Shown one piece after another: positions 1-64,000 of a stretch of 64,000 bases of DNA (the stretch's first letter is position 1; every line of letters starts with the position of its first letter). The stretch is from Mumia sp. zg.B17 (GTDB lineage: Bacteria > Actinomycetota > Actinomycetes > Propionibacteriales > Nocardioidaceae): the NCBI RefSeq assembly GCF_019550915.1, contig NZ_JAHWCI010000006.1, positions 62,001 through 126,000 of the forward strand. Reading direction: 5' to 3'. The notes below the pieces were generated by a model. That model was not told where the DNA came from, made no database searches, and worked only from the letters and a program-made list of their open reading frames with translations. The translations under genes were made by a program, and so were the position numbers.

Positions 1-342
1 GACCCGGTCGTCGAGATCGACGGGGATGTCGGTCTTCTCCAGCGCGCGTGCGGGCTTCATCCGCAGGTCGTCGCGATACATCGTGATGTCGAGCGAGCCG
101 TACGGCACGGGGTGCCCGTCGACCTCGCTCATCCGCTCGGCGACACGGCGGCCGAGCTCGACCCCACGCGTCGGGATGCCCAGGACGACCACGCGGGACG
201 AGCCGCGGTTCTTCTCGATGATCTCGTGGGTGATCCGGGTCAGCGCCCGGGAGATGTCACCGGCGTCGAGGACCACGGTCGAGGTGCCGCCCGCAGGATC
301 CGAGGATGCTGGGGACGTGGAATCAGGGGTGTGCGCAGACAC
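1..342 (-). CDS. pyrR: PyrR bifunctional regulator/uracil phosphoribosyltransferase, 5' part
   Basis: Partial gene: start codon in the window, remainder beyond the left edge. PyrR binds pyr mRNA in response to uridine nucleotides and has weak uracil phosphoribosyltransferase activity. The visible 113 residues after a low-complexity Ser/Pro/Ala N-terminus contain the phosphoribosyltransferase-fold opening with the segments RALTRITHEIIEKN and VVLGIPTRGVELGRRVAER and the DITMYRDDL hood, typical of PyrR. The GTG start at 342 follows an AAGGAGGT Shine-Dalgarno that is itself part of the PyrR-binding leader immediately upstream. The rest of the pyrimidine operon would lie to the left. Confidence 0.93.
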   Translation of the reverse strand, partial: MSAHTPDSTSPASSDPAGGTSTVVLDAGDISRALTRITHEIIEKNRGSSRVVVLGIPTRGVELGRRVAERMSEVDGHPVPYGSLDITMYRDDLRMKPARALEKTDIPVDLDDRV

Positions 343-384
343 CGGCTGACCTCCTTCTCCGCCTCACGGGACGGTGGTTAAAGG
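343..384 (-). promoter_or_regulatory. PyrR-binding mRNA leader overlapping the pyrR ribosome binding site
   Basis: Read on the minus strand, the leader contains TTTAACCACC, then GTCCCGTGAGGC and GGAGAAGGAGGT just before the GTG start of pyrR. This matches the known PyrR-binding-loop layout (TCC-N-GNGAGG core in a stem-loop). In actinobacteria it includes the Shine-Dalgarno, so PyrR binding is expected to block translation rather than cause attenuation. I see the motif directly. The translational mode is inferred from the mycobacterial pyr leader. Confidence 0.8.
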
Positions 385-448
385 ATGTCTTTCGGTTCTC
401 AGCCTACACGTGCGAGGCGGCGCTCCCGGCACCGCGGGGCGGGGGTGG

Positions 449-1447
449 TCACCCCACCAGCCCTTGCTCCCGCAGCCAGTCGCGGGCGACGAGGGCGGGT
501 TCTCCCCCGTCGACGTCCACCTTCGCGTTGAGCTCGAGCATCACCTCGTTGGTGAGCAGGGGGCGCACCTTGGCGAACACGTCGGCGATCTCCGGGTGCG
601 CGTCGAGCAGGTCGGTGTTGACGACCGGTGCCAGGTTGTAGAGCGGGAAGAACCGCTTGTTGTCCTCGAGGACCGTGAGGTCGAGCGCCAGGATGCGACC
701 GTCGGTGGTGAAGACCTCGCCGAAGTTGCACGCGCCGCGCGCCGTCGCGTCGTAGATGACACCGGTGTCCATCCGCAGCACGTTGCGGGCGGGGACGTCC
801 TTGCCGTACTTCATGCCGTACGTCTCCAGCATCGGCTGGAAGCCGTCCTCGCGGCTGAAGAACTCGTCCTCCACGCAGAACGTCCGCTGCGCGACCGGCA
901 GATCCTTGATCTGCGAGAGCTTCGTGATCCCCAGCCGCTTGGTCGCCGCAGGCCCCATCGCGAACGCGTACGTGTTGTTGACCGGGCTGTAGGGCAACCA
1001 GGTCAGGCCGTAGCGGAGGTCCGCGTCGTGGACGGCCTGCCACTGCGCCTGCTCGCCCTTGATCGGCTTGGCGTTGCCGAGGTAGCTGATCCAGCCGGTG
1101 CCGGTGTACTCGGGCGCGACGTCGACCGAGCCGTTGAGGAGCGCGTTGCGGACGCCCACGCTGCCGGCGATGTTGCTGCGGTTGGTGACGTCGGCGCCGG
1201 CGGTCTGCAGCAGCGTGGCGTACATGTTGCCGAGGATGAGCTGCTCGGTGAAGTCCTTGGAGCCCACCGTGATCTCCACGCCCTCGAGCGAGTCCATCCG
1301 CTCGACGGCCGCAGGCTCGGCCGGTGCGATGTAGCCGTTGGCGTTCTCGAGCCCGCATCCCGCGACGACCGCGGTCACGGTGGTCAGGGCGACGAGCGCG
1401 AGCGTACGGCGCAGCGAGCGGTGCCCGCGAGCGATGGTGGTGCGCAT
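449..1447 (-). CDS. Osmoprotectant (glycine betaine/choline-type) ABC transporter substrate-binding lipoprotein
   Basis: 332-residue OpuBC/OpuCC/ProX-like binding protein, last gene of a four-gene transporter operon. Residues 1-30 form a lipoprotein signal peptide with lipobox VVAG-C, so it is expected to be anchored on the outer face of the membrane. The family signature VGSKDFTEQLILGNMYATLL follows, then EYTGTGWISYLG and a C-terminal lobe ending DWLREQGLVG. The ATG start at 1447 overlaps the upstream permease stop in an ATGA. The closed operon structure and fold support quaternary-amine uptake; the precise ligand cannot be read from the sequence. A longer open frame runs upstream but lies antisense in codon phase to the permease. 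Confidence 0.92.
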   Translation of the reverse strand: MRTTIARGHRSLRRTLALVALTTVTAVVAGCGLENANGYIAPAEPAAVERMDSLEGVEITVGSKDFTEQLILGNMYATLLQTAGADVTNRSNIAGSVGVRNALLNGSVDVAPEYTGTGWISYLGNAKPIKGEQAQWQAVHDADLRYGLTWLPYSPVNNTYAFAMGPAATKRLGITKLSQIKDLPVAQRTFCVEDEFFSREDGFQPMLETYGMKYGKDVPARNVLRMDTGVIYDATARGACNFGEVFTTDGRILALDLTVLEDNKRFFPLYNLAPVVNTDLLDAHPEIADVFAKVRPLLTNEVMLELNAKVDVDGGEPALVARDWLREQGLVG

Positions 1448-2238
1448 CAGAGTCCCTTCGGCGTCGCCGCCTGCTCGATCAGACGGGCGAGCCAGTCGAT
1501 GAACAGCGCGAGCGCAGCGATGGCCAGGGCGCCGACGACGAGGACGTTGTCGAGCCCCAGCTTGATCCCCGTGTTGACGAGCGTCCCGAGACCGCCGGCG
1601 TTGACGAACCCGCCGAGCGCCGCAGTGCCGGTCATCAGGACGAGGGCGGTCCGGACCCCGGTCATGATCACCGGGACCGCCAGCGCCAGCTCGACCCGCA
1701 TCAGCGTGTCGAATGCCGACATCCCCATCCCCCTGGCCGCCTCGACGAGACGGCGGTCGACGCCGTCGAGGCCGGTGACGACGTTGGCGAGGACGGGCAG
1801 GATCCCGTAGACGGCGAGCGCGCCGATGAACGGGAACCGCCCGGTGCCGAAGTAGAGCGCGGCGATGACGATGAGTCCGATCGCCGGCGCCGCCTGACCG
1901 AAGCCCGCGACCGCGATGATGGGCGTGGAGTAGCGCCGCATCGGACCCCGGGTCAGCAGGATCCCGAGCGGTATCGCCACCACGACCACGAGGGCGGCCG
2001 CGGCGAAGGCCAGCAGCATGTGCTCCCACGACAGGGTGAGGAGCCGGTCGACGCTGAGGGTACGGGCCTCCACCGACGAGAGGTCGGCGAACGAGACGTA
2101 GGCGAGCAGGGCGGCGAAGACGGCGACGCAGGCCAGCAGCTGTCCGACAGCGCGGCCCCGTCGCAGACGCGCAGGGCCGTCCGTCCCGCTCGCCGTGGTC
2201 GCGGCCGGGGCGGCGTCGACGGCGGTGGAGGTGGTCAC
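1447..2238 (-). CDS. OpuBB/ProW-type ABC transporter permease
   Basis: 263-residue membrane permease. After a hydrophilic N-terminus of about 30 residues there are about six membrane segments. The EAA-type coupling loop is present (residues about 165-185, with VEAARGMGMSAFDTLMRVE), followed by ALAVPVIMTGVRTALV, the standard BPD_transp_1 signature of glycine betaine/choline systems. It is the second permease of the operon; its start overlaps the end of the ATPase gene by 4 bases (GTGA) and its stop overlaps the binding-protein start. Two different permeases with one ATPase imply a heterodimeric channel as in OpuB/OpuC. Confidence 0.93.
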   Translation of the reverse strand: MTTSTAVDAAPAATTASGTDGPARLRRGRAVGQLLACVAVFAALLAYVSFADLSSVEARTLSVDRLLTLSWEHMLLAFAAAALVVVVAIPLGILLTRGPMRRYSTPIIAVAGFGQAAPAIGLIVIAALYFGTGRFPFIGALAVYGILPVLANVVTGLDGVDRRLVEAARGMGMSAFDTLMRVELALAVPVIMTGVRTALVLMTGTAALGGFVNAGGLGTLVNTGIKLGLDNVLVVGALAIAALALFIDWLARLIEQAATPKGL

Positions 2239-3449
2239 CGGACCACCCGTCCGGCATCGCGGGACGCCGCGGGAATCCGCTGGATCGCGTCCATGACGGT
2301 CTCGATCCGCACGACGCCCTCGTAGCGGCCACGCCGGCCGATCACGACGACGACACCGTGCGAGGAGGTGAGCATCGTGTCGAGCGCGTCGTTGAGCGTC
2401 GAGGACAGGCTCACGGACTCGAGGTGCTCGTCGGGGGTCACCTGGGAGAGCGCGTCGGCACGCCGAAGGTCGCGCAACGACAGCCAGCGCAGCGGCCGTT
2501 CGGAGGAGTCCAGCACGATGACGTGCTCGCGGCCGAGCGCCACCGCGGCTGCGGCCGCCTCAGCCGGGTCGTCACCGACGTGGGCGACGGCCGCCTCGTG
2601 CAGCGGCACGTCACGCACCCGGGTCAGGGTCAGCTGCATCAGTGCCGCCCCGTGGCCGATGAACCCCTCCACGAACTCGTTGGCCGGCTCGGCGAGGATC
2701 GCCTCGGGCGTGTCGTACTGGGCGATCGTGGAGCCCATGTCGAGGATCGCGATCCGGTCACCGAGCTTGACCGCCTCCTCGAAGTCGTGCGTGACGAAGA
2801 CGATCGTCTTGTGGAGCTCCTCCTGGAGCCGCAGGAGCTCGTCCTGGAGCCGCTGGCGCGTGATCGGGTCGACGGCGCCGAAGGGCTCGTCCATGAGCAG
2901 CACCGGCGGGTCGGCCGCGAGCGCGCGGGCGACGCCGACGCGCTGCTGCTGGCCACCGGAGAGCTCGCGCGGGTAGCGGTCGGCGTAGGTGTCGGCGTCG
3001 AGGTTGACGAGCTCGAGCATCTCGCGGACCCGCGCGTCGACGCGGTCCTTGTCCCAGTCGAGGAGCCTGGGGACGAGCGCGATGTTCTTGGCGACGGTGA
3101 GGTGCGGGAAGAGGCCCGCTCCCTGGATGACGTAGCCCACGTGGCGGCGAAGCTCGTCGGGGTTCTTGCGGGTCACGTCCTCGTCGCCGATGAGGATACG
3201 ACCACTCGTCGGCTCGATCAGACGGTTGATCATCTTGAGGGTGGTCGTCTTGCCGCATCCGGACGGGCCGACGAGCATGACGATCTCGCCGGCGGGGATC
3301 TCCATCCGGATGTCGTCGACAGCCGCGCTGTCCTGACCGGGGTAGCGCTTGGTGACGCCGTCGAGGAAGATCCGCTGCCCGCGCGCCTCGGTCAGCACGG
3401 TGTCGTCGGCCGGGCGGTCGGCAGGCGGGTTCACGTCGGTCTCAGACAC
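2235..3449 (-). CDS. Osmoprotectant ABC transporter ATPase with C-terminal CBS domains
   Basis: 404-residue OpuA/OpuCA-like ATPase that powers the neighbouring permeases. Residues about 28-260 are the nucleotide-binding domain: Walker A GPSGCGKTTT, Q-loop YVIQGAGLFPHLTV, signature LSGGQQQRVGVARAL, Walker B VLLMDEPFGAVDP and switch His in VTHDFEEA. Residues about 265-390 form a tandem CBS module, which in this family senses ionic strength or nucleotide. GTG start at 3449; the first 8 bases overlap the end of the first permease gene, supporting translational coupling. Confidence 0.95.
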   Translation of the reverse strand: MSETDVNPPADRPADDTVLTEARGQRIFLDGVTKRYPGQDSAAVDDIRMEIPAGEIVMLVGPSGCGKTTTLKMINRLIEPTSGRILIGDEDVTRKNPDELRRHVGYVIQGAGLFPHLTVAKNIALVPRLLDWDKDRVDARVREMLELVNLDADTYADRYPRELSGGQQQRVGVARALAADPPVLLMDEPFGAVDPITRQRLQDELLRLQEELHKTIVFVTHDFEEAVKLGDRIAILDMGSTIAQYDTPEAILAEPANEFVEGFIGHGAALMQLTLTRVRDVPLHEAAVAHVGDDPAEAAAAAVALGREHVIVLDSSERPLRWLSLRDLRRADALSQVTPDEHLESVSLSSTLNDALDTMLTSSHGVVVVIGRRGRYEGVVRIETVMDAIQRIPAASRDAGRVVR

Positions 3450-4089
3450 GGATACCCCTCGAGGTGGTCAGGCGTCCCAGGACGTTCAGGACGAGGTCGA
3501 GCAGGATCGCGAGGCCGACGATGGCCAGCGTCCCTGCCCAGGCGGAGTTGGTCGCGTTGGCGCCGCCGATGCGCGACAACCCGGAGAAGATGAAGGTGCC
3601 GAGCCCGGGACCGGAGACGTAGGCGGCGATGGCGGCGATCCCCATCAGCATCTGCGCCGAGATGCGGATGCCGGTGACGATCACCGGCCACGCGAGCGGG
3701 ATCTCGAGCCGCACGAGGGTAGCCGTCCGGCTCATGCCCATGCCGCGCGCAGACTCGACGAGGGTGGAGTCGACGCCGGCAAGACCGACGATGGCGTTGC
3801 GCAGGATGGGGAGTGCTCCGTAGAACGCCAACGCACCGACCGACACGGTGACCCCGTTGGGGATGAAGGCGATGAGAAGGCCGAACAGCGCGAAAGACGG
3901 GAAGGTCAGGCCGACCGAGCTCGCCGACAGCGCGACGTTGGTCACGCGCGACGAACGGTAGGAGAGGCACGCGATCACGACGGCCAGCACCGTGGCGATC
4001 GCCAGCGACTGCACGACGAGGCTCACGTGCTGGTAGCCCTGGAAGGACAAGAGCGACCAGCGGTCCTGCACGAACTCCCACAGCGTCAC
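3442..4089 (-). CDS. OpuBD/ProW-type ABC transporter permease
   Basis: 215-residue permease, first gene of the osmoprotectant transporter operon. Five to six hydrophobic segments with the EAA-type loop VESARGMGMSRTATLVRLEI and IPLAWPVIVTGIRISA. The GTG start at 4089 is preceded by GAGGAG with 6-base spacing, a clear ribosome binding site. The divergent ArsR gene begins about 195 bases away, so the shared intergenic region (4090-4284) should carry this operon's promoter; I could not point to a convincing minus-strand -35/-10 there. Confidence 0.93.
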   Translation of the reverse strand: MTLWEFVQDRWSLLSFQGYQHVSLVVQSLAIATVLAVVIACLSYRSSRVTNVALSASSVGLTFPSFALFGLLIAFIPNGVTVSVGALAFYGALPILRNAIVGLAGVDSTLVESARGMGMSRTATLVRLEIPLAWPVIVTGIRISAQMLMGIAAIAAYVSGPGLGTFIFSGLSRIGGANATNSAWAGTLAIVGLAILLDLVLNVLGRLTTSRGIRV

Positions 4090-4248
4090 CCTGCGCTCCT
4101 CAAGCCGTCACCCGTCCATTCCGTCTCACCCGTCGACGTCGCCGAGCGCTCCGGTGACACCGGGGGCGACGCCTACGCATGCCCGAGACGCTGCTGTCGA
4201 GTGGCTCGCAGCTCCCGTCACGTCGTCAGCAGCGCCGATGATTAAGCC

Positions 4249-4277
4249 TTGACTTATATTAGTGACTGCGAAAGTAT
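4249..4277 (+). promoter_or_regulatory. Promoter of the ArsR-SRPBCC operon
   Basis: TTGACT (4249-4254), a 17-base spacer and AAGTAT (4272-4277) resemble a housekeeping -35/-10. The predicted transcription start falls at about 4284-4285, on the ATG of the regulator, so the mRNA may be leaderless. The imperfect inverted repeat TAAG-CCTTGA-CTTA (4243-4256) overlaps the -35 and could be an autoregulatory ArsR site. Confidence 0.5.
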
Positions 4278-4284
4278 GCGGCAT

Positions 4285-4635
4285 ATGGGGGCTTTCGACA
4301 TCCTCGGCGAACCGGTCCGACGGCGCATCTTGGAGATCCTCGCCGACGGGGAGAAGGCAGCCGGCGAGGTCGCCGTGATCGTGGGCGAGGAATTCTCGAT
4401 CAGCCAGCCCGCCGTCTCGCAGCATCTTCGTGTGCTGCGAGAGAGCGGGTTCGCCACCGTACGCACCGAGGGCACCCGCCGCCTCTACGCCCTCGATCCC
4501 ACGCCTCTCACCGAGGTCGAGGAGTGGACCGCCGGACTCCGGCGGTTCTGGGACCAGCGGCTCGACGCCCTGGGCACCGAGCTGGCCCGAGGCGCCCGCA
4601 AACGCCGTACCACCGACGCGAGGAGAACACCATGA
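4285..4635 (+). CDS. ArsR-family winged-helix transcriptional regulator
   Basis: 116-residue helix-turn-helix repressor-type protein. MGAFDILGEPVRRRILEIL opens the winged helix and ISQPAVSQHLRVLRESGFA is the recognition helix, followed by the wing TEGTRRLYALDP. No cysteine metal site is visible, which fits the subgroup paired with SRPBCC/AHSA1 proteins rather than arsenic sensing. The stop overlaps the next start in an ATGA. ATG 4285 is chosen because it opens the conserved domain and matches the predicted transcript start; ATG 4276 is in frame and also possible. Confidence 0.9.
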   Translation: MGAFDILGEPVRRRILEILADGEKAAGEVAVIVGEEFSISQPAVSQHLRVLRESGFATVRTEGTRRLYALDPTPLTEVEEWTAGLRRFWDQRLDALGTELARGARKRRTTDARRTP

Positions 4636-5279
4636 AGGACCTCATCGACGAGATCGACGCCGCACACCGTGCCGTACGCGATGGGAAGCTTCCCGCCGGG
4701 GACGCCCACGTCGTCGCCCTGTCACGGACCTACCCCGCGCCCGTCGAGGAGGTGTGGGACGCCCTGACCGACGCCGAGCGGATCCCCCGCTGGTTCCTGC
4801 CGATCAGCGGGGACCTCCGACTCGGCGGGACCTATCAGCTCGAAGGCAACGCAGGCGGCGAGATCCGCGTCTGCGAGCCGCCCGAGCGCCTGCTGGTCAC
4901 CTGGGTCATGGGCGAGCCGGCCGGACCCGAGGACGCGTCGATCGTCGAGGTCCGGCTCGAGCCGGCCGGAGACGGCAGCACCCACCTCCGTCTCGACCAC
5001 ACCGCCGTCGTCCCGCCTGAGATGTGGGACCAGTTCGGGCCGGGAGCCGTGGGGGTCGGCTGGGACCTCACCCTTCTCGGGATGTGGGCGCACCTCACCG
5101 GGCTCGCGCTCGGATCACCGGAGCAGCTCGACAAGGATCCGACGATCAGAACCTGCATGACCAAGAGCAGCCAGGCTTGGGGCGCGGCACTCGCCGAGAC
5201 GGGCGCGTCGCCTGACGACGTGGCGGCCAAGGTCACGGCGACGACCGCGTTCTACGTGCCTCCGCTCGACGGCGCGTGA
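4632..5279 (+). CDS. SRPBCC (AHSA1-like) domain protein
   Basis: 215-residue START/Bet v1-like fold protein. The typical opening LSRTYPAPVEEVWDALTDAERIPRW and the strand GGTYQLEGNAGGEIRV are followed by ERLLVTWVMG and a C-terminal extension ending in a helix. AGGAG lies 6 bases before the ATG at 4632. ArsR-AHSA1 two-gene operons are widespread, and the partner is thought to bind a hydrophobic ligand; the ligand here is unknown. It converges on nusB with a 22-base gap. Confidence 0.88.
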   Translation: MKDLIDEIDAAHRAVRDGKLPAGDAHVVALSRTYPAPVEEVWDALTDAERIPRWFLPISGDLRLGGTYQLEGNAGGEIRVCEPPERLLVTWVMGEPAGPEDASIVEVRLEPAGDGSTHLRLDHTAVVPPEMWDQFGPGAVGVGWDLTLLGMWAHLTGLALGSPEQLDKDPTIRTCMTKSSQAWGAALAETGASPDDVAAKVTATTAFYVPPLDGA

Positions 5280-5301
5280 CGCGACGCAGCAGGTGGTGCG
5301 G

Positions 5302-5715
5302 TCAGACCGACAGCGTCGGCTTGACCTCCACGATCCGGCTCAGCAGACCCTGCACGAAGCTCGGAGAGTCGTCGGTCGACAGCTCGGCGGCGAGGTTGGT
5401 CGCCTCCGACACCGCCACGGCATCGGGGACCTCGTCGCGATAGAGCACCTCGTACACCCCGATGCGCAGCAGGTTGCGGTCGACGGCCGGCATCCGGTCG
5501 AGCGTCCACCCCTGCGCGTACTCCTCGAGGAGGGCGTCGATCCGGTCGCGGTGCTCGCGCACACCCTCGACCAGCTCGATCGTGTACGGGTTGACCGGCG
5601 GGTCGCCCGCGGCGACGCGACCGTCGAGGGTCGCGCCGACGCCGCGGCTCTGCAGCTCGCTCTCGAACAGGACGTCGAGAGCGCGCTTGCGGGCCTTCGT
5701 GCGAGAACCCGCCAT
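5302..5715 (-). CDS. nusB: Transcription antitermination factor NusB
   Basis: 137-residue all-helical NusB. It joins NusE (S10) on the BoxA RNA of rRNA leaders to promote antitermination. Family marks: ARKRALDVLFESELQ at the N-terminus, MPAVDRNLLRIGVYEVLYRDEVP in the middle and EATNLAAELSTDDSPSFVQG near the end. Start overlaps the efp stop in TGATG, and the efp-nusB pair is standard in actinobacteria. Confidence 0.97.
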   Translation of the reverse strand: MAGSRTKARKRALDVLFESELQSRGVGATLDGRVAAGDPPVNPYTIELVEGVREHRDRIDALLEEYAQGWTLDRMPAVDRNLLRIGVYEVLYRDEVPDAVAVSEATNLAAELSTDDSPSFVQGLLSRIVEVKPTLSV

Positions 5716-6278
5716 CAGGAGCTGACGCGGCCCTGGTAGGAACCGTCGCGGGTGTCCACCTTGACCTTCTCGCCGGTCGTGATGAAGAGCGGCACCTGGA
5801 TCTCGCGACCGGTCTCCAGCTTGGCCGGCTTGGTGCCGCCGGACGAGCGGTCGCCCTGCAGGCCAGGCTCGGTGTACTCGATGGTGAGCTCGACGGACGC
5901 CGGCAGCTCGATGTAGAGCGGGTTGCCGTCGTTCATCGCGACCACGGCCTCCTGATTGTCCAGGAGGAAGCCCGAGGCGTCACCGACGGTGGCCTCGGGC
6001 AGCTCGTACTGGTCGAACGTCGAGGTGTCCATGAAGACGTACGAGGTGCCGTCGTGGTACAGGAACTGCATCGTGCGCTTGTCGACGTTGGCCACGTCGA
6101 CCTTGACGTCGGCGTTGAAGGTGCGGTCCACGATCTTGCCCGAGAGCACGCTCTTGAGCTTGGTGCGGACCACGGCGCCGCCCTTGCCGGGCTTGTGGTG
6201 CTGGAACCACACGACGGACCAGAGCTGCCCGTCGAGGTTCAGCACCATGCCGTTCTTCAAGTCGTTCGTCGTTGCCAT
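5715..6278 (-). CDS. efp: Elongation factor P
   Basis: 187-residue three-domain EF-P that relieves ribosome stalling at proline runs. The N-terminal KOW-like domain has [19 protein letters not shown], and the loop [14 protein letters not shown] carries the Lys that is modified in some bacteria. Two OB domains follow, ending with [17 protein letters not shown]. Length is normal for the family. Start and stop are each coupled to neighbours by TGATG overlaps (pepQ upstream, nusB downstream). Confidence 0.98.
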
Positions 6279-7354
6279 CAGGCGAGCTCCAGGAGGTCTT
6301 TGGTCGCGACCGTGAGCAGCTCTGCTGGTCCGTCGGTCACGACGAGGGTGTCTTCGATCCGCACGCCGCCGCGACCAGGCACATAGATGCCGGGCTCCAC
6401 GGTCAGGGCAGTGCGACGTTCAAGTCTAGCGGGGGCCGGTCGGCTCAGGAACGGGTCCTCGTGGATCTGCAGTCCCACACCATGACCCAGTCCCGTCGTG
6501 AACGCCTCCAGCCACCCCGCGTCCTCGAGGCTGCGGCGGACGACCGCGTCCACGTCGTGCGTCTGGGCACCGGCAGTGACGGCGTCGACACCCGCCTGCT
6601 GGGCCGTACGGACCACCTCGTACACCTCGGTCTGCCAGGCGTCGGCCCGGCCGACGACGACCGTACGGGTGCAGTCAGCGTGGTAGCCGTCGACGCGGGC
6701 GCCGAAGTCGATCTTGAGGAGCTCGTCGCGACCCACGGGCCGGTCGGTCGGGTCGTGGTGCGGGATCGCGGCGTTCTCCCCGGCGGCGACGATGGTCTCG
6801 AACCCGATCGCCTCCGCGCCCATGGCGTACATCGTCCACTCCAGGTCACGGGCGATCTCCCGCTCGGTACGCCCGAGCAGCGGTCCCGCGAGCAGCTCGT
6901 CGAGTGCCTGGACCGAGATGTCGCAGGCCCTCCGCAGCGCGTCCAGCTCGTCCTCGTCCTTCACGACGCGCAGCACCTCGACCGCCCGGTCGAGCGAGAC
7001 CAGCTCGACGCCGGCGAGGACCTCGCGGGCGTGGACGTGGTCGTCGACGGTGAGCACGTGGGTCTCGATGCCCACGCGCGCCGCGCCACGGGCGCCGCCG
7101 GCGAGCACACCGAGAAGGTCTCGACCGATCGTCACCGCGACGTCCGGCGCCTCCTCCGCGGCCTGGTCGCGATAACGACCGTCGGTGGCGAGCTCGGCCG
7201 ACCCGTCCTCCGCGACGCGTACGGCACCGTTGGACCCCGTGAATCCGGTCAGGTAGCGGACGTTCACCAGGTCGGTGACCAGCGCGGCGGCGAGACCGCG
7301 CCCGCGCAGCTGCGCGGCAAGGCGTTCGCGGCGGGCGACGTGCGGGGCGGGCAT
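6278..7354 (-). CDS. pepQ: M24-family Xaa-Pro aminopeptidase/dipeptidase
   Basis: 358-residue cytoplasmic pita-bread metallopeptidase cleaving Xaa-Pro bonds. The N-terminal creatinase-like domain (about 1-130) includes [12 protein letters not shown]. The catalytic domain carries the five metal ligands: Asp in [11 protein letters not shown] and [10 protein letters not shown], His in [14 protein letters not shown], Glu in [10 protein letters not shown] and GVRIEDTLV. It heads the pepQ-efp-nusB operon. A TAGGCT -10 lies 6 bases before the ATG at 7354 with no Shine-Dalgarno, so the transcript may be leaderless. Confidence 0.93.
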
Positions 7355-7380
7355 GGCGCCAGCCTACGGGTCGGGGACTC

Positions 7381-8475
7381 CTAGCCCGAGATCTCCGCGT
7401 ACGCCGCCGTGAGCAGGCCCTCGTCGGGACCGGGGAAGATCACCGGCTGGGCGAGACCGTCCAGCACCACGAACCGCAGCTGTGACCCGCGCGACTTCTT
7501 GTCGAGCCGCATCCCGGCCGCGAGCTCGTCCCACACACCGGGTCGGTAGCCGGTCGGCAGTCCCAGCGAGCCCAGCACGGACCGGTGCCGATGGGCGAGG
7601 TCGGCGTCGATGCGTCCGTCGAGCCGGGCCAGCTCGGCGGCGTACACCATGCCGATCGAGATCGCGGCCCCGTGACGGAACGCGTACGACTCGTACCGCT
7701 CGATCGCGTGCCCCAGCGTGTGCCCGTAGTTGAGGGCCTCGCGGCCGATCGTCCCGTCTGCCCCCGTCTCGGTCAGGTCGGTCGCGACGACCGACGCCTT
7801 GACCCGGATGCCTCGCTCGACGACGTCACGCAGCACCTCGCTGCGGACGTCGAGGACAGCGGCGGGGTCGGCCTCGATGCGGTCGAGGATCTCCGGGTCG
7901 GCGATGAACCCGCACTTGACGACCTCGGCAAGGCCGGAGCGCACCTCGTTGACCGGGAGCGTGCTCAGCAGCGAGAGGTCGCACAGCACCCCGACCGGCT
8001 CGTGGAAGGCGCCGACGAGGTTCTTGCCCTCGGCGGTGTCGATGGCGGTCTTGCCGCCCACCGCCGCGTCGACCATGCCCAGCACGGTCGTCGGGATCAG
8101 CACGTGGCGTACGCCCCGCAGCCACGTCGCGGCGACGAACCCGGCGAGGTCGGTGGCCGCTCCGCCGCCGACCCCGATCACCACGTCGGACCGGGTGAAT
8201 CCCCCCTTGCCGAGCACCGACCAGCAGAACGCCGCCACGTCGGACGTCTTCGCGGCCTCGCCGTCCGGGATCTCGATGGCGTGCGCCTCGCGTCCCCCGG
8301 CGGCGAGCGTCGCGCGGATCGCCTCACCCAAGGCGCGCAGAGAGGCCGGATAGAGCACGGCGGCGCGGACGGCGTCCTCGGGGATCAGCCCTGGGAGCTC
8401 ACCGCTCAGTCCGGTCCCGAGAAGGACCTCGTACGGGGCGTCGGTGTCGACATTGATCCGGGTGGTCTCTGCCAC
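7381..8475 (-). CDS. aroB: 3-dehydroquinate synthase
   Basis: 364-residue NAD-dependent enzyme of the shikimate pathway, converting DAHP to 3-dehydroquinate. NAD and substrate motifs include GGGAATDLAGFVAATWLRG, PTTVLGMVDAAVGGKT, the lysine-rich KNLVGAFHEP and the zinc ligands in LNYGHTLGHAIE and RHGAAISIGM. GTG 8475 is chosen because GAGGAG stands 7 bases before it and it opens the conserved domain. An in-frame GTG at 8544 overlaps the aroK stop (GTGA) but lacks a Shine-Dalgarno and would add 23 non-conserved residues. Follows aroC and aroK in one transcription unit. Confidence 0.95.
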   Translation of the reverse strand: MAETTRINVDTDAPYEVLLGTGLSGELPGLIPEDAVRAAVLYPASLRALGEAIRATLAAGGREAHAIEIPDGEAAKTSDVAAFCWSVLGKGGFTRSDVVIGVGGGAATDLAGFVAATWLRGVRHVLIPTTVLGMVDAAVGGKTAIDTAEGKNLVGAFHEPVGVLCDLSLLSTLPVNEVRSGLAEVVKCGFIADPEILDRIEADPAAVLDVRSEVLRDVVERGIRVKASVVATDLTETGADGTIGREALNYGHTLGHAIERYESYAFRHGAAISIGMVYAAELARLDGRIDADLAHRHRSVLGSLGLPTGYRPGVWDELAAGMRLDKKSRGSQLRFVVLDGLAQPVIFPGPDEGLLTAAYAEISG

Positions 8476-8540
8476 GACGAAACTCCTCGATGAGCGGCCG
8501 GTGGTGCGCGAGCGGCGGACGGACGGGGTCTGGTGCTCGG

Positions 8541-9068
8541 TCACCCGAGCAGAGTCAGGATCTCCTCGGCGATGTCGGACGGCGTACGGCCGTCGGTGGC
8601 GACCACGTGCGTCGCCACCGCCTCGTACGTCGGGCGCCGGGCGTCGAGCAGAGCCTTCATCTGCGAGCGTACGTTGCCGAGCAGAAGTGGCCTCGTGCCC
8701 GTGAGGCCGACGCGCGCCGCAGCCTCGGCGAGCCCGACGTCGAGGAAGACCACCGTGTGGCCCGAGAGCGCCGCCCGCGTCTCCTCGCGCATGACCGCAC
8801 CTCCGCCGAGGGCGACGACCCCGCGGTGCTCAGCGAGCGCCGCGGCGACCGCCTCGACCTCGAGCCGCCGGAAGTGCTCCTCGCCGTGCGTGACGAACAG
8901 GTCGCCGATGCTGACGCCCGCGGCCTCCTCGATGTCACGGTCGGTGTCGCGCACGTCGACCCCGAGCGCGTCGGCGAGCAGCGCCGCCACGGTCGACTTG
9001 CCGGCGCCGGGCGGACCGACCAGGACGACGAGCGGCCGCTGCGGGGTCCCGGGCGTCGACGCGCTCAC
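8541..9068 (-). CDS. aroK: Shikimate kinase
   Basis: 175-residue P-loop kinase phosphorylating shikimate at the 3-hydroxyl. Walker [10 protein letters not shown], shikimate-binding DTDRDIE and LGGGAV, and the lid region [22 protein letters not shown] are all present. GTG start overlaps the aroC stop by 4 bases (GTGA), so aroC and aroK are translationally coupled, with aroB downstream. Confidence 0.97.
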
Positions 9069-10243
9069 GCGGGCGTCATCGCGTCGAGGTAGGACGCGAC
9101 GTTGCGGGCGGTCTCGGTGACGGAGTCGCCACCGAACTTCTCGAGCAGGACGTCGGCCAGCGTGAGCGCGACCATGGCCTCGGCGACGATGCCCGCAGCG
9201 GGCACCGCGGCCACGTCGGAACGCTGGTGGTGAGCCTGCGCGGGCTCGCCGGTCGCCACGTCGATCGTCCGGAGGGCGCGGGGCACGGTCGCGATCGGCT
9301 TCATGGCGGCGCGCACCCGGAGCACCTCGCCCGTCGACATGCCGCCCTCCGTCCCACCCGAGCGACCCGACGCACGGCGGATGCCGTCCTCGGTGCCGAC
9401 GATCTCGTCGTGGGCCAGCGACCCACGGGTACGGGCGAGCTCGAAGCCGTCACCGACCTCCACACCCTTGATCGCCTGGATGCCCATCAGTGCGGAGGCC
9501 AGACGTGCGTCGAGGCGGCGGTCCCAGTGGACGTGGCTGCCGAGACCCGGCGGGAGGCCGTGCACGACCACCTCGACGATGCCGCCGAGGGTGTCGCCAT
9601 CCTTGCGTGCGGCGTCGACCTCCGCGACCATCGCGGCCGAGGTGGCCGGGTCGAGCGTGCGCACCGGGTCGGCGTCGAGTCGCTCGACGTCGTCGATCGT
9701 CGGGAGGAGGCCCGCGGGCGCCTTGACCGAGCCGAACTCGACGACGTGGCTGAGCACCGTCGCCCCGCACACCTGGCGCAGGAACGCGGTCGCGACTGCT
9801 CCCAGGGCGACGCGCGCGGCTGTCTCGCGAGCGCTCGCCCGTTCGAGGATCGGACGGGCCTCGTCGAAGCCGTACTTCTGCATGCCGACGAGATCGGCGT
9901 GACCGGGTCGCGGGCGGGTCAGCGGGGCGTTGCGGGCGACGCCTGCGAGCTCCTCGGGGTCGACCGGGTCGGCCGACATCACCTGCTCCCACTTCGGCCA
10001 CTCGCTGTTGCCGATCCGCAGGGCGATCGGGCTGCCGAGCGTGAGCCCGTGGCGGATGCCGCCGACGATCTCGAGCTCGTCGGCCTCGAAGTTCATCCGC
10101 GCACCGCGGCCGTAGCCGAGCCGACGTCGCGCGAGCGCGTCCGAGATCGTGGCGCTCGTCACCGAGACGCCCGCAGGCATCCCCTCGACGACGGCAACCA
10201 GTGCAGGACCGTGCGACTCCCCGGCCGTCAACCAACGCAGCAT
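9065..10243 (-). CDS. aroC: Chorismate synthase
   Basis: 392-residue FMN-dependent enzyme forming chorismate from EPSP. The three family signatures are visible: [18 protein letters not shown], then [20 protein letters not shown], and near the C-terminus [18 protein letters not shown] with [11 protein letters not shown]. Full length for the family. It is the first of the three tightly linked aro genes on the minus strand. Confidence 0.97.
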
Positions 10244-10296
10244 GGGGCAAGTCTGTCATGCATGCGCGCCGCGCCCGCCGCGGTCTCGCGCCGGGC

Positions 10297-11010
10297 TCAG
10301 CCCCATGTCCCGAGGAGTGCGCCTCCCCACATCGCGCCGGACCACGCGCCGAGCACCATGAACGGACCGAAGGGGAAGGCCAAGCGGTCGACCAGACCCG
10401 CGACGGCGAGCGCGACTCCCCCGACGGCGCCGAGCACGAACCCCGCATAGGCACCGACGATCAGCTCGGCCCACCCGAGCGTCGCCAGCGCGATCGCGAT
10501 CAGGCCCGACAGCCGGACGTCGCCGTAGCCGATGCCGCGCGGGGCGACGAACCAGAGCAGGGCGTACACGCCGGACACCGCGGCCCAACCCACCGCCACG
10601 CGGACGAGCACGTCGGCGCTCCCCTCGGCGAGCGCGACGACCCCTGCGAGGAGCAGCGCGACAGGGTAGGCGGGGAGGACGAGGCGTTTGGGCAGGAGGT
10701 GCGTGTGCCAGTCGATGGACGAGAGCACGACCCCGAGGACGATGAAGCCGATCCAGAGCGGTAGCGCGGGATCGAGACCCAGACGCCAGCCGAGCGCCGA
10801 GGCGAGCACCGCGCAGACGGCGGCGAGCGCCGCGGGAAGGTGCGGCCGCGCCGCCAGCTCGGCGTACGGGATCTTGCGCCGGGCGGAGGGCACGGTGACG
10901 GCCGCGTCGGTTGCCGGCTCCGGCAGGCGGGCGATCGACCACGGCGCGACCAGGCCACCGACCGCCGCGGCGACGGCGGCGATCATGGCGGCGACCAGAG
11001 GCTCGGGCAC
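10297..11010 (-). CDS. A24-family prepilin peptidase (TadV/PulO-like)
   Basis: 237-residue polytopic membrane protein with about seven hydrophobic segments. Both aspartate motifs of the type IV leader peptidases are present: the first in VLSSIDWHTHLLP and the second as GYGDVRLSGL, followed by FPFGPFMVLGAW. It lacks the cysteine-rich methyltransferase domain found in proteobacterial PilD. It would process pilin or Tad-type flp precursors, but no pilin gene is nearby. Its position beside aroC is conserved in actinobacteria (as Rv2551c). Confidence 0.88.
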   Translation of the reverse strand: MPEPLVAAMIAAVAAAVGGLVAPWSIARLPEPATDAAVTVPSARRKIPYAELAARPHLPAALAAVCAVLASALGWRLGLDPALPLWIGFIVLGVVLSSIDWHTHLLPKRLVLPAYPVALLLAGVVALAEGSADVLVRVAVGWAAVSGVYALLWFVAPRGIGYGDVRLSGLIAIALATLGWAELIVGAYAGFVLGAVGGVALAVAGLVDRLAFPFGPFMVLGAWSGAMWGGALLGTWG

Positions 11011-11078
11011 GGGGGAACGATAGCCCGGTTGAGGACATGCTCAGCCGCGTTGTCCCCAGGCGCTGCGACGATGCCCCA

Positions 11079-11693
11079 GTGACCCCGGACCTCCGATCCC
11101 AGCTTCCGCTCGACGAGCAGGTCGCCGCACTCCGCGACGCTCTCTCGCAGAACCCCACCCTCGTCACCGTGCTCGAACGCACCGCGGCGCTCGACCTCCC
11201 CGGCTGGTACGTCACGGCGGGCGCTGTCTTCCAGACGGTGTGGAACGTCGTGTGCGATCGCCCGGCCGACGCGGGGATCCGCGACTACGACGTCTTCTAC
11301 CACGACGCGAGCGACCTCTCCTGGGAGGCGGAGGATGTCGTCGTGCGTCGGGCGGCGGAGGTCTTCGACGACCTCGGCGTGGAGGTGGAGGTCCGCAACG
11401 AGGCGAGGGTGCACCTCTGGTACGAGGCTCGGTTCGGCGTCGCCTGTCCCCCGTTCCGGTCCTCGGAGGACGCCATCGACCACTTCGCCGCCACCACGTG
11501 CTGCGTCGGCCTCCGCCTCGGAGCCGACGGCGGCTGGCAGGTCTACGCGCCGCACGGTCTGGGCGACGTCTTCGGGATGGTCGTGCGACCCAACCCGGTG
11601 CTCGCGCCGCGGCACGTCTACGACGAGAAGACCGCCCGCTGGGCACGCGAGTGGCCGCGGCTGCGCGTCCTCCCCTGGCCCGAGCACGCGTGA
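11079..11693 (+). CDS. Nucleotidyltransferase-fold protein (NTP_transf_6/DUF925)
   Basis: 204-residue protein of the DUF925 nucleotidyltransferase family. The core reads PGWYVTAGAVFQTVWNVV followed by GIRDYDVFYHDASDLSWEAE, where the Asp pair acts as the nucleotidyltransferase metal site, then VEVRNEARVHLWYE and a C-terminal PNPVLAPRHVYDEKTARW. Substrate unknown. GTG 11079 begins the conserved part; an in-frame ATG at 11037 with GAGG just before it is an alternative. It sits with the HNH gene on the plus strand inside a minus-strand block. Confidence 0.82.
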   Translation: MTPDLRSQLPLDEQVAALRDALSQNPTLVTVLERTAALDLPGWYVTAGAVFQTVWNVVCDRPADAGIRDYDVFYHDASDLSWEAEDVVVRRAAEVFDDLGVEVEVRNEARVHLWYEARFGVACPPFRSSEDAIDHFAATTCCVGLRLGADGGWQVYAPHGLGDVFGMVVRPNPVLAPRHVYDEKTARWAREWPRLRVLPWPEHA

Positions 11694-11727
11694 CCGGGTG
11701 TCAGTGACACCCGATAGCGTCGTACAC

Positions 11728-13131
11728 ATGTTCGATCACGCCCTTCCCGAGACGGCCGCCGCCGACCTCGCGGCCACGCTCGTCGCGGGGGTCCACGCGG
11801 TGGTGGCGGCGGTGCGCTCGCGAGCCACGCAGCACGGCGCCGACGCGATCGAGCTGGGCGCTGCCGAGGTCGACCTCGTCACGGCGTGCGAGGAGGTGGT
11901 GCGGATCGCCCAGGGCACCCAGCTCGAGGCCGTCCAGATGCTCGACGAGCGCCGGCGGCGGGTGATGGACGACCGGGTCGACGAGACGGTTCTCACGCGG
12001 TCGTTGTTCGCCGAGATCGCACTGGCTCGCCGCGTCTCGACTCCGTCCGGCGAGACCACGTACGCGCTGGCCCGAGCGCTCGCAGTCCACCCTCAGACCC
12101 ACGACCTGCTCCGCGACGGCACGATCTCGCAGGGTGTCGCGGCAGCGGTCTGCCGTGAGACGACGTTCGCGTCGCTCGACGACCGGCGCCTCATCGACGC
12201 CCAGCTGGCGCCGGTGCTCCCCGAGCTCTCACCGCGACGCGCCGCCCAGGAGGCGCGCCGTCTCGTCCTCGCCTCCGACCCGCACGCCGCCTACGAGCGC
12301 GTGGTCCGTGCTCGCGCCGAGCGTGCCGTGTCGCTGCGACCGGAGCTCGATGCCATGGCCACGATGACGGTGTACGCGCCCGCGGAGCAGCTCGTGAGCG
12401 CCTTCGAGCGCCTCGACCGTGACGCGTCTGCCCGCCGCGCGGACGGCGATCCTCGCACCATCCGACAGATCACAGCCGACCTCGCGGTCGAGGCGCTGAC
12501 CGGGGTCGGCGTGAAGCAGGACGGTTGGGCGCACCTCGGCGTCGAGGTCGGGGTGGTCATGACGGCCGACACGCTGTTCACGTCCGCTGACGCCCCGGCG
12601 ACGCTCACCGGCTACGGTCCGGTCCCGGCCGAGCTGGCGCGCCGCCTCGCGTCGTCCGAGCATGCCTGGGTCCGTCGGTTCTTCACCGCTCCGGACGGCG
12701 AGACGCTCACCGGCTCCGACCCGCGGGCGCGCCGGTTCACCGCGGCGGTGCGGCGACTCGTGCAGGTGATCGACGGTCAGTGCCGCAGACCGTGGTGCGA
12801 CTGTCGGATCCGCGACATCGACCATGTGGTGCCCTACGCGCGCGGCGGGTCCACGTCCGCCAGCAACGCCCAAGGTGCGTGCCGGTCCGACAACCTCGTC
12901 AAGGAGCTCCCCGGCTGGGCGGTCACAGGCAGAGCGTCGCCTGACAGGACCCTGCCCTCGGAGGTGCGGTGGCGGACACCGACCGGCCATCTCCACACGT
13001 CGCGGCGGCGCGGCGCCGCGCGTGTCCCACCGCCGGCCTCCCGAGGGGGCGAAGGCGAGCCTGAGTCAGCGATGGAGTCAGCGACAAGGTCGGCGATGGA
13101 GTCACGGTTCGCCGCCCTGCTGAGCGCGTGA
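11728..13131 (+). CDS. DUF222 and HNH endonuclease domain protein
   Basis: 467-residue protein of a large actinobacterial family. The helical DUF222 region covers about residues 30-330 and the HNH nuclease domain about 345-400: C-RRPWCDCR, DIDHVVPYARGGSTSASN and CRSDNLVKELPGW. The tail contains an internal repeat SAMES-ATR-SAMES. A TAGCGT -10 stands 7 bases before the ATG at 11728 and no Shine-Dalgarno is visible, suggesting a leaderless message. The role of these multi-copy proteins is not established; no mobile-element ends were found around it. Confidence 0.87.
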   Translation: MFDHALPETAAADLAATLVAGVHAVVAAVRSRATQHGADAIELGAAEVDLVTACEEVVRIAQGTQLEAVQMLDERRRRVMDDRVDETVLTRSLFAEIALARRVSTPSGETTYALARALAVHPQTHDLLRDGTISQGVAAAVCRETTFASLDDRRLIDAQLAPVLPELSPRRAAQEARRLVLASDPHAAYERVVRARAERAVSLRPELDAMATMTVYAPAEQLVSAFERLDRDASARRADGDPRTIRQITADLAVEALTGVGVKQDGWAHLGVEVGVVMTADTLFTSADAPATLTGYGPVPAELARRLASSEHAWVRRFFTAPDGETLTGSDPRARRFTAAVRRLVQVIDGQCRRPWCDCRIRDIDHVVPYARGGSTSASNAQGACRSDNLVKELPGWAVTGRASPDRTLPSEVRWRTPTGHLHTSRRRGAARVPPPASRGGEGEPESAMESATRSAMESRFAALLSA

Positions 13132-13199
13132 CCGCGACTCTCCGCGTGACCGCAACGAACCACGCGCCCGCGTGACCGCGACGACCCGCGGTGCGGGTC
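13125..13199. repeat. Short direct repeats plus hairpin between convergent genes
   Basis: Three copies of CGCGTGACCGCRAC (13125-13138, 13143-13156, 13169-13182); the first contains the HNH gene stop codon. They are followed by a perfect 7-bp hairpin GACCCGC-GGT-GCGGGTC (13183-13199) immediately before the aroE stop. The hairpin could act as a bidirectional terminator. A related arrangement occurs at 27844-27915. Confidence 0.6.
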
Positions 13200-13200
13200 T

Positions 13201-14028
13201 CTAGCGGCACGCCGACAACGCCGCGAGCGCGGCGTCGCGGAGCAGCACGGCCGACACCTCGTGACCGGTCATGAGCCGGACCTGTTCGGCGCCCTGGTGC
13301 GCGAGCAGGTCGAGTCCCGAGACGATGGGGACCGCCTCGGCGTGAGCGGCTCGGGCGAGCGGGGTCGGCCACGGGTCGTAGACGACGTCGAGGACGGCGT
13401 CGCACCGCATCGCGAGCATCTGCGCGAACGGCGCGACCGCGTCGGCCGGGACGGTCGAGACCACGACCTCGGCCGAGCGAGCGAGGTCCGCCCCCATGCC
13501 GACGACCTCCACCGCGATCGCGTCCTCGCCGCCGGCCGCGCTCGTGATCCGCTCCGCGAGAAGCGCCCCGCGGTCCAGCGAACGGACGGCGAGGGTGACG
13601 CGGCGCAGGCCGAGACGCCGCAACGAGGCCACCATCGACTCCGCTGTCGCTCCGGCGCCGATGACGAGCGCGTCCTCGACCTCGTGGACGCCTCGCTCCC
13701 GGAGCGCTGCCGTACCCCCTGACACGTCGGTGTTGAACCCGTGCCTGCCTTCGACGTCGATGATGACGGTGTTGACGCCGCCGACCTCGCGGCCCGTCTC
13801 GTGAACGGTGTCGAGGTACGGGATGACCGCTCGCTTCAGCGGCATCGTCAGCGACAGCCCACGCCACGCCTCGTCGAGCCCCGAGAGGAACGGGCCGATG
13901 CCGTCCTCATCGACCTCCAACGCGTCATAGCTCCAGTCGGACAGTCCCAGCTCGGCGTACGCAGCCCGGTGCATGACCGGTGACAGCGAGTGCGAGATGG
14001 GGCTCCCGAGCACGGCACAGCGGGGCAT
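13201..14028 (-). CDS. aroE: Shikimate dehydrogenase
   Basis: 275-residue enzyme reducing 3-dehydroshikimate to shikimate. Substrate domain: LGSPISHSLSPVMHRAAY and the catalytic Lys in LTMPLKRAVIPYLD, then NTD in GFNTDVSGG. The NADP-domain glycine-rich loop reads VIGAGATAESMVASL. ATG 14028 overlaps the mltG stop in TGATG with GAGAAG upstream; a GTG six bases earlier is also in frame. Last gene of the alaS-ruvX-mltG-aroE run. Confidence 0.93.
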   Translation of the reverse strand: MPRCAVLGSPISHSLSPVMHRAAYAELGLSDWSYDALEVDEDGIGPFLSGLDEAWRGLSLTMPLKRAVIPYLDTVHETGREVGGVNTVIIDVEGRHGFNTDVSGGTAALRERGVHEVEDALVIGAGATAESMVASLRRLGLRRVTLAVRSLDRGALLAERITSAAGGEDAIAVEVVGMGADLARSAEVVVSTVPADAVAPFAQMLAMRCDAVLDVVYDPWPTPLARAAHAEAVPIVSGLDLLAHQGAEQVRLMTGHEVSAVLLRDAALAALSACR

Positions 14029-15164
14029 CAGCACTTCTCGGACGTCGTGCAGAACTCCCGCAGCTCGGCGATGTTGCGGTTGTGCTCCTCGAGCGACGGC
14101 GCGAACTTCGTCTCGCCGGTGTCGAGGTCGACCGCGACGAAATAGAGCCAGTCGCCGTCAGCCGGGTTCAGGGTGGCCTCCAGCGCCGCCTCACCCGGGT
14201 TGCCGATCGGTCCCGGCGGCAGACCGACGACCTTGTACGTGTTGTACGGGGAGTCGGAGTCGCGGTCGGTGCTGTCGGTCCACACCGAGCCGTCCTTGCC
14301 GGAGACGAAGTGGACCGTGGAATCCATCTGCAGCGCCATGCCGACGTCCAGGCGGTTGTAGATCACCCGCGCGACCTTCGGCGCATCCTTCGCGCGACCC
14401 GACTCCGCCTCGACGATGCTCGCGATGGTGAGTGCCTCGTGCGGCGTGATCCCCAGCGCCGCGGCGCGACCCTCGAGGTCGAGGTCGCTCTCCATCTCGA
14501 CCGCCTTCTTGACCATCTGCTGGAGCAGCGAGAGCGGCGTCGCGTCGGGCGCGACGGTGTAGGTGGCCGGGAAGAGGTAACCCTGAGGATCACCGTCGGC
14601 CGCCGCAGGGAGACCGAGCTTCGGATCCCCCAGGGCGGCCATGACGTCCTTCTTGGAGAACTCTGTCCGCTTGACGATCTGGGCGACGACCTGGTCGACC
14701 CGAGCGCCCTCCGGCACCGAGATGGACGCGTCGACGCGACTGTCCGGACTGATCAGCGTCGTGACCGCCGAGCGTGCCGCCATCTCCTTCTTGAGCTGGT
14801 AGAAGCCGGGCTGCACCTGGTTCATCTCCGGCGCACCCGAGGCTGCCTCGAGGAACGCATCGACACTCGCGACGACGCCCTTCGCCTTCAGCTCCCGCCC
14901 GATGGCCGCCACGGTGTCGCCCTTGCGGACCTCGATGACGACGCTCCCGGTGCCGTCACCGGAGTAGTCCTCGGGTCCACCGAGGAAGTCGCCGGCAGCA
15001 CCCACGAGCTTGGAGACGCCGAGATAGCCGCCGACGCAGACGGCGGCGACGATGAGCAGGAGGAAGAAGCAGCCGGGTCCGCGGCGTTGCTTCTTCTGCG
15101 CGCGGGCGGCCCGGTGGCCGGCGGGGCGGCGCTCACGGTCGGGCAGGATACCGAGGTCGCTCAC
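14028..15164 (-). CDS. mltG: Endolytic transglycosylase MltG
   Basis: 378-residue YceG/MltG membrane-anchored lytic transglycosylase thought to terminate glycan strand elongation. A basic cytoplasmic N-terminus rich in Arg/Lys leads to one membrane helix (about residues 33-54) and then a LysM-like part (KGDTVAAIGRELKAKGVV). The catalytic Glu is in IASIVEAESGRAKDAPKVARVIYNRL, and the later segment YNTYKVVGLPPGPIGNPG is equally typical. GTG start overlaps the ruvX stop by four bases. Confidence 0.95.
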   Translation of the reverse strand: MSDLGILPDRERRPAGHRAARAQKKQRRGPGCFFLLLIVAAVCVGGYLGVSKLVGAAGDFLGGPEDYSGDGTGSVVIEVRKGDTVAAIGRELKAKGVVASVDAFLEAASGAPEMNQVQPGFYQLKKEMAARSAVTTLISPDSRVDASISVPEGARVDQVVAQIVKRTEFSKKDVMAALGDPKLGLPAAADGDPQGYLFPATYTVAPDATPLSLLQQMVKKAVEMESDLDLEGRAAALGITPHEALTIASIVEAESGRAKDAPKVARVIYNRLDVGMALQMDSTVHFVSGKDGSVWTDSTDRDSDSPYNTYKVVGLPPGPIGNPGEAALEATLNPADGDWLYFVAVDLDTGETKFAPSLEEHNRNIAELREFCTTSEKC

Positions 15165-15619
15165 GAGCCCACCTCGATCAGCTCACCGGGAAGGTTGCCG
15201 CTCGTCCGCTCGATGTCGAGCGCGGACTGGAGGATCACGACCGCAGCGGCCTGATCCACGACAGAGCGTTGCTGCTTCGCCTTCCGGCCGGCCTGGCGCA
15301 GGCCCTGCTGTGCAGTCACCGTCGACATCCTCTCGTCCACGAGCCTGACCGGGGTTGGAGCCGACGCTGCCGCCAGCTCCTCGGCGTAGGCCCTCACCTT
15401 GCGTGCTGCGGGCCCCATGTCTCCCGAGAGCGACCGTGGCAAGCCAACCACAATTTCGATGGCTTGACGATCATCCGCGATGGCCAGGATGTCGCGGACC
15501 GACTCAGGACCGGCCGCCACCGTCTCGACGGGGGTCGCCAGGATCCCGGAAGGATCACAGGTGCTCACACCGATCCGTACGTCGCCGACGTCGACCCCGA
15601 TTCGGGTCCCGCGGCGCAC
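15161..15619 (-). CDS. ruvX: YqgF/RuvX family putative pre-16S rRNA nuclease
   Basis: 152-residue RNase H-like protein. The acidic opening GTRIGVDVGDVRIGVSTCD, EIVVGLPRSLSGDMGPAARKVR and VDERMSTVTAQQGLR followed by VDQAAAVVILQSALD are the family signatures. GTG 15619 lies directly after the alaS TGA and opens the conserved fold; the longer in-frame extension into alaS is not protein-like. Family members are implicated in 16S rRNA 5' maturation. Confidence 0.94.
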   Translation of the reverse strand: MRRGTRIGVDVGDVRIGVSTCDPSGILATPVETVAAGPESVRDILAIADDRQAIEIVVGLPRSLSGDMGPAARKVRAYAEELAAASAPTPVRLVDERMSTVTAQQGLRQAGRKAKQQRSVVDQAAAVVILQSALDIERTSGNLPGELIEVGS

Positions 15620-15620
15620 G

Positions 15621-18287
15621 TCAGACCGCGTCCTGGATCGCGCGGCGAACCGCCTCGAGCGCAGCCGGTGCCGCACCGACCTCGGTGCCGCCACCTTGCG
15701 CCACGTCGGCCTTGCCGCCGCCACGTCCGCCGAGCGCGTCCATCGCCGGCTTGATGAGGGTGCCGGCAGCGAGACCCGCAGCGCGCCCGGCGTCGTTGAC
15801 CGCGACGACGCAGGCCGCCTTGCCGTCCGCCGTGCCGATCACCGTGACCACCGACGGCCGCGCGGGGTCGAGACGCCCACGAACGTCGAGCGCGAGTGTC
15901 CGTGCGTCCTTGGCGGCGAGCCCGTCGGCGACGTGGCCGACGTACGCGACGCCATCGACGTCCGCCGCGCCCGCGGCGAGGTCGGAGACCGACGACAGAA
16001 GCTGCGCCGAGCGGAGCTTCTCGACCTCCTTCTCGACCGCGCGGAGCCGCCCGACGAGGTCGGCGACCCGTCCCGGCACGTCCGCGCGCTGCACCTTGAG
16101 CAGGTCGCTGACCTGGGCGACGAGATCGCGCTCACGGGCCAGGTACGAGAAGCCCTCGAGCCCGACGACAGCCTCGACGCGTCGGTTTCCCGCGCCGACC
16201 GACGAGTCCGACGTGAGCACGATCGTCCCGATCTGCGACGACCGTGAGACGTGGGTGCCACCGCACAGCTCGCGCGACCACGGCCCGCCGATCTCGACGA
16301 CCCGCACGTCCTCGCCGTAGGTCTCGCCGAACAGCGCCAGCGCGCCGATCTCCTTCGCCCGCGCGAGCGACATGGTCGCGGCGCTCACGGGCAGGTCCTC
16401 GCGGAGCGCGACGTTGGCGGCCTGCTCGACGTCGTGCAGCTGCTCCGGCGACAGCGCGCTGGACCAGCCGAAGTCGAGCCGGAGGTAGCCCGGCCGGTTG
16501 TACGAGCCGCTCTGGAGCGCGGTGGGGCCGAGCACCTCGCGCAGAGCGGCGTGGACCACATGGGTGCCCGAGTGTGCCTGGCACGCACCGACACGCCACT
16601 GCGGGTCCACGTCGGCCTGCAACGACGTGCCCTCGGTCAGCTCTCCCTCGAGGACCCGCACCTGGTGGACGACCAGACCGCGCACCGGGCGCTGAACGTC
16701 GAGGACCTCCGCTCGACCGCCGTCCCACACGAGCACGCCCGCATCCGCGCTCTGCCCGCCGGACTCGGCATAGAAGGGGGTCCGGTCGAGCACGACCTCG
16801 GCGACCTGGGACTCCCCCACGGCCTGTGTGCGTCCGGCCTCCTGGATCAGCGAGCGCACCGACGACTCGGTGCTCAGCGTCTCGTACGCCAGCCACTCCG
16901 TCGGACCGGACGCACTGAGGGCGTCACGGTAGATCGTGGTGTCGGCGTGCTGGCCCTTCTTGGACTTCGCGTCCGCCTTCGCACGTGCTCGCTGCTCGGA
17001 CATCAGGGCCCGGAAGCCGGCCTCGTCGACCGCCAGCCCTTGCTCGGCGGCCATCTCGAGCGTGAGATCGATCGGGAAGCCGTACGTGTCGTGCAGCTGG
17101 AACGCCTTGTCGCCGCCGAGGGTGGAGGCACCCTCCTGCTTGACGGTGTCCGCCGCGAGGTCGAAGATCTGCGTGCCCTTGGCCAGGGTCTGGCGGAACG
17201 CGTCCTCCTCCGCGTACGCGATCTGCGAGATGCGCGCGAAGTCGGAGGCGATCTCCGGGTACGCCCGAGACATCTGGTCGCGGCTGACCGGCAGCAGCTC
17301 GGGCAGCGCCGGGTCGTCGTAGCCGAGGAGCCGCATCGAGCGCACCGCGCGACGGAGCAGACGGCGCAGAACGTAGCCGCGCCCTTCGTTGCCCGGCGTG
17401 ACGCCGTCGCCGATGAGCATGAGCCCGCTGCGGACGTGGTCGGCGATCACGCGGAAGCGGACGTCGTCACCAGCGTCAGCGCCGTAGCGACGACCGGAGA
17501 GGGCCGAGGCCCGCTCGATCACCGGGAAGACCTGATCGATCTCGTACATGTTCTGCTTGCCCTGCAGCAGGTACGCCACCCGCTCGAGACCCATGCCGGT
17601 GTCGATGTTCTTGCGGGGCAACGGCCCGACCACGTCGAAGTCGGCCTTGCTCCGGACCTGGCTGAGCTCCTCCTGCATGAACACGAGGTTCCAGATCTCG
17701 AGGAAGCGGTCCTCGTCGACGACCGGGCCACCGTCCGGACCGTACTCGGGCCCACGGTCGATGTAGATCTCCGAGCACGGACCGCCCGGCCCGGGGACGC
17801 CCATGTGCCAGTAGTTGTCCTCCAGCCCGCGGTCCTGGATGCGCTCGTCCGGCAGCCCGGCGACCCGCCGCCACGCGTCGCGCGCCTCGGTGTCGCTCGG
17901 CAGGACCGTCACCCAGACCTTCTCGGGGTCGAACCCGAGGCCACCCTCGTCGACGGACCCGGTGACCAGGGTCCAGGCCAGCTCGATGGCGCCTTCTTTG
18001 AAGTAGTCACCGAACGAGAAGTTGCCGTTCATCTGGAAGAACGTCCCGTGCCGCGTGGTCTTGCCGACCTCCTCGATGTCCTGCGTGCGGACGCACTTCT
18101 GGACGCTCGTGGCGCGGGCGAACGGCGGGGTCTCCTGACCGAGGAAGTACGGCTTGAACGGCACCATGCCCGCGTTGACGAACAGCAGGTTGGGGTCGTC
18201 CAGGATCAGGGACGCCGACGGCACCACCGTGTGCCCGGACTTCTCGAAGTGTTCGAGGAACCGGCGGCGGATCTCGGCTGTTTCCAT
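15621..18287 (-). CDS. alaS: Alanyl-tRNA synthetase
   Basis: 888-residue class II synthetase with its full editing and C-Ala domains. Motif 1-3 region from the N-terminus: LLFVNAGMVPFKPYFLGQ, RTQDIEEVGKTTRHGTFF, NFSFGDYFK and MGLERVAYLLQG. The editing-site zinc motif HSGTHVVHAALREVLG is followed by ELCGGTHVSRSSQIG. The C-terminus carries the glycine-rich DALGGRGGGK segment. It is preceded closely by two small genes and followed by ruvX. Confidence 0.98.
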   Translation of the reverse strand: METAEIRRRFLEHFEKSGHTVVPSASLILDDPNLLFVNAGMVPFKPYFLGQETPPFARATSVQKCVRTQDIEEVGKTTRHGTFFQMNGNFSFGDYFKEGAIELAWTLVTGSVDEGGLGFDPEKVWVTVLPSDTEARDAWRRVAGLPDERIQDRGLEDNYWHMGVPGPGGPCSEIYIDRGPEYGPDGGPVVDEDRFLEIWNLVFMQEELSQVRSKADFDVVGPLPRKNIDTGMGLERVAYLLQGKQNMYEIDQVFPVIERASALSGRRYGADAGDDVRFRVIADHVRSGLMLIGDGVTPGNEGRGYVLRRLLRRAVRSMRLLGYDDPALPELLPVSRDQMSRAYPEIASDFARISQIAYAEEDAFRQTLAKGTQIFDLAADTVKQEGASTLGGDKAFQLHDTYGFPIDLTLEMAAEQGLAVDEAGFRALMSEQRARAKADAKSKKGQHADTTIYRDALSASGPTEWLAYETLSTESSVRSLIQEAGRTQAVGESQVAEVVLDRTPFYAESGGQSADAGVLVWDGGRAEVLDVQRPVRGLVVHQVRVLEGELTEGTSLQADVDPQWRVGACQAHSGTHVVHAALREVLGPTALQSGSYNRPGYLRLDFGWSSALSPEQLHDVEQAANVALREDLPVSAATMSLARAKEIGALALFGETYGEDVRVVEIGGPWSRELCGGTHVSRSSQIGTIVLTSDSSVGAGNRRVEAVVGLEGFSYLARERDLVAQVSDLLKVQRADVPGRVADLVGRLRAVEKEVEKLRSAQLLSSVSDLAAGAADVDGVAYVGHVADGLAAKDARTLALDVRGRLDPARPSVVTVIGTADGKAACVVAVNDAGRAAGLAAGTLIKPAMDALGGRGGGKADVAQGGGTEVGAAPAALEAVRRAIQDAV

Positions 18288-18302
18288 GGAGGGTGGCTGT
18301 CC

Positions 18303-18608
18303 TTACTCGTCGTACGGGGAGAGCGGAAGTGGAGCGTGCGGGGCCGCAGGCGGGGCGGCACCGAGGCTACGCCGGTCGTCCGCGGCCGGGGACAGGGCCG
18401 GGAGCCCGAGCTGGGCGGCGATCTCGGCCTCGCGGTGGGCCATGCCGGTGCGGAGCTCCTCGGCGAACGCCTGGGCGCCGAGCTGCCAGGCGGCGATCTG
18501 GTCGGTGACGCCTGCGGGGGTGAGCCGGTAGGCCAGGCGTCGAGCCTTGACGCTCCCGTACACGCCCGCGGTCGTGCCCGCGACGAACCACAGCACGCGG
18601 CCCTTCAT
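18303..18608 (-). CDS. DUF6167-like small membrane-associated protein
   Basis: 101-residue protein. MKGRVLWFVAGTTAGVYGSV forms a hydrophobic N-terminal segment, followed by a basic KARRLAYRLTPAG and a Pro/Ala-rich tail. The ATG at 18608 overlaps the stop of the upstream gene in ATGA, and the longer in-frame extension upstream lacks this coupling. Its fixed place just before alaS is seen in related actinobacteria; function unknown. Confidence 0.75.
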   Translation of the reverse strand: MKGRVLWFVAGTTAGVYGSVKARRLAYRLTPAGVTDQIAAWQLGAQAFAEELRTGMAHREAEIAAQLGLPALSPAADDRRSLGAAPPAAPHAPLPLSPYDE

Positions 18609-19189
18609 CGTGTGCCCTCCTGCTCGGTCGTCGGGGGTGAGCCACCGATCCACGACGTCGTGCCCGTGTCGTCGTGGGAGACCGGGACCGACCGTGCCGC
18701 CATCCGTGCGGCACGCCGCCTGAGCTTGCGGCGACGGCGGAACTCGCGACGGACGATCCCTCGGATCCGGTCCCTGCTCTCGGGCCGCAACGCGTACATC
18801 AGTCCGTGGCTGAGCACGGCGCCGCGGACCAACGGACGTCCCATGGTAGCCGCCACCAGCTGCTCTCCCGAAGGAAGGACGATGACAGTCCCGTCCTGGG
18901 TGACCACGGCGTGCTCGTGCGGGAGGACCTGACGCGCACGTCCGTCGGTGCGTTCGAGCGGAACCGGGGCGTAGACGACCTCCCCCGTCCCGTGCTGCGT
19001 CGTCGTCGCGTGCGGCGTCTCTGCCGGCAGACGCCGATCGACGTCGTGCGGCAGGTCACCGGCGCGCTCCTGGAGGCCCCGTACCTCTCGTCGTAGCCGC
19101 CGCAGCGCGCGGAAGGCCATCAGCGCGGCAGCGAGAGCGAGGATCGCGACGCCGCACGCGAGCACGGTGACCCAGGACTCGTTCGGCAT
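18605..19189 (-). CDS. Hypothetical protein with N-terminal membrane helix
   Basis: 194 residues. One membrane helix (about 7-28, VTVLACGVAILALAAALMAF) is followed by a short basic coiled segment RALRRLRREVRGLQERAG, a central domain with VLPHEHAVVTQDGTVIVLPSG and a very basic stretch REFRRRRKLRRRAARM near the C-terminus. I do not recognise the family. It is translationally coupled to the DUF6167 gene and lies between rarA and alaS, where actinobacteria commonly keep a small membrane protein. Confidence 0.72.
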   Translation of the reverse strand: MPNESWVTVLACGVAILALAAALMAFRALRRLRREVRGLQERAGDLPHDVDRRLPAETPHATTTQHGTGEVVYAPVPLERTDGRARQVLPHEHAVVTQDGTVIVLPSGEQLVAATMGRPLVRGAVLSHGLMYALRPESRDRIRGIVRREFRRRRKLRRRAARMAARSVPVSHDDTGTTSWIGGSPPTTEQEGTR

Positions 19190-19238
19190 GAGCCGACCCT
19201 ACCGATCGACGCCGAGCCCCTACCGATCGACGGCGCTC

Positions 19239-20618
19239 TCAGCCGCCACCGCGGGCACGGGGGTCGCGCAGGATCTCTCGGAGCCGGGCCACGCGCTCGG
19301 CGTACGCCGCCTCCTGCCCGCGCCCGGTCGGGCGGTAGTAGTCCTGCCCGTCGATCTCGTCCGGGGCGTACTGCTGGGCCGATACGCCGCGCGGGTCGTC
19401 GTGCGCGTACTTGTAGTCGTGGCCGTGCCCCAGCTTCTTGGCGCCGGCGTAGTGGGCGTCGCGCAGCGCCGGGGGGACCGAACCAGCCTTGCCCGCGCGT
19501 ACGTCGGCGGTCGCGGCCGCGATCGCCTTGTAGGCGGCGTTGGACTTGGGGGCGAGGGCGAGCGTGATCACGACCTGCGACAACGTCAGGGCGGCCTCGG
19601 GGAAGCCGATCATCGCGACGGCCTGCGCTCCCGCGACCGCGGTCTGGAGGGCGACCGGGTCGGCGAGGCCGATGTCCTCGCTGGCAAGGATCATCAGCCG
19701 GCGAGCGAGGAACTTCGGGTCCTCCCCCGCCTCGACCATCCGCGCCAGGTAGTGCAGCGACGCGTCGACGTCGGACCCACGGATCGACTTGATGAGCGCG
19801 CTCGTCACGTCGTAGTGCTGGTCGCCCTGGCGGTCGTAGCGCACCGCCGCCCGGTCGACCGCGCTCGCGGCGTCCTCGACGGTGATGTGCTCCCGCTCCT
19901 GAGACGCCGCAGCGCCGGCCGCCGCCTCGAGATAGGTGAGGGCACGGCGCGCGTCGCCGCCTGCCAGCCGGACGATGTGGTCACGCGCCTCGTCGTCGAG
20001 GCTGACCGTGCCGCCGAGCCCTCGCTCGTCGAGCACTGCCCGCTCGACGAGGGTCGCGACGTCGTCGTCGGTGAGCGGCTCGAGCGTCAGGAGCAGCGAC
20101 CGCGACAGCAGCGGCGAGATCACGGAGAAGTGCGGGTTCTCCGTGGTCGCGGCGATCAGCGACACCCAGCGGTTCTCGACCCCGGGCAGCAGGGCGTCCT
20201 GCTGAGCCTTGGAGAAGCGGTGGACCTCGTCGACGAACAGGACCGTCTCCCGACCGCCCTGGGAGAGCTGTCGCCGCGCCGACGCGAGCGTCTCACGGAC
20301 CTCCTTGACCCCGGCGGAGACCGCTGACACCTCGACGAAGCGCCGGTTGGTCTGATGACTCACCAGCGAGGCGAGCGTCGTCTTGCCGGTGCCCGGAGGT
20401 CCCCACAGGATCAGCGACATCGACTGGTCGCCGTGGATCATGCGCCGAAGCGGCGACCCAGGGCCGAGCAGCGACTCCTGGCCGACCAGCTCGTCGAGGG
20501 TGCGCGGGCGCATCCGCACCGCGAGCGGCGCGGCGCGGTGCTGCGCATCGCTCAGGCTGCCGCCACCCGACGCAGGCGGAGCGACGTCGGGGACGTCGAA
20601 CAGGGCGTCGGAGTCCAT
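19239..20618 (-). CDS. rarA: Replication-associated recombination protein A (RarA/MgsA)
   Basis: 459-residue AAA+ ATPase related to clamp loaders that acts at stalled forks. [22 protein letters not shown] and Walker [14 protein letters not shown], Walker [16 protein letters not shown], sensor [17 protein letters not shown] and the C-terminal segment [20 protein letters not shown] are diagnostic. A TACGCT -10 element sits 6 bases before the ATG at 20618 with no Shine-Dalgarno, suggesting a leaderless transcript. Confidence 0.95.
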
Positions 20619-20639
20619 CGCACCAGCGTACGCGGCGCC

Positions 20640-20690
20640 TCAGGTGCCCTGGTCGACGTACGACTCAGTTGCCCTGGTCCACGTACAGGT
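20640..20690 (-). repeat. Tandem near-duplication of the 3' end of the peptide-binding protein gene
   Basis: On the minus strand the last codons and stop of the binding-protein gene (GTACGTGGACCAGGGCAACT plus GA) are followed after two bases by a near-identical copy (GTACGTCGACCAGGGCACCT plus GA). The second copy lies outside the reading frame, so the duplication is silent for the protein. Confidence 0.7.
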
Positions 20691-22485
20691 CCGCGAAGAT
20701 CGGCATGCCGAGCATCTCGTTGACCGACATGCCCCCGACCCTGCTCCCCCGCGCGAGAGCCACTCCGCGGTGGCCGAGCACCACCGCCGGGTAGTAGCGC
20801 GTGCCGATCCGCTCGTCGAGCGCACCCCACGCCCTGGCCGCGGCCGCGGCGGTGAGGGTGCCGAGGATCCGGTCGATCTCGCGCTGGACGCCTGGCTCAG
20901 TCAGCATCGACGGATTGGGCCGACCAGGGCCGTCAACCGGGGCGGTCTCCCACTGCGCAGGGAACCACGACGAACCCGTCGGCCAGTCGGAGCACCGAGC
21001 CGCATCGACCACGTCGTGCGGGCCGTCGGGGTCGAGCTGAACGGTGCGGAGACGATCGGCGGTGGTCGCGATCGGTCGTGGATCGAAGCCTGCACGGCGC
21101 AGCGACGTGACCACGACGTCCTTGACGGCGACCTTCTCCGGGACGTCGCTGGCGTAGTACCACCGGACCCGCGACCCGAGGGCATCGGCACGCGTCAGGA
21201 GACGCCGTGCCTCGGCGACGTCCGTACGACGCCCGCCGTTGCCCAGCGGGTCGTACGAGCGGTGTCCTGTGGTCCCCGGCGGGAGGATCGTCGTGCCCGG
21301 GAGCCGGGTCGTCCCGACGGTCTCTCGGCCGGCCCGCCACGCCGCCTCGTACGGGTAGGCCCAGCCGAGTGCACGTCGCACGCGCGGGTCGGGGATCCGG
21401 CGGGTGTCGACGTGCCACAGGTAGGTGCAGGGCGACGCCGCCACAGCGACCCGCGAGGGGGCGCGTTCGCGCATCGCGACCAGGCCCTCGGGGCCGAGGG
21501 AGTCGTAGCTCAACGCGCGCTGGGCGTCACCGTCGTTCTCGAGCAGCAACTCGTCGATGCGTTCGGGGGCCTGTCCCCAGAGGAACGTCCAGCCGTCGGC
21601 GTACTGGTGGCGTCCCGGATCGGTCGCCGGGTCCCACTGCGCGTTGCGGACGAGGACGAGGGTGGTGCCGCGACGCAGGCTCGCCACCCGATAGGGGCCG
21701 GTGGAGACCAGCCGGTCGCCGTACGCCGCCGGGCGGGCGTCGGCGGCGCGGGGCACCGGCGAGAACTGTGGCAGGGCGACGACGTAGGGCATCTCGGCGA
21801 CCGGCCGCCGGAGGCGGAAGGTGATCGTCCGTCCGCGCACCTCGACGCCGCGGAAGGCTGCGCCGGCGTACCACCCGCGGGCGTACCCGGGACGGCGACG
21901 CAGCTCGGCCGCGGACGCGTACGGCCCTTGATAGCGGTCCCCGTCACGGAAGAACGCACGGAGGTACGACGGGGCGCCGGGCAGCACGTCGGCGGCGAAG
22001 GCACGCTGGAGGCCGTAGGCGATGTCCTGCGCGGTCACGGCGGTGCCGTTCTCGAAACGGACGCCCGACCGCAGCGTGAACGTCCAAGCGGTGCGGTCGT
22101 CGTTGGCCACGCCGAGGTCGGTCGCGAGATCGGGGACGAGCTCCATCCGGCCCGTGACGGGGTTGCGGCGGAGCTGCGTCAGCGAGCGGGTCAGCAGCCC
22201 CGACAGGATGCCCCGGGTGTCGACGAACGACGATCGCGCTGGATCGAGCGACTCGGGCACCGTGGAGCTGAGGACCGTCAGCAGTCCGCCGCGCGTCGCC
22301 CCCGGGACCTCGGCGGCGGGCGCGGCGGCGTCCGGGGCCGTGGCGCTGCCCGCACGGCCCGCTGCCACCTGGTCCGGCGTCTCTGTGGTCGCCGCGGGAC
22401 CCGCCGGCCGGTCAGGCGAGGTGCAGGCGCCGATCAGCACGCCGACGCAGAGCACCGCGAGAACCTGCCTCAGCCCGCGTCTCAC
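20665..22485 (-). CDS. Peptide/solute ABC transporter substrate-binding lipoprotein (SBP_bac_5)
   Basis: 606-residue family-5 extracellular binding protein. Residues 1-20 are a lipoprotein signal with lipobox LIGA-C. SBP_bac_5 landmarks follow: VPESLDPARSSFVDTR, then TAWTFTLRSGVRFENGTAVTAQDIAYGLQ, the later GTRYYPAVVLGHRGVAL and the C-terminal IFADLYVDQGN. GTG 22485 is chosen because GGAGGAG precedes it by 5 bases and it starts the signal peptide; the longer open frame upstream has no such site. No permease or ATPase gene flanks it, so it is an orphan binding protein here. Confidence 0.9.
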   Translation of the reverse strand: MRRGLRQVLAVLCVGVLIGACTSPDRPAGPAATTETPDQVAAGRAGSATAPDAAAPAAEVPGATRGGLLTVLSSTVPESLDPARSSFVDTRGILSGLLTRSLTQLRRNPVTGRMELVPDLATDLGVANDDRTAWTFTLRSGVRFENGTAVTAQDIAYGLQRAFAADVLPGAPSYLRAFFRDGDRYQGPYASAAELRRRPGYARGWYAGAAFRGVEVRGRTITFRLRRPVAEMPYVVALPQFSPVPRAADARPAAYGDRLVSTGPYRVASLRRGTTLVLVRNAQWDPATDPGRHQYADGWTFLWGQAPERIDELLLENDGDAQRALSYDSLGPEGLVAMRERAPSRVAVAASPCTYLWHVDTRRIPDPRVRRALGWAYPYEAAWRAGRETVGTTRLPGTTILPPGTTGHRSYDPLGNGGRRTDVAEARRLLTRADALGSRVRWYYASDVPEKVAVKDVVVTSLRRAGFDPRPIATTADRLRTVQLDPDGPHDVVDAARCSDWPTGSSWFPAQWETAPVDGPGRPNPSMLTEPGVQREIDRILGTLTAAAAARAWGALDERIGTRYYPAVVLGHRGVALARGSRVGGMSVNEMLGMPIFADLYVDQGN

Positions 22486-22584
22486 GAGCACTCCTCCGTC
22501 CCGGGGCCCCGTGGGCGGGACACGCTCCCACGACCCTAGGGGAGCCCACCGACACGCGGCGACCACACCGCGGTCACGGTTTCG

Positions 22585-24351
22585 TCAGCCGTCGGTACCC
22601 GGCGGTGGCGCGTCGATGCCGGCCTCCTTGCGCTGCTGCGCCGTGATCGGCGCGGGCGCGCCGGTCAGCGGATCGCCGCCGGAGGCCGTCTTCGGGAAGG
22701 CGATCACGTCGCGGATGGTCTCCGCGCCGGTCAGCAGCGCGACCACGCGGTCGATCCCGAGGGCGATGCCGCCGTGCGGCGGCGGGCCGTACTGGAAGGC
22801 CTCGAGGAGGAAGCCGAACTGGCCCTGCGCCTGCTCCTCGGTCAGTCCGAGCACGTCGAAGACACGCTTCTGCATCTCCGAGCGGTGGATACGGATCGAC
22901 CCGCCACCGAGCTCGCTGCCGTTGAGCGTGATGTCGTACGCCTGGCTCAGCGCCGAGTCCGGATCGGTGTCGAAGGTGTCGGCGAACTCCGGCGCCGGGG
23001 CGGTGAACGGGTGGTGGATCGACGTCCACGCGTCGTGGCCGTCCTCCCCCACGTACTCGAACATCGGGGCCTGGTTGACCCAGAGGAACTCCCACCGGTC
23101 GTGGTCGATGAGGCCGCAACGCTCACCGATCTCCACGCGCACCGCCGCCAGCAGCGCCTTGGCGGCGTTGTACTGGTCGGCGGCGAAGAAGATGCAGTCA
23201 CCCGGCTTGGCTCCGGCGTGCGCGACCAGACCCTCGCGCTCGGACTCCGAGAGGTTCTTGGCGACCGGACCGCCGAGGGTCCCGTCCTCCTGGACGAGCA
23301 CGTACGCAAGCCCCTTCGCGCCGCGCGCCTTCGCGAACTCCTGCCAGGCGTCGAGCGTGCGTCGGGGCTGGTCGGCGCCGCCGGGCATCACGACCGCGCC
23401 GACGTGCCAGTGACGGCCCTTCGGAGCGAAGACGCGGAACGGTGTGTCCTTGAAGTAGTCGGTGAAGTCGACCAGCTCGCACCCGAACCGCATGTCGGGG
23501 CGGTCGATGCCGAACCGTGCCACCGCCTCGCGGAAGGACATCCGCGGGATCGGCAGCGGGATCTCGTAGCCGAGGATCTCGCGCCAGATGCGCACGAGGA
23601 TCTCCTCGGTGAGCGCGTAGACGTCCTCCTCCTCGAGGAAGCTCATCTCGACGTCGAGCTGGGTGAACTCGGGCTGCCGGTCGGCGCGGCTGTCCTCGTC
23701 GCGGAAGCACCGTGCGATCTGGTAGTACCGCTCCATGCCGGCGACCATCAGCAGCTGCTTGAACAGCTGCGGCGACTGCGGCAGGGCGTACCAGGTGCCC
23801 GGACGCGTCCGGGCCGGCACCAGGAAGTCGCGAGCGCCCTCCGGCGTCGACGCCGTGAGGTTGGGCGTCTCGAACTCGAGGAAGCCCTGCTCGGCCATCA
23901 CCTCGCGGATGATCCGGGTGACGGCGGCGCGGGTGCGCAGGTTCTTGGCCATCTCGGCACGGCGCAGGTCGAGGTAGCGGTACTTGAGGCGCACCTCCTC
24001 GCCGACGGGGCTGGCGTGGAACTCCTCGACCGGGAACGGCAGCGGCGCCGACTCGCTGAGGATCTCCACGGAGTCCGCGATGACCTCGATCTGACCTGTC
24101 GGGAGGTTCGGGTTGTCGTTGCCCTCGGGCCGGCGCTCAACGGTGCCCACGACCTTGAGGCAGAACTCGCTGCGCAGGGGCCGGGCCACCTCCTCGTCCC
24201 TGATCACGACCTGCGCCACACCCGAGGCGTCGCGCAGATCGATGAACGCCACGCCTCCGTGGTCACGGCGGCGGGCCACCCAGCCGGCCAGCGTGACGCG
24301 GGTCCCTGCGTCGGTGGCGCGGAGGCTGCCTGCCTCGTGGGTGCGGATCAC
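22585..24351 (-). CDS. aspS: Aspartyl-tRNA synthetase
   Basis: 588-residue bacterial-type class II synthetase: N-terminal OB anticodon domain ([23 protein letters not shown]), catalytic motifs with [20 protein letters not shown], then [21 protein letters not shown], the GAD insertion domain and motif 3 [11 protein letters not shown]. The GTG start overlaps the hisS stop (GTGA). Actinobacteria generally lack AsnRS, so this enzyme may be non-discriminating and feed the GatCAB route, but specificity cannot be decided here. Confidence 0.97.
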
Positions 24352-25721
24352 GATGTTGCTCCTCGGGTGTCGTTCGTGGGGGTCGGGGCGTTCGGGGTGA
24401 CGACGGCGGGCCGCAGGTCGTCGGCGGGTGGGGTCCAGACGTCCGGATCGGCGTCGGCCTGGTCTCCGCTACGGATGTCCTTGACCTGGTCGGCACCGTC
24501 GCCAGTCGCCGGGAACCAGACGTACGGGATGCCCCGACGCTCGGCGTACCGGATCTGCTTGCCGAACTTCTGCGGAGCGGCGGCGACCTCCGTCGGGACA
24601 CCGCGTGCCCGCAGGCGCTGCGCGATCGCGTTGCTCCGCGGACGCGACTCCTCGTCGACGAGCGCGACGAGGACAGCGGAGGGGACGACACGCGACGTCG
24701 TCAGGTGTCCTCGGGAGATCAGCGGGACGAGCAGGCGGGTCACGCCCAGCGAGATGCCGACGCCCGGATAGACGTTGCGGCCGTCGTCGGCCAGCTTCTC
24801 GTAGCGTCCGCCGGAACAGATCGACCCGAGGCTCTCGAAGCCTTCGAGCACCGTCTCGAACACCGAGCCCGTGTAGTAGTCGAGGCCGCGCGCGATGCGG
24901 AGGTCGGCAGTCACCGTGACACCGTCGAGCTCGACGGCTGCGAGTGCCTCGACCAGCTGGGCGAGCTCCTGCAGGCCCTCGTCGAGCAGCGGGTCGTCGA
25001 CCCCGAGCGCGCGGACCTGGTCCACGAACGACGCGTCGGAGGTCCGGATGCCGGCGAGCGCCAGGCACTTGCCGGCCTGCTCCTCGTCGAGGTCCTCCTT
25101 GGCGAGGAGGTCACGCACGCCGTCCGCCGGGAGCTTGTCGATCTTGTCCATGACCCGCATGACGGCAGCCGGGTCGGCCGCGCCGAGCCCGCGGTAGAAG
25201 CCCTCGAGGAGCTTGCGGTTGTTGACCTGGATCCGCAGCGGCGGGACCGGCAGACCAGACAGCGCCTCGGCCATCACGGTCGCGATCTCGACGTCGAAGT
25301 GGAACGGGAGCTCGTCCTTGGCCACCACGTCGATGTCGGCCTGGGTGAACTCCCGGAACCGCCCTTCCTGGGGCCGCTCGCCTCGCCAGACCTTCTGGAT
25401 CTGGTAGCGCCGGAACGGGAACTCCAACTTGCCCGCATGCTCGAGGACGTACCGCGCGAACGGCACGGTGAGGTCGAAGTGCAGGCCGATCCCGGCGTCG
25501 CCCTCCCCCTCGGCCGCCTGGAGGCGCCGCAGGACGTAGACCTCCTTGTCGATCTCACCCTTGCGGAGCAGCTGGTCCATCGGCTCGACGGCGCGAGTCT
25601 CCACGGGCGCGAAGCCGTGGAGCTCGAACGTGCGGCGCAGGTGGTCGAGGACGTGCTGCTCGGCGAAGCGGTCGGCAGGCAGCAGCTCGGGGAACCCCGA
25701 CAGGGGTGTGGGACGTGCCAT
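24348..25721 (-). CDS. hisS: Histidyl-tRNA synthetase
   Basis: 457-residue class II synthetase. Motif 1 region [20 protein letters not shown], motif 2 [24 protein letters not shown], the HisRS-specific [16 protein letters not shown] and C-terminal anticodon-binding domain with [20 protein letters not shown]. Start lies two bases from the end of the metallohydrolase gene and the stop overlaps aspS, giving an MBL-hisS-aspS operon as in many actinobacteria. Confidence 0.97.
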
Positions 25722-25723
25722 CG

Positions 25724-26446
25724 TCAGGCGTCCTCTCGTCCGGACGCAGACGGCGAGCCGACGTACTGCTGCACGAACGGGTTGGTCGCGCGCTCGCGGC
25801 CCACCGAGCTCTGGGTGCCGTGCCCGGGCAGGACCGCCACGTCGTCGGGCAGCTCCATGAAGCGCCGCAGGCTGGCCACCATCTCGTCCATGTCGCCGCC
25901 GACGAGGTCCGTGCGTCCGATCGAGCCGGCGAAGAGGAAGTCGCCGGTGAACGCGACCTGGGAGACGGGCTCGTCGCCGGTGTGGTCGACCCGGTAGACG
26001 ACCGTGCCCGGAGTGTGACCGGGGAGGTGGTCGACGGTGAAGCTCAGGCCTGCGGCCTCGATCACCGCGCCGTCGGTCGCGTCACGCACGTCGGCGGGCT
26101 CGCGGAACTCCGGAGCGTCGTCGAGGCCGAACTGCGTACGGAGCATCGCCGCGGACTCCCCGGAGATCGCGGCCATCGGGTCGGCCAGGAGGTGCCGGTC
26201 GGCCGGGTGGACGTAGACCGGCACACCGTACTCCTCCGCGACATCGGCGACCTGCCACATGTGGTCGAAGTGGCCGTGCGTGACGAGGACGGCGACGGGC
26301 GTGAGGTTCTGCTCGGAGACGACCGTACGGATGCCCGTGAGGGACTCCATCCCGGGGTCGACGATCACGCACTCCGTACCGGGTCCGCGACCCACGAAGT
26401 AGCAGTTGGCCGCCAGCGGGCCGGCGGGAAAAGCGGCGATCAGCAC
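25724..26446 (-). CDS. Metallo-beta-lactamase-fold hydrolase (glyoxalase II-like)
   Basis: 240-residue MBL-fold enzyme. The metal motif THGHFDHMWQV, the later His of HLPGHTPGTVVY and the Asp in VAFTGDFLFAGSIGRTD give a full binuclear zinc site. Close relatives next to hisS are annotated hydroxyacylglutathione hydrolase-like, but the substrate in mycothiol-using actinobacteria is unclear. A TACGCT -10 lies 7 bases before the GTG at 26446, again without a Shine-Dalgarno. Heads the MBL-hisS-aspS operon. Confidence 0.9.
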   Translation of the reverse strand: MLIAAFPAGPLAANCYFVGRGPGTECVIVDPGMESLTGIRTVVSEQNLTPVAVLVTHGHFDHMWQVADVAEEYGVPVYVHPADRHLLADPMAAISGESAAMLRTQFGLDDAPEFREPADVRDATDGAVIEAAGLSFTVDHLPGHTPGTVVYRVDHTGDEPVSQVAFTGDFLFAGSIGRTDLVGGDMDEMVASLRRFMELPDDVAVLPGHGTQSSVGRERATNPFVQQYVGSPSASGREDA

Positions 26447-26589
26447 ACGGAACAGCGTACGCGAGCGCCCGTGGCGGCGGCGACTCGCTTCGTCGCGACG
26501 AGCGCCGCGCTCGCCAAACGGACGGACAGGAGCACCATCGGCCCGTCATCCTTCTAGACTGTGCCCGACACAACGGACAAGGTGGATAC

Positions 26590-27834
26590 GTGAGCGAGAA
26601 CCTCTCGAACCCTTCTGAGGCCTGGGGCCGCATCGACGACCAGGGGACGGTGTACGTCCGGACCCGGGACGGCGAGCGCGTCGTCGGGCAGTGGCCGGAC
26701 GGCGACCCGGCCGAGGCCATGGCCCTCTTCACCCGCCGCTACGAAGGGCTCGCGGTCGAGGTGGAGCTCCTCGAGAAGCGGATCGCCTCCGACAGCCTGT
26801 CGCCGGAGGACGCCAAGCGTGCCGTCGACCAGGTCCGTACGGCCGTCGACAACGCGGCCGCCGTCGGAGACCTCGACGCCCTGAAGGACCGACTCGACGC
26901 GCTCGGCCCGCTGATCGAGGCCCAGCGTGAGCGCCGAAAGGCCGCCCGCGCGGAGCGAGCCGCCGAAGCGCAGGTCCAGAAGGAGGAGATCGCGCGCACC
27001 GCCGAGGAGATCGCCGTCAGCGACGACTGGCGACGGGGCGCCGACCGTCTGCGCGAGATGCTCGAGCAGTGGAAGTCGCTCCCCCGGCTCGACAAGGCCG
27101 TCGACGACGAGCTGTGGCACCGGTTCTCCACCGCCCGTACGGCCTACACCCGCCGCCGCAAGGCGCACTTCGCGGAACAGAACGAGCGGCGTGGTCAGGC
27201 CCAGCAGATCAAGGAGCGCCTCACCCTGGAGGCCGAGGCGCTCGCCGACTCCACCGACTGGGGACCGACCGCCGGCAAGTTCCGTGACCTCATGGCGCAG
27301 TGGAAGGCCGCCGGCCCGGCGCCGCGCGGGATCGACGACCGCTTGTGGAAGAGGTTCCGCGGCGCTCAGGACACGTTCTTCGGCGCGCGCGACGAGGCCA
27401 ACTCGCGCCTCGACGAGGAGTACGCCGCCAACGCCGAGGTCAAGCTGGAGATCCTCGCCGAGGCCGAGGCGCTCCTACCCATCGAGGACCTGGACGCTGC
27501 TCGTGCCGCATGGCGCGGCATCGCCGACCGCTGGGAGGCCGCCGGCAAGGTGCCGCGTGGGCAGATGAAGGAGCTCGAAGGCCGTCTGCGCGCGGTCGAG
27601 AAGGCGATCGCCTCCGCCGCCGACGAGGAGTGGCGCCGGAGCAACCCGGAGACGCGTGCCCGTGTCGACGACACGGTGAGCAAGCTCGAGAAGTCCGTGG
27701 CCGACATCGAGGCCCAGCTGGAGTCGGCCAAGACATCGGGCAACGACCGCAAGATCCGCGAGCTGCAGGATGCGCTCGAGGCCCGGCAGGCGTGGCTGGA
27801 CCAGGCACGCAAGTCCGCGGCCGAGCTCACCTGA
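26590..27834 (+). CDS. DUF349 repeat protein
   Basis: 414-residue, highly charged, helical protein with three DUF349 repeats at about residues 135-200, 215-280 and 290-355. Each contains a W-K/R-A-A/L-G type core (WKSLPRLDKAVDDELWHRF, WKAAGPAPRGIDDRLWKRF, WEAAGKVPRGQMKELEGR). The C-terminus is coiled-coil. GTG start with AAGGTGG 5 bases upstream; a TAGACT -10 lies at 26555-26560, giving a leader of about 25 bases. Function unknown; it lies divergently from the MBL gene and convergently to rel. Confidence 0.9.
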   Translation: MSENLSNPSEAWGRIDDQGTVYVRTRDGERVVGQWPDGDPAEAMALFTRRYEGLAVEVELLEKRIASDSLSPEDAKRAVDQVRTAVDNAAAVGDLDALKDRLDALGPLIEAQRERRKAARAERAAEAQVQKEEIARTAEEIAVSDDWRRGADRLREMLEQWKSLPRLDKAVDDELWHRFSTARTAYTRRRKAHFAEQNERRGQAQQIKERLTLEAEALADSTDWGPTAGKFRDLMAQWKAAGPAPRGIDDRLWKRFRGAQDTFFGARDEANSRLDEEYAANAEVKLEILAEAEALLPIEDLDAARAAWRGIADRWEAAGKVPRGQMKELEGRLRAVEKAIASAADEEWRRSNPETRARVDDTVSKLEKSVADIEAQLESAKTSGNDRKIRELQDALEARQAWLDQARKSAAELT

Positions 27835-27843
27835 CCCGTCCGT

Positions 27844-27915
27844 GCTCGCGGGTCGCCGACGGTGACCCGCGAGCGCCAGACAGTGACCCGCGAGCGCCAG
27901 ACAGTGACCCGCGAG
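27844..27915. repeat. 21-bp tandem repeat with hairpin between convergent genes
   Basis: Two full copies of a 21-bp unit beginning GTGACCCGCGAG (27862-27882, 27883-27903) and a 12-bp partial copy (27904-27915) that abuts the rel stop. The first copy pairs with GCTCGCGGGTC (27844-27854) to form an 11-bp stem with GACCCGCGAGC (27864-27874). It sits between the convergent ends of the DUF349 and rel genes and could act as a bidirectional terminator. Confidence 0.75.
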
Positions 27916-27916
27916 G

Positions 27917-30229
27917 CTACTGGTTGACGCGGTAGACGTCGAAGACGCCCTCGACCGTGCGTACGGCCTTGAGGACGTGACCGAGGTGCGCCGGGTCCCC
28001 CATCTCGAAGGTGAAGGTCGACTTCGCCACGCGATCGCGCCCGGTCGACAGCGACGCCGACAGGATGTTGACGTGCTGGTCGGAGAGCACACGCGTGAGG
28101 TCCGACAGCAGCCGCGCCCGGTCGAGCGCCTCCACCTGGATCGCGACCAGGAACATGCTCGACGCGCTGGGCGCCCACTCGACGTCGACGAGCCGCTCCT
28201 GCTCCTTGAGCAGGCTCGTGGCGTTGGTGCACGACCGCCGGTGGACCGAGACCCCCTGGGTGCGGGTCACGAAGCCGATGATGTCGTCGCCGGGCACCGG
28301 GGTGCAGCAGCGCGCCAGCTTGATCGCCACCGAGCCGTCCATGCCCTTGACGAGGACACCCGGGTCGCCACGGCGCACACGGCGACGGCGCGTGGACTCG
28401 TCGGGGACCAGCACCGCCTCGGCGAGATCCTCGGTCGCACCCTCCTCGCCGCCGAGGAACGCGAGCACCCGCTCGACGACGTTCTGCGGGCTCACGCGTC
28501 CCTCGCCCAGCGCCGCGTAGAGCGAGGTCACGTCCGACAGGTGCAGATCCTTGGCCACCGTCGCCAACGTCTCGTGCTTCAGGAGACGCTGCAGCGGCAG
28601 GCCCTCCTTGCGCATCTGCCGCGTCAGGGCGTCCTTGCCGCGTTCGACCGCCTCGTCGCGCCGTTCCTTGGTGAACCACTGCTTGATCTTGTTGCGCGCC
28701 CGCGGGCTCTTGACGAAGTCCAGCCAGTCTCGGCTGGGTCCGGCGCCGGGTGCCTTGGACGTGAAGACCTCGACGACGTCGCCGTTCTCGAGCTTGGACT
28801 CGAGCGACACCAGGCGCCCGTTGACACGCGCACCGATGGTGGCGTGCCCGACCTCGGTGTGGACCGAGTAGGCGAAGTCGATCGGTGTGGCGCCGGCGGG
28901 CAGCCCGATCACGTCACCGGCAGGCGTATAGACGTAGACCTGGTCGGACAGGTCGAAGCGAAGGCTCTCGAGGAAGTCCTGCGACTCCTCGTTCTCCTGC
29001 TGCCACTCGAGGAGCTGGCGGATCCACCCGAGGTCGTCGGTCCCGTCGGCCTTGCCCGCGGGCGCGCCGGCGGCACCCTTGACCGCGCCGTCCTCCTTGT
29101 ACTTCCAGTGGGCCGCGACGCCGTACTCGGCGCGCCGGTGCATCTGCCTGGTCCGGATCTGGAGCTCGACCGCGTTGCCCTGCGGACCGATGACGGTCGT
29201 GTGCAGCGACTGGTACATGTTGAACTTCGGCATCGCGATGTAGTCCTTGAACCGGCCAGGCACAGGGTTCCAGCGCGAGTGGACGACGCCGAGCACCGCG
29301 TAGCAGTCGGTCAGCGAGTCGACGAGCACGCGGATGCCGACCAGGTCGTAGATGTCGGCGAAGTCGCGGCCGCGGACGATCATCTTCTGGTAGATCGAGT
29401 AGTAGTGCTTGGGTCGCCCCGTCACCGTCGCCTTGATCTTGGACCGCTTGAGGTCCTCGTTGACCTGGCTGATGACCGTCGACATGAAGTCCTCGCGCGA
29501 CGGCGCGCGGTCGGCGACGAGGCGGACGATCTCGTCGTACACCTTCGGGTGGAGGGTCGCGAACGACAGGTCCTCGAGCTCCCACTTGATGGTGTTCATG
29601 CCGAGACGGTGCGCGAGCGGCGCATAGATCTCGATCGTCTCGCGGGCCTTGCGCTCCTGCTTGTCCTGCCGCAGGTAGCGCAGCGTACGCATGTTGTGGA
29701 GGCGGTCGGCCAGCTTGATGATGAGCACTCTGATGTCACGGCTCATCGCGACGATCATCTTGCGGATCGTCTCGGCCTCGGCGTTCTCGCCGTAGCGGAC
29801 CTTGTCGAGCTTGGTCACACCGTCGACGAGCTGTCCGACCTCCTCACCGAAGTCCTTGGTGAGCTGGTCGAGCGTGTAGGGCGTGTCCTCGACGGTGTCG
29901 TGAAGGAGCGCGGCGACGATCGTCGGCGGGGTCATGCCCAGCTCGGCGAGGATCGTGGAGACCGCTAGCGGGTGCGTGATGTAGGGGTCGCCGCTCTTGC
30001 GCTTCTGACCGCGGTGCATCTTGGCTGCGATCCGGTAGGCACGGACGATCGCCGCGGTGTCGGCCTTGGGGTGGTTGGTGCGGACGATGCGCAGCAACGG
30101 GTCGAGAACGACCGGGTTGTCCGAGGACGACCGTCCACCACCGAGCCGGGCCAGACGGGAGCGAACCCGCGCGGGAGTCGGGACGGACTCCTTGCGGGGC
30201 TCAGACTCGGTACGAGCGCGATCGGCCAC
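27917..30229 (-). CDS. relA: Bifunctional (p)ppGpp synthetase/hydrolase (Rel)
   Basis: 770-residue long RSH protein controlling the stringent response. HD hydrolase domain: [19 protein letters not shown] and [17 protein letters not shown]. Synthetase domain: [23 protein letters not shown] and [17 protein letters not shown] domain: [25 protein letters not shown] zinc-finger/helical region ([20 protein letters not shown]) and an ACT domain end the protein. Both catalytic halves appear intact. GTG 30229 is chosen because GGGAGG lies 5 bases before it; ATG 30247 is in frame. Confidence 0.96.
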
Positions 30230-30311
30230 GTGCACCTCCCCTTCCATCGTAGGCCCGCCATCTTAGGGTGCCGGGACCAACGACATGGAAGGCGGTGACG
30301 CGAGCTGGGGA

Positions 30312-30407
30312 TCAGCCGAAGAGGACACCGAACGCGGTGGCGCCGCCCGCGAGGACGAGGGCGATCACGACAACGATGGCGACCAGCTTGGTGCTCTCAG
30401 GGCTCAC
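30312..30407 (-). CDS. Small single-span membrane protein, 31 residues
   Basis: Short open frame between apt and rel: GTG start at 30407, TGA at 30312-30314. The product is a short polar N-terminus MSPESTK followed by one hydrophobic helix of about 24 residues (LVAIVVVIALVLAGGATAFG) with a small-residue Gly/Ala patch, then VLFG. No strong Shine-Dalgarno. The composition is clearly membrane-like and the frame is closed cleanly, but coding status rests on this alone. It occupies the locus where secD/secF are usually found on the other side of apt. Confidence 0.5.
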   Translation of the reverse strand: MSPESTKLVAIVVVIALVLAGGATAFGVLFG

Positions 30408-30443
30408 GCTGGCAATCCTAACCGGCGGCTCGGCAGTGCCGGG

Positions 30444-30983
30444 TCAGTACGTCCGCAGGGCACCGAACCGCTCCGGGTCGAGCCGCGCCCGTCCGCCGAG
30501 CGCGCTGAGCTCCAGGACGACGACGTTGGCGGCGGCCTTGGCCCCGGCCTGCGCGATCACCGCGTCGACCGCGGCCATGGTGCCCCCGGTCGCGAGCACG
30601 TCGTCGACGACGAGCACGCGATCTCCGGGGGCGATGGCGTCGGTGTGGATCTCGACCGTCGCCGACCCGTACTCGAGGTCGTAGTCCTCGGCGTACGTCG
30701 TCGACGGCAGCTTGCCGGCCTTGCGTGCCGGGACGAACCCGGCGCCGAGGGCCACCGCGACCGGCGCCCCGAAGATGAAGCCGCGCGCCTCGATCCCGAC
30801 GACCTTGTCGATGTCGGTCCCGGCGAGGTCTCTCCCCAGCGATGCCAGGGAGTCGACGGTGGTCCGGAAGCCCTCGGCGTCGGCCAGCAACGGCGTGACG
30901 TCACGAAACGTGATCCCCGTCTCCGGCCAGTCGAGGATGTCGCGGACCAGCGAGTCGAGCATCTCGTCGAGCCCGAGCGGCAT
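30444..30983 (-). CDS. apt: Adenine phosphoribosyltransferase
   Basis: 179-residue purine salvage enzyme making AMP from adenine and [17 protein letters not shown] at the N-terminus, [14 protein letters not shown] and the PRPP-binding motif [15 protein letters not shown] are diagnostic. The ATG overlaps the yajC stop (TGATG), so no secD or secF gene separates them as in most relatives. Confidence 0.96.
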
Positions 30984-31312
30984 CAGACCTTGCCGTCCTC
31001 ATCCTCGATCGGACGGGTCTCGACGACCTCGTGGGTCGCGGTGCCGGCGTCGGTGCCGTCGATGATCTTGGCGACGACGTTGCGGTGGACCTCGATGTCG
31101 ACACCGGGGGCGATCTCGAGCGTCATCGTCTCGTCGTCAAGAGCCTTCACCGTCCCGAAGACGCCGCTGGTGAGCATGACGCGAGAGCCGACGACCACGC
31201 GATCCTGCATGCTCAGGAACTCGCGGCGACGCTTGCCCTGCGGGCGGATGATGAAGAGATAGAAGATGGCGACGAGCAGGATGATCGGCAGCAGTGCTGC
31301 GAGGTCGTTCAC
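30983..31312 (-). CDS. yajC: Preprotein translocase subunit YajC
   Basis: 109-residue single-pass membrane protein of the accessory SecDF-YajC complex. Membrane helix at residues about 6-24 ([19 protein letters not shown]) with the hallmark RPQ-K-RR motif and the soluble segment [17 protein letters not shown]. Acidic C-terminal tail. Located downstream of ruvB as usual, but its normal partners secD and secF do not follow. Confidence 0.94.
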
Positions 31313-31377
31313 GGGTGGCTCCAGCCAGGTCGGTGTCAGGGGGCTTCGTGGTGCGGGACGAGTCTAGCCGGAGCCCG

Positions 31378-32454
31378 TCAGTCCAACGGCAACGTGGGAT
31401 CGGCGGTCGTCGTCGGTGGAGTCAGCCCGAGATGCCTCCACGCGGCCGCCGTCGCGACGCGTCCCCGGGGCGTGCGGGCCAGGAACCCCTGGCGTACGAG
31501 GAAGGGCTCGGCGACCTCCTCGACGGTCTCCCGCTCCTCGGCGACCGCGACGGCGAGGGTCGAGACACCGACCGGCCCGCCCCCGAAGCTGCGGCACAGC
31601 GCGTCCAGCACCGCACGGTCGAGACGGTCCAGGCCGATCTGGTCCACCTCGTAGAGGTCCAGCGCGCGGTGGGCGATGTCGAGGTCGACGACCCCGCTCC
31701 CCCGGACCTCGGCGTAGTCGCGGACCCGGCGAAGGAGCCGGTTGGCGATCCGGGGCGTGCCGCGCGACCGCGACGCGATCTCGAAGCCCCCCTTGGGCGT
31801 CGTCTGGACGCCGAGCAACGCCGCGGAACGGTCGACGATCCGGTGGAGCTCGGTGGCCTCGTAGTACTCCAGCTGCGCGGTGAACCCGAACCGGTCGCGC
31901 AGCGGTCCCGGCAGCAGACCGGCTCGCGTCGTCGCGCCGACGAGCGTGAACTGCGGGATCTGCAGCGGGATGGCCGTCGCTCCTGGACCCTTGCCGATCA
32001 CGACGTCGACCCGGAAGTCCTCCATCGCCATGTAGAGGAGCTCCTCGGCGGGACGTGACATCCGGTGGATCTCGTCGACGAACAGCACGTCGCCCTCGTT
32101 GATCCCCGACAGGATCGCGGCGAGGTCTCCGGCGTGCTGGATCGCGGGCCCGCTCGTGAGCCGCAGCGCCGTGCCCAGCTCGGCGGCGATGATCATCGCC
32201 AGGGTGGTCTTGCCGAGCCCGGGAGGACCCGAGAGCAGGACGTGGTCGGGCGTACGACCGCGCGCCCGCGCCGCGGTCAGCATCAGCGCGAGCTGCTCGC
32301 GGACACGCTCCTGCCCGATGAGCTCGTCCAGCGACCGAGGGCGCAGAGCCGCCTCGTACGCCTGCTCGTCGGAGACGACGTCCGGGCCGACGAGCCGCGC
32401 TTCGAGCTCGGCCCGCTCGGCCGCCTCGAGCCGGCTGGTGTCCTGCTCCTCCAT
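31378..32454 (-). CDS. ruvB: Holliday junction branch migration ATPase RuvB
   Basis: 358-residue AAA+ motor. [18 protein letters not shown], Walker [15 protein letters not shown], Walker [17 protein letters not shown], sensor [18 protein letters not shown] and the winged helix [14 protein letters not shown] are all present. ATG 32454 is preceded by GGGAGGAG at 6 bases; an earlier ATG at 32472 overlaps the ruvA stop and is less likely. Works with RuvA and RuvC encoded immediately upstream. Confidence 0.96.
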
Positions 32455-32468
32455 GCCGATCTCCTCCC

Positions 32469-33098
32469 TCATGCCTTCGAGAGCGTACGGAGGGCCGCGC
32501 GCAGCAGGACGGACACGTCGACCGCGCCGGTCCCCTCGATCTGCTCGGTGGCGACAGTGACCACGGCGGCGACCGCGGACTCCGCCTCGCGGGTGCTCCA
32601 TCCGAGCCCGACCAGGGCGGCGTGCACCTGAGGACGCCAGTCCGCGTCGGCGGGCGTCGAGGCAGGTGCGGTCGCGGTCGCCTGGGAGACAGCCGCCGCA
32701 GCACCGAGACGGTCCTTGAGCTCGAGCACGATCCGCTGGGCTCCCTTGCGCCCGATGCCGGGGACCTTCGTGAGCGCGACGAGGTTCTCCTCGGCGACCG
32801 CACGGCGCAGACCCTCGGGGCCGAGGACCGCGATGATCGCCTGCGCGACCTTGGGGCCCACGCCGCTGGCGGTCTGAGCGAGCTCGAAGGTGTCACGCTC
32901 GTCGTCGTCGGCGAAGCCGTACAGCGTCATCGAGTCCTCGCGCACCACGAGGCTCGTCGACACCTGCGCCTGGTCGCCGTGCCGGAGGTCGGCCAGGGTG
33001 CCCGGCGTGCACTGCACGAGCATCCCGACCCCGCCGACGTCGAGGACGGCGGAGTCGAGGGCGGTCGAGGCGACGGTGCCGCGGACGAAGGCGATCAT
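32469..33098 (-). CDS. ruvA: Holliday junction DNA-binding protein RuvA
   Basis: 209-residue junction-binding subunit. N-terminal OB fold ([25 protein letters not shown] region with [13 protein letters not shown]), two helix-hairpin-helix motifs ([13 protein letters not shown] and [16 protein letters not shown]) and a C-terminal RuvB-interacting domain ([16 protein letters not shown]). The start overlaps the ruvC stop in ATGA. Confidence 0.96.
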
Positions 33099-33721
33099 CG
33101 GGGCTTCCTCTCGGGGAATCTGGGGTTGGTGCGCGCAGCGCCTGGGATGCGGGAACGGATGGGCTCGGCGGCCGTCCGCATCGGACCTGACGGGCGTGCC
33201 GCGGCGGCGAGGGCGTCGTCGAGCCGGCTGACCGACGTGCCGCGCCAGACGTGGCAGATCGCGAGGGCGAGCGCGTCGGCGGCGTCGGCGGGGCGCGGCG
33301 CCTCGACCAGTCCGAGGATCCGCGTGACCATCGCCGTGACCTGCGCCTTGTCGGCGCGACCGTTGCCGGTGACCGCCGCCTTGACCTCGCTCGGGGTGTG
33401 GAGGACGACGGGGAGGCCGTGGCGGGCTGCGACGACCATCGCGACCCCGCTGGCCTGGGCGGTGCCCATGACGGTCGAGACGTTGTTCTGGCTGAAGACC
33501 CGCTCGATCGCGACCACGTCCGGCCGGTGCGTGGCGATGGCTTCGGCCAGGCCGCGTTCGATCGCGAGGAGCCGGTGGGCGACGTCGTCGGCGGCCGGCG
33601 TACGGATCACCCCCACCGAGACCGCCCGCAGCGCGCCCCCCACGCGTCCGTCGACCACGCCGACCCCGCACCGCGTCAGGCCGGGGTCGACTCCGAGAAC
33701 ACGCATCGCGCCGGCGGTCAT
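33095..33721 (-). CDS. ruvC: Crossover junction endodeoxyribonuclease RuvC
   Basis: About 208-residue resolvase. [20 protein letters not shown] carries the first catalytic Asp; [21 protein letters not shown] the Glu, [15 protein letters not shown] and [14 protein letters not shown] the remaining acidic residues. Start is ambiguous: ATG 33721 has GAGGT just upstream (preferred), ATG 33706 opens the conserved domain, and ATG 33751 stands 7 bases after a TAGGGT -10 and could be a leaderless start. Confidence 0.93.
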
Positions 33722-33818
33722 GCCACCTCGCGGAGGACCCGCAGCGAACACATGTTCGACACCCTAGTCGCACGACGGACGAGTGTGGCGGCGACGCGCC
33801 GAGGACCCGTACGAACGA

Positions 33819-33882
33819 CGAGGCCCCTCCACGGCGTACGTGGAGGGGCCTCGTGTCGTAACCTCTACGGCGTACGTGGAGG
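33819..33882. terminator. Twin hairpins sharing the same loop
   Basis: Hairpin 1 is a perfect 15-bp stem (33819-33833 with 33839-33853) around loop GCGTA. Hairpin 2 (33862-33869 with 33875-33882) is an 8-bp stem with one T-G pair and the same loop. They share the 16-base string ACGGCGTACGTGGAGG, so one is probably a partial duplicate of the other. Placed downstream of csbD and upstream of ruvC, most likely as terminator of csbD. Confidence 0.7.
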
Positions 33883-33904
33883 AGACTCGCGCCGAGCGCG
33901 GCGG

Positions 33905-34078
33905 CTACTTCTTGAAGGCGTCCTTGACGTTGTCGCCGGCCTTCTTGAAGTCGGCCTTGCTCTGGTCGGCCTTGCCCTCGGACTCCTGCGACGTGTCGCC
34001 GCGGAGCTTGCCGGAGGCCTCCTTGGCCTTGCCCTCGACGTCCTCGGCCAGGTGCTTCAGCTTGTCATCCAGACCCAT
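33905..34078 (-). CDS. CsbD-family stress protein
   Basis: 57-residue hydrophilic protein with the CsbD pattern: DDKLKHLAEDVEGKAKEASGKL, then a repeat-like KADQSKADFKKAGDNVKDAFKK. CsbD proteins are general-stress proteins of unknown mechanism, under SigB in Bacillus. ATG 34078 is preceded by GAGGAG at 8 bases. Appears monocistronic. Confidence 0.9.
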   Translation of the reverse strand: MGLDDKLKHLAEDVEGKAKEASGKLRGDTSQESEGKADQSKADFKKAGDNVKDAFKK

Positions 34079-34170
34079 AGCACTCACTCCTCGAGATCGG
34101 GTTCGGGTGGTGCCCCGACCTTAGGACGGATCGAGCGCGGGCGCAGATCGCCGTGGCGGGCGCAGACCTA

Positions 34171-34542
34171 TCACGACGACGAGCCCTCCCCCATCCCGGG
34201 CGCCTGCCCTGGGTGCCCCCACCCTCCGGTGGTGCCAGGGCCAGGCGGCGGCGCGTACGGAGCCTGCGACACGTCGTCGCTGGTGCTCACCGTCAGGGGT
34301 AGCGCGTACACCGCGTCGCCCAGCTCTCTGATCCGGGCCTTCGATGTCGCGCGTCCCGGGGCCGGCTCGACGTGCACGACGACCCCACCGCGGGTGACCA
34401 CGAGAGGGCGCCGGCCCACCTCGTCCGTCGGAGCGACTCCCTCGCCCGCCAGCTCGGGCATCCACGGGAGCGGATCGGGGGCCGCGCCTCGCCGACGTCG
34501 TGCGATCCGCCACATGATCCCGCCGGGCCTCAGGATGTCCAT
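34171..34542 (-). CDS. Hypothetical protein, member of a two-copy family in this window
   Basis: 123 residues beginning MDILRPGGIMWRIARRRRG; then PWMPEL, GRRPLVVTRGGVVVHVEPAPGR and a proline/glycine-rich tail. It is a clear paralogue of the plus-strand gene at 51718-52080: the opening MDILR-GG--WRI-RRR, PWMPE, GRRP-VVT--GVV-HVEPAPGR and YALP segments match in order. Even the bases before the start (CAGGATGGGCC versus CATGATGGTTC) are alike. Family not recognised. ATG 34542 is chosen from the paralogue alignment; the open frame extends further upstream. Confidence 0.72.
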   Translation of the reverse strand: MDILRPGGIMWRIARRRRGAAPDPLPWMPELAGEGVAPTDEVGRRPLVVTRGGVVVHVEPAPGRATSKARIRELGDAVYALPLTVSTSDDVSQAPYAPPPGPGTTGGWGHPGQAPGMGEGSSS

Positions 34543-34651
34543 GGCCCATCCTGGCACGTCGGCAGCTCGGGCAGGCGGGTTCGCCGCGAGCCTTCCGCCC
34601 GGCACGGGAGAATCCCTCCGCCCCGAGCCGGGCAGAAGGTGGAGCGGCGTG

Positions 34652-35413
34652 TCAGCCGACCTGCGCCATGACCTCGTCGGAGGCGTCGAAGTTGGCGAAC
34701 ACGTTCTGGACGTCGTCGCAGTCCTCGAGGGCGTCGATGAGCCGGAGGACCTTGCCGGCCACGTCGGCGTCGACCTCGACGGTCATGGACGGCACGAACG
34801 ACGACTCGGCGGAGTCGTAGTCGATCCCGGCGTCCTGGAGAGCCGTGCGCACCGCGACCACGTCGCCGGCCTCGCTGATCACCTCGAACGAGCCGTCGTG
34901 GTCGTTGACGTCCTCGGCGCCCGCGTCGAGCACCACCTCGAGGACGTCGTCCTCCGCGAGCGTCTTGCCGTCCTGCTCGGCCGGGACGATGACGACGCCC
35001 TTGCGGGAGAACATGTAGGACACCGAGCCGGGGTCTGCCATGTTGCCGCCGTTGCGGGTCATCGCCGTCCGGACCTCCATGGCCGCACGGTTCTTGTTGT
35101 CGGTGAGGCACTCGACGAGCAACGCGACACCGCCGGGGGCGTAGCCCTCGTACATGATCGTCGTGTAGTCGACGCCCGCGCCGTCGAGACCGCCGCCGCG
35201 CTTCACGGCGCGGTCGATGTTGTCGTTGGGGACCGACGACTTCTTGGCCTTCTGGATCGCGTCGTAGAGCGTCGGGTTGCCCGCGGGGTCAGGCCCGCCG
35301 GTGCGTGCGGCAACCTCGATGTTCTTGATCAGCTTGGCGAACATCTTGCCGCGCTTGGCGTCGATGACCGCCTTCTTGTGCTTGGTGGTCGCCCACTTGG
35401 AGTGGCCAGACAC
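34652..35413 (-). CDS. yebC: YebC/PmpR-family regulatory protein (TACO1-like)
   Basis: 253-residue protein. [27 protein letters not shown] is the family N-terminus, then [23 protein letters not shown] and a C-terminal [13 protein letters not shown]. Family members are reported both as transcription regulators and as ribosome-associated translation factors for proline stretches, so the role is open. GTG 35413 has AGGTGA 5 bases upstream; GTG 35422 is in frame. Adjacent to pdxT as in Mycobacterium. Confidence 0.94.
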
Positions 35414-35475
35414 GGCACTCACCTGCTCTCGCTGTTACGACGGCGTACGGCCGCGGCTCGCGACCGCCCTCGATC

Positions 35476-36093
35476 CTAGCGGCTGGCCACGCCGCCGTTC
35501 GCGTGCACCGACCGGACGAACATCTGGTGGAGGCGGTGGTCCGACCCGAGCTCGGGGTGGAAGGACGCGGCGAGCAACGCCCCCTGCCGCACCACGACCG
35601 GGCGGCGCCCCTCGTCGCCGCGGTCGACCGCCGCGAGGACCTCGACACCGGGACCGTGGCTCTCGACCCAGGGACCGCGGATGAACACCGCGTGCAGCGG
35701 GTCGTCGAGGCCCTGGACCCGGAGATCGGTCTCGAAGGAGTCGACCTGCCGGCCGAACGCGTTCCTCCGCACGGTCATGTCCATCCCGCCGAAGGTCTGC
35801 TGGTCATCGGTGCCGCCGTCGATGCGGTCGGCGAGCAGGATCATGCCGGCACAGGTCCCCAGCACCGGCATGCCCGACCCGATGCGCTCACGGATCGGAT
35901 CGCGGAGCTCGAAGGCCCGCGACAGCTTGTCGATGGTGGTCGACTCCCCGCCCGGCACGACGAGGGCGTCGACCACGTCGAGCTCGCTCGGCCGCCGCAC
36001 GGTGGTCGCCTCCGCGCCGCTCGCCGCGAGCATCCGGAGATGCTCCCGGACGTCGCCCTGAAGGGCGAGGACACCGACCCGGGGCGCACTCAC
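35476..36093 (-). CDS. pdxT: Pyridoxal 5'-phosphate synthase glutaminase subunit PdxT
   Basis: 205-residue class I glutamine amidotransferase supplying ammonia to Pdx[30 protein letters not shown], the nucleophile in [12 protein letters not shown] and the His-Glu pair in [15 protein letters not shown] form the catalytic triad. GTG 36093 overlaps the preceding gene's stop by 4 bases. Separated from pdxS by the DUF6891 gene. Confidence 0.95.
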
Positions 36094-36680
36094 GCGTCGG
36101 TGAGGCGACGGTGCCAGAACGCCCGGACCTCGATCCGTCCTTCGTCGAAGTGCGCCGCGAGACCGGCAGCGTCCAGCGTCGCGACGACCGCGGAGCACAA
36201 AGGGTCGCCGTCGGCGATGTTGGCGGAGTCGGGGTGCCACACGTTGACCTCGAGCATCCCGTGATCGACGGCGTGCCAGACATCGGACGGCGTGAACCAC
36301 ACGATGCCTCGGAGCGCGCTCCCCGTGGCTCCCCCGGCCGCCTCGCGCACGACGCCGGCCGCCGCCCAGTGGTCGTCGACGCCCTGGAGCACGACGAAGC
36401 CAGCGGCCTCCAGTGCCTGGAAGGCCTCCTGCAGCGCGTCGTAGTCGGTGCGCGCCGGCCAGCCCGACTGCTCCTCCGCGAGCGCCGCGCGCTCGTCGTC
36501 GACGAGTCGCTGGGCCTCGGTCCGGGCCTTCGTGTCAACCAGCCCGGCATCCTCGCGTGCCGCGATCTCGACCTCGGTGACGCAGGCAGCGCGCTCGGTG
36601 AGGCCGGCGCGTACGAGGACCCGGGCGTAGCTCCGCAGCGCGTCGGCGTCGGTCAGGCGCGGTGCTGAGAAGAAAGGCAC
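36090..36680 (-). CDS. DUF6891-like hypothetical protein between pdxS and pdxT
   Basis: 196-residue soluble protein. An N-terminal helical region (residues 1-60, with [20 protein letters not shown]) leads to a compact C-terminal part ([48 protein letters not shown]). It resembles the actinobacterial DUF6891 group. It is packed 3 bases after pdxS and overlaps pdxT by GTGA, so all three are co-translated. In mycobacteria a TesB thioesterase sits at this place instead. Function unknown. Confidence 0.75.
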
Positions 36681-36683
36681 CGT

Positions 36684-37607
36684 TCACCAGCCCCGCTCGG
36701 CCAGCCGGTGCGGCTCGGGGAGGTCGGCGACGTTGATGCCGACCATCGCCTCGCCGAGCCCGCGCGAGACCTTGGCGATGACGTCGGGGTCGTCGTAGAA
36801 GGTGGTGGCCTTCACGACCGCGGACGCGCGCTCGGCCGGGTTGCCCGACTTGAAGATGCCCGAGCCGACGAACACGCCCTCGGCACCGAGCTGCATCATC
36901 ATGGCGGCGTCCGCGGGCGTCGCGATGCCTCCCGCGGTGAAGAGCACTACGGGCAGCGCGCCCTTCTCGGCGACCTCGCGGACCAGCTCGTATGGCGCCT
37001 GAAGCTCCTTGGCCGCCACGTAGAGCTCGTCGGCCGGAAGCGTCTGGAGACGGCGGATCTCATCACGCATCGCCCGCATGTGGGTCGTCGCGTTGGAGAC
37101 GTCGCCCGTGCCGGCCTCGCCCTTGGACCGGATCATCGCCGCACCCTCGGTGATGCGACGAAGCGCCTCGCCCAGGTTGGTCGCGCCGCACACGAACGGC
37201 ACCGTGAAGGTCCACTTGTCGATGTGGTGGGCGTAGTCGGCGGGTGTGAGGACCTCGGACTCGTCGATGTAGTCGACGCCGAGGGACTGCAGCACCTGCG
37301 CCTCGACGAAGTGGCCGATGCGCGCCTTGGCCATCACCGGGATGGAGACGGCCTCGATGATGCCGTCGATCAGGTCGGGGTCGCTCATGCGGGCCACGCC
37401 GCCCTGGGAGCGGATGTCGGCGGGCACGCGCTCGAGGGCCATGACCGCGACGGCACCGGCATCCTCGGCGATCTTGGCCTGCTCGGCGTTGACGACGTCC
37501 ATGATGACGCCGCCCTTGAGCATCTCCGCCATGCCGCGCTTCACGCGTGCGGTGCCCGTGCCCTCCCGGGACACGGCCGGTGTCGGGGCAGTCGGGTTCT
37601 CGGACAT
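36684..37607 (-). CDS. pdxS: Pyridoxal 5'-phosphate synthase lyase subunit PdxS
   Basis: 307-residue TIM-barrel synthase that makes PLP from ribose 5-phosphate, glyceraldehyde 3-phosphate and ammonia from Pdx[35 protein letters not shown] and the phosphate loop [20 protein letters not shown] are present, with active-site Lys in [21 protein letters not shown] precedes the ATG at 37607. First gene of the PLP operon. Confidence 0.97.
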
Positions 37608-37709
37608 CGTTCACCTCGGGGCCTGGGACGCGGTGCGCCCGCTCGGACATTGGCCTCATCGTACGACCGTGCACCGACGCCGGAGCGGTCCCGCCACGAG
37701 GTGAGCCGA

Positions 37710-38303
37710 TCAGCCCTGCTGCTGCCCCATCTCGGAGGAGGCCACGGGGCGCTCGTGCGCGACGAGGTGCGGCGGCGGCGTGTCGTCGAAGTCCATCCGA
37801 TTCGGCCACGGCGCGTAGCCGGCGAGCCTCGCCCACCGTACGATCCGCTTGCGCCGCATCCGCTGGGTGCGGGCGACGAGGTCGTCGTGGAAACGGTGCG
37901 CCAGCTGGACGCGTTCGCACGCGTCGCCGAGGTCGGCCAGCAGCTCGGCCTGCGGCTCGTCGGCGGCCGCCCACAGCGCGTCGACGTCCTCGGCGTCACC
38001 GAAGACGGTGCGCATGACCTCGCTCAGCGCCGTCTCCCGCTCGGCCTGGTCGCTCTTGCCGATCGCCGCGCGCGAGGCATCGGCGGCTTCGACCGCGACC
38101 AGGGCGCTGGCAGGGTCCAGGACTCCGCCCACCGCGACGTTGCGCAGGCACGTCGACCGGTCGAGGAGCTGACGGTCCAACGAGGCCTGGGCGGTCGCCA
38201 GACGGATGTGCAGCCGGTCGAGCCGGCCGGCCGTCGTCGACAGCGCGACCGTGATCGCCGCGACCACGGCACCGACGACGAGGATCCACTCGAGCGTGCT
38301 CAT
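37710..38303 (-). CDS. Hypothetical membrane-anchored helical protein
   Basis: 197 residues. One N-terminal membrane helix (about 5-24), then a long helical region (RLDRLHIRLATAQASLDRQLLDRSTCLRNVA) whose layout recalls LemA-type proteins, although I cannot assign it. The C-terminus is DFDDTPPPHLVAHERP. The start overlaps the pimA stop by four bases, so it belongs to the thrS-HIT-pgsA-acyltransferase-pimA operon, in the slot of the NUDIX gene in Mycobacterium. Confidence 0.75.
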   Translation of the reverse strand: MSTLEWILVVGAVVAAITVALSTTAGRLDRLHIRLATAQASLDRQLLDRSTCLRNVAVGGVLDPASALVAVEAADASRAAIGKSDQAERETALSEVMRTVFGDAEDVDALWAAADEPQAELLADLGDACERVQLAHRFHDDLVARTQRMRRKRIVRWARLAGYAPWPNRMDFDDTPPPHLVAHERPVASSEMGQQQG

Positions 38304-39409
38304 CCGACGCTGCCTCCTCCGAGGACTGTCTCGTACACACGGACCACCTGCGGCGCGACCACACTCCAGTCGTACCGCCGGACCTCGCGTCGCGCCAGGT
38401 CCGCACGTGCCTGACGAGCCCGGTCCTCGAGCGTCGAAATGAGGGTCTTGGCCAAAGCCCCGGGGTCCTCGTTGGCGAAGAGGGCACCGAGGCGGCCGTT
38501 CTCGAGCACGTCCGCGAACGCGCGGATGTCGCTGGCCACCACTGGTGCGCCCGCCGCCATCGCCTCGATGAGGACGATGCCGAAGCTCTCGCCACCGGTG
38601 TTCGGCGCGACGTAGACGTCGGCCCGGGCGAGCAGCTGGGCGCGCTCGGCGTCCGAGACCCGCCCGACGACCTCGACGTGGTGGCGCAGCCCCTCGGGGA
38701 CCATCGCCGACCCGACCTTGGGGTCCCCCGCCCCGGCGACGACGAGACGGAGGTCAGGGAACCGGTCGACCACCGGCGGCAGGGCGCCCAGCAGGACGGG
38801 AAGACCCTTGCGTGCCTCCTCGAACCGCCCCAGGAACAGCAGCTCCGTGCGGCCGGTGGTCCCCGCACTCCGCGGTACGGCGTCGAAGTCGTCGACGTAG
38901 AGGCCGTTCGGGATGATCACCGAGTCGCCGCCCTGGTACTGCTCGACCACGCGGTGCGCCTCCCGCGAGACCGTGATCCGCGCGCTGAGCTTCTCCATCG
39001 CCGGGCGCAGCAGCGACTCCGTCGCCGCGAGAGCGCGCGAGCGGCCGATGGAGGTGTGGATCGTCGCGATCGAGACCCCGGAAGACAGGCTCAGCGCCAC
39101 CAGCGATACGCTCGGCGTGGCCGGGTCGTGGACGTGCAGCACGTCGAAGCGGCCGTCGCGCAGCCAGCGTCGGGTGCGGGCCATCGCCATCGGCCCGAAC
39201 GACACGCGCGCGACGGCACCGTTGTAGCGGACGGGCACGGCGCGGCCGGCCGGTGTCACGTAGTCGGGCAGGTCGTCGTCGTCGGCGGCCGGCGCGAGCA
39301 CCGACACCTCCACGCCCAGCCCTCCGAGCGTCCGGGAGAGGTCCAGGACGTGGTTCTGGACGCCGCCGGGGACGTCGAACGAGTACGGGCAGACCATCCC
39401 GATCCTCAT
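38300..39409 (-). CDS. pimA: Phosphatidylinositol alpha-mannosyltransferase PimA
   Basis: 369-residue GT4 glycosyltransferase that adds the first mannose to phosphatidylinositol at the inner face of the membrane. MRIGMVCPYSFDVPGGVQNHVLDL is the conserved opening; DVLHVHDPATPS, ATIHTSIGRSRALA, LFLGRFEEARKGLPVLL and the donor-site EX7E segment ESFGIVLIEAMAAGAPVVAS follow. ATG 39409 overlaps the acyltransferase stop. Gene order with neighbours matches Rv2610c. Confidence 0.94.
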   Translation of the reverse strand: MRIGMVCPYSFDVPGGVQNHVLDLSRTLGGLGVEVSVLAPAADDDDLPDYVTPAGRAVPVRYNGAVARVSFGPMAMARTRRWLRDGRFDVLHVHDPATPSVSLVALSLSSGVSIATIHTSIGRSRALAATESLLRPAMEKLSARITVSREAHRVVEQYQGGDSVIIPNGLYVDDFDAVPRSAGTTGRTELLFLGRFEEARKGLPVLLGALPPVVDRFPDLRLVVAGAGDPKVGSAMVPEGLRHHVEVVGRVSDAERAQLLARADVYVAPNTGGESFGIVLIEAMAAGAPVVASDIRAFADVLENGRLGALFANEDPGALAKTLISTLEDRARQARADLARREVRRYDWSVVAPQVVRVYETVLGGGSVG

Positions 39410-40329
39410 CGCACGCCTCCGTCCGGAAGCCGGTCGACCTCGAAGACGCGCTGGAGCATGTGCCAGTCGGCGGGGCTGCGGCGGATCTCTGCGCTGAAGA
39501 CGTCGGCGAGGTCCTGCGCCATCGCCACCAGTCCGTCCGGGCCTTCCCGGGTCGGCACGACCTCGTGCACGGTCATGCGCAGCCGGTCCTGCTCGTACCG
39601 CGAGGTCGCCGCGAAGAGCGCCGCCCCGGTCTGCTGCGCGAGGAGCGCCGGTCCGACGGGCATCCGCGCCTTCTCGCCCAAGAGGTCGACGACAAGTCCG
39701 CTGCGGGACATGTCGCGGTCGGCGAGCAGACACACGAAGCCCCCCGCCCGCAGGTGCGCGGCGAGCCGCGGCATCGTCGGCTCTCCACCGGTCAGCGGGA
39801 GCACCGTCATGCCGAGTCCCTCGCGGAACGCGACGAACTCGTCGTACAGGCGCTCGGGCCTGAGACGCTCCATCACCGTCATCAACGGGAGGCCGTGGCT
39901 CAGCGCCCAGGCGCCCATGAGGTCCCAGTTGCCCATGTGCGGCAGTGCGGCGATCATCCCCCGCCCCTGCGCCTTCAACGCGAACACGCGCTCGGGATGG
40001 TCGACCGTGATCCAGTCGTCGACGGTGTCGGCGGTGAAGCGCGGGAGACGGAACGCCTCCCCCCAGTAGCGCAGGTAGGAGCGCATGGCGTCTCGCCCGA
40101 GCTCGTCGAGCTCTCCGGCAGTCGCGTCCGGCGCCGCCCGCGACAGGTTCGAGCGCAAGCGGTCGATGCTGCTCCCGCCGCGCGCGTACAGACGGTCGGC
40201 GGTCGTCCGCATGGCCCGGTCGACGAGGGGCTGCGGCAGCCGGACCGCGAGGTCCCAGCCGATCGTGTACGCCGCAGCCTCCGCGTGCGTACGCGCCACG
40301 TCCAGGACGCGACCGATGGGGGAGCTCAT
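39406..40329 (-). CDS. Phosphatidylinositol mannoside acyltransferase
   Basis: 307-residue lipid A acyltransferase-like (HtrB/LpxL fold) enzyme, the counterpart of mycobacterial PatA/Rv2611c that acylates PIM mannose. The catalytic H-x4-D motif is HMGNWDLMG; FVCLLADRDMSRSGLVVDLLG and GPALLAQQTGAALF follow. Overlaps pgsA by 4 bases at its start and pimA by 4 at its end. Confidence 0.92.
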   Translation of the reverse strand: MSSPIGRVLDVARTHAEAAAYTIGWDLAVRLPQPLVDRAMRTTADRLYARGGSSIDRLRSNLSRAAPDATAGELDELGRDAMRSYLRYWGEAFRLPRFTADTVDDWITVDHPERVFALKAQGRGMIAALPHMGNWDLMGAWALSHGLPLMTVMERLRPERLYDEFVAFREGLGMTVLPLTGGEPTMPRLAAHLRAGGFVCLLADRDMSRSGLVVDLLGEKARMPVGPALLAQQTGAALFAATSRYEQDRLRMTVHEVVPTREGPDGLVAMAQDLADVFSAEIRRSPADWHMLQRVFEVDRLPDGGVR

Positions 40330-40934
40330 ACGTCCGCCAACGACTGCTTCCGCACCATCAGGATGCGCTGCACGACCGTGATCGTGCTCGCGACCGCCAG
40401 CGTCCAGAGCACGATCGTGCGGAGGATCGGCAGGTCGAAGATGCCCGACAGGCCGGTCATCATGAGGATCGCGACGAGCCGGTCCGAGCGCTCGGCGATG
40501 CCGCCCTTGGCCTCCATGCCGAGCGACTCCGCCCGGGCACGGGCGTACGAGGTCAGCTGCCCGCCGACCAGGCACCACAGTGCGACGGACGTGAGCACGA
40601 GGTCGTCCCCCGTGCCCGCGTACCAGAGGACGAGCCCGCCGAAGACCGCCGCGTCGCCGATCCGGTCGAGGGTGGAGTCGAGGAAGGCACCCCAGGCGCT
40701 CGACCGTCCCGACTTGCGGGCCATGAGGCCGTCGATCATGTCCGAGAACACGAAGAGGGTGATCACGGCGGCACCGAGGAAGAACTGTCCCCGCGGGAAG
40801 AACCAGAGGGCGGCGGAGGTGACCCCCAGCGTCCCGACGAACGTGACCGCGTCGGGGCTGACACCGAGTCGGAGCAGCAGATCGGCGATCGGCGACATGA
40901 TCCGAGCCCAGGTCGCGCGGAACCTCTCGAGCAT
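40326..40934 (-). CDS. pgsA: Phosphatidylinositol phosphate synthase (CDP-alcohol phosphatidyltransferase)
   Basis: 202-residue membrane enzyme condensing CDP-diacylglycerol with inositol phosphate. The CDP-OH motif D-xx-DG-xx-AR-x8-G-xxx-D-xxx-D is complete in DMIDGLMARKSGRSSAWG followed by AFLDSTLDR. About six membrane segments. Start at 40934 overlaps the HIT stop in TGATG; an in-frame GTG at 40946 is possible. Supplies the substrate for PimA. Confidence 0.93.
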   Translation of the reverse strand: MLERFRATWARIMSPIADLLLRLGVSPDAVTFVGTLGVTSAALWFFPRGQFFLGAAVITLFVFSDMIDGLMARKSGRSSAWGAFLDSTLDRIGDAAVFGGLVLWYAGTGDDLVLTSVALWCLVGGQLTSYARARAESLGMEAKGGIAERSDRLVAILMMTGLSGIFDLPILRTIVLWTLAVASTITVVQRILMVRKQSLADV

Positions 40935-41482
40935 CAGGCGTTCCACGCTTTCGCGAGCAGGTCACGCGTCTGCGACAGCAGCTGCGGCATCACCTTGGTG
41001 TGCCCCGTGACGGTGATGTAGTTGGAGTCGCCCATCCAGCGCGGGACGACGTGCTGGTGGAGGTGCTGCGACAACGACCCGCCCGCCACCGCCCCGAGGT
41101 TGAGGCCGACGTTGAACGCGGCCGGCGCGCTGACGTGCTTGAGCACCCGCAACGCCTGCTGCGTGGTTGCCGTGAGCTCCCACGCCTCGTCGTCGGTCAG
41201 CTCCTCGAGCTCTCCCACGTGGCGGTTGGGCACGACCATCAGGTGACCCGGGTTGTACGGGTGCAGGTTGAGCACCGTGTAGACGTGGTCACCGCGAGCG
41301 ACGATCAACGTCTCCTCGTCGGGCCGCTGCTGCATCACGCAGAACGGGCAGCCCCCCTCGCGTGGGCCGGTATCGGTGATGTAGGCCATCCGGTGCGGGG
41401 TCCAGAGCCGGTCGAAGTCCTCGAATCCGGTCTCGGGGCGTCCCCACGGGCCGGAGTCGCCGGCGTCGTGTCCAGACGTCAT
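40934..41482 (-). CDS. HIT-domain nucleotide phosphorylase/hydrolase
   Basis: 182-residue histidine-triad protein. Four conserved Cys/His positions early (CPFCVMQ and later residues), [27 protein letters not shown] and the HIT motif LHQHVVPRW. The Mycobacterium homologue at the same locus (Rv2613c) is a diadenosine tetraphosphate phosphorylase. Start overlaps the thrS stop by 4 bases. Confidence 0.92.
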
Positions 41483-43479
41483 ACCTGGGCCCGGTCGGCG
41501 ATGGCCTGCGCGATGCGGGCGACCGCATCGTCGAGGGCGACGCCGTTGTCCTGGCTGCCGTTGCGGTAGCGGAACGACACCGCGCCGGCCTCGACGTCGT
41601 CGTCACCCGCGATCAGCATGAAGGGGATCTTCTGCGTCTGCGCGTTGCGGATCTTCTTCTGCATGCGGTCGTCGGCCTCGTCCACCTCGACCCGGATGCC
41701 CTGCGCCTGCAGCGTCGCCGCTACCTCGCGCAGGTAGTCGACGTGCCGCTCGGCGACTGGGATCGCGACGGCCTGGACGGGCGCGAGCCAGGGAGGAAAG
41801 GCGCCGGCGTAGTGCTCGACGAGCACCCCGAGGAACCGCTCGATCGAGCCGAACTTGGCCGAGTGGATCATCACCGGCTGCTGCCGTGAGCCGTCGGCGG
41901 CGACGTACTCCAGGTTGAACCGGTCGGCGGACGGCTGGTTGAAGTCGTACTGGACGGTGCCCATCTGCCAGGTCCGGCCAATGGCGTCGCGCGCCTGGAC
42001 GGAGATCTTGGGACCGTAGTAGGCAGCTCCGCCCGGGTCGGGCACGAGCTCGAGCCCGGTGCGGAGGGCGACGTCGGCGAGGACCTTGGTCGCGGTCGTC
42101 CAGTCCTCCTCCGACCCGATGAACTTGTCCTTGGCCGCGTCGCGGGTGGACAGCTCGAGGTAGAAGTCGTCGAGACCGAAGTCGCGCAGCACGCTGAGCA
42201 TGAAGCCCAGCAGGTGCTCGACCTCGTCGGGGGCCTGCTCGGGAGTGCAGTAGGAGTGCGAGTCGTCCTGCGCGAATCCGCGCACGCGAGTCAGGCCGTG
42301 CACGACGCCCGACTTCTCGTGCCGGTAGACGCTGCCGAACTCGAACAGCCGCAGCGGCAGCTCGCGGTAGGACCGCTGCCGGGACCGGTAGATCAGGTTG
42401 TGCATCGGGCAGTTCATCGCCTTGAGGCGGTAGTCCATGCCGTCGACGTCGAGGGGCGGGAACATCCCCTCTCCGTAGTACGGGAGGTGCCCGGAGGTGT
42501 AGAACAGCTCCTCCTTGGCGATGTGCGGGGTGCCGACGTACTGGAACCCCTCCTCGATGTGCCGGCGACGGACGTAGTCCTCCATCTCCCGCTTGATCAC
42601 CCCGCCCTTGGGGTGGAAGACGGGGAGCCCGGAGCCGATCTCGTCAGGGAAGCTGAAGAGGTCGAGCTCGCGGCCGAGCTTGCGGTGGTCGCGGCGCTCG
42701 GCCTCCTCGATCCGGTGCAGGTAGGCCTCCAACGCCTCCTTCGACTCCCAGGCGGTGCCGTAGATGCGCTGGAGCTGCTTGTTCTTCTCGTCGCCTCGCC
42801 AGTACGCCGCCGCGCTCCGCATGAGCGTGAAGGCGGGGATGCGCTTGGTGGTGGGCAGGTGGGGTCCGCGGCACAGGTCGGTCCACACCCGCTCGCCGCG
42901 ACGGTCGAGGTTGTCGTACATCGTGAGGCCACCGGAGCCGACCTCGACGCTCGCGCCCTCGGCGGCGTGGTCCAGGTCGTCGCTGCCCGCAGTGCTCTTG
43001 AGCCCGATCAGCTCGAGCTTGTAGGGCTCGTCGGCGAGCTCGACCCGCGCCTCCGCGTCGTCGATCGCGCGGCGAGAGAAACGCTGGTTCTCCTTGATGA
43101 TCTTGCGCATCCGGGACTCGATCTTGGCCAGGTCCTCGGGCACGAAGGGGGTCTCGACGTCGAAGTCGTAGTAGAAGCCGTTCTCCACCGGGGGCCCGAT
43201 GCCCAGCTTGGCCTCCGGGAACAGCTGCTGGACCGCCTGCGCCATCACGTGGGCGGTGGAGTGCCGCAGGATGTCGCGGCCGTCCTTGCTGGTGATCGCG
43301 ACCGGCTCGACGGCGTCGCCGCCCACCAGCTCGTACGCCAGGTCCTTGAGGTCACCGTTGACCCGGGCCGCGACGACGTCGGGGTTCTCGGCGAACAGCT
43401 CCCACGCCTTCGTGCCGGACGTCACCGTGCGCTCGGCCTTGGAGTCAGGGCCGACGACGAGGACTACGAGCTCGGACAC
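41479..43479 (-). CDS. thrS: Threonyl-tRNA synthetase
   Basis: 666-residue class IIa synthetase: N-terminal TGS domain, editing domain with [16 protein letters not shown] and the later [10 protein letters not shown], catalytic core with [26 protein letters not shown] and [21 protein letters not shown], and the C-terminal anticodon domain. GTG start with GAGGAG about 6 bases upstream. It leads the large PI/PIM operon. No T-box leader is recognisable upstream. Confidence 0.97.
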
Positions 43480-43639
43480 GGGTGCTCCTCAGGTGGTGCG
43501 GACAGACGCCTCGATGCTATCTGCAAGGCCGCCGTGGCCGCGCACCCCTTTGGTCGTGGTCTGTTCTGGCGCACGAAAGGCACGCGGCATGGCGACGCCC
43601 CGGCTGGGTACCTCGTCGGCACGCCACGGAGGGAGAGTC

Positions 43640-44116
43640 ATGACCGACGAGCAGAGCACGCTCCTCGAGCTGCTGGACGATCTCAGGATCGCGATGTTCA
43701 CGACCGTGGACATCGACGGGACGATCACGAGTCGGCCGATGGCCCGCCAGCAGGTCGAGCCGAGCGCCGACATGTGGTTCATCACCGCACGGGACTCTCG
43801 GCAGGTCGCCCACATCACCGCCCGTCCGCACGTGGGCATCACGTTCTCCTCGCCGAGCACCTGGGTGTCGTTGAACGGGACGGCGACGGTCGTCGACGAC
43901 CGCGCGAAGCTCGAGGAGCTCTGGAACACGTTCGCGGAGGCATGGATGCCCGAGGGACCCGACGACCCCAACGTCGTCCTGATCCGGGTCGACCTCCAGG
44001 GCGGCGAGTACTGGGACACGCCCGGCGGGCGCGTCGCGTCTCTGATCAGCCTGGCCAAGGCAAAGATCACCGGCAACGCCTACGACGGCGCAGACAACGA
44101 GCGCGTCGACCTCTAG
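43640..44116 (+). CDS. Pyridoxamine 5'-phosphate oxidase-fold (general stress protein 26-like) protein
   Basis: 158-residue split-barrel flavin-binding type protein. IAMFTTVDIDGTITSRPMARQQVE, DMWFITARDSRQVAHI and VSLNGTATVVDD, with VVLIRVDLQGGEYWDT near the end, match the stress-protein subgroup rather than PdxH. GGAGGGAGAG precedes the ATG at 43640. Monocistronic; a strong hairpin follows the stop. Flanking bases 43480-43639 hold the divergent thrS promoter region and no other gene. Confidence 0.9.
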   Translation: MTDEQSTLLELLDDLRIAMFTTVDIDGTITSRPMARQQVEPSADMWFITARDSRQVAHITARPHVGITFSSPSTWVSLNGTATVVDDRAKLEELWNTFAEAWMPEGPDDPNVVLIRVDLQGGEYWDTPGGRVASLISLAKAKITGNAYDGADNERVDL

Positions 44117-44119
44117 GGC

Positions 44120-44157
44120 CGAGGGGTCGGCCATGAGACCCCATGGCCGACCCCTCG
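44120..44157. terminator. Perfect 16-bp hairpin terminator
   Basis: CGAGGGGTCGGCCATG (44120-44135) pairs without mismatch with 44142-44157 around the loop AGACCC. It starts 3 bases after the stop codon of the flavin-protein gene and ends 9 bases before the cbiM -10, so it should insulate the two units. There is no T-run, as is common in high-GC actinobacteria. Confidence 0.85.
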
Positions 44158-44165
44158 CCTTCGAC

Positions 44166-44178
44166 TTACAGTCGTCAG
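44166..44178 (+). promoter_or_regulatory. -10 element of a leaderless cbiM promoter
   Basis: TTACAGT (44166-44172) ends 6 bases before the GTG of cbiM, and no Shine-Dalgarno is present. This is the usual geometry of actinobacterial leaderless transcripts. No cobalamin riboswitch-like sequence fits in the 5' region. Confidence 0.5.
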
Positions 44179-44874
44179 GTGCACGTACCCGACGGCTTCC
44201 TCGACGCATCCACCTCGGTCGCGACCGGCGCCGCCGCCGTCGCCGGCCTCGCGCTCGCCCTCCGCGGCGCGCGACGTGAGCTAGACGACCGGACCGCCCC
44301 GATGGCCGGACTGGTGGCCGCCTTCGTCTTCGCCACCCAGATGATCAACTTCCCCGTCGGGGCCGGCACGAGCGGGCACCTCCTCGGAGGCGTGCTCGCC
44401 GCGGTCCTGGTCGGACCGTGGACGGCGGTGCTGTGCATCAGCACCGTTCTCCTGGTCCAGTGCCTCCTCTTCGCCGACGGTGGCATCACAGCGCTCGGCA
44501 CCAACATCACGCTCATGGGGCTCGTCGGCGTCGGGGTGGGCTGGCTGGTCCTCCGTCTGATCAAGGCCGTGCTGCCGGACCGGCTGGCGTCTGTCACGCC
44601 CGCCGCGGCGCTCGCCGCGCTGGTGTCCGTGCCGGCTGCCGCGCTCGCCTTCACCGGCCTGTACGCCGTCGGTGGCGAGGCGCCGATCCCGCTGGGGTCT
44701 CTCGCCACCGCGATGGTCGGCTGGCACACCGTCATCGGGCTCGGCGAGGCCGTGATCACCGGACTCGTGGTCAGCGCCGTGCTCGCCGTGCGTCCGGACC
44801 TCGTCTACGGGGCACGGTCGGCACTGACGGCGCGGACCTTGGAGCTCCGCCCCTCCAAGAGGGCGGCAGCGTGA
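44179..44874 (+). CDS. cbiM: Energy-coupling factor Co/Ni transporter S-component CbiM
   Basis: 231-residue membrane protein with about seven hydrophobic segments. It begins (M)HVPDGFLD, the CbiM/NikM signature in which the N-terminal Met-His loop coordinates the metal; this fixes the start at GTG 44179 rather than the in-frame ATG at 44143, which lies inside the terminator stem. Further family segments are MINFPVGAGTSGHLLGG and ALGTNITLMGLVG. First gene of cbiMNQO. Cobalt versus nickel cannot be decided from sequence. Confidence 0.93.
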   Translation: MHVPDGFLDASTSVATGAAAVAGLALALRGARRELDDRTAPMAGLVAAFVFATQMINFPVGAGTSGHLLGGVLAAVLVGPWTAVLCISTVLLVQCLLFADGGITALGTNITLMGLVGVGVGWLVLRLIKAVLPDRLASVTPAAALAALVSVPAAALAFTGLYAVGGEAPIPLGSLATAMVGWHTVIGLGEAVITGLVVSAVLAVRPDLVYGARSALTARTLELRPSKRAAA

Positions 44875-45197
44875 GCGCGCGCCGGACGCGGGTGTCGACC
44901 CGAGCCCTCGTCCTCGCCGGCGTCCTCGTCGCGCTCGTGCTGGCGGGGTTCGTCAGCCACTACGCCTCGAGCCACCCCGATGGGTTGGAGTTCGTCGCCG
45001 GTGACAAGGGGTTCCTCGGCACCGCGGAGGAACACCGCTCCTCGGCCGACAGCCCGATGTCGGACTACTCGACCAAGGGCATCGACAACCCTCGGCTCTC
45101 CGGCGCGGTCGCCGGCGTCACCGGTACGGTCCTGGTCCTCGTGATCGCCGGAGGTGTCGCACTCGTCGTGCGCCGCCGCGGGCGTCACACCGTCTGA
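44871..45197 (+). CDS. PDGLE-domain CbiN-like subunit
   Basis: 108-residue membrane protein with helices at about 10-28 and 80-98 around an extracytoplasmic loop that holds SHPDGLEFVAGDKGF. The PDGLE domain replaces or accompanies CbiN in metal ECF transporters and assists metal loading of CbiM. GTG 44871 overlaps the cbiM stop (GTGA). Confidence 0.88.
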   Translation: MSARRTRVSTRALVLAGVLVALVLAGFVSHYASSHPDGLEFVAGDKGFLGTAEEHRSSADSPMSDYSTKGIDNPRLSGAVAGVTGTVLVLVIAGGVALVVRRRGRHTV

Positions 45198-45207
45198 GCA
45201 CCTCGCG

Positions 45208-45879
45208 ATGGGACCAGCGCACCGGCGCAGGACGCACGTCCCGGGACGTACGCCGGTGCACCGTGCGCCCGCACACCTCAAGCTGCTCGCACTGCTCGGG
45301 TTCATGCTCGTCGTCGTCGCCACACCTCGGACGGCGTACCCAGCGTTCGCCGCCTACGCGGCTGTGCTCGTCGCCCTGATCGTCGTGGCGCGGGTGCCGC
45401 TCGGCTTCCTGCTGCCGCGGATGCTCGTCGAGGTCCCGTTCGTCGTCTTCGCCGTCCTGCTGCCGTTCATCGCCACCGGGCCCACGACGACGTTCCTCGG
45501 CCTCACGGTCAGCGAGCCCGGTCTCGAGGCAGCCGCGGCACTGCTCATCAAGGCCACGATCGGCGTCGCGGCGAGCCTGACGCTGGCCGCCACCACCGAG
45601 CCGCACGAGCTGCTGGCCGGCCTCGGCCGGTTGAGGCTCCCCCATGAGATGGTCCAGATCATGGCGTTCATGATCCGTTACGTCGACGTCGTCGCCGACG
45701 AGATGCACCGCATGCGCATCGCCCGCGAGTCTCGCGGCTTCCGCGGCTCCTCGATCCGCCAGTGGGGCGTCCTCGGCCGTACAGCCTCAGCACTGTTCAT
45801 CCGGTCCTACGAGCGTGGCGAGCGGGTGCACCTGGCGATGATGTCGCGGGGTCACGACCCGTCGGGCGGTCGATCGTGA
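45208..45879 (+). CDS. cbiQ: Energy-coupling factor transmembrane protein CbiQ
   Basis: 223-residue T-component. Four to five hydrophobic segments and the two coupling motifs typical of EcfT, with the Ala-Arg-Gly pattern in RIARESRGFRGSS and a related ERGERVHLAMMSRGHDP. LAATTEPHELLAGLGRLRLP is also family-typical. ATG 45208 is 10 bases past the preceding stop; the frame extends further upstream but into the previous gene. Confidence 0.91.
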   Translation: MGPAHRRRTHVPGRTPVHRAPAHLKLLALLGFMLVVVATPRTAYPAFAAYAAVLVALIVVARVPLGFLLPRMLVEVPFVVFAVLLPFIATGPTTTFLGLTVSEPGLEAAAALLIKATIGVAASLTLAATTEPHELLAGLGRLRLPHEMVQIMAFMIRYVDVVADEMHRMRIARESRGFRGSSIRQWGVLGRTASALFIRSYERGERVHLAMMSRGHDPSGGRS

Positions 45880-46616
45880 GCGTCCCCGTCATCGACGTCC
45901 GCGGGCTGGCGTACGCCTATCCGGACGGCAGCCAGGTCCTGTACGGCGTCGACCTGCACATCCACGCCGGCGAGCGCGTCGCCCTCCTCGGACCCAACGG
46001 CGCGGGCAAGACCACGCTCGTGCTCCACCTCAACGGGATCCTGCTGCCCGGTGCGGGGACGGTGGCGGTCTCAGGGCTGCCCGTGGAGAAGAAGAACTTC
46101 CGGGAGATCCGGCGCCGGGTCGGCATCGTGTTCCAGGACCCCGACGACCAGCTGTTCTCCGCGACGGTCCGCGCCGACGTCGCGTTCGGCCCGGCCAACC
46201 TCGGCCTGCGCGGCGACGCACTCGAGCAGCGGGTGATGCACGCACTGGACCAGGTGGGCATGGCCGACTACGCCGACCGCCCGCCCCACCACCTCTCCTT
46301 CGGCCAGCGACGGCGCGTGGCGGTGGCCACCGTGCTGGCGATGGAGCCGCAGATCCTCGTGCTCGACGAGCCGTCGTCGAACCTCGACCCGATGGCGCGC
46401 CGCGAGCTTGCCGACATCGTGCGCTCGCTGTCGGTCACGGTGCTGATGGTCACCCACGACCTCCCGTACGCGCTCGAGCTCTGCCCGCGGTCGGTGGTGC
46501 TCGCCGACGGGGTCGTGGCCGCCGACAGCGACACCCGCAAGCTGCTCTCCGACGAGGACTTCATGCGCGCTCACCGGCTCGAGCTGCCGTTCGGGTTCGA
46601 CCCGCGGACGGTGTGA
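45876..46616 (+). CDS. cbiO: Energy-coupling factor ATPase CbiO
   Basis: 246-residue ABC ATPase. Walker A GPNGAGKTT, Q-loop VGIVFQDPDDQLFSATV (the CbiO/EcfA signature), LSFGQRRRVAVATVLAM as the ABC signature, Walker B ILVLDEPSSNLDP and switch VTHDL. GTG 45876 overlaps the cbiQ stop (GTGA). Completes the cbiMNQO operon, which converges on the HxlR gene. Confidence 0.94.
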   Translation: MSVPVIDVRGLAYAYPDGSQVLYGVDLHIHAGERVALLGPNGAGKTTLVLHLNGILLPGAGTVAVSGLPVEKKNFREIRRRVGIVFQDPDDQLFSATVRADVAFGPANLGLRGDALEQRVMHALDQVGMADYADRPPHHLSFGQRRRVAVATVLAMEPQILVLDEPSSNLDPMARRELADIVRSLSVTVLMVTHDLPYALELCPRSVVLADGVVAADSDTRKLLSDEDFMRAHRLELPFGFDPRTV

Positions 46617-46625
46617 GGCCGTGGG

Positions 46626-47267
46626 TCACGCGGCGAGGTGGAACGTGCTCGCGAAGCGGGCGAGGAGATCACCGCGGCCACGGAGGACCTCGATCTCACC
46701 CGTGGCGAGCGCTCGGTCGGGAGCGAGCTCGCCGGAGATGAGCCGACGGAGGCCGGGTCCCGCCGCGAACGCCAGGTCGACCGGACCGTCTCCACGTGTG
46801 ACGTGGAGCGTGGGGCCATCCACCCGAACGAGCAGCTCGGCGGGACCGAGGCGTGCCGCGTAGGCGGTCGCCGGCAGCTCCAGGGCCACCTGCGGGCGGA
46901 AGGCGGTCCGCAGGGTCATGGTCAACGAGTCGGGCGTGACGACCTGCTCCTCTCGTGGCTCGTCCATCGCTTTGAAGCCCCACGCGCCGAGGGCCAGCAC
47001 GACGGGCTCCAACTCGCGTCCGAAGGGCGTCAGCTCGTAGACGATGACCCGCGAGCGCGGGGCCCGGCGGAGGATGCCGGCCGCCTGGAGCTCCTTGAGC
47101 CGTGCCGCCAGGACGTTGCTCGGGATCCGGGGAAGTCCCGCGGCAAGCTCTCCGTAGCGGCGCGGCCCGACGAGCAGGTCGCGGACGATGAGGAGGGCCC
47201 AGCGCTCACCTACCAGCTCCAGGGCTCGCGTGATGCCGCACCACTGCCCGTAGTCGCGTGGCGCCAT
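46626..47267 (-). CDS. HxlR-family transcriptional regulator with C-terminal SCP2-like domain
   Basis: 213-residue regulator. HxlR winged helix at residues 5-100 with CGITRALELVGERWALLIVRDLL, RYGELAAGLPRIPSNVLAARL and RVIVYELTPFGRELEP. The C-terminal 100 residues resemble an SCP2/sterol-carrier-like ligand module. A single Cys (C10) at the usual redox position. Second gene of a VOC-HxlR operon, 5 bases after the VOC stop, and expected to bind the palindrome at 47755-47773. Confidence 0.9.
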   Translation of the reverse strand: MAPRDYGQWCGITRALELVGERWALLIVRDLLVGPRRYGELAAGLPRIPSNVLAARLKELQAAGILRRAPRSRVIVYELTPFGRELEPVVLALGAWGFKAMDEPREEQVVTPDSLTMTLRTAFRPQVALELPATAYAARLGPAELLVRVDGPTLHVTRGDGPVDLAFAAGPGLRRLISGELAPDRALATGEIEVLRGRGDLLARFASTFHLAA

Positions 47268-47272
47268 CGACC

Positions 47273-47707
47273 TCAGGCCTGCTGCTCCATGAAGGCCTCG
47301 GGACCTTGCTCGGCGGCGGCTTTGTCCATGTAGCCGAACTCGATGATGTTGCCGTCGGGGTCGGCGAGCCCACGCTGGTACATGAAGCCGTAGTCCGCAG
47401 GGGGACGAGGCTCGGAGCCGCCGGCACCGATGCCGTTGGCGACGGCCGCGTCGACCCCCTCCCGCGTGTCGACGAAGATCGCGGTGGACGAGGCTGGGCT
47501 CGCGGCCGGGTCACCGAGCGGGAGATCGGTGAAGGTCTGGAAGTAGTCGCGCACCAGGATCATGACGTAGCTGTGGTCCTCCTCGACCACGACGCAGGCA
47601 GCGTTGTGATCGGAGAAGGCTGGGTTGATAGTGAACCCGAGCGCTGTGTAGAACGCCTTCGCGCGCTCCAGCTCGGTCACCGGCAGGTTGACGAACATCG
47701 CGGTCAT
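47273..47707 (-). CDS. VOC-family (glyoxalase/bleomycin resistance-like) protein
   Basis: 144-residue vicinal-oxygen-chelate fold protein. MFVNLPVTELERAKAFYTALGF opens the first beta-alpha-beta-beta-beta unit and GLADPDGNIIEFGYMDKAA closes the second. Metal-ligand Glu near the end is kept, but the first His position is Asn (FVNLPV), as in many non-catalytic members. ATG 47707 with GGGAG upstream. Co-transcribed with the HxlR regulator. Confidence 0.9.
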   Translation of the reverse strand: MTAMFVNLPVTELERAKAFYTALGFTINPAFSDHNAACVVVEEDHSYVMILVRDYFQTFTDLPLGDPAASPASSTAIFVDTREGVDAAVANGIGAGGSEPRPPADYGFMYQRGLADPDGNIIEFGYMDKAAAEQGPEAFMEQQA

Positions 47708-47754
47708 CGTGGGGTCTCCCTCATGGGTAGGTCGTGCGTCTTGCGGTTCCGTCA

Positions 47755-47773
47755 CACTTGCAAAAAACAAGTG
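47755..47773. promoter_or_regulatory. Putative HxlR operator palindrome
   Basis: CACTTGCAAAAAACAAGTG: 6-base perfect arms around a 7-base spacer, the layout known for HxlR-type regulators. It overlaps a plausible minus-strand promoter of the VOC-HxlR operon (TTGACC at 47783-47778, AAGTGT at 47759-47754) and lies about 38 bases before the divergent gene at 47811. This suggests autorepression and possible control of both units. Confidence 0.65.
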
Positions 47774-47810
47774 CCGAGGTCAAGACCTTGTCGACGGCTA
47801 CATTTCCTGC

Positions 47811-48473
47811 ATGACGCTCACCGTCCCGCTCGACGACGGCCGCGCTGCGTGCCTGGACACGATCGACGCGTTCGTGCGTGCCGTCGACGCTCTGAGCGAG
47901 TACGAGCTGCTCGGCGCCTCTCGCTGCCACGGCTGGAGTCGCCTCGACGTCGTGGTCCACGTCATCGGCGGGTGGCAGTCGATGCTCGGGGGCCTGGTGT
48001 CCTCGGTCGACTCAGAGCCCACAGTGGATGCGGCCAGCTACTGGTCGGCGTTCGTCGTCGAGTACGCGACCGACGACCCTGTCCCGGAGCTGATGTCGCA
48101 GCGCCGCCGCTCGATGGCGTACGCGCGACCGGCCTCGGCGACAGCCCAGCTCCGCGACGTCGCCGCAGCGCTGCGCCGCGGGGTCCTCGCACTCGGCGAG
48201 AGCCCGCGTGCGCGGCAAGGGCACGTCTTCGCTCCAGGCGACTACCTCGCTGTCTGGGCCGTCGAGGTCGTGGTGCACCACCTCGACCTGCTGTCCGACG
48301 AGCCGCCACCGCCCGGCGCCCTCGCGCTCGCGCGAGCGACGGTCGAGGCCCTCGTCGACGAGCCCCTCCCGTCGTCGTGGACGGACCTGGACGTCACGCT
48401 CATCGGCACCGGTCGACAGCCCGCACCGGCGTGGCCGGGAAGCGCGACCGTCCGGTTCCCGGTCTTCGATTGA
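47811..48473 (+). CDS. Maleylpyruvate isomerase/DinB-superfamily (MDMPI_N) protein
   Basis: 220-residue four-helix metal-binding type protein. The N-terminus LDTIDAFVRAVDALSEYELLGASRCHGWSRLDVVVHVIGGWQSML has the MDMPI_N pattern with the putative metal His in VVHVIGG; a second His cluster is AVEVVVHHLDLL. Mycothiol-dependent isomerases and transferases belong here; substrate unknown. TACATT lies 6 bases before the ATG at 47811, so possibly leaderless. Divergent from the VOC-HxlR operon. Confidence 0.83.
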   Translation: MTLTVPLDDGRAACLDTIDAFVRAVDALSEYELLGASRCHGWSRLDVVVHVIGGWQSMLGGLVSSVDSEPTVDAASYWSAFVVEYATDDPVPELMSQRRRSMAYARPASATAQLRDVAAALRRGVLALGESPRARQGHVFAPGDYLAVWAVEVVVHHLDLLSDEPPPPGALALARATVEALVDEPLPSSWTDLDVTLIGTGRQPAPAWPGSATVRFPVFD

Positions 48474-48484
48474 CGGGCAGCCCG

Positions 48485-49135
48485 CTAGCGGACGTTCGCA
48501 GCTATGGCGGCAGCGACCGGCGTGGTCCCCTGGTTGAGCTCGAGGACCTGTCGGCCGATGCGGTGTTCGTACAGAAGTCCAGCCAGGACGCTCGCGACGT
48601 CGGCGCGAGCGATCTCCTCGTGCCTCTCGGCCGGGCCGAGTGACACACGACCGAGACCATCGCGGTCGTGCAGCATCGCGGGCCGAAGGATCACCCAGTC
48701 CAGATCGCTGTGGCTGAGGAAGATGTCGGCTTCCTTCTTCACGGCGAAGTAGTACTCGGTCTCAGCATCGAGACCGCGCTCTCGCCATGCCTCGGGCATC
48801 ACGGACACGTGCAGCAGACGGTCGATGCCCGCCAGGCGCATGGCGCCCACGGTCTTTCGGAGCCCGTCGGCGTCGAGCGCATCGGTGACCGCTCGAGAAC
48901 CGCCGTTCGAGCCCGTCGCGAAGACGACCGCGTCGACAGAGCCGAACGCAGGCGCCAGGTCTTCCTGGGACAACGTCGTCAGGTCACCGACGACGGCGTC
49001 GACACCCGACGCCGCGAGATCGGCCCGTTGTCCAGGTCGGCGTACGAGCCCGCGCACCGAGGCGCCCCGACCACGGAGCTCCTGGGTCAGCAACCGTCCG
49101 ACTCCCCCGGTCACCCCGATGATGAAGACGTCCAC
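48485..49135 (-). CDS. NAD(P)-binding atypical SDR (NmrA/HSCARG-like) protein
   Basis: 216 residues. N-terminal Rossmann glycine-rich loop FIIGVTGGVGRLL, then VRGLVRRPGQ, DAVVFATGSNGG, the central LLHVSVMPEAW and YYFAVKKEADIFL, and WVILRPAMLHD. Atypical SDRs of this type bind NAD(P) and may sense redox state. GTG 49135 follows AAGGGA at 6 bases; an ATG at 49150 is in frame. Converges on the MDMPI gene. Confidence 0.87.
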   Translation of the reverse strand: MDVFIIGVTGGVGRLLTQELRGRGASVRGLVRRPGQRADLAASGVDAVVGDLTTLSQEDLAPAFGSVDAVVFATGSNGGSRAVTDALDADGLRKTVGAMRLAGIDRLLHVSVMPEAWRERGLDAETEYYFAVKKEADIFLSHSDLDWVILRPAMLHDRDGLGRVSLGPAERHEEIARADVASVLAGLLYEHRIGRQVLELNQGTTPVAAAIAANVR

Positions 49136-49188
49136 ATCGAGTCCCTTCATCAGCGTTCGACCGATCGGGTCGGCCCCTGGAACGGCAC

Positions 49189-49218
49189 GAGGCCGGCTCC
49201 GCTTCGGGAACCGACCTC
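49189..49218 (-). terminator. Terminator of tRNA-Val(CAC)
   Basis: Inverted repeat GAGGCCGGCTCC (49189-49200) and GGAACCGACCTC (49207-49218), loop of 6. Read on the minus strand the two non-Watson-Crick positions become G-U pairs, so the hairpin is complete only in that orientation. It is homologous to the terminator at 51218-51247 behind the other Val tRNA. Confidence 0.75.
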
Positions 49219-49234
49219 TGACCTGCGGTGCTGC

Positions 49235-49309
49235 TGGTGGGCGATACTGGGTTCGAACCAGTGACCTCTTCGGTGTGAACGAAGCGCGCTACCACTGCGC
49301 CAATCGCCC
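49235..49309 (-). tRNA. tRNA-Val (anticodon CAC)
   Basis: 75 bases with encoded CCA. Acceptor GGGCGAT pairs with ATCGCCC, D-loop with GG, anticodon arm CTTCG-TTCACAC-CGAAG giving CAC, T-arm with GGTTCGAACC. A TAGTCT -10 on the minus strand at 49348-49343 overlaps the -10 of the divergent membrane-protein gene. Confidence 0.97.
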
Positions 49310-49342
49310 GCTCGGACGTCCCACCGGAGCGGGACGACACAG

Positions 49343-49352
49343 AGACTAGCGT
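49343..49352. promoter_or_regulatory. Overlapping divergent -10 elements
   Basis: AGACTAGCGT contains TAGCGT (plus, 49347-49352, 6 bases before the ATG of the DUF2238-like gene) and TAGTCT (minus, 49348-49343, upstream of tRNA-Val). Both share CTAG, so the two units may compete for polymerase. Confidence 0.45.
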
Positions 49353-49358
49353 ACGCGC

Positions 49359-50030
49359 ATGACCTCTCCGAAATCCGGGTCTGGCTCGTCGCGCCGTACC
49401 CTCGCCGTCCTTGACATCGGCGCCAAAGCGTTGCTCGTCGTCCTCCTCCTCGTCGCCGTCGCGTACCCCGATCTCGGGAACCTTCGCGGCAAGGCGATGG
49501 GGTTCCGAGCGGTCGCGTATCCCCTCGGCGCCGCCATCGTGCCGCTGCTGTGGTGGTGGCTGTGGCGGCCTCGCGGCACGGCGTACCCGTGGCTGGGCGA
49601 CCTGCTGATCACCCTCCCCTGGCTCACCGACACCCTCGGCAACCGCTTCGACCTCTTCGACACCGTCTGGTGGTTCGACGACTGGATGCACTTCATGAAC
49701 TGGGGTCTGCTGACCGCCGGCTTCGTCGTCCTCACGCTCCCCCGTGACGCGGCTCTGAGTGCCGTGACCGAGAGGGCGCTCGCCTTCGGGCCTGTGACGG
49801 CCGTCGCCTGGGAGGCCGGGGAGTACGTCGCGTTCGTCCGCCACTCCTCCGAGCTGGTGACTGCCTACACCGACACGCTCGGCGACCTGACGCTCGGCAC
49901 CCTGGGCGCGTACGTCGGCGGCCTCTGCGTCTACGCGCTGTCGCGCCGCCGCACGATCGTCGAGGATCCGGTCACGGGTCGACCGTCTCCGCCGAGCGTC
50001 GCGCAAAGATCTTCGCAGCCAGCGCGGTGA
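49359..50030 (+). CDS. Polytopic membrane protein (DUF2238/YjdF-like)
   Basis: 223-residue membrane protein with about six hydrophobic segments. FDLFDTVWWFDDWMHFMNWG and AWEAGEYVAFVRHSSELV followed by YTDTLGDLTLGTLGAYVGG resemble the conserved acidic/aromatic intramembrane motifs of the DUF2238 family. Function unknown. The ATG at 49359 lies 6 bases after TAGCGT with no Shine-Dalgarno. Its last 59 bases overlap the convergent pabC-like gene. Confidence 0.82.
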   Translation: MTSPKSGSGSSRRTLAVLDIGAKALLVVLLLVAVAYPDLGNLRGKAMGFRAVAYPLGAAIVPLLWWWLWRPRGTAYPWLGDLLITLPWLTDTLGNRFDLFDTVWWFDDWMHFMNWGLLTAGFVVLTLPRDAALSAVTERALAFGPVTAVAWEAGEYVAFVRHSSELVTAYTDTLGDLTLGTLGAYVGGLCVYALSRRRTIVEDPVTGRPSPPSVAQRSSQPAR

Positions 50031-50805
50031 CCGGGCCGGGGGCGGCCAGCTCGCGGTCGTCGACCCGGTGAATGCCCTGGACGTCGCGCGTCGTGCCTGC
50101 GAGGAAGACCTCGTCGGCACGCTCCAGCACCTCGATCGGCTCGTCGCGCTCGACGACGTCGATCTCGTCGCGGCACCACTCGAGGACCAGTGCCCGCGTG
50201 ACGCCGGCCAGGCACCCCGACTCGAGGGTGGGCGTCACGAGCTGACCGTCGAGGACGTAGAAGATGCACGACCCGGTGCCCTCGCAGAGCAGGCCGGCGG
50301 TGTTGGCCATGACGGCCTCCGAGGCGCCGTGACGGAGCGCGTGCTCGACCATCAGCGCGTTCTCGGCGTACGAGGTGGTCTTGAGGCCGCTGAGGGCGCC
50401 ACGCTCGTTGCGCGCCCAGGGCACGGTCGCGATCGCGGTCGTCGCCGGAGGGGGCGTGGACGGCTCGGCCACGACTACGACCGTCTGCCCCTGGTCCCCG
50501 CGCGGCGAGCCGAGCGGACCGGGCCCTGAGGTGACGGTGATCCGGATCCGCCCGAACGGGATCACCTGCCCGTTGACCGTCGCCTCCACCCCACGGCGTA
50601 CGAGGTCGAGGTCCGGCTCTCCGATGCCGAGACCGCCGGCCGAGCGGGCCAACCGCTCGAGGTGACGGGTGAGAGCGAACGGGACACCGTCGACGACCTT
50701 GATCGTCTCGAAGACGCCGTCGCCGACGACGAGGCCGTGGTCGAGGACCCCGAGAGCGGGTTCGTGTGGGGATTCCAGCGTTCTTCCGTTGATCCAGGCG
50801 CGCAT
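49972..50805 (-). CDS. Class IV aminotransferase/4-amino-4-deoxychorismate lyase-like protein
   Basis: 277-residue PLP fold-type IV enzyme (PabC/IlvE/DAAT group). ALGVLDHGLVVGDGVFETIKV is the N-terminal signature, the PLP Lys is in LSGLKTTSYAENALM, and the cofactor phosphate region reads LLCEGTGSCIFYVLDG and AGVTRALVLEWC. The folate lyase role is the commonest for this architecture but an aminotransferase cannot be excluded. TAACGT stands 6 bases before the ATG at 50805 within a 10-bp palindrome ACGTTAACGT (50812-50821). Confidence 0.88.
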   Translation of the reverse strand: MRAWINGRTLESPHEPALGVLDHGLVVGDGVFETIKVVDGVPFALTRHLERLARSAGGLGIGEPDLDLVRRGVEATVNGQVIPFGRIRITVTSGPGPLGSPRGDQGQTVVVVAEPSTPPPATTAIATVPWARNERGALSGLKTTSYAENALMVEHALRHGASEAVMANTAGLLCEGTGSCIFYVLDGQLVTPTLESGCLAGVTRALVLEWCRDEIDVVERDEPIEVLERADEVFLAGTTRDVQGIHRVDDRELAAPGPVTALAAKIFARRSAETVDP

Positions 50806-50839
50806 GACGCCACGTTAACGTGCGTGGGCGACCCCCCGT

Positions 50840-50868
50840 TTGGACCACCTGAACCCATCCGCTAATGT
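50840..50868 (+). promoter_or_regulatory. Promoter of the tRNA Gly-Cys-Val cluster
   Basis: TTGGAC (50840-50845), 17-base spacer, TAATGT (50863-50868). Near-consensus housekeeping promoter about 30 bases upstream of tRNA-Gly, the best-matching promoter in the window. Confidence 0.75.
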
Positions 50869-50898
50869 TTCTCTCGCACCGGGGAAGCCCGGAAGCAC

Positions 50899-50970
50899 GC
50901 GGACGTGGCTCAGTGGTAGAGCATCACCTTGCCAAGGTGAGGGTCGCGGGTTCGAATCCCGTCGTCCGCT
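50899..50970 (+). tRNA. tRNA-Gly (anticodon GCC)
   Basis: 72 bases without encoded CCA. Acceptor GCGGACG/CGTCCGC, D-arm GCTC-AGTGGTA-GAGC, anticodon arm CACCT-TGCCAAG-type loop giving GCC, T-arm CGGGTTCGAATCCCG. First of three tRNAs. Confidence 0.97.
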
Positions 50971-51013
50971 CGGAGTGGGTCCCAGGGCCCCTTCTCAGAC
51001 ATCGTAGATGTCC

Positions 51014-51084
51014 GGTGGAGTGGCCGAGAGGCGAGGCAACGGACTGCAAATCCGTTTACACGGGTTCAAATCCCGTCTCCACCT
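51014..51084 (+). tRNA. tRNA-Cys (anticodon GCA)
   Basis: 71 bases without encoded CCA. Acceptor GGTGGAG/CTCCACC, anticodon loop in GGACTGCAAATCC giving GCA, T-arm CGGGTTCAAATCCCG. Confidence 0.97.
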
Positions 51085-51126
51085 CGATGGGGCCGCAAGG
51101 CTCCATCCCTGGTCCGCAAGGACCAC

Positions 51127-51201
51127 GGGCGATTGGCGCAGCGGTAGCGCGCTTCCCTGACACGGAAGAGGTCACTGGTTCAAACCCAGTATCGCCCACC
51201 A
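51127..51201 (+). tRNA. tRNA-Val (anticodon GAC)
   Basis: 75 bases with encoded CCA. Same body as the minus-strand tRNA-Val(CAC) at 49235-49309: acceptor, D-arm and T-arm are nearly identical and the differences are mainly in the anticodon arm (CTTCC-CTGACAC-GGAAG). Last tRNA of the cluster. Confidence 0.97.
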
Positions 51202-51217
51202 GCATCACTGCAAGGTC

Positions 51218-51247
51218 GAGGCCGGTTCCCCCACGGGAGCCGGCCTC
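51218..51247 (+). terminator. Terminator of the tRNA cluster
   Basis: GAGGCCGGTTCCC (51218-51230), loop CCAC, GGGAGCCGGCCTC (51235-51247): 13-bp stem with one U-G pair in the plus-strand transcript, followed by GTCCCGTTT. Homologous to 49189-49218. Confidence 0.85.
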
Positions 51248-51313
51248 GTCCCGTTTCGGACGCCGAGATGTCGTGACCGTGCGCGGCCGTCGACCGGCGA
51301 GTGTGAGAGCCCG

Positions 51314-51568
51314 TCAGGCGACGGACTGCTGCGACTGCTCGAGGCGCCGGGCGACCCGAGCCTGCCACGTCAAGACCAGAATCGGTCCGACAACGGGCAC
51401 GGCGAGCAGAACGACCCAGCCGAGAATCCCGTACGGCACCGTCAGCCGGCCCCGCAGCAGCTGAACGACCACCAGCAGGATGAGAGCCACGTTCACGACC
51501 GCAGCGACCCCGGCACCCAACTCCGACCAGGTGGGCGTGAGGGGTTCGAGCTCGGCCGATTCGGGCAT
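51314..51568 (-). CDS. Small membrane protein with PLDc_N-type domain
   Basis: 84 residues with two membrane helices (about 22-40 and 47-66). The middle YGILGWVVLLAVPVVGPILVL has the cardiolipin-synthase N-terminal (PLDc_N) pattern found alone in many actinobacterial small proteins. AGGAG lies 11 bases before the ATG at 51568. No catalytic domain; function unknown. Confidence 0.8.
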   Translation of the reverse strand: MPESAELEPLTPTWSELGAGVAAVVNVALILLVVVQLLRGRLTVPYGILGWVVLLAVPVVGPILVLTWQARVARRLEQSQQSVA

Positions 51569-51717
51569 GGCGGTCCATCTCCTGCTCACGACGGGGTTTG
51601 CAGTGCGGAGGCTCCAGGCCCGAGCACGACACGAGGCGCGCGGCGTACGGGCGACTCCCACCGATCAGCCGATCTCCATCGCGGCGTCGGCCGCGGATCG
51701 GAGTGTCATGATGGTTC

Positions 51718-52080
51718 ATGGACATCCTCCGGGCGGGCGGCACGTTCTGGCGCATTCGGCGTCGACGGTGTCCTGAGGTCGGCGACGCGGCGCCCTGGAT
51801 GCCGGAGTTCGCCGCAGGCGCGGACGCTCCGCCGGCTGCCTCGGAGCTCGGCCGCCGCCCGATCGTCGTGACGTGCGACGGCGTCGTGATGCACGTCGAG
51901 CCGGCGCCGGGACGCCGTGACACGGAGCGCCGGATCACGGAGATCGCCGCGGCTCTCTACGCGCTTCCGTGGGCGGTGGGGACGGCCGACGACCCCGACC
52001 ACCGGCCGCACGGTCCGGTGCCCCGCCCCAGCGACGCCAGATGGCTGGGACACACCTTCAACGGGTTCGGACCGCCCTGA
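51718..52080 (+). CDS. Hypothetical protein, paralogue of the gene at 34171-34542
   Basis: 120 residues beginning MDILRAGGTFWRIRRRR, then APWMPEFA, GRRPIVVTCDGVVMHVEPAPGR and IAAALYALPW; the tail is proline-rich. The same blocks in the same order occur in the 34-kb gene, including similar bases just before the ATG (CATGATGGTTC). No domain recognised. Followed by a hairpin at 52161-52195. Confidence 0.75.
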   Translation: MDILRAGGTFWRIRRRRCPEVGDAAPWMPEFAAGADAPPAASELGRRPIVVTCDGVVMHVEPAPGRRDTERRITEIAAALYALPWAVGTADDPDHRPHGPVPRPSDARWLGHTFNGFGPP

Positions 52081-52160
52081 CCCCCGTACGAACGAGGACG
52101 TCTCCCCCCGGCCGACGTCACGATCACGGCGCCGAAAGGTCCAACACCCCGGCATAAGTC

Positions 52161-52195
52161 GGCCCCGAGAAGAGGTGGAAGCTCTGCTCGGGGCC
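52161..52195. terminator. Hairpin between convergent genes
   Basis: GGCCCCGAG (52161-52169) pairs perfectly with CTCGGGGCC (52187-52195), 17-base loop. Lies between the ends of the hypothetical gene (plus) and the APH gene (minus), so it could terminate both. The remainder of 52081-52270 holds nothing else I can support. Confidence 0.6.
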
Positions 52196-52270
52196 TCGGC
52201 ACAGGAAGGCGAGTTCCCGTGAACCGTGCCTCCATTGTCGCACCCTCCGGTGACGACCGGACGTGCGGCC

Positions 52271-53185
52271 TCATCGCTCGTCCAGCAGCTGGGTCAGCCC
52301 GTGCTGGCCGACCGCACGTAGGACGGGCGCGTCGTCGGACGCGGCGATGAGGACCGCCGCGAAGAGCACCGCCCACCCACGTGCGCGTTCCCACGTCATG
52401 GCGTCGGCGTAGCCGGCCCGGGACACCTGCTCACGGAACTCGGCGCGCCCCGGTGCGTCGAAGGTCAGCCACGCCGTCGCGAGGTCGGTCGCCGGATCAC
52501 CGGACGTCATGTCGCCGAAGTCGATCACCGCCGACAGAGCGAGGTCGTCTCCCCCGTCGGTGACGAGCACGTTCGCGGGATGGAGGTCGCCGTGGAGCCA
52601 CGGCGGCGGCCCCTCCCAAACAGGCGCCGCCACCGCCGTTTCCCAGAGGCTCAGCAGCTCCCCCGCGTACGGCACGTGTCCGGTTGCGACGCGCTCCCGC
52701 ATCCCCTCGTCGCGGGCGGCGAGCGGAACGCCTCGGTACGGGTTGCGCGGCGCGTCCTCCGGAGCCGGTCGGTGCAGTGCGGTCACGACGTCGGCGAGCG
52801 GCCGCGCCACCGTGCGGCGGTCGACCACCGGAGTCTCCCCCAGCATGCGTCCGTCGAACCAGGCGACGATGCTCCACGCCCACGGGTATTCCGGCCCGCG
52901 CGTGCCGTCGCTCGGCAGCCCGGTGCGTACGGGCTCGGGGACGGGGACCGGGAGGTGCGGCGCGAGGATCGGCAGCCAGTCCTGCTCGTGGCGGACGAGG
53001 TCCGCGGCGAGTGCCCGCCGAGGCACTCGGAGCGCGAGGTCATCACCGAGCCGCAGCACCACGTTGTCCCACCCGTTCGCGACGAGTCGGATCGGGAGGT
53101 CGGCGAGATCGGGATGCTGAGCCTCGAGGAGCCCTCGGACGAGCGGTATCGTCACGTCGATCTCGGCGGCAGGCATGGGCGGCAC
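52271..53185 (-). CDS. Aminoglycoside phosphotransferase (APH)-family kinase-like protein
   Basis: 304-residue protein-kinase-like fold. GWDNVVLRLGDDLALRVPRR contains the ATP-site segment, the catalytic loop is WLHGDLHPANVLV and the metal Asp is in AVIDFGDMTSGDPATD. Members phosphorylate diverse small molecules; resistance cannot be inferred. TAGCAT lies 6 bases before the GTG at 53185, with no Shine-Dalgarno, consistent with a leaderless message. Divergent from the large LuxR regulator. Confidence 0.88.
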   Translation of the reverse strand: MPPMPAAEIDVTIPLVRGLLEAQHPDLADLPIRLVANGWDNVVLRLGDDLALRVPRRALAADLVRHEQDWLPILAPHLPVPVPEPVRTGLPSDGTRGPEYPWAWSIVAWFDGRMLGETPVVDRRTVARPLADVVTALHRPAPEDAPRNPYRGVPLAARDEGMRERVATGHVPYAGELLSLWETAVAAPVWEGPPPWLHGDLHPANVLVTDGGDDLALSAVIDFGDMTSGDPATDLATAWLTFDAPGRAEFREQVSRAGYADAMTWERARGWAVLFAAVLIAASDDAPVLRAVGQHGLTQLLDER

Positions 53186-53248
53186 CGCTCGATGCTAGTG
53201 CGATGCAAGAACTCGGCCCGGCTGAACCGCCTTTGCGATCATGCGGGG

Positions 53249-56122
53249 GTGGACCGGTCGGTACCGTCCCCCACGACCGCGCTCGTCGGTCGTGACCGCG
53301 AGCGCAAGCTGCTTAGCGCCCTCCTCGACGAGACCGAGGCGGGACGTGCGTGCACCGTGCTCGTGCACGGTGAGGCGGGAGTGGGCAAGACATCGCTCGT
53401 CCGTGCTGTCACCGAAGCCCGCACCGAGGGTGTCGCCCTGTACGGAGCGGGTCTGCCCTTGTCGAGCCTGACGGTGCCGCTGCTCGCCATCCGGTCTCTG
53501 GTGCGCGAGCTGCCCGACGACGTCCCGCCCCTCGATCTGCCCAACGGCCATGACGCCGCGGACGCTCTGGTGGGTATCGATGCCTGGCTCGACAGGCTCG
53601 CGGAGACACGCCCCGTCGCACTTGTGGTCGACGACCTCCACTGGGCAGACCAGACGTCGTTGGACGTGCTGCAGTACGTCGTCGCCGGGCCGGAGCGCCG
53701 TCGGTTGTCGATCATGGCCACGGTCCGTTCCGGGGCGGTGACCGATGAACACCCGCTCACGCGCTGGCTCGCCGACGTGCGTCGACTGCCGCGTGTCGAG
53801 GAGATCGAGCTCGCACCGCTCGACCGGGCGTCCACCCTCGACCAGCTCACCAGCCTCCTCGGGGAGACGCCCCACGGCTCTCTCGTCGGCGAGGTGTACG
53901 CCCGGGCCGGTGGGAACCCCTACTTCACCCGCCTCCTAGCGACCGGTCTACGCAGCGACGCTCGTCACCTGCCCACCGCGATGCCGGGATCGTTGCACGA
54001 CGCGCTCCTGCGAACCTCCTCCACGCTCTCGGCGTCGGCGAGACGCGGGACCCAGACCCTCGCCGTCGGTGGCCATCCGGCGACCTACGACGAGCTTGAT
54101 GACGTCGCCCCGGATCTCCGGTGGGACGAGATCGTGCCCGAGGCCGTCGCCGCTGGGGTCGTCGACGCGCTTCCAGCTGGGCGGTTCTGGATCCACCACC
54201 CGCTCCTCGCCGAGACCATGGAGGCAGAGATGCCCGGGCGGGAGCGACGTGCCCGGCACCGCGCCTTCGCGCAGTGGTGGGAGCGACAACCGCCGTTGCA
54301 CGAGGAGACGGCCGAGGCCGCACGCGTCGCTCTGGTGGCCGACCACTACTTCCAGGCCCAGGACACCGATCACGCCCGGACCTGGGCGCTGCGTGCGGCA
54401 GAGGCCGCCGAGTCGGCGGGCGCCTGGTCGGAGGCACATCGTCTGCTCGAGCGAGAGCTCACACACGACTCGTCGGACGGACGCGACGACACGCGGCTCG
54501 GCCTCCTTCACCGCGCCCGGGCCGCCGCCGAGATGTCCGGGGACCTCGACGCCGAGCTCGCCCTGGTCGACGAGCTGATGACGTGCGTGGACCCAGCGAC
54601 CGACCCGCTCGCCGTGGCCGACCTGATCGTGCGGCGCGCCAGCGTCCGCCACCTGACGGGCCGGACGTACGTCGACGACGACGCACTGGCGGCCGCCGAG
54701 ACGCTCGCCCGCTCACAGCCTCCGTCGGCCACGCTGGTGCGAACGCTTGCGTGGAGCGCGATGCATGGTGACTGGGAGCCCGCCAAGTGCGCCGCGCTCA
54801 GCGAGGAAGCCGTCATGATCGCCCAGGAGATCGGCGCCGCCGTCGGCATGGCGCTCACGGCCAAGTCCGTGACGGCCTTCGTCGGTGACGACGCCGCGGC
54901 ATCGATCGCCTGCGCAGGTGAGGCAGTTGCCGCAAGCATGCGCGAAGGCGACTGGCCATCGGCGGCGAGGAGTGCGGAGTACCGCACCTGCGCGGGCGAC
55001 TCGGCCTGGTCACCCTGGTTCGCCGAGCAGATCGCGCGCGACCGCGAGCACCTCGCCGCTTCCGGCGCACCGCGGCACGAGATCGTGCTCTTCGACATCC
55101 TCGAAGCCGATGCTCGCCTCTGGATCGGCGAGTGGGAGGAGTGCGTGGCGATTCTCCGCTCCTGCATGGCGACGCGGCTGCAGCCGATGTGGGACGCCGG
55201 CGGGCGTCTGTCGCTCGCCCATCTCGCGGCGGGGCAAGGGCGCCACGAGGAGGCAGCGTCGCACCTGGCGCGAGCCGAGGAGCTCGTTGTCGACACGCAG
55301 AGCTTCTACGAGCTCGAGTTCGACGCGGTCCGGGCGCTGGTGGCGCTCGCCGCTGCCGATCCTGAGGCTGCCTACTCCCACGCGGTCGCGGGTCTGGGGT
55401 TCGACACGCTTCCGCCGTCCATGATCGAGTACCTGCTCCCGCTGGCGGTGCGGGCTCTCGCCGACCAGATCGAGCGACGTCGAGCCGCCGGGGAGGGCAC
55501 CGACGACCTGCTGCGCATGCTCACCGAGCTCGCTGCGACTCACCGCCACATCGTCCTGGACATCGGTGAGATGCAGCCGTGGGTGGCAGCCCAGATCGAA
55601 GCGATCCAGGTGCTCTACCGTGCCGAGCTCGCACGCGCGATGTCGAGCCCGGACGCGCCCCTGCTCTGGCGTGTCACCACGGTCCGCGCCCGCCGCGCGC
55701 ACCTGCGCTGGGACGAGGCGTACGCGGGATGGCGCTGGGCCGAAGCGCTGCTGCGCTCCGGCGATCACGGACGTGAGACCAACGGGATCCTGCGCGACGC
55801 CCACGTGCTCGCGAGCCGGCTCGGGGCCGTCCCCGTGATCGACGCCCTCGAACGGCTCGCGGCAAGCGCCCACATCTCGTTGGCGGAGGTGGTGGGCGAG
55901 CCCGCCGGGACGTGGGCCGACGGCGCCCTTCCCGGCCTCACCCCACGCGAGAACGAGATCGTGGCGCACCTGGTCGCCGGGCGGACGTACGCGGAGATCG
56001 CTGATGCGCTCGTCATCAGCGAGAAGACGGTGAGCTCCCACGTGTCGAACATCTTGCGCAAGAGCGGTGCGAAGAACCGCGTCGAGCTCGCGGTGCTGGC
56101 CCAGCACCGGGTGGGCCCCTGA
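53249..56122 (+). CDS. Large ATP-binding LuxR-family (LAL/MalT-type) regulator
   Basis: 957-residue regulator. Residues about 15-180 are an AAA/NACHT-like ATPase (Walker A VHGEAGVGKTSLV; Walker B VALVVDDLHWADQTSLDVLQY, the typical DDLHWAD of LAL proteins). The middle is helical and TPR-like. The LuxR helix-turn-helix is at about 890-950: LPGLTPRENEIVAHLVAGRTYAEIADALVIS then EKTVSSHVSNILRKSGAKNRVELA. GTG 53249 is the first start before the conserved part; the open frame extends far upstream through the antisense of the APH gene. Ligand and targets unknown. Confidence 0.92.
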   Translation: MDRSVPSPTTALVGRDRERKLLSALLDETEAGRACTVLVHGEAGVGKTSLVRAVTEARTEGVALYGAGLPLSSLTVPLLAIRSLVRELPDDVPPLDLPNGHDAADALVGIDAWLDRLAETRPVALVVDDLHWADQTSLDVLQYVVAGPERRRLSIMATVRSGAVTDEHPLTRWLADVRRLPRVEEIELAPLDRASTLDQLTSLLGETPHGSLVGEVYARAGGNPYFTRLLATGLRSDARHLPTAMPGSLHDALLRTSSTLSASARRGTQTLAVGGHPATYDELDDVAPDLRWDEIVPEAVAAGVVDALPAGRFWIHHPLLAETMEAEMPGRERRARHRAFAQWWERQPPLHEETAEAARVALVADHYFQAQDTDHARTWALRAAEAAESAGAWSEAHRLLERELTHDSSDGRDDTRLGLLHRARAAAEMSGDLDAELALVDELMTCVDPATDPLAVADLIVRRASVRHLTGRTYVDDDALAAAETLARSQPPSATLVRTLAWSAMHGDWEPAKCAALSEEAVMIAQEIGAAVGMALTAKSVTAFVGDDAAASIACAGEAVAASMREGDWPSAARSAEYRTCAGDSAWSPWFAEQIARDREHLAASGAPRHEIVLFDILEADARLWIGEWEECVAILRSCMATRLQPMWDAGGRLSLAHLAAGQGRHEEAASHLARAEELVVDTQSFYELEFDAVRALVALAAADPEAAYSHAVAGLGFDTLPPSMIEYLLPLAVRALADQIERRRAAGEGTDDLLRMLTELAATHRHIVLDIGEMQPWVAAQIEAIQVLYRAELARAMSSPDAPLLWRVTTVRARRAHLRWDEAYAGWRWAEALLRSGDHGRETNGILRDAHVLASRLGAVPVIDALERLAASAHISLAEVVGEPAGTWADGALPGLTPRENEIVAHLVAGRTYAEIADALVISEKTVSSHVSNILRKSGAKNRVELAVLAQHRVGP

Positions 56123-56125
56123 CCG

Positions 56126-56395
56126 TCAGCGACTGGCACCCTGCTCTGGCACCGTCTGAGGTGCCGGAGCGGCTCCGGCCAGGTGGTCGCACCGCACGAG
56201 CCGATCTCCGACACGTTCGATCTCGCATTTGCTGTCGTCCAGCGAGGGTGAGACCGTCGCGGCGGGAGCATCGTCGGCGTACGGGCCGTCCTCCGGGACT
56301 GGCTTCGCGTGCGTGGGTTGCGTACCGGCGAGCACCAGGGCGAGGGTCGCGGCAACAGCAAAGATGCTGCGGTGTGGGTGGCGAGCTGTGTTCAC
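56126..56395 (-). CDS. Small predicted secreted protein
   Basis: 89 residues. A signal peptide (SIFAVAATLALVLAGTQPTHA, cleavage predicted after AxA) is followed by an acidic, proline-containing mature part of about 60 residues with two cysteines (SKCEIERVGDRLVRCDHL) that could form one disulphide. GTG 56395 has AGGAGG 5 bases upstream. No family recognised. Ends 3 bases from the LuxR gene end (convergent). Confidence 0.68.
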   Translation of the reverse strand: MNTARHPHRSIFAVAATLALVLAGTQPTHAKPVPEDGPYADDAPAATVSPSLDDSKCEIERVGDRLVRCDHLAGAAPAPQTVPEQGASR

Positions 56396-56558
56396 GGGAT
56401 CCTCCTGCGATGTGGATTCCACCGTCGAACGCGCGAACGCCGGTGAGCATCGGGGAGCACCCCTCAGATCTCTGCATCCGATCCCTCAGAGCATGACCCC
56501 CGTCTCACGGTTGAACTTCGCTGGACCGGTGCCGCCGCCGCACGCCATCCTTGTCCGT

Positions 56559-56879
56559 ATGAGCGACGACCCCGCAACAACGGCCGCCAGCGGGGTCATC
56601 TACGGCAAGCGGGCCGCGCACCGTCCGCCGAGTGCGCCGGGTCCCGAGTGGCCGTATCCGACCTGTGTCCGGTTCTGCGCGATGCCCCACGAGGTCGGAG
56701 CACCGTGCCGCTCGTTCGGCGACGACGTCTTCCTCAGCCTTCGCGGGGTCGACCCGAAGACCGGCGAGCCGGTGTTCGTCCTCGTCTTCCCCGAGCACCC
56801 GGACTCGCCCGAGGTCGTGCTGACCGCCTACCAGGCCTCGGTCCTCGCTGCCGAGCTCTCACCGGAGAGCCTCCGCTAG
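56559..56879 (+). CDS. Hypothetical small cysteine-containing protein
   Basis: 106 residues from ATG 56559. Three cysteines clustered in YPTCVRFCAMPHEVGAPC, then VFLSLRGVDPKTGEPVFVLVFPEHPD and a helical tail TAYQASVLAAELSPES. The core looks like a compact beta fold. Not recognised. Position is plus strand, convergent on the DUF2182 gene with a 17-base gap. The longer open frame upstream has no support. Confidence 0.6.
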   Translation: MSDDPATTAASGVIYGKRAAHRPPSAPGPEWPYPTCVRFCAMPHEVGAPCRSFGDDVFLSLRGVDPKTGEPVFVLVFPEHPDSPEVVLTAYQASVLAAELSPESLR

Positions 56880-56896
56880 CTCCGCGTCGGCGTCAG

Positions 56897-57655
56897 TCAG
56901 TGCGTGTGCGGCTCGAGGGGGACCGTCGGCGACGACGGGTCGCCGCCACCAACGCCGTACGAGAGAGCGAGGGTCAGAAGGCCCAGGGCGACGACGACGA
57001 GCGTGCCGTCGCCTCGAGGGACGTTGCTGCCGCGCCTCCGCTCGAGCACCCCCAGCACAGTGGCCACGGCCATGGCGACAAGGCCGTGGCCGATCATCAC
57101 CGCCGTCATGAGGACGCAGCAGGTCGCGACGCACCGCCGCCCCGTCGCGACGCCGTAGCGGACACAGTCGCGGTCCGCCCTCCATCCGCTCACCGCCAAC
57201 GGCATCGTCATCGCGCACTGGCGGAGGAGGCGTCGCCGCGACGGGGCTGCGTACGCCGCGGCGGCGACCGCGAAGCCCACCACGATCGCGGGGCGCCATC
57301 CCACGAACGTGACGAGCAGGCCGCCGAGGACGACAGACGCGGTCGCGACCGCCGTCCAAACGGCGAGATAGCCGGTCAGGTAGCCCGCCGCAGCCCGGTA
57401 GCGCCGCGACCAGAGGCTGGACTGGGCGACGAAGGCGACCTGCGGAAGGACGAACGGCACCATCATCGCCACCACCATCACCGCCGCATGCCCGATCGCG
57501 TGCAGCGGCGGGTGGACCTCGGGCGAGCCGAAGAAGCGTCCGGGATCGGCGAGCGCGAGCCACGCAAGTACAACCCAGGCCGATGCCGCGAGCACCACGG
57601 CGCACCACTCGGGGTGGTACCAGTGCGTCCGTACGACGAACGTCGCGCCGCTCAT
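56897..57655 (-). CDS. DUF2182 polytopic membrane protein
   Basis: 252-residue membrane protein with six to seven hydrophobic segments. AAVMVVAMMVPFVLPQVAFVAQ and DCVRYGVATGRRCVATCCVLMTAVMIGHG match the predicted metal-binding DUF2182 (COG5486) pattern, including the Cys/His cluster in a membrane segment. The gene begins 13 bases after the tyrosinase stop, so it is the last member of the right-edge operon. A role in copper handling for the oxidase is inference only. Confidence 0.8.
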   Translation of the reverse strand: MSGATFVVRTHWYHPEWCAVVLAASAWVVLAWLALADPGRFFGSPEVHPPLHAIGHAAVMVVAMMVPFVLPQVAFVAQSSLWSRRYRAAAGYLTGYLAVWTAVATASVVLGGLLVTFVGWRPAIVVGFAVAAAAYAAPSRRRLLRQCAMTMPLAVSGWRADRDCVRYGVATGRRCVATCCVLMTAVMIGHGLVAMAVATVLGVLERRRGSNVPRGDGTLVVVALGLLTLALSYGVGGGDPSSPTVPLEPHTH

Positions 57656-57668
57656 GCGTGGACCATGC

Positions 57669-59786
57669 TCATGCGTAGAAGAGGCTGACCCGGCCGACCG
57701 CGACGTCACCCGACGGGACGTTGCCGGTGGCGTCGGGGATCGGCGTGAACGAGACGTCAAGCTTCTTGGGGTCCCACTGCCCCGCCGCCGCCAGCGCCTT
57801 CACGATCCGGGTGATCTCGAACGTGGCGTTCTTCCCGCTGCCGCTGTGGGTGTCGGACTTCGTGGAGGACTCGATCACCCCGAACATCGAGAGCAGACCC
57901 GCCTTGCGGTCGGGGAAGTCTCGCGGCGATGCCCCCGGGGGTACGTTCACGTGAACGACGACCGATCCCGCACCGAGCCGGGTCGCGGTGACGTTCTCCA
58001 GGCGGAGGAAGACACGCGAGCCTGGGGGGACTCCCCCCGACTCCTCGATCAGCCGCGCGACCGGACCCCTCGGGGCGTTCACGTCCACGCGCGCCGAGGA
58101 GGGTCGTGAACCCACCTGTACGGGCCCGCTGGACGCACCGACCATCTCCGGCGGCCGTTCCTCCTGCTCGGCAACGGGCTGCGGCACCTCGTCGAACCGT
58201 TCGGCGAGCGCTTCGCGGGCGGCGGCAGCGGGCATGTCCGCGTACCGGTATCCCAACGGCGGCCGGCGGGGGTCGATCACCTGTGCCGTGGTCAACGTCG
58301 TGGTGGTGGTGCCGGACCCGAACACCCATCGGGCGTCTCGCCAGTCGTTCCGGGTCGGGTTGCGGTTGTTGCCTCGGCGCAGCCACGCCTCCCAGAGCCG
58401 GTCGATGTTGGCGTGGTGGAGCCAGAAGAGCGGATCGCGGCCCGCGGTCTCGAAACGTGCCATGAGTCCTCGGGGCGCCGAACCACCGACGGCCATGTGG
58501 ACACCGCCGTGGGGTGAGTCCTCCAGCGCACCGGAACCGGGACCACCGGCGTGGGTGCCCACGGGTGCCGCCCGCCCGCCGAACCCTGGCGAGAACGGCC
58601 CGGTGAACTGGTTGGTCTCCATGGCGCTGGTGAGCTCGACGGCGTCCGCAGCCATCGCTGCCCCTCCGTTGATCCCGGGTGCACGCTGGGACACGAGCAG
58701 CGGGTTGGGCTGGTTGTCGGGCGTCCGGGCGTCACGAAACGCCGGGGGGATCCTGCGGACGTCCGAACGGGACTGGTCGCTGTAGTTCCAGAACGGCAGC
58801 GCCCAGCCCTGCGGACCACCGAGGCGGGTGATCTCGTCTCGCACGATCCGCTCGAAGTGGTGGAGGTAGACGCGGTGCCACGGCAGGAAGTGCCAGCTCT
58901 CGTGCTCACAGGCGTTCCAGCGCGCACCGGACGGCCAGGACGACCGGTCGATGTCGGTGCCGTGCGTCTCGGCGAGGTGACGCCAGCAGCGCGGGTCGGC
59001 GAACGTCGTGCCGTCCCTGGCCTGGAGCGCGGTGATCGCGCGGGCGTACCAGAGGATGGTGGGGTGCCACCGGTCGGCCGCGCTGAGAGTCCAGACGTCT
59101 TCACGGACTCGTACGCCCGGCGTGGGCATGGGTGTCGGGGTGGGCGCAGGTGTCGGGGTGGGCACAGGTGCGGGGCCGGGTACTGGCGCCGGGCCCGGCG
59201 CGAGCTTCTCGAGCTCCGGCCACGTCTTCGGTCCGATCACCCCGTCACGGACCAGGCCGCGACACGCCTGGAACATCTTCGTCGCGAGCTCCGTCCCCTG
59301 CCCGAACCGGCAGTCGACGACGAGCGGGTCCTGGCCGATCGCCTTGAGCTGCGGCTGCAACGACGCTATGTACTGACGCGTCGCCTGGCTGGTGTCGCTG
59401 CACGCCGGCGTGCCGGAGCGCCATGCCGCCAGGAACCGGTTCAGGAGGTGCTGCGCGTAGCCGACCGCGGGGTTGCGCGCCTTCGAGGCCGAGGTGCTGC
59501 GGTGGATGAGCGGCCGCGGCCCGACCGGGGCTGCCGGCGGCCCGTCACCCGGCGCGCACCGGTACGCGCCCCAGGTCTCGGCCTCCGTGGTGGGATCTTC
59601 TCCCCACTCGGTCTCGCCCCACTCGGTCTCGCCCCACTCGGTCTCGCCCCACTCCGTCTCGCCCCACTCGGTCTGGGTCGACGACACGGCCTCTGCCCCA
59701 CCCTCGGTCCGGAACGGGCTCTCGTCGAACCACTCCTGCGTGCCCGCATCGGTCTCGGTCTGCCACGGCACCTCGTCCTCGAGCAT
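57669..59786 (-). CDS. Tyrosinase-type copper oxidase with TEWGE repeat tag and PG-binding-like module
   Basis: 705 residues. Residues 1-75 are acidic and Trp-rich with five exact TEWGE repeats (39-63). Residues about 105-195 look like a peptidoglycan-binding module (NPAVGYAQHLLNRF, VVDCRFGQGTELATKMFQ, LVRDGVIGPKTWPEL). A Pro-Ala-Thr linker covers 197-225. The type-3 copper domain runs about 230-475: CuA ligands in the 270-304 region (His295, His304 in HESWHFLPWH), CuB His426 and His430 (HGGVH) and His457/458 in FWLHHANIDRLW. A C-terminal beta domain (about 580-705) resembles the shielding domain of polyphenol oxidases. No classical signal peptide. Substrate unknown. Confidence 0.85.
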   Translation of the reverse strand: MLEDEVPWQTETDAGTQEWFDESPFRTEGGAEAVSSTQTEWGETEWGETEWGETEWGETEWGEDPTTEAETWGAYRCAPGDGPPAAPVGPRPLIHRSTSASKARNPAVGYAQHLLNRFLAAWRSGTPACSDTSQATRQYIASLQPQLKAIGQDPLVVDCRFGQGTELATKMFQACRGLVRDGVIGPKTWPELEKLAPGPAPVPGPAPVPTPTPAPTPTPMPTPGVRVREDVWTLSAADRWHPTILWYARAITALQARDGTTFADPRCWRHLAETHGTDIDRSSWPSGARWNACEHESWHFLPWHRVYLHHFERIVRDEITRLGGPQGWALPFWNYSDQSRSDVRRIPPAFRDARTPDNQPNPLLVSQRAPGINGGAAMAADAVELTSAMETNQFTGPFSPGFGGRAAPVGTHAGGPGSGALEDSPHGGVHMAVGGSAPRGLMARFETAGRDPLFWLHHANIDRLWEAWLRRGNNRNPTRNDWRDARWVFGSGTTTTTLTTAQVIDPRRPPLGYRYADMPAAAAREALAERFDEVPQPVAEQEERPPEMVGASSGPVQVGSRPSSARVDVNAPRGPVARLIEESGGVPPGSRVFLRLENVTATRLGAGSVVVHVNVPPGASPRDFPDRKAGLLSMFGVIESSTKSDTHSGSGKNATFEITRIVKALAAAGQWDPKKLDVSFTPIPDATGNVPSGDVAVGRVSLFYA
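59603..59674 (-). repeat. 15-bp coding tandem repeat encoding TEWGE
   Basis: About five consecutive copies of the 15-bp unit GTCTCGCCCCACTCG (plus-strand reading), nearly identical at the DNA level. One copy differs by a single base. Near-identity in silent positions indicates recent expansion or slippage. Confidence 0.9.
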
Positions 59787-59797
59787 GGTTCACCCCG

Positions 59798-60919
59798 TCA
59801 TCGCTTGGTCAGCGGCCGCGGCGCGGCGACGACCTGGATCGGTGTCGGGCGTTCCTTGAGGTTGCGCCCGCTCGCAGCCGCCCACTCGGTGATCACGCGA
59901 CGCACCTCGGTGCCCAGCGGGACCGCGCCGGGCGGCAACGGTGGCAGGGCCGGCGGCACCGTGCTCTGATACAGCAACCATGCGGTGCCGCTGTCGGTCA
60001 CCCAGCCGGCCTCGAGCGCACGCAGCACCAGGGACAGCTCCTGGGCCATCGCGAAGAACGAGTTCGCCCGCGAGTGCGGTGTCAGCCCGACCCGCTCGCC
60101 GATCACCCGGAGCCGGTCGGCCGCGCTCGTCGCCTGAGCCCGCAGGTCCACCACGACCGGAGTGTTGGAGCCGAGCGTCAGCTCCACCCATCCCATCGCG
60201 GTCGTCGCCGCGAGCTCCTCGCGGCTCAGCAGCGCGTTCTGGCGGCGGGAGCGCAGCATGAACCCGATCTGCTCGGCGAGCCGATAGATCCGGTCGTCGT
60301 CGGTGGTGTTGCCAGCGACCAGGTTCCGCACGTTCTCGATCGCGCGCCACAGCTCGTACAGCAGCTCCTCGAGCAGCGCGACGAACGTCCGGTTCGAGGC
60401 CTCGGCCTTCTCGTACGGGTACGGCGCGTTGGCGTCGGTACCGTGGGCGAGGTCCATGCCGAACATCCGGTAGTACGCGTTGCGGCGTACGGCTTCGGCG
60501 TCGGGACGCACGGCGCTCGTCGACAGCCACGCGGCCACGGGGTTGTGGGCGCCGAACAACAAGGTCTCGGTCGCGTCCAGCCAGCGCTGCGTCGACACCG
60601 AGGGGATGCCGAGCCCTTCGCCACCACGGAACGCACGCACGACACGCGCCAGGATGTGGGCGGCACGGGTGTTCTCGATCGCGTAGGCATAGATCAGGTG
60701 GTCCCACGCCGGCTGCGACGGCATCGCGACGCCGCCGAACGCCCCCTGGTTGAAGAGCGCGACGCGCGCGGGGCCGGCCGGGGGCGGGTTCGGTGCCCAC
60801 GGGTTGGCCGCGTCGAGGACCTGCTCCATGCGCCAGACGAGGTCGAGCGGGTCCGCGGTGATGACCTGGGCCTCCGCGGCGGGACCGCCACCGAGCTGTT
60901 GGACGAGCTGCGTGATCAT
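59798..60919 (-). CDS. Uncharacterised soluble protein of the tyrosinase operon
   Basis: 373 residues, largely helical. Notable segments are ADPLDLVWRMEQVLDAANPW, an aromatic-rich AYYRMFGMDLAHGTDANAPYPYEKAE, and a Pro-rich stretch PPALPPLPPGAVPLGTEVRRV before the last 45 residues. No signal peptide, membrane helix or known domain is visible. Starts with ATGA overlap on the preceding gene and ends 11 bases before the tyrosinase start. Function unknown. Confidence 0.72.
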   Translation of the reverse strand: MITQLVQQLGGGPAAEAQVITADPLDLVWRMEQVLDAANPWAPNPPPAGPARVALFNQGAFGGVAMPSQPAWDHLIYAYAIENTRAAHILARVVRAFRGGEGLGIPSVSTQRWLDATETLLFGAHNPVAAWLSTSAVRPDAEAVRRNAYYRMFGMDLAHGTDANAPYPYEKAEASNRTFVALLEELLYELWRAIENVRNLVAGNTTDDDRIYRLAEQIGFMLRSRRQNALLSREELAATTAMGWVELTLGSNTPVVVDLRAQATSAADRLRVIGERVGLTPHSRANSFFAMAQELSLVLRALEAGWVTDSGTAWLLYQSTVPPALPPLPPGAVPLGTEVRRVITEWAAASGRNLKERPTPIQVVAAPRPLTKR

Positions 60920-61344
60920 GCCACCTGCTCCTCGTAGTACGGGCCGGTGACCACCGGCCGGGCCTGACCGATGAACGAGACGGGGAGCTCGTAGTCCGTG
61001 GCCAGCTGCTGGAAGTTGGAGTCCCGGTCCCCGCCGAGCGAGTCCCGGATGACGGCGAGTGCCTCACCGACCCCGGGATCGAGCTCGAGGGCGGTGGACG
61101 GCGGGACGATGCTGCGCAGCGGTCCCATCACCTCCGCGATCTCGGCAAGACCGACCGCGAGGCCGTCGAGCCCGGCGATCCCGCCGAGCGTCGTCCACAC
61201 CTTGGCGAACTCCCGCGACGAGCTGTGCTGCATCGCCTCGACAGCCTCGAGCAGCTCCTCCGTGCGCTCCTCGATCGTCTCCATCGACGACGCCAGCGAC
61301 CTGGTCGTCGGGTTCGCGCTCGTCTTCTTCGCCACGTCTGCCAC
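60916..61344 (-). CDS. Small uncharacterised protein with coiled-coil N-terminus
   Basis: 142 residues. Residues 15-55 (METIEERTEELLEAVEAMQ and following) form a likely coiled coil; a Gly-rich stretch GGIAGLDGLAVGLAEIAEVMG follows, and the end is FIGQARPVVTGPYYEEQVA. No domain recognised. Overlaps the downstream gene in ATGA and lies 16 bases after the metallopeptidase-like gene. Confidence 0.68.
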   Translation of the reverse strand: MADVAKKTSANPTTRSLASSMETIEERTEELLEAVEAMQHSSSREFAKVWTTLGGIAGLDGLAVGLAEIAEVMGPLRSIVPPSTALELDPGVGEALAVIRDSLGGDRDSNFQQLATDYELPVSFIGQARPVVTGPYYEEQVA

Positions 61345-61360
61345 CTCCGCTAGGCGCCGC

Positions 61361-62611
61361 TCACGCGGCGACGCTCCGTTGTCCGGTCATCCAGGTCCTC
61401 GCCCGCGAGATCCACTCGCCGGCCCTCTCAGGGTTCTCGGCCTCCCGCAGCCCGGCGAGGGCGATCAGCCGGATGCCCTCCGTCCCGCGCCAGTGCGGCG
61501 AGGTCCACAGCGCGGGTCCTGCGCTCCGCTCCAGCTCCGCGAGCGCCGACGGCGACACCCGCTGGGGGTCGACCAGCGCACTGACCGGCCGGTCCCGGAA
61601 CCCGGGCACCGGGGTGTCGAGGCAGGTCGCGGCGATCGCGTCCAGGCGACGCTGCGAACGCAGGATGAGCGGCACGCTGCTCGCGTCGGCACGGCTCGCC
61701 GGATAGGTCGTCATGACCGCCCGCTCGAGCCGGTCCCACGGCCCAGGGCCGTACGCACGCCGACACATCGCGCAGCCCAGCAGGGTTCGCAACCACCCGA
61801 TCGGGTGCGGATCCCCCAACGGCCACCGGAAGAGCGTCCGCTCGTCGCCGACCACGTCGTGCAGGGCGGCGACGGAGGCGAACCCGGTCAGGACGAACGC
61901 GTACACGTCCGCAGCGATCTCGCTGCTCCACGGCTGCCACATCGCCTTCAGGGCGGGATCGTCGGCGAGGGTCTTGCCGAGCGCGTCCGCGAGGGCGGCG
62001 TTCCATCCCGCGAGGTGGGCGACCTGGTGCCCCGTCTCGTGGAAGAGCGAGGTGGGACGATAAAGGTTGTGCCGCACGATCTTGACGGCGGCGACGGGGT
62101 TGACGGCCCCAGGGGCCCAGAGCCGGATCCCCACCCGGAGGATGCTGGCGCCCAAGCCCTCCCCCAGGTACGTGAGCACTGGGGGAACAGGGAGGCCGAG
62201 CGGCCGCAGGACCGGCTCGATGCTCTGGTAGGCGACCGAGTCGAGGAACTGCAGCGTCGTACGGAGATGTGTGCTCGTGCGGGTGTTGACCGCCTGTCCG
62301 AAGAAGTCCAGCGTCGTCTCCACCTGGACGTAGCGACGGCGGAACTGCTGCACCGCTGCGTGCGCCTCCGCGAGCCGCCCGGGATCCAGGCGACTGGCCC
62401 GGACCGCCGCCGTGGTCGTCCGGCCGTTCTCCAGCAGCTGGTCGACCGTCTGCGCCAGCTGGGTCCGCACCGGCAGGCCGATCGAGCGCTCGAGCGACTC
62501 CCACGCGTGCCGTGACGCGAACTCCTCGGCGTCGACGAAGCACTGCGCGGCACCGGTCCAGTGACCGAGCTGACGCTCGAGCTCGTCGGCGATCAGGCGG
62601 TGCTCGTTCAC
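61361..62611 (-). CDS. Predicted metallopeptidase-like protein (HETGH motif)
   Basis: 416 residues. Long helical N-terminus to about 135, then a domain with LFHETGHQVAHLAGW at 189-203: HExxH at 191-195 with a plausible third ligand in SEIAADVYAF (Glu231 or Asp235), the gluzincin layout. The segment before the motif, NPVAAVKIVRHNLYRPTS, fits an edge strand. Cys residues occur near LLGCAMCRRAYG. The protein has no signal peptide. GTG start overlaps the upstream gene's stop (GTGA). Protease activity is inferred from the motif only. Confidence 0.75.
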   Translation of the reverse strand: MNEHRLIADELERQLGHWTGAAQCFVDAEEFASRHAWESLERSIGLPVRTQLAQTVDQLLENGRTTTAAVRASRLDPGRLAEAHAAVQQFRRRYVQVETTLDFFGQAVNTRTSTHLRTTLQFLDSVAYQSIEPVLRPLGLPVPPVLTYLGEGLGASILRVGIRLWAPGAVNPVAAVKIVRHNLYRPTSLFHETGHQVAHLAGWNAALADALGKTLADDPALKAMWQPWSSEIAADVYAFVLTGFASVAALHDVVGDERTLFRWPLGDPHPIGWLRTLLGCAMCRRAYGPGPWDRLERAVMTTYPASRADASSVPLILRSQRRLDAIAATCLDTPVPGFRDRPVSALVDPQRVSPSALAELERSAGPALWTSPHWRGTEGIRLIALAGLREAENPERAGEWISRARTWMTGQRSVAA

Positions 62612-64000
62612 GGTTCGACCCTCCCGGGGACGACCGTGACCGTGGCGGGCGCCGCGGGCACCGCCGTCGTCCCGTTGCTGCCGGCGGTCGCAGCCTGTGG
62701 CGCCGTCCCGGGCGTCTCACCGGCGTCCGCGTCGTCGGCCGGGCCGGCGACGCCTCGCAGATGCACCTGAACGGTGACTCCGCGAGCCGGGTCCTGGGCG
62801 GCCCGCACGAACTCGTTGCCCCGCGTCCGGACGAACTCGGCCAACGCCTTGGCCAGGCCCGCACGCAACCGCCGCTGCGCACGCGACGGCCCTCGCCCAC
62901 GCCCTCGGCCCCGTCCCCGCGGTGCCGTGGGTCGACGCCGACGCGGACCCCGCGCCGTCGCGAAGGCAGAGCGGAGCAGCGCGCGGAGCAGGGTCGTGCC
63001 CCCGCGGCCCGAGGCGACGGCAGCGGCGAGGCGTTGCGCGTCGGCCTCGGAGAAGAACAGCGACAGGCGGACGTCGCCACGTGACTCGTCGCTCCTGACC
63101 CTGCCGTCGCTCGGACGGACGGCCTCGGCGGCCGAACCCGGCGTCGCGTCGGGAGCGCCGCTCTGGCCCACAGGCTCGAGACGGAAGAAGCGCTGGCCCA
63201 CGGAGATGCGGTGGCGCGACGCCAGGAAGCGGACGGGGGCATCGACACCGAGCCGCGGCTCGCGCAGCAGCACCCCCGCGTTGGCGATCGTCAGCGGATG
63301 CAGCTGGCTGTGCGCACCTCGGGCGGACGCCGACCCCGCGATCCTCTCGAGTCGCGCGAGGCGCACCAACGTCGTCCCCGGACCTGACTCGTACACGTGC
63401 ACGCGGAACCGTCCCGGCAGGGCGATCCCCGCTGCTCGCAGCGCGGCAGCCAGCGTGACGCCGCCGAACGTCGTCACGGTCGAGGCGACCGCAGCGGTCA
63501 CCTCGATCTCGGGCACCCGGGAGAACTTCTTGTAGGCGTAGGCCGTGCGAGCGTGCCGGACGACGAACGACCCGCCGAGCGACGGCGCGATCTGCAGGTC
63601 GGGCCGTACGAGCTGGGTGGGGAAGTTCGCTGCCACCGCCTCCTCGAAGGCCTCGGACAGAGCCACCTGGAGGAGGTCCTCGTCCTCGAAGAACGCCGCC
63701 GGCTGCTCCGAGAGCCGCCGCACCGTGTCCTCGACCGTCGCAGCGAGCGCCGCGGGGGCAGCCTCCTGCTCGAGATCGCCCGGACGGCCTTGCTCGAGCC
63801 CGATCACACGCATGCCCACATCGACGATCGCCGACGACAGGGGGCCGGAGAGCTTCGGCCCGACCCACTGTCCGATGAGCTTGGCGAGGAAACCCGACAG
63901 GAAGCCCACCACCTTCGGGCGACCGACGAGCCGGACGCCGAGCCTGAGCGCGGGCAGGATCGCGGGGAGGAACTGGTCGATCGCCGGGGTGAGGTCCTCA
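62608..64000 (-). CDS. Uncharacterised protein, 5' end beyond the window
   Basis: Open frame continues without a stop to the last base, so the N-terminus is missing; at least 463 residues are visible. The first visible part, LTPAIDQFLPAILPALRLGV then VGFLSGFLAKLIGQWVGPKL, is amphipathic. A globular middle (DLQIAPSLGGSFVVRHARTAYAYKKF) follows, then an Arg-rich segment with RGRGRGRGRG (about 110 residues before the end) and an Ala/Pro/Thr tail. No domain recognised. It heads the visible part of the operon. GTG 63912 could be taken as a start but upstream codons remain protein-like. Confidence 0.7.
   Translation of the reverse strand, partial: EDLTPAIDQFLPAILPALRLGVRLVGRPKVVGFLSGFLAKLIGQWVGPKLSGPLSSAIVDVGMRVIGLEQGRPGDLEQEAAPAALAATVEDTVRRLSEQPAAFFEDEDLLQVALSEAFEEAVAANFPTQLVRPDLQIAPSLGGSFVVRHARTAYAYKKFSRVPEIEVTAAVASTVTTFGGVTLAAALRAAGIALPGRFRVHVYESGPGTTLVRLARLERIAGSASARGAHSQLHPLTIANAGVLLREPRLGVDAPVRFLASRHRISVGQRFFRLEPVGQSGAPDATPGSAAEAVRPSDGRVRSDESRGDVRLSLFFSEADAQRLAAAVASGRGGTTLLRALLRSAFATARGPRRRRPTAPRGRGRGRGRGPSRAQRRLRAGLAKALAEFVRTRGNEFVRAAQDPARGVTVQVHLRGVAGPADDADAGETPGTAPQAATAGSNGTTAVPAAPATVTVVPGRVEP

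Follow-up and report, generated by a model that had tools for sequence, protein, structure and literature searches.

The DNA analyzed here is a 64,000-nucleotide stretch of the Mumia sp. zg.B17 genome (the window), whose right-hand end carries six genes on the minus strand (Table 1). Gene calls placed all six where the first-pass annotation had put them and confirmed its description of overlaps or gaps of at most 16 bases: ARG overlaps the HETGH gene by 4 nt, the small gene follows HETGH after 16 nt and overlaps the P373 gene by 4 nt, and gaps of 11 and 13 nt precede the tyrosinase and DUF2182 genes, respectively. The last figure assumes that the DUF2182 gene starts at ATG 57655, which aligns with the starts of congeners and was preferred to the TTG at 57760 that opens the longest reading frame. 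The Arg-rich gene, ARG, described earlier as cut by the edge, continues to an ATG beyond it.

Table 1. Genes and features of the six-gene operon of Mumia sp. zg.B17.
Feature	Position	Strand	Basis or remark
ARG, tagged core protein, ~800 aa	62608..64000, runs past the window to ATG ~65010 (extended coordinate)	-	
HETGH protein, 416 aa, predicted zincin/gluzincin-like metallopeptidase	61361..62611	-	
Small protein (CC), 142 aa	60916..61344	-	
P373, core all-helical protein, 373 aa	59798..60919	-	
Payload, tagged tyrosinase, 705 aa	57669..59786	-	Pfam
ESPF motif of payload leader, residues 22-25	59712..59723	-	retained in Mumia congeners
TEWGE x5, acidic/aromatic leader, residues 39-63	59598..59672	-	
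PG_binding_1 module of payload, residues 140-189	59220..59369	-	Pfam
Type-3 copper (tyrosinase) domain, residues 268-470	58377..58985	-	PF00264
DUF7868, C-terminal domain of tyrosinase, residues 546-704	57675..58151	-	Pfam
PpoB2-type copper chaperone (PF09948, DUF2182), 252 aa, payload-specific helper	56897..57655	-	Pfam

No match above noise was obtained in Pfam, NCBIfam, PHROGs or PADLOC for four of the encoded proteins (ARG, HETGH, the small protein and P373), in agreement with their earlier listing as unknowns in a tightly packed set; PHROGs gave one weak match for ARG. ARG consists of an acidic N-terminal tail, helical bundles, a beta-containing part and an Arg-rich stretch, and its N-terminus, beyond the window edge, carries two TPFAE tags. 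Residues 1–58 were modeled with pLDDT below 50, except residue 19, and the tail is probably disordered. One ARG domain is common to the class II SH proteins, and Lys-rich helical and Gly-rich segments occur in both. Hydropathy over 19 residues ranged from 1.18 to 1.99 among ARG proteins and reached at least 1.6 in 19 of 49; it remained below 1.6 in 34 of 35 class II SH proteins, which by this measure are without clear transmembrane helices, and this counts against a simple membrane pore.

Zincins and gluzincins are recognized by HExxH together with a downstream Glu in ExxxD. The HETGH protein carries this signature, as HE[TV]GHQ with ExxxD approximately 35–39 amino acids downstream of HExGH, and is predicted to be a metallopeptidase, in keeping with the metalloprotein first proposed. 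HExGH is kept in 84 of 85 relatives; W.SE...D is found in 74 loci, and E...D stands at the same place in the other 10 printed rows. The protein matched no Pfam family at E values up to 1, DUF4157 included, and no solved relative was found by sequence. We rejected its identification as a PVC-type DUF4157 peptidase, whose motif would be HExxHxxQ-E. Neither a sequence family nor a clear solved relative was found for P373, and comparison with class II P2 did not establish kinship. At the place of the small gene, a same-strand gene was called in 26 of the 40 loci in which both neighbors were called; BLAST found relatives of the small gene itself in no more than 4 of 91 loci, and one of the 4 is a duplicate.

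Judged by its sequence, the fifth gene product is a type-3 copper tyrosinase. It matches PF00264 with an E value of 3.5e-31 and, aligned to hemocyanin, retains C-x-H, WHR, H-x3-H and HH, which comprise the CuA and CuB histidines. Pfam also recognized PG_binding_1 and DUF7868, so that the copper oxidase with a peptidoglycan-binding-like module seen in the first reading was recovered; PHROGs gave endolysin matches at the peptidoglycan-binding module and one weak match, of unknown function, at the linker. The five TEWGE repeats reported earlier are present, and Mumia congeners carry other repeats, with ESPF retained just ahead of them. In five of five free-standing tyrosinases, the protein starts 1–49 residues from the beginning of the alignment, at query residue 223–226; these relatives therefore have neither the tag nor the peptidoglycan-binding module. 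We judged signal peptides from the 19-residue hydropathy of protein starts. The best stretch within the first 45 residues scored 0.56 or less for five of the six operon proteins, including the tyrosinase, whose start is not hydrophobic or Sec-like. This supports, for these five, the earlier statement that none has a normal signal peptide; PpoB2, the remaining one, is hydrophobic as a whole-protein trait of its membrane type (2.34, counted from its ATG start). PpoB2 copper chaperone is the name of PF09948 in the Pfam version used, and its gene follows the tyrosinase in all eight tyrosinase loci. In Marinomonas, PpoB2 is described as a protein that transfers copper to a tyrosinase (PMC2855505). 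PpoB2 is likely the copper supplier of the Mumia tyrosinase, in keeping with the copper handling suggested earlier for DUF2182. No recognized muralytic enzyme is encoded in the Mumia operon.

We fetched 85 loci through the HETGH gene alone, the scan having retained the best 80 of 202 relatives. Of the testable loci, 77/79 have an ARG-type gene upstream of HETGH and 69/71 have P373 or P2 downstream of it; the co-occurrence profiles behind these counts come largely from the same loci, and the partners themselves served to assign the classes. Less circular is the first BLAST with the window proteins, which found ARG in 48, HETGH in 83, P373 in 46 and the small gene in 4 of 91 loci, two genomes being counted twice (L018/L022 and L021/L023). 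A BTAD regulator is nearby in 31 of 47 class I loci. The core is spread over at least five bacterial phyla, and it and its gene order are conserved without the tyrosinase across several of them; the tyrosinase form occurs in Mumia, Phycicoccus and Gordonia. Among 396 genomes sampled from the phylum, at least one, the genome studied here, has HETGH; this is a lower bound because four candidates were scored per listed genome. Another Mumia genome (G003) has no HETGH and contains a relative of flanking gene R03; core and BTAD genes were not among the genes adjoining this relative, and no clean empty site was found. The core, made up of ARG, HETGH and P373, often with a small gene between HETGH and P373, is a recurring unit with a varying downstream enzyme. 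The first-pass annotation had tied its proposal of a distinct system to co-occurrence of the unknown genes with the tyrosinase. No constant tyrosinase accompanies them, so that the tie to the tyrosinase fails, but they co-occur with each other, and for this reason the idea of a system is not refuted.

Among 38 genes following P373, 8 encode tyrosinases and 16 encode proteins with cell-wall-hydrolase domains, while 8 products contain no Pfam domain at all. Expressed relative to the 30 non-tyrosinase payloads, 16 have wall-hydrolase domains and one more has a weak pesticin-type lysozyme match; 14 have no wall-hydrolase domain over the cut-off, among them the 8 devoid of any Pfam domain. Peptidoglycan-binding modules occur in 13/38. 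The idea of an operon built around the tyrosinase was abandoned because a tyrosinase is the first payload gene in just 8 of these 38 loci. Three loci labeled TYR by BLAST (L031, L095 and L098) were rejected as such, Pfam giving peptidoglycan-binding and no tyrosinase domain.

An acidic leader containing [STN]PF is common to ARG and many payloads. The motif was present in 35/36 ARGs (shuffled mean 2.5), 27 of which have two or more, and in 20/38 payloads (shuffled mean 2.0); the remaining 18 payloads have none within their first 120 residues. SPF occurs in 17/38 payloads versus 3/268 neighboring genes (Fisher p 8e-15, a value that is too small because the loci are related). The looser pattern PF[AEGS] is unspecific, being present in 29/127 HETGH and P373 proteins. 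Among the payloads without [STN]PF, at least those of L024 and L047 look mis-called at the start, and sequences read by eye suggest that a clade of actinobacteria has a different leader, which contains WPxRxDVF.

The contractile injection system or shell suggested earlier to lie further right was not seen: among gene calls read by eye across 36 kb to the right of the window, no contractile system, shell, tail or baseplate gene was recognized. The genome itself (99.97% complete) gave no match to the PF04984 sheath, nor did four congeners with the cassette, and it gave none to PF04454 encapsulin or PF00936 microcompartment shell, so that all three were rejected for the Mumia cassette. Among 30 carrier genomes, the sheath was matched in 9 (8 over the cut-off), encapsulin in 15 and the microcompartment shell in 1. 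The suggestion of a dedicated structure for export or packaging can be kept only in altered form, the structure perhaps being made up by the core genes. HETGH of either class, used as query, found no match in 50,697 phage records, on which ground a phage origin was rejected; an anti-phage defense system was likewise rejected, no PADLOC match being found for 10 proteins at E values up to 0.01. A search by title and abstract start found no literature description of this gene set; subscription journals and preprints lay outside its scope, so an earlier description is possible, and the cassette is apparently undescribed in bacteria.

Every function assigned to the cassette in what follows is deduced from gene order and domains. 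We consider it reasonably likely that the operon is a modular tagged-payload cassette, in which enzymes bear a docking tag, undergo processing by a zinc peptidase and are directed to the cell wall. The leader would act as a tag for docking or sorting that P373, the small protein or HETGH recognizes; HETGH would cut tagged proteins for maturation or release; and ARG, with its helical bundles, could be a vehicle or membrane-acting partner. The payload would reach peptidoglycan, often via its peptidoglycan-binding module, independently of Sec, Tat or a contractile machine. In the Mumia copy, PpoB2 would load the tyrosinase with copper, and the enzyme would oxidize phenols (tyrosine residues or wall-attached phenolics) at the wall of the cell itself or of a competitor, giving melanin or cross-links. 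More tentatively, we suggest as a possibility a tag-addressed delivery system with ARG and P373 as its non-contractile conduit or vehicle: interchangeable enzymes would be loaded by means of [STN]PF leaders and set free by the dedicated zinc peptidase at the wall of either the producer or a neighbor. Where other carriers deliver a lysin, Mumia, Phycicoccus and Gordonia would then deliver an enzyme that cross-links oxidatively or forms melanin.

An antibacterial weapon would account for the wall-hydrolase domains in 16/30 non-tyrosinase payloads, the weak pesticin-type match and the Lys-rich helical and Gly-rich segments of ARG and SH. ARG, or the Gly-rich SH of class II, would damage membranes in the manner of a bacteriocin, and the payload would act as a lysin; the acidic leader would hold the two inactive until its removal by HETGH, and they would be released jointly against neighbors. 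The variety of payloads also resembles that of polymorphic toxins (PMC3482391). However, by eye, no immunity gene was seen to recur beside the payload among the genes listed, where only PpoB2 recurs with the tyrosinase; a tyrosinase with its copper chaperone would be an odd toxin, and the weapon has no release route. We regard it as unlikely. Doubtful, too, is an intracellular assembly, in which tags gather enzymes on an ARG/P373 scaffold (a condensate or dormancy body) and lytic payloads act only at lysis or differentiation. In most ARGs the acidic tail has two motifs, which is consistent with such a scaffold, as are the lack of signal-peptide-like starts and of recognized secretion genes beside the operon, but wall hydrolases and the peptidoglycan-binding modules of 13/38 payloads make little sense in the cytoplasm.

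The sheath matches in carrier genomes, and a payload logic like that of PVC/eCIS toxins, would suit payloads that are effectors of a contractile injection system with genes elsewhere in the genome. We find this most improbable, and for Mumia it is largely refuted: PF04984 has no match in its genome, in the four congeners or in 21/30 carriers, and neither HETGH nor any of the 38 payloads matches DUF4157. Least credible is an ordinary melanin operon lying by chance beside unrelated genes, even though tyrosinase with PpoB2 is a known operon type (PMC2855505). This reading is refuted because the core, with its order, is conserved without the tyrosinase across phyla; moreover, the tyrosinase bears the tag of the core, which its five free-standing relatives do not.

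Several known systems share features with the cassette. In encapsulin and microcompartment cargo loading, short peptides address enzymes to a common assembly. The cassette likewise has a short peptide motif on its enzymes, but its [STN]PF is N-terminal within a long acidic leader, and the genome has no shell match. Holin-endolysin lysis and holin-type export pair a membrane partner with a peptidoglycan hydrolase bearing a peptidoglycan-binding module, a pairing the cassette may echo, although SH has no clear transmembrane helices and the payload is not always muralytic. Eukaryotic EH-type adaptors dock NPF/SPF motifs; the cassette repeats xPF in disordered tails, and the likeness is one of motif alone. 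Similar to polymorphic toxin systems, including PVC/eCIS-delivered toxins, the cassette combines a constant N-terminal region with variable C-terminal enzymes and has an associated metallopeptidase and peptidoglycan-binding modules (PMC3482391); the common N-terminal motif is found in 20/38 payloads, not in all. Whereas the HExxHxxQ-E domain described there is fused (PMC3482391), the cassette encodes its peptidase separately, as a core protein with HExGH...ExxxD; its genome has no sheath match, no recurrent immunity gene was noticed, and its core proteins match no catalogued family searched. The PpoB1-PpoB2 operon of Marinomonas mediterranea resembles Mumia in joining a tyrosinase and the copper-transfer protein PpoB2 (COG5486), but the Mumia tyrosinase adds the tag and peptidoglycan-binding module, and the Mumia pair sits behind four unrelated core genes (PMC2855505).

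Even if export proves wrong, the cassette offers a testable unknown: an unannotated core that is kept across phyla together with exchangeable enzymes. If the tagged-payload reading is true, the cassette, whose core proteins match no catalogued family searched, would represent a new delivery or maturation route in bacterial cell-surface biology. It would provide a short, portable tag that moves enzymes, and would explain how enzymes lacking signal peptides, wall hydrolases and a tyrosinase, could get to the wall.

The six genes of the Mumia operon are packed on one strand with 4-nt overlaps or gaps of at most 16 nt, as the first-pass annotation had described. Its payload, the gene after that for the 373-residue protein P373, carries the Pfam domains PG_binding_1, Tyrosinase and DUF7868, and the final gene encodes the copper chaperone PpoB2 (PF09948). 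The remaining four genes had been called unrecognised, and their profile searches in Pfam, NCBIfam, PHROGs and PADLOC indeed yielded no match above noise. A divergent BTAD-type regulator (PF03704) lies to the right. The tyrosinase copper ligands are conserved in alignment to hemocyanin, and one solved chain, 8b74, aligned across the enzyme and C-terminal domain jointly. The structural model of P373 was confident and all-helical, with no clear solved relatives; that of ARG, the Arg-rich tagged core protein, combined helical bundles with a beta-containing part and gave generic matches only.

Relatives were sought with P373 and with HETGH, the predicted zinc-peptidase-like protein. P373 turned up in 6/58 genomes, namely 5 of the 6 from Mumia (the source genome counted) and one from a different family; the HETGH region of Mumia xiangluensis (NZ_WJYO01000002.1) showed 90% identity. 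In the cassette-free Mumia genome G003, locus L108 still has a gene related to the flanking gene R03, next to unrelated genes, and no BTAD gene was matched at that site. Searched by tblastn, plasmids gave six distant matches to HETGH. Using an alignment of six HETGH proteins as query, we scanned one genome per species (84,980 species); 306 stretches fit the pattern and 202 encoded a relative. The best 80 of these 202 were kept with their flanks and joined to five plasmid loci, giving 85 loci whose six-frame translations were searched with profiles.

Coordinates of the operon and of features at related loci
Feature	Location	Strand	Remark
Six-gene operon	65010 (extended coordinate, outside the window) to 56897	-	
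LuxR-type regulator with AAA_16 ATPase domain	window 52580-56122	+	just left of operon; ORF start probably called too early
Distant HETGH relative	L017:11440-12861		Bradyrhizobium quebecense plasmid
SH-tag/Gly-rich-like gene	L010:8439-9746		opposite strand, upstream of class II operon
Cassette in short frames	L064:7869-15138		Arthrobacter sp. OVS8
R03 relative in cassette-free Mumia	G003:C1:735985-747592		L108

The unknown genes do occur together across genomes. Where the flank sufficed, HETGH had an ARG or SH gene no more than 4 kb upstream in 77 of 79 loci and a P373 or P2 gene no more than 6 kb downstream in 69 of 71; these counts record presence and, as the profiles derive mostly from the same loci, are no independent test. 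The exceptions on either side are L016 and L017, both divergent loci on plasmids. HE[TV]GH was kept in 84 of 85 loci with ExxxD about 35–39 residues downstream, which is the gluzincin arrangement.

Two classes were distinguished. Class I counts 43 loci by profile and 47 by BLAST, the latter after addition of the window and further genomes and removal of duplicates. Its gene order is ARG, HETGH, P373, payload; a small gene on the same strand was called between the second and third of these in 26/40, and a BTAD regulator occurs in 31/47. The class I rows of the tree comprise 29 Actinomycetota and 10 Pseudomonadota, plus single loci from metagenome assemblies for Bacteroidota, Verrucomicrobiota and Myxococcota. 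Class II (40 loci by profile, 38 by BLAST) consists of the shorter, Gly-rich SH, HETGH and P2, often with a PLP aminotransferase (PF00155; 24/38) and an amidohydrolase (PF04909; 19/38); these two genes may point to a modification or small-molecule step that class I lacks or seldom has. ARG and SH have a common domain (hhalign probability 91, E 1e-6), and comparison of P373 with P2 gave no demonstrable relationship. Opposite-strand genes upstream of the class II operons of L010 and L066 (436 aa in the latter) look SH-tag/Gly-rich-like by eye. The distant relative on L017, perhaps a third class, adjoins CHAT-domain, patatin-like and phospholipase D-like proteins, an S8/S53 peptidase, a GMC oxidoreductase and a peptidase M4. 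In L064, ARG, HETGH and payload each appear split, which would be decay of the copy or a sequencing problem.

The enzyme position is variable. The class I payload, defined as the next same-strand gene, was callable in 38 of 44 P373 loci (duplicates L018 and L021 removed). Counting every domain, several of which may fall in one protein, these 38 carried PG_binding_1 (13), Tyrosinase (8), M15_3 (5), VanY (5), Glucosaminidase (4), DUF2272 (3), Phage_lysozyme2 (2), M15_4 (2) and one each of NlpC/P60, M35, PhoD and DUF4056. Among the 30 non-tyrosinase payloads, 16 had a wall-hydrolase domain above cut-off (M15, VanY, glucosaminidase, lysozyme, NlpC/P60 or DUF2272, the last counted as presumably papain-like). 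Others showed PhoD (1), DUF4056 (1), PG_binding_1 alone (1), weak matches under the curated cut-off to OmpA (2) or pesticin (1), or no domain (8, five of them Nocardia loci). The one second tagged Nocardia gene scanned, in L052, encodes glucosaminidase plus M15, and the second gene of L038 encodes Amidase_2. Eight class II candidates gave glucosaminidase with DUF2272, GIY-YIG, a trypsin-like domain and a weak extensin-like match (one each, all four with a PG-binding module), PG-binding alone (3) or nothing (1).

PpoB2 follows the payload in all eight tyrosinase loci, a pattern to be expected had the helper arrived together with the enzyme. In Marinomonas, PpoB2 transfers copper to that organism's own tyrosinase (PMC2855505). 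In the HETGH tree, a single clade with support unites the tyrosinase loci (Mumia, Phycicoccus, Gordonia). It nests within a larger group, also supported, whose 16 members include Granulicoccus and nine loci of Pseudomonadota and which stands away from most Actinomycetota; payloads in this group include tyrosinase, M15, DUF2272, VanY, M35 and PhoD. The placement of the tyrosinase loci fits transfer between phyla, of which it is no proof.

A leader motif links ARG to the payloads. Of 36 ARG tails, 35 contained [STN]PF (shuffled mean 2.5, maximum 8) and 27 contained it at least twice (shuffled mean 0.08), with 21 of 29 spacings falling at 23–28 residues, in rows spanning Actinomycetota, Pseudomonadota, Bacteroidota, Verrucomicrobiota and Myxococcota; in the structural model of ARG the tail is mostly below pLDDT 50. 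Among payloads, 20/38 carried [STN]PF (shuffled mean 2.0, maximum 7), and Asp plus Glu made up at least 20% of the first 120 residues in 21/38, versus 1.8% of 713 other genes. SPF was found in 17/38 payloads, 3/268 neighbouring genes and 1/127 HETGH and P373 proteins, an enrichment whose Fisher p of 8e-15 overstates the evidence because the loci are akin; the looser PF[AEGS] was less specific (22/38, 16/268 and 29/127, respectively). The TEWGE repeat of the first-pass annotation does belong to the payload leader, but is a local variant, since Mumia congeners keep ESPF with other repeats. The tyrosinase payload starts unlike a signal peptide, again as first read. Free-standing tyrosinases, five found in 296 sampled genomes with three candidates scored per listed genome, aligned only from query residue 223–226 with 1–49 residues ahead, and therefore lack both tag and PG-binding module.

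Export by a contractile system or protein shell, as had been suggested, found no support: the source genome matched no sheath, encapsulin or microcompartment family, and over 36 kb to the right the genes that follow the BTAD regulator look ordinary, judged by eye. Of 30 carrier genomes, 9 gave a sheath match, 15 an encapsulin match and 1 a BMC match; the sheath search left out one further locus genome (L030). Encapsulin (PF04454) was matched in congeners G001, G002, G004 and G005, not in the source genome. Polymorphic toxin systems likewise join a constant address region, a variable enzyme and a processing peptidase (PMC3482391), but the cassette's core proteins fall outside every catalogued family searched. 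The open literature, as incompletely covered, yielded no description of the cassette. Because the core matches none of the families searched, no known delivery machine was found with it among the sheath, encapsulin and microcompartment families and no prior description was found, we regard it, with reserve, as a new kind of system.

The constant core, variable enzyme, common leader motif, conserved peptidase motif and a payload start unlike a signal peptide are established. In the working we propose, the leader would dock ARG and payload onto a core receptor, HETGH would cleave the leaders, and the released enzyme would arrive at peptidoglycan. We rank export to the cell's own wall before antagonism, and antagonism before intracellular assembly, although the three are not separable. 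In Mumia, the product of the proposed working would be a tyrosinase bound to the wall.
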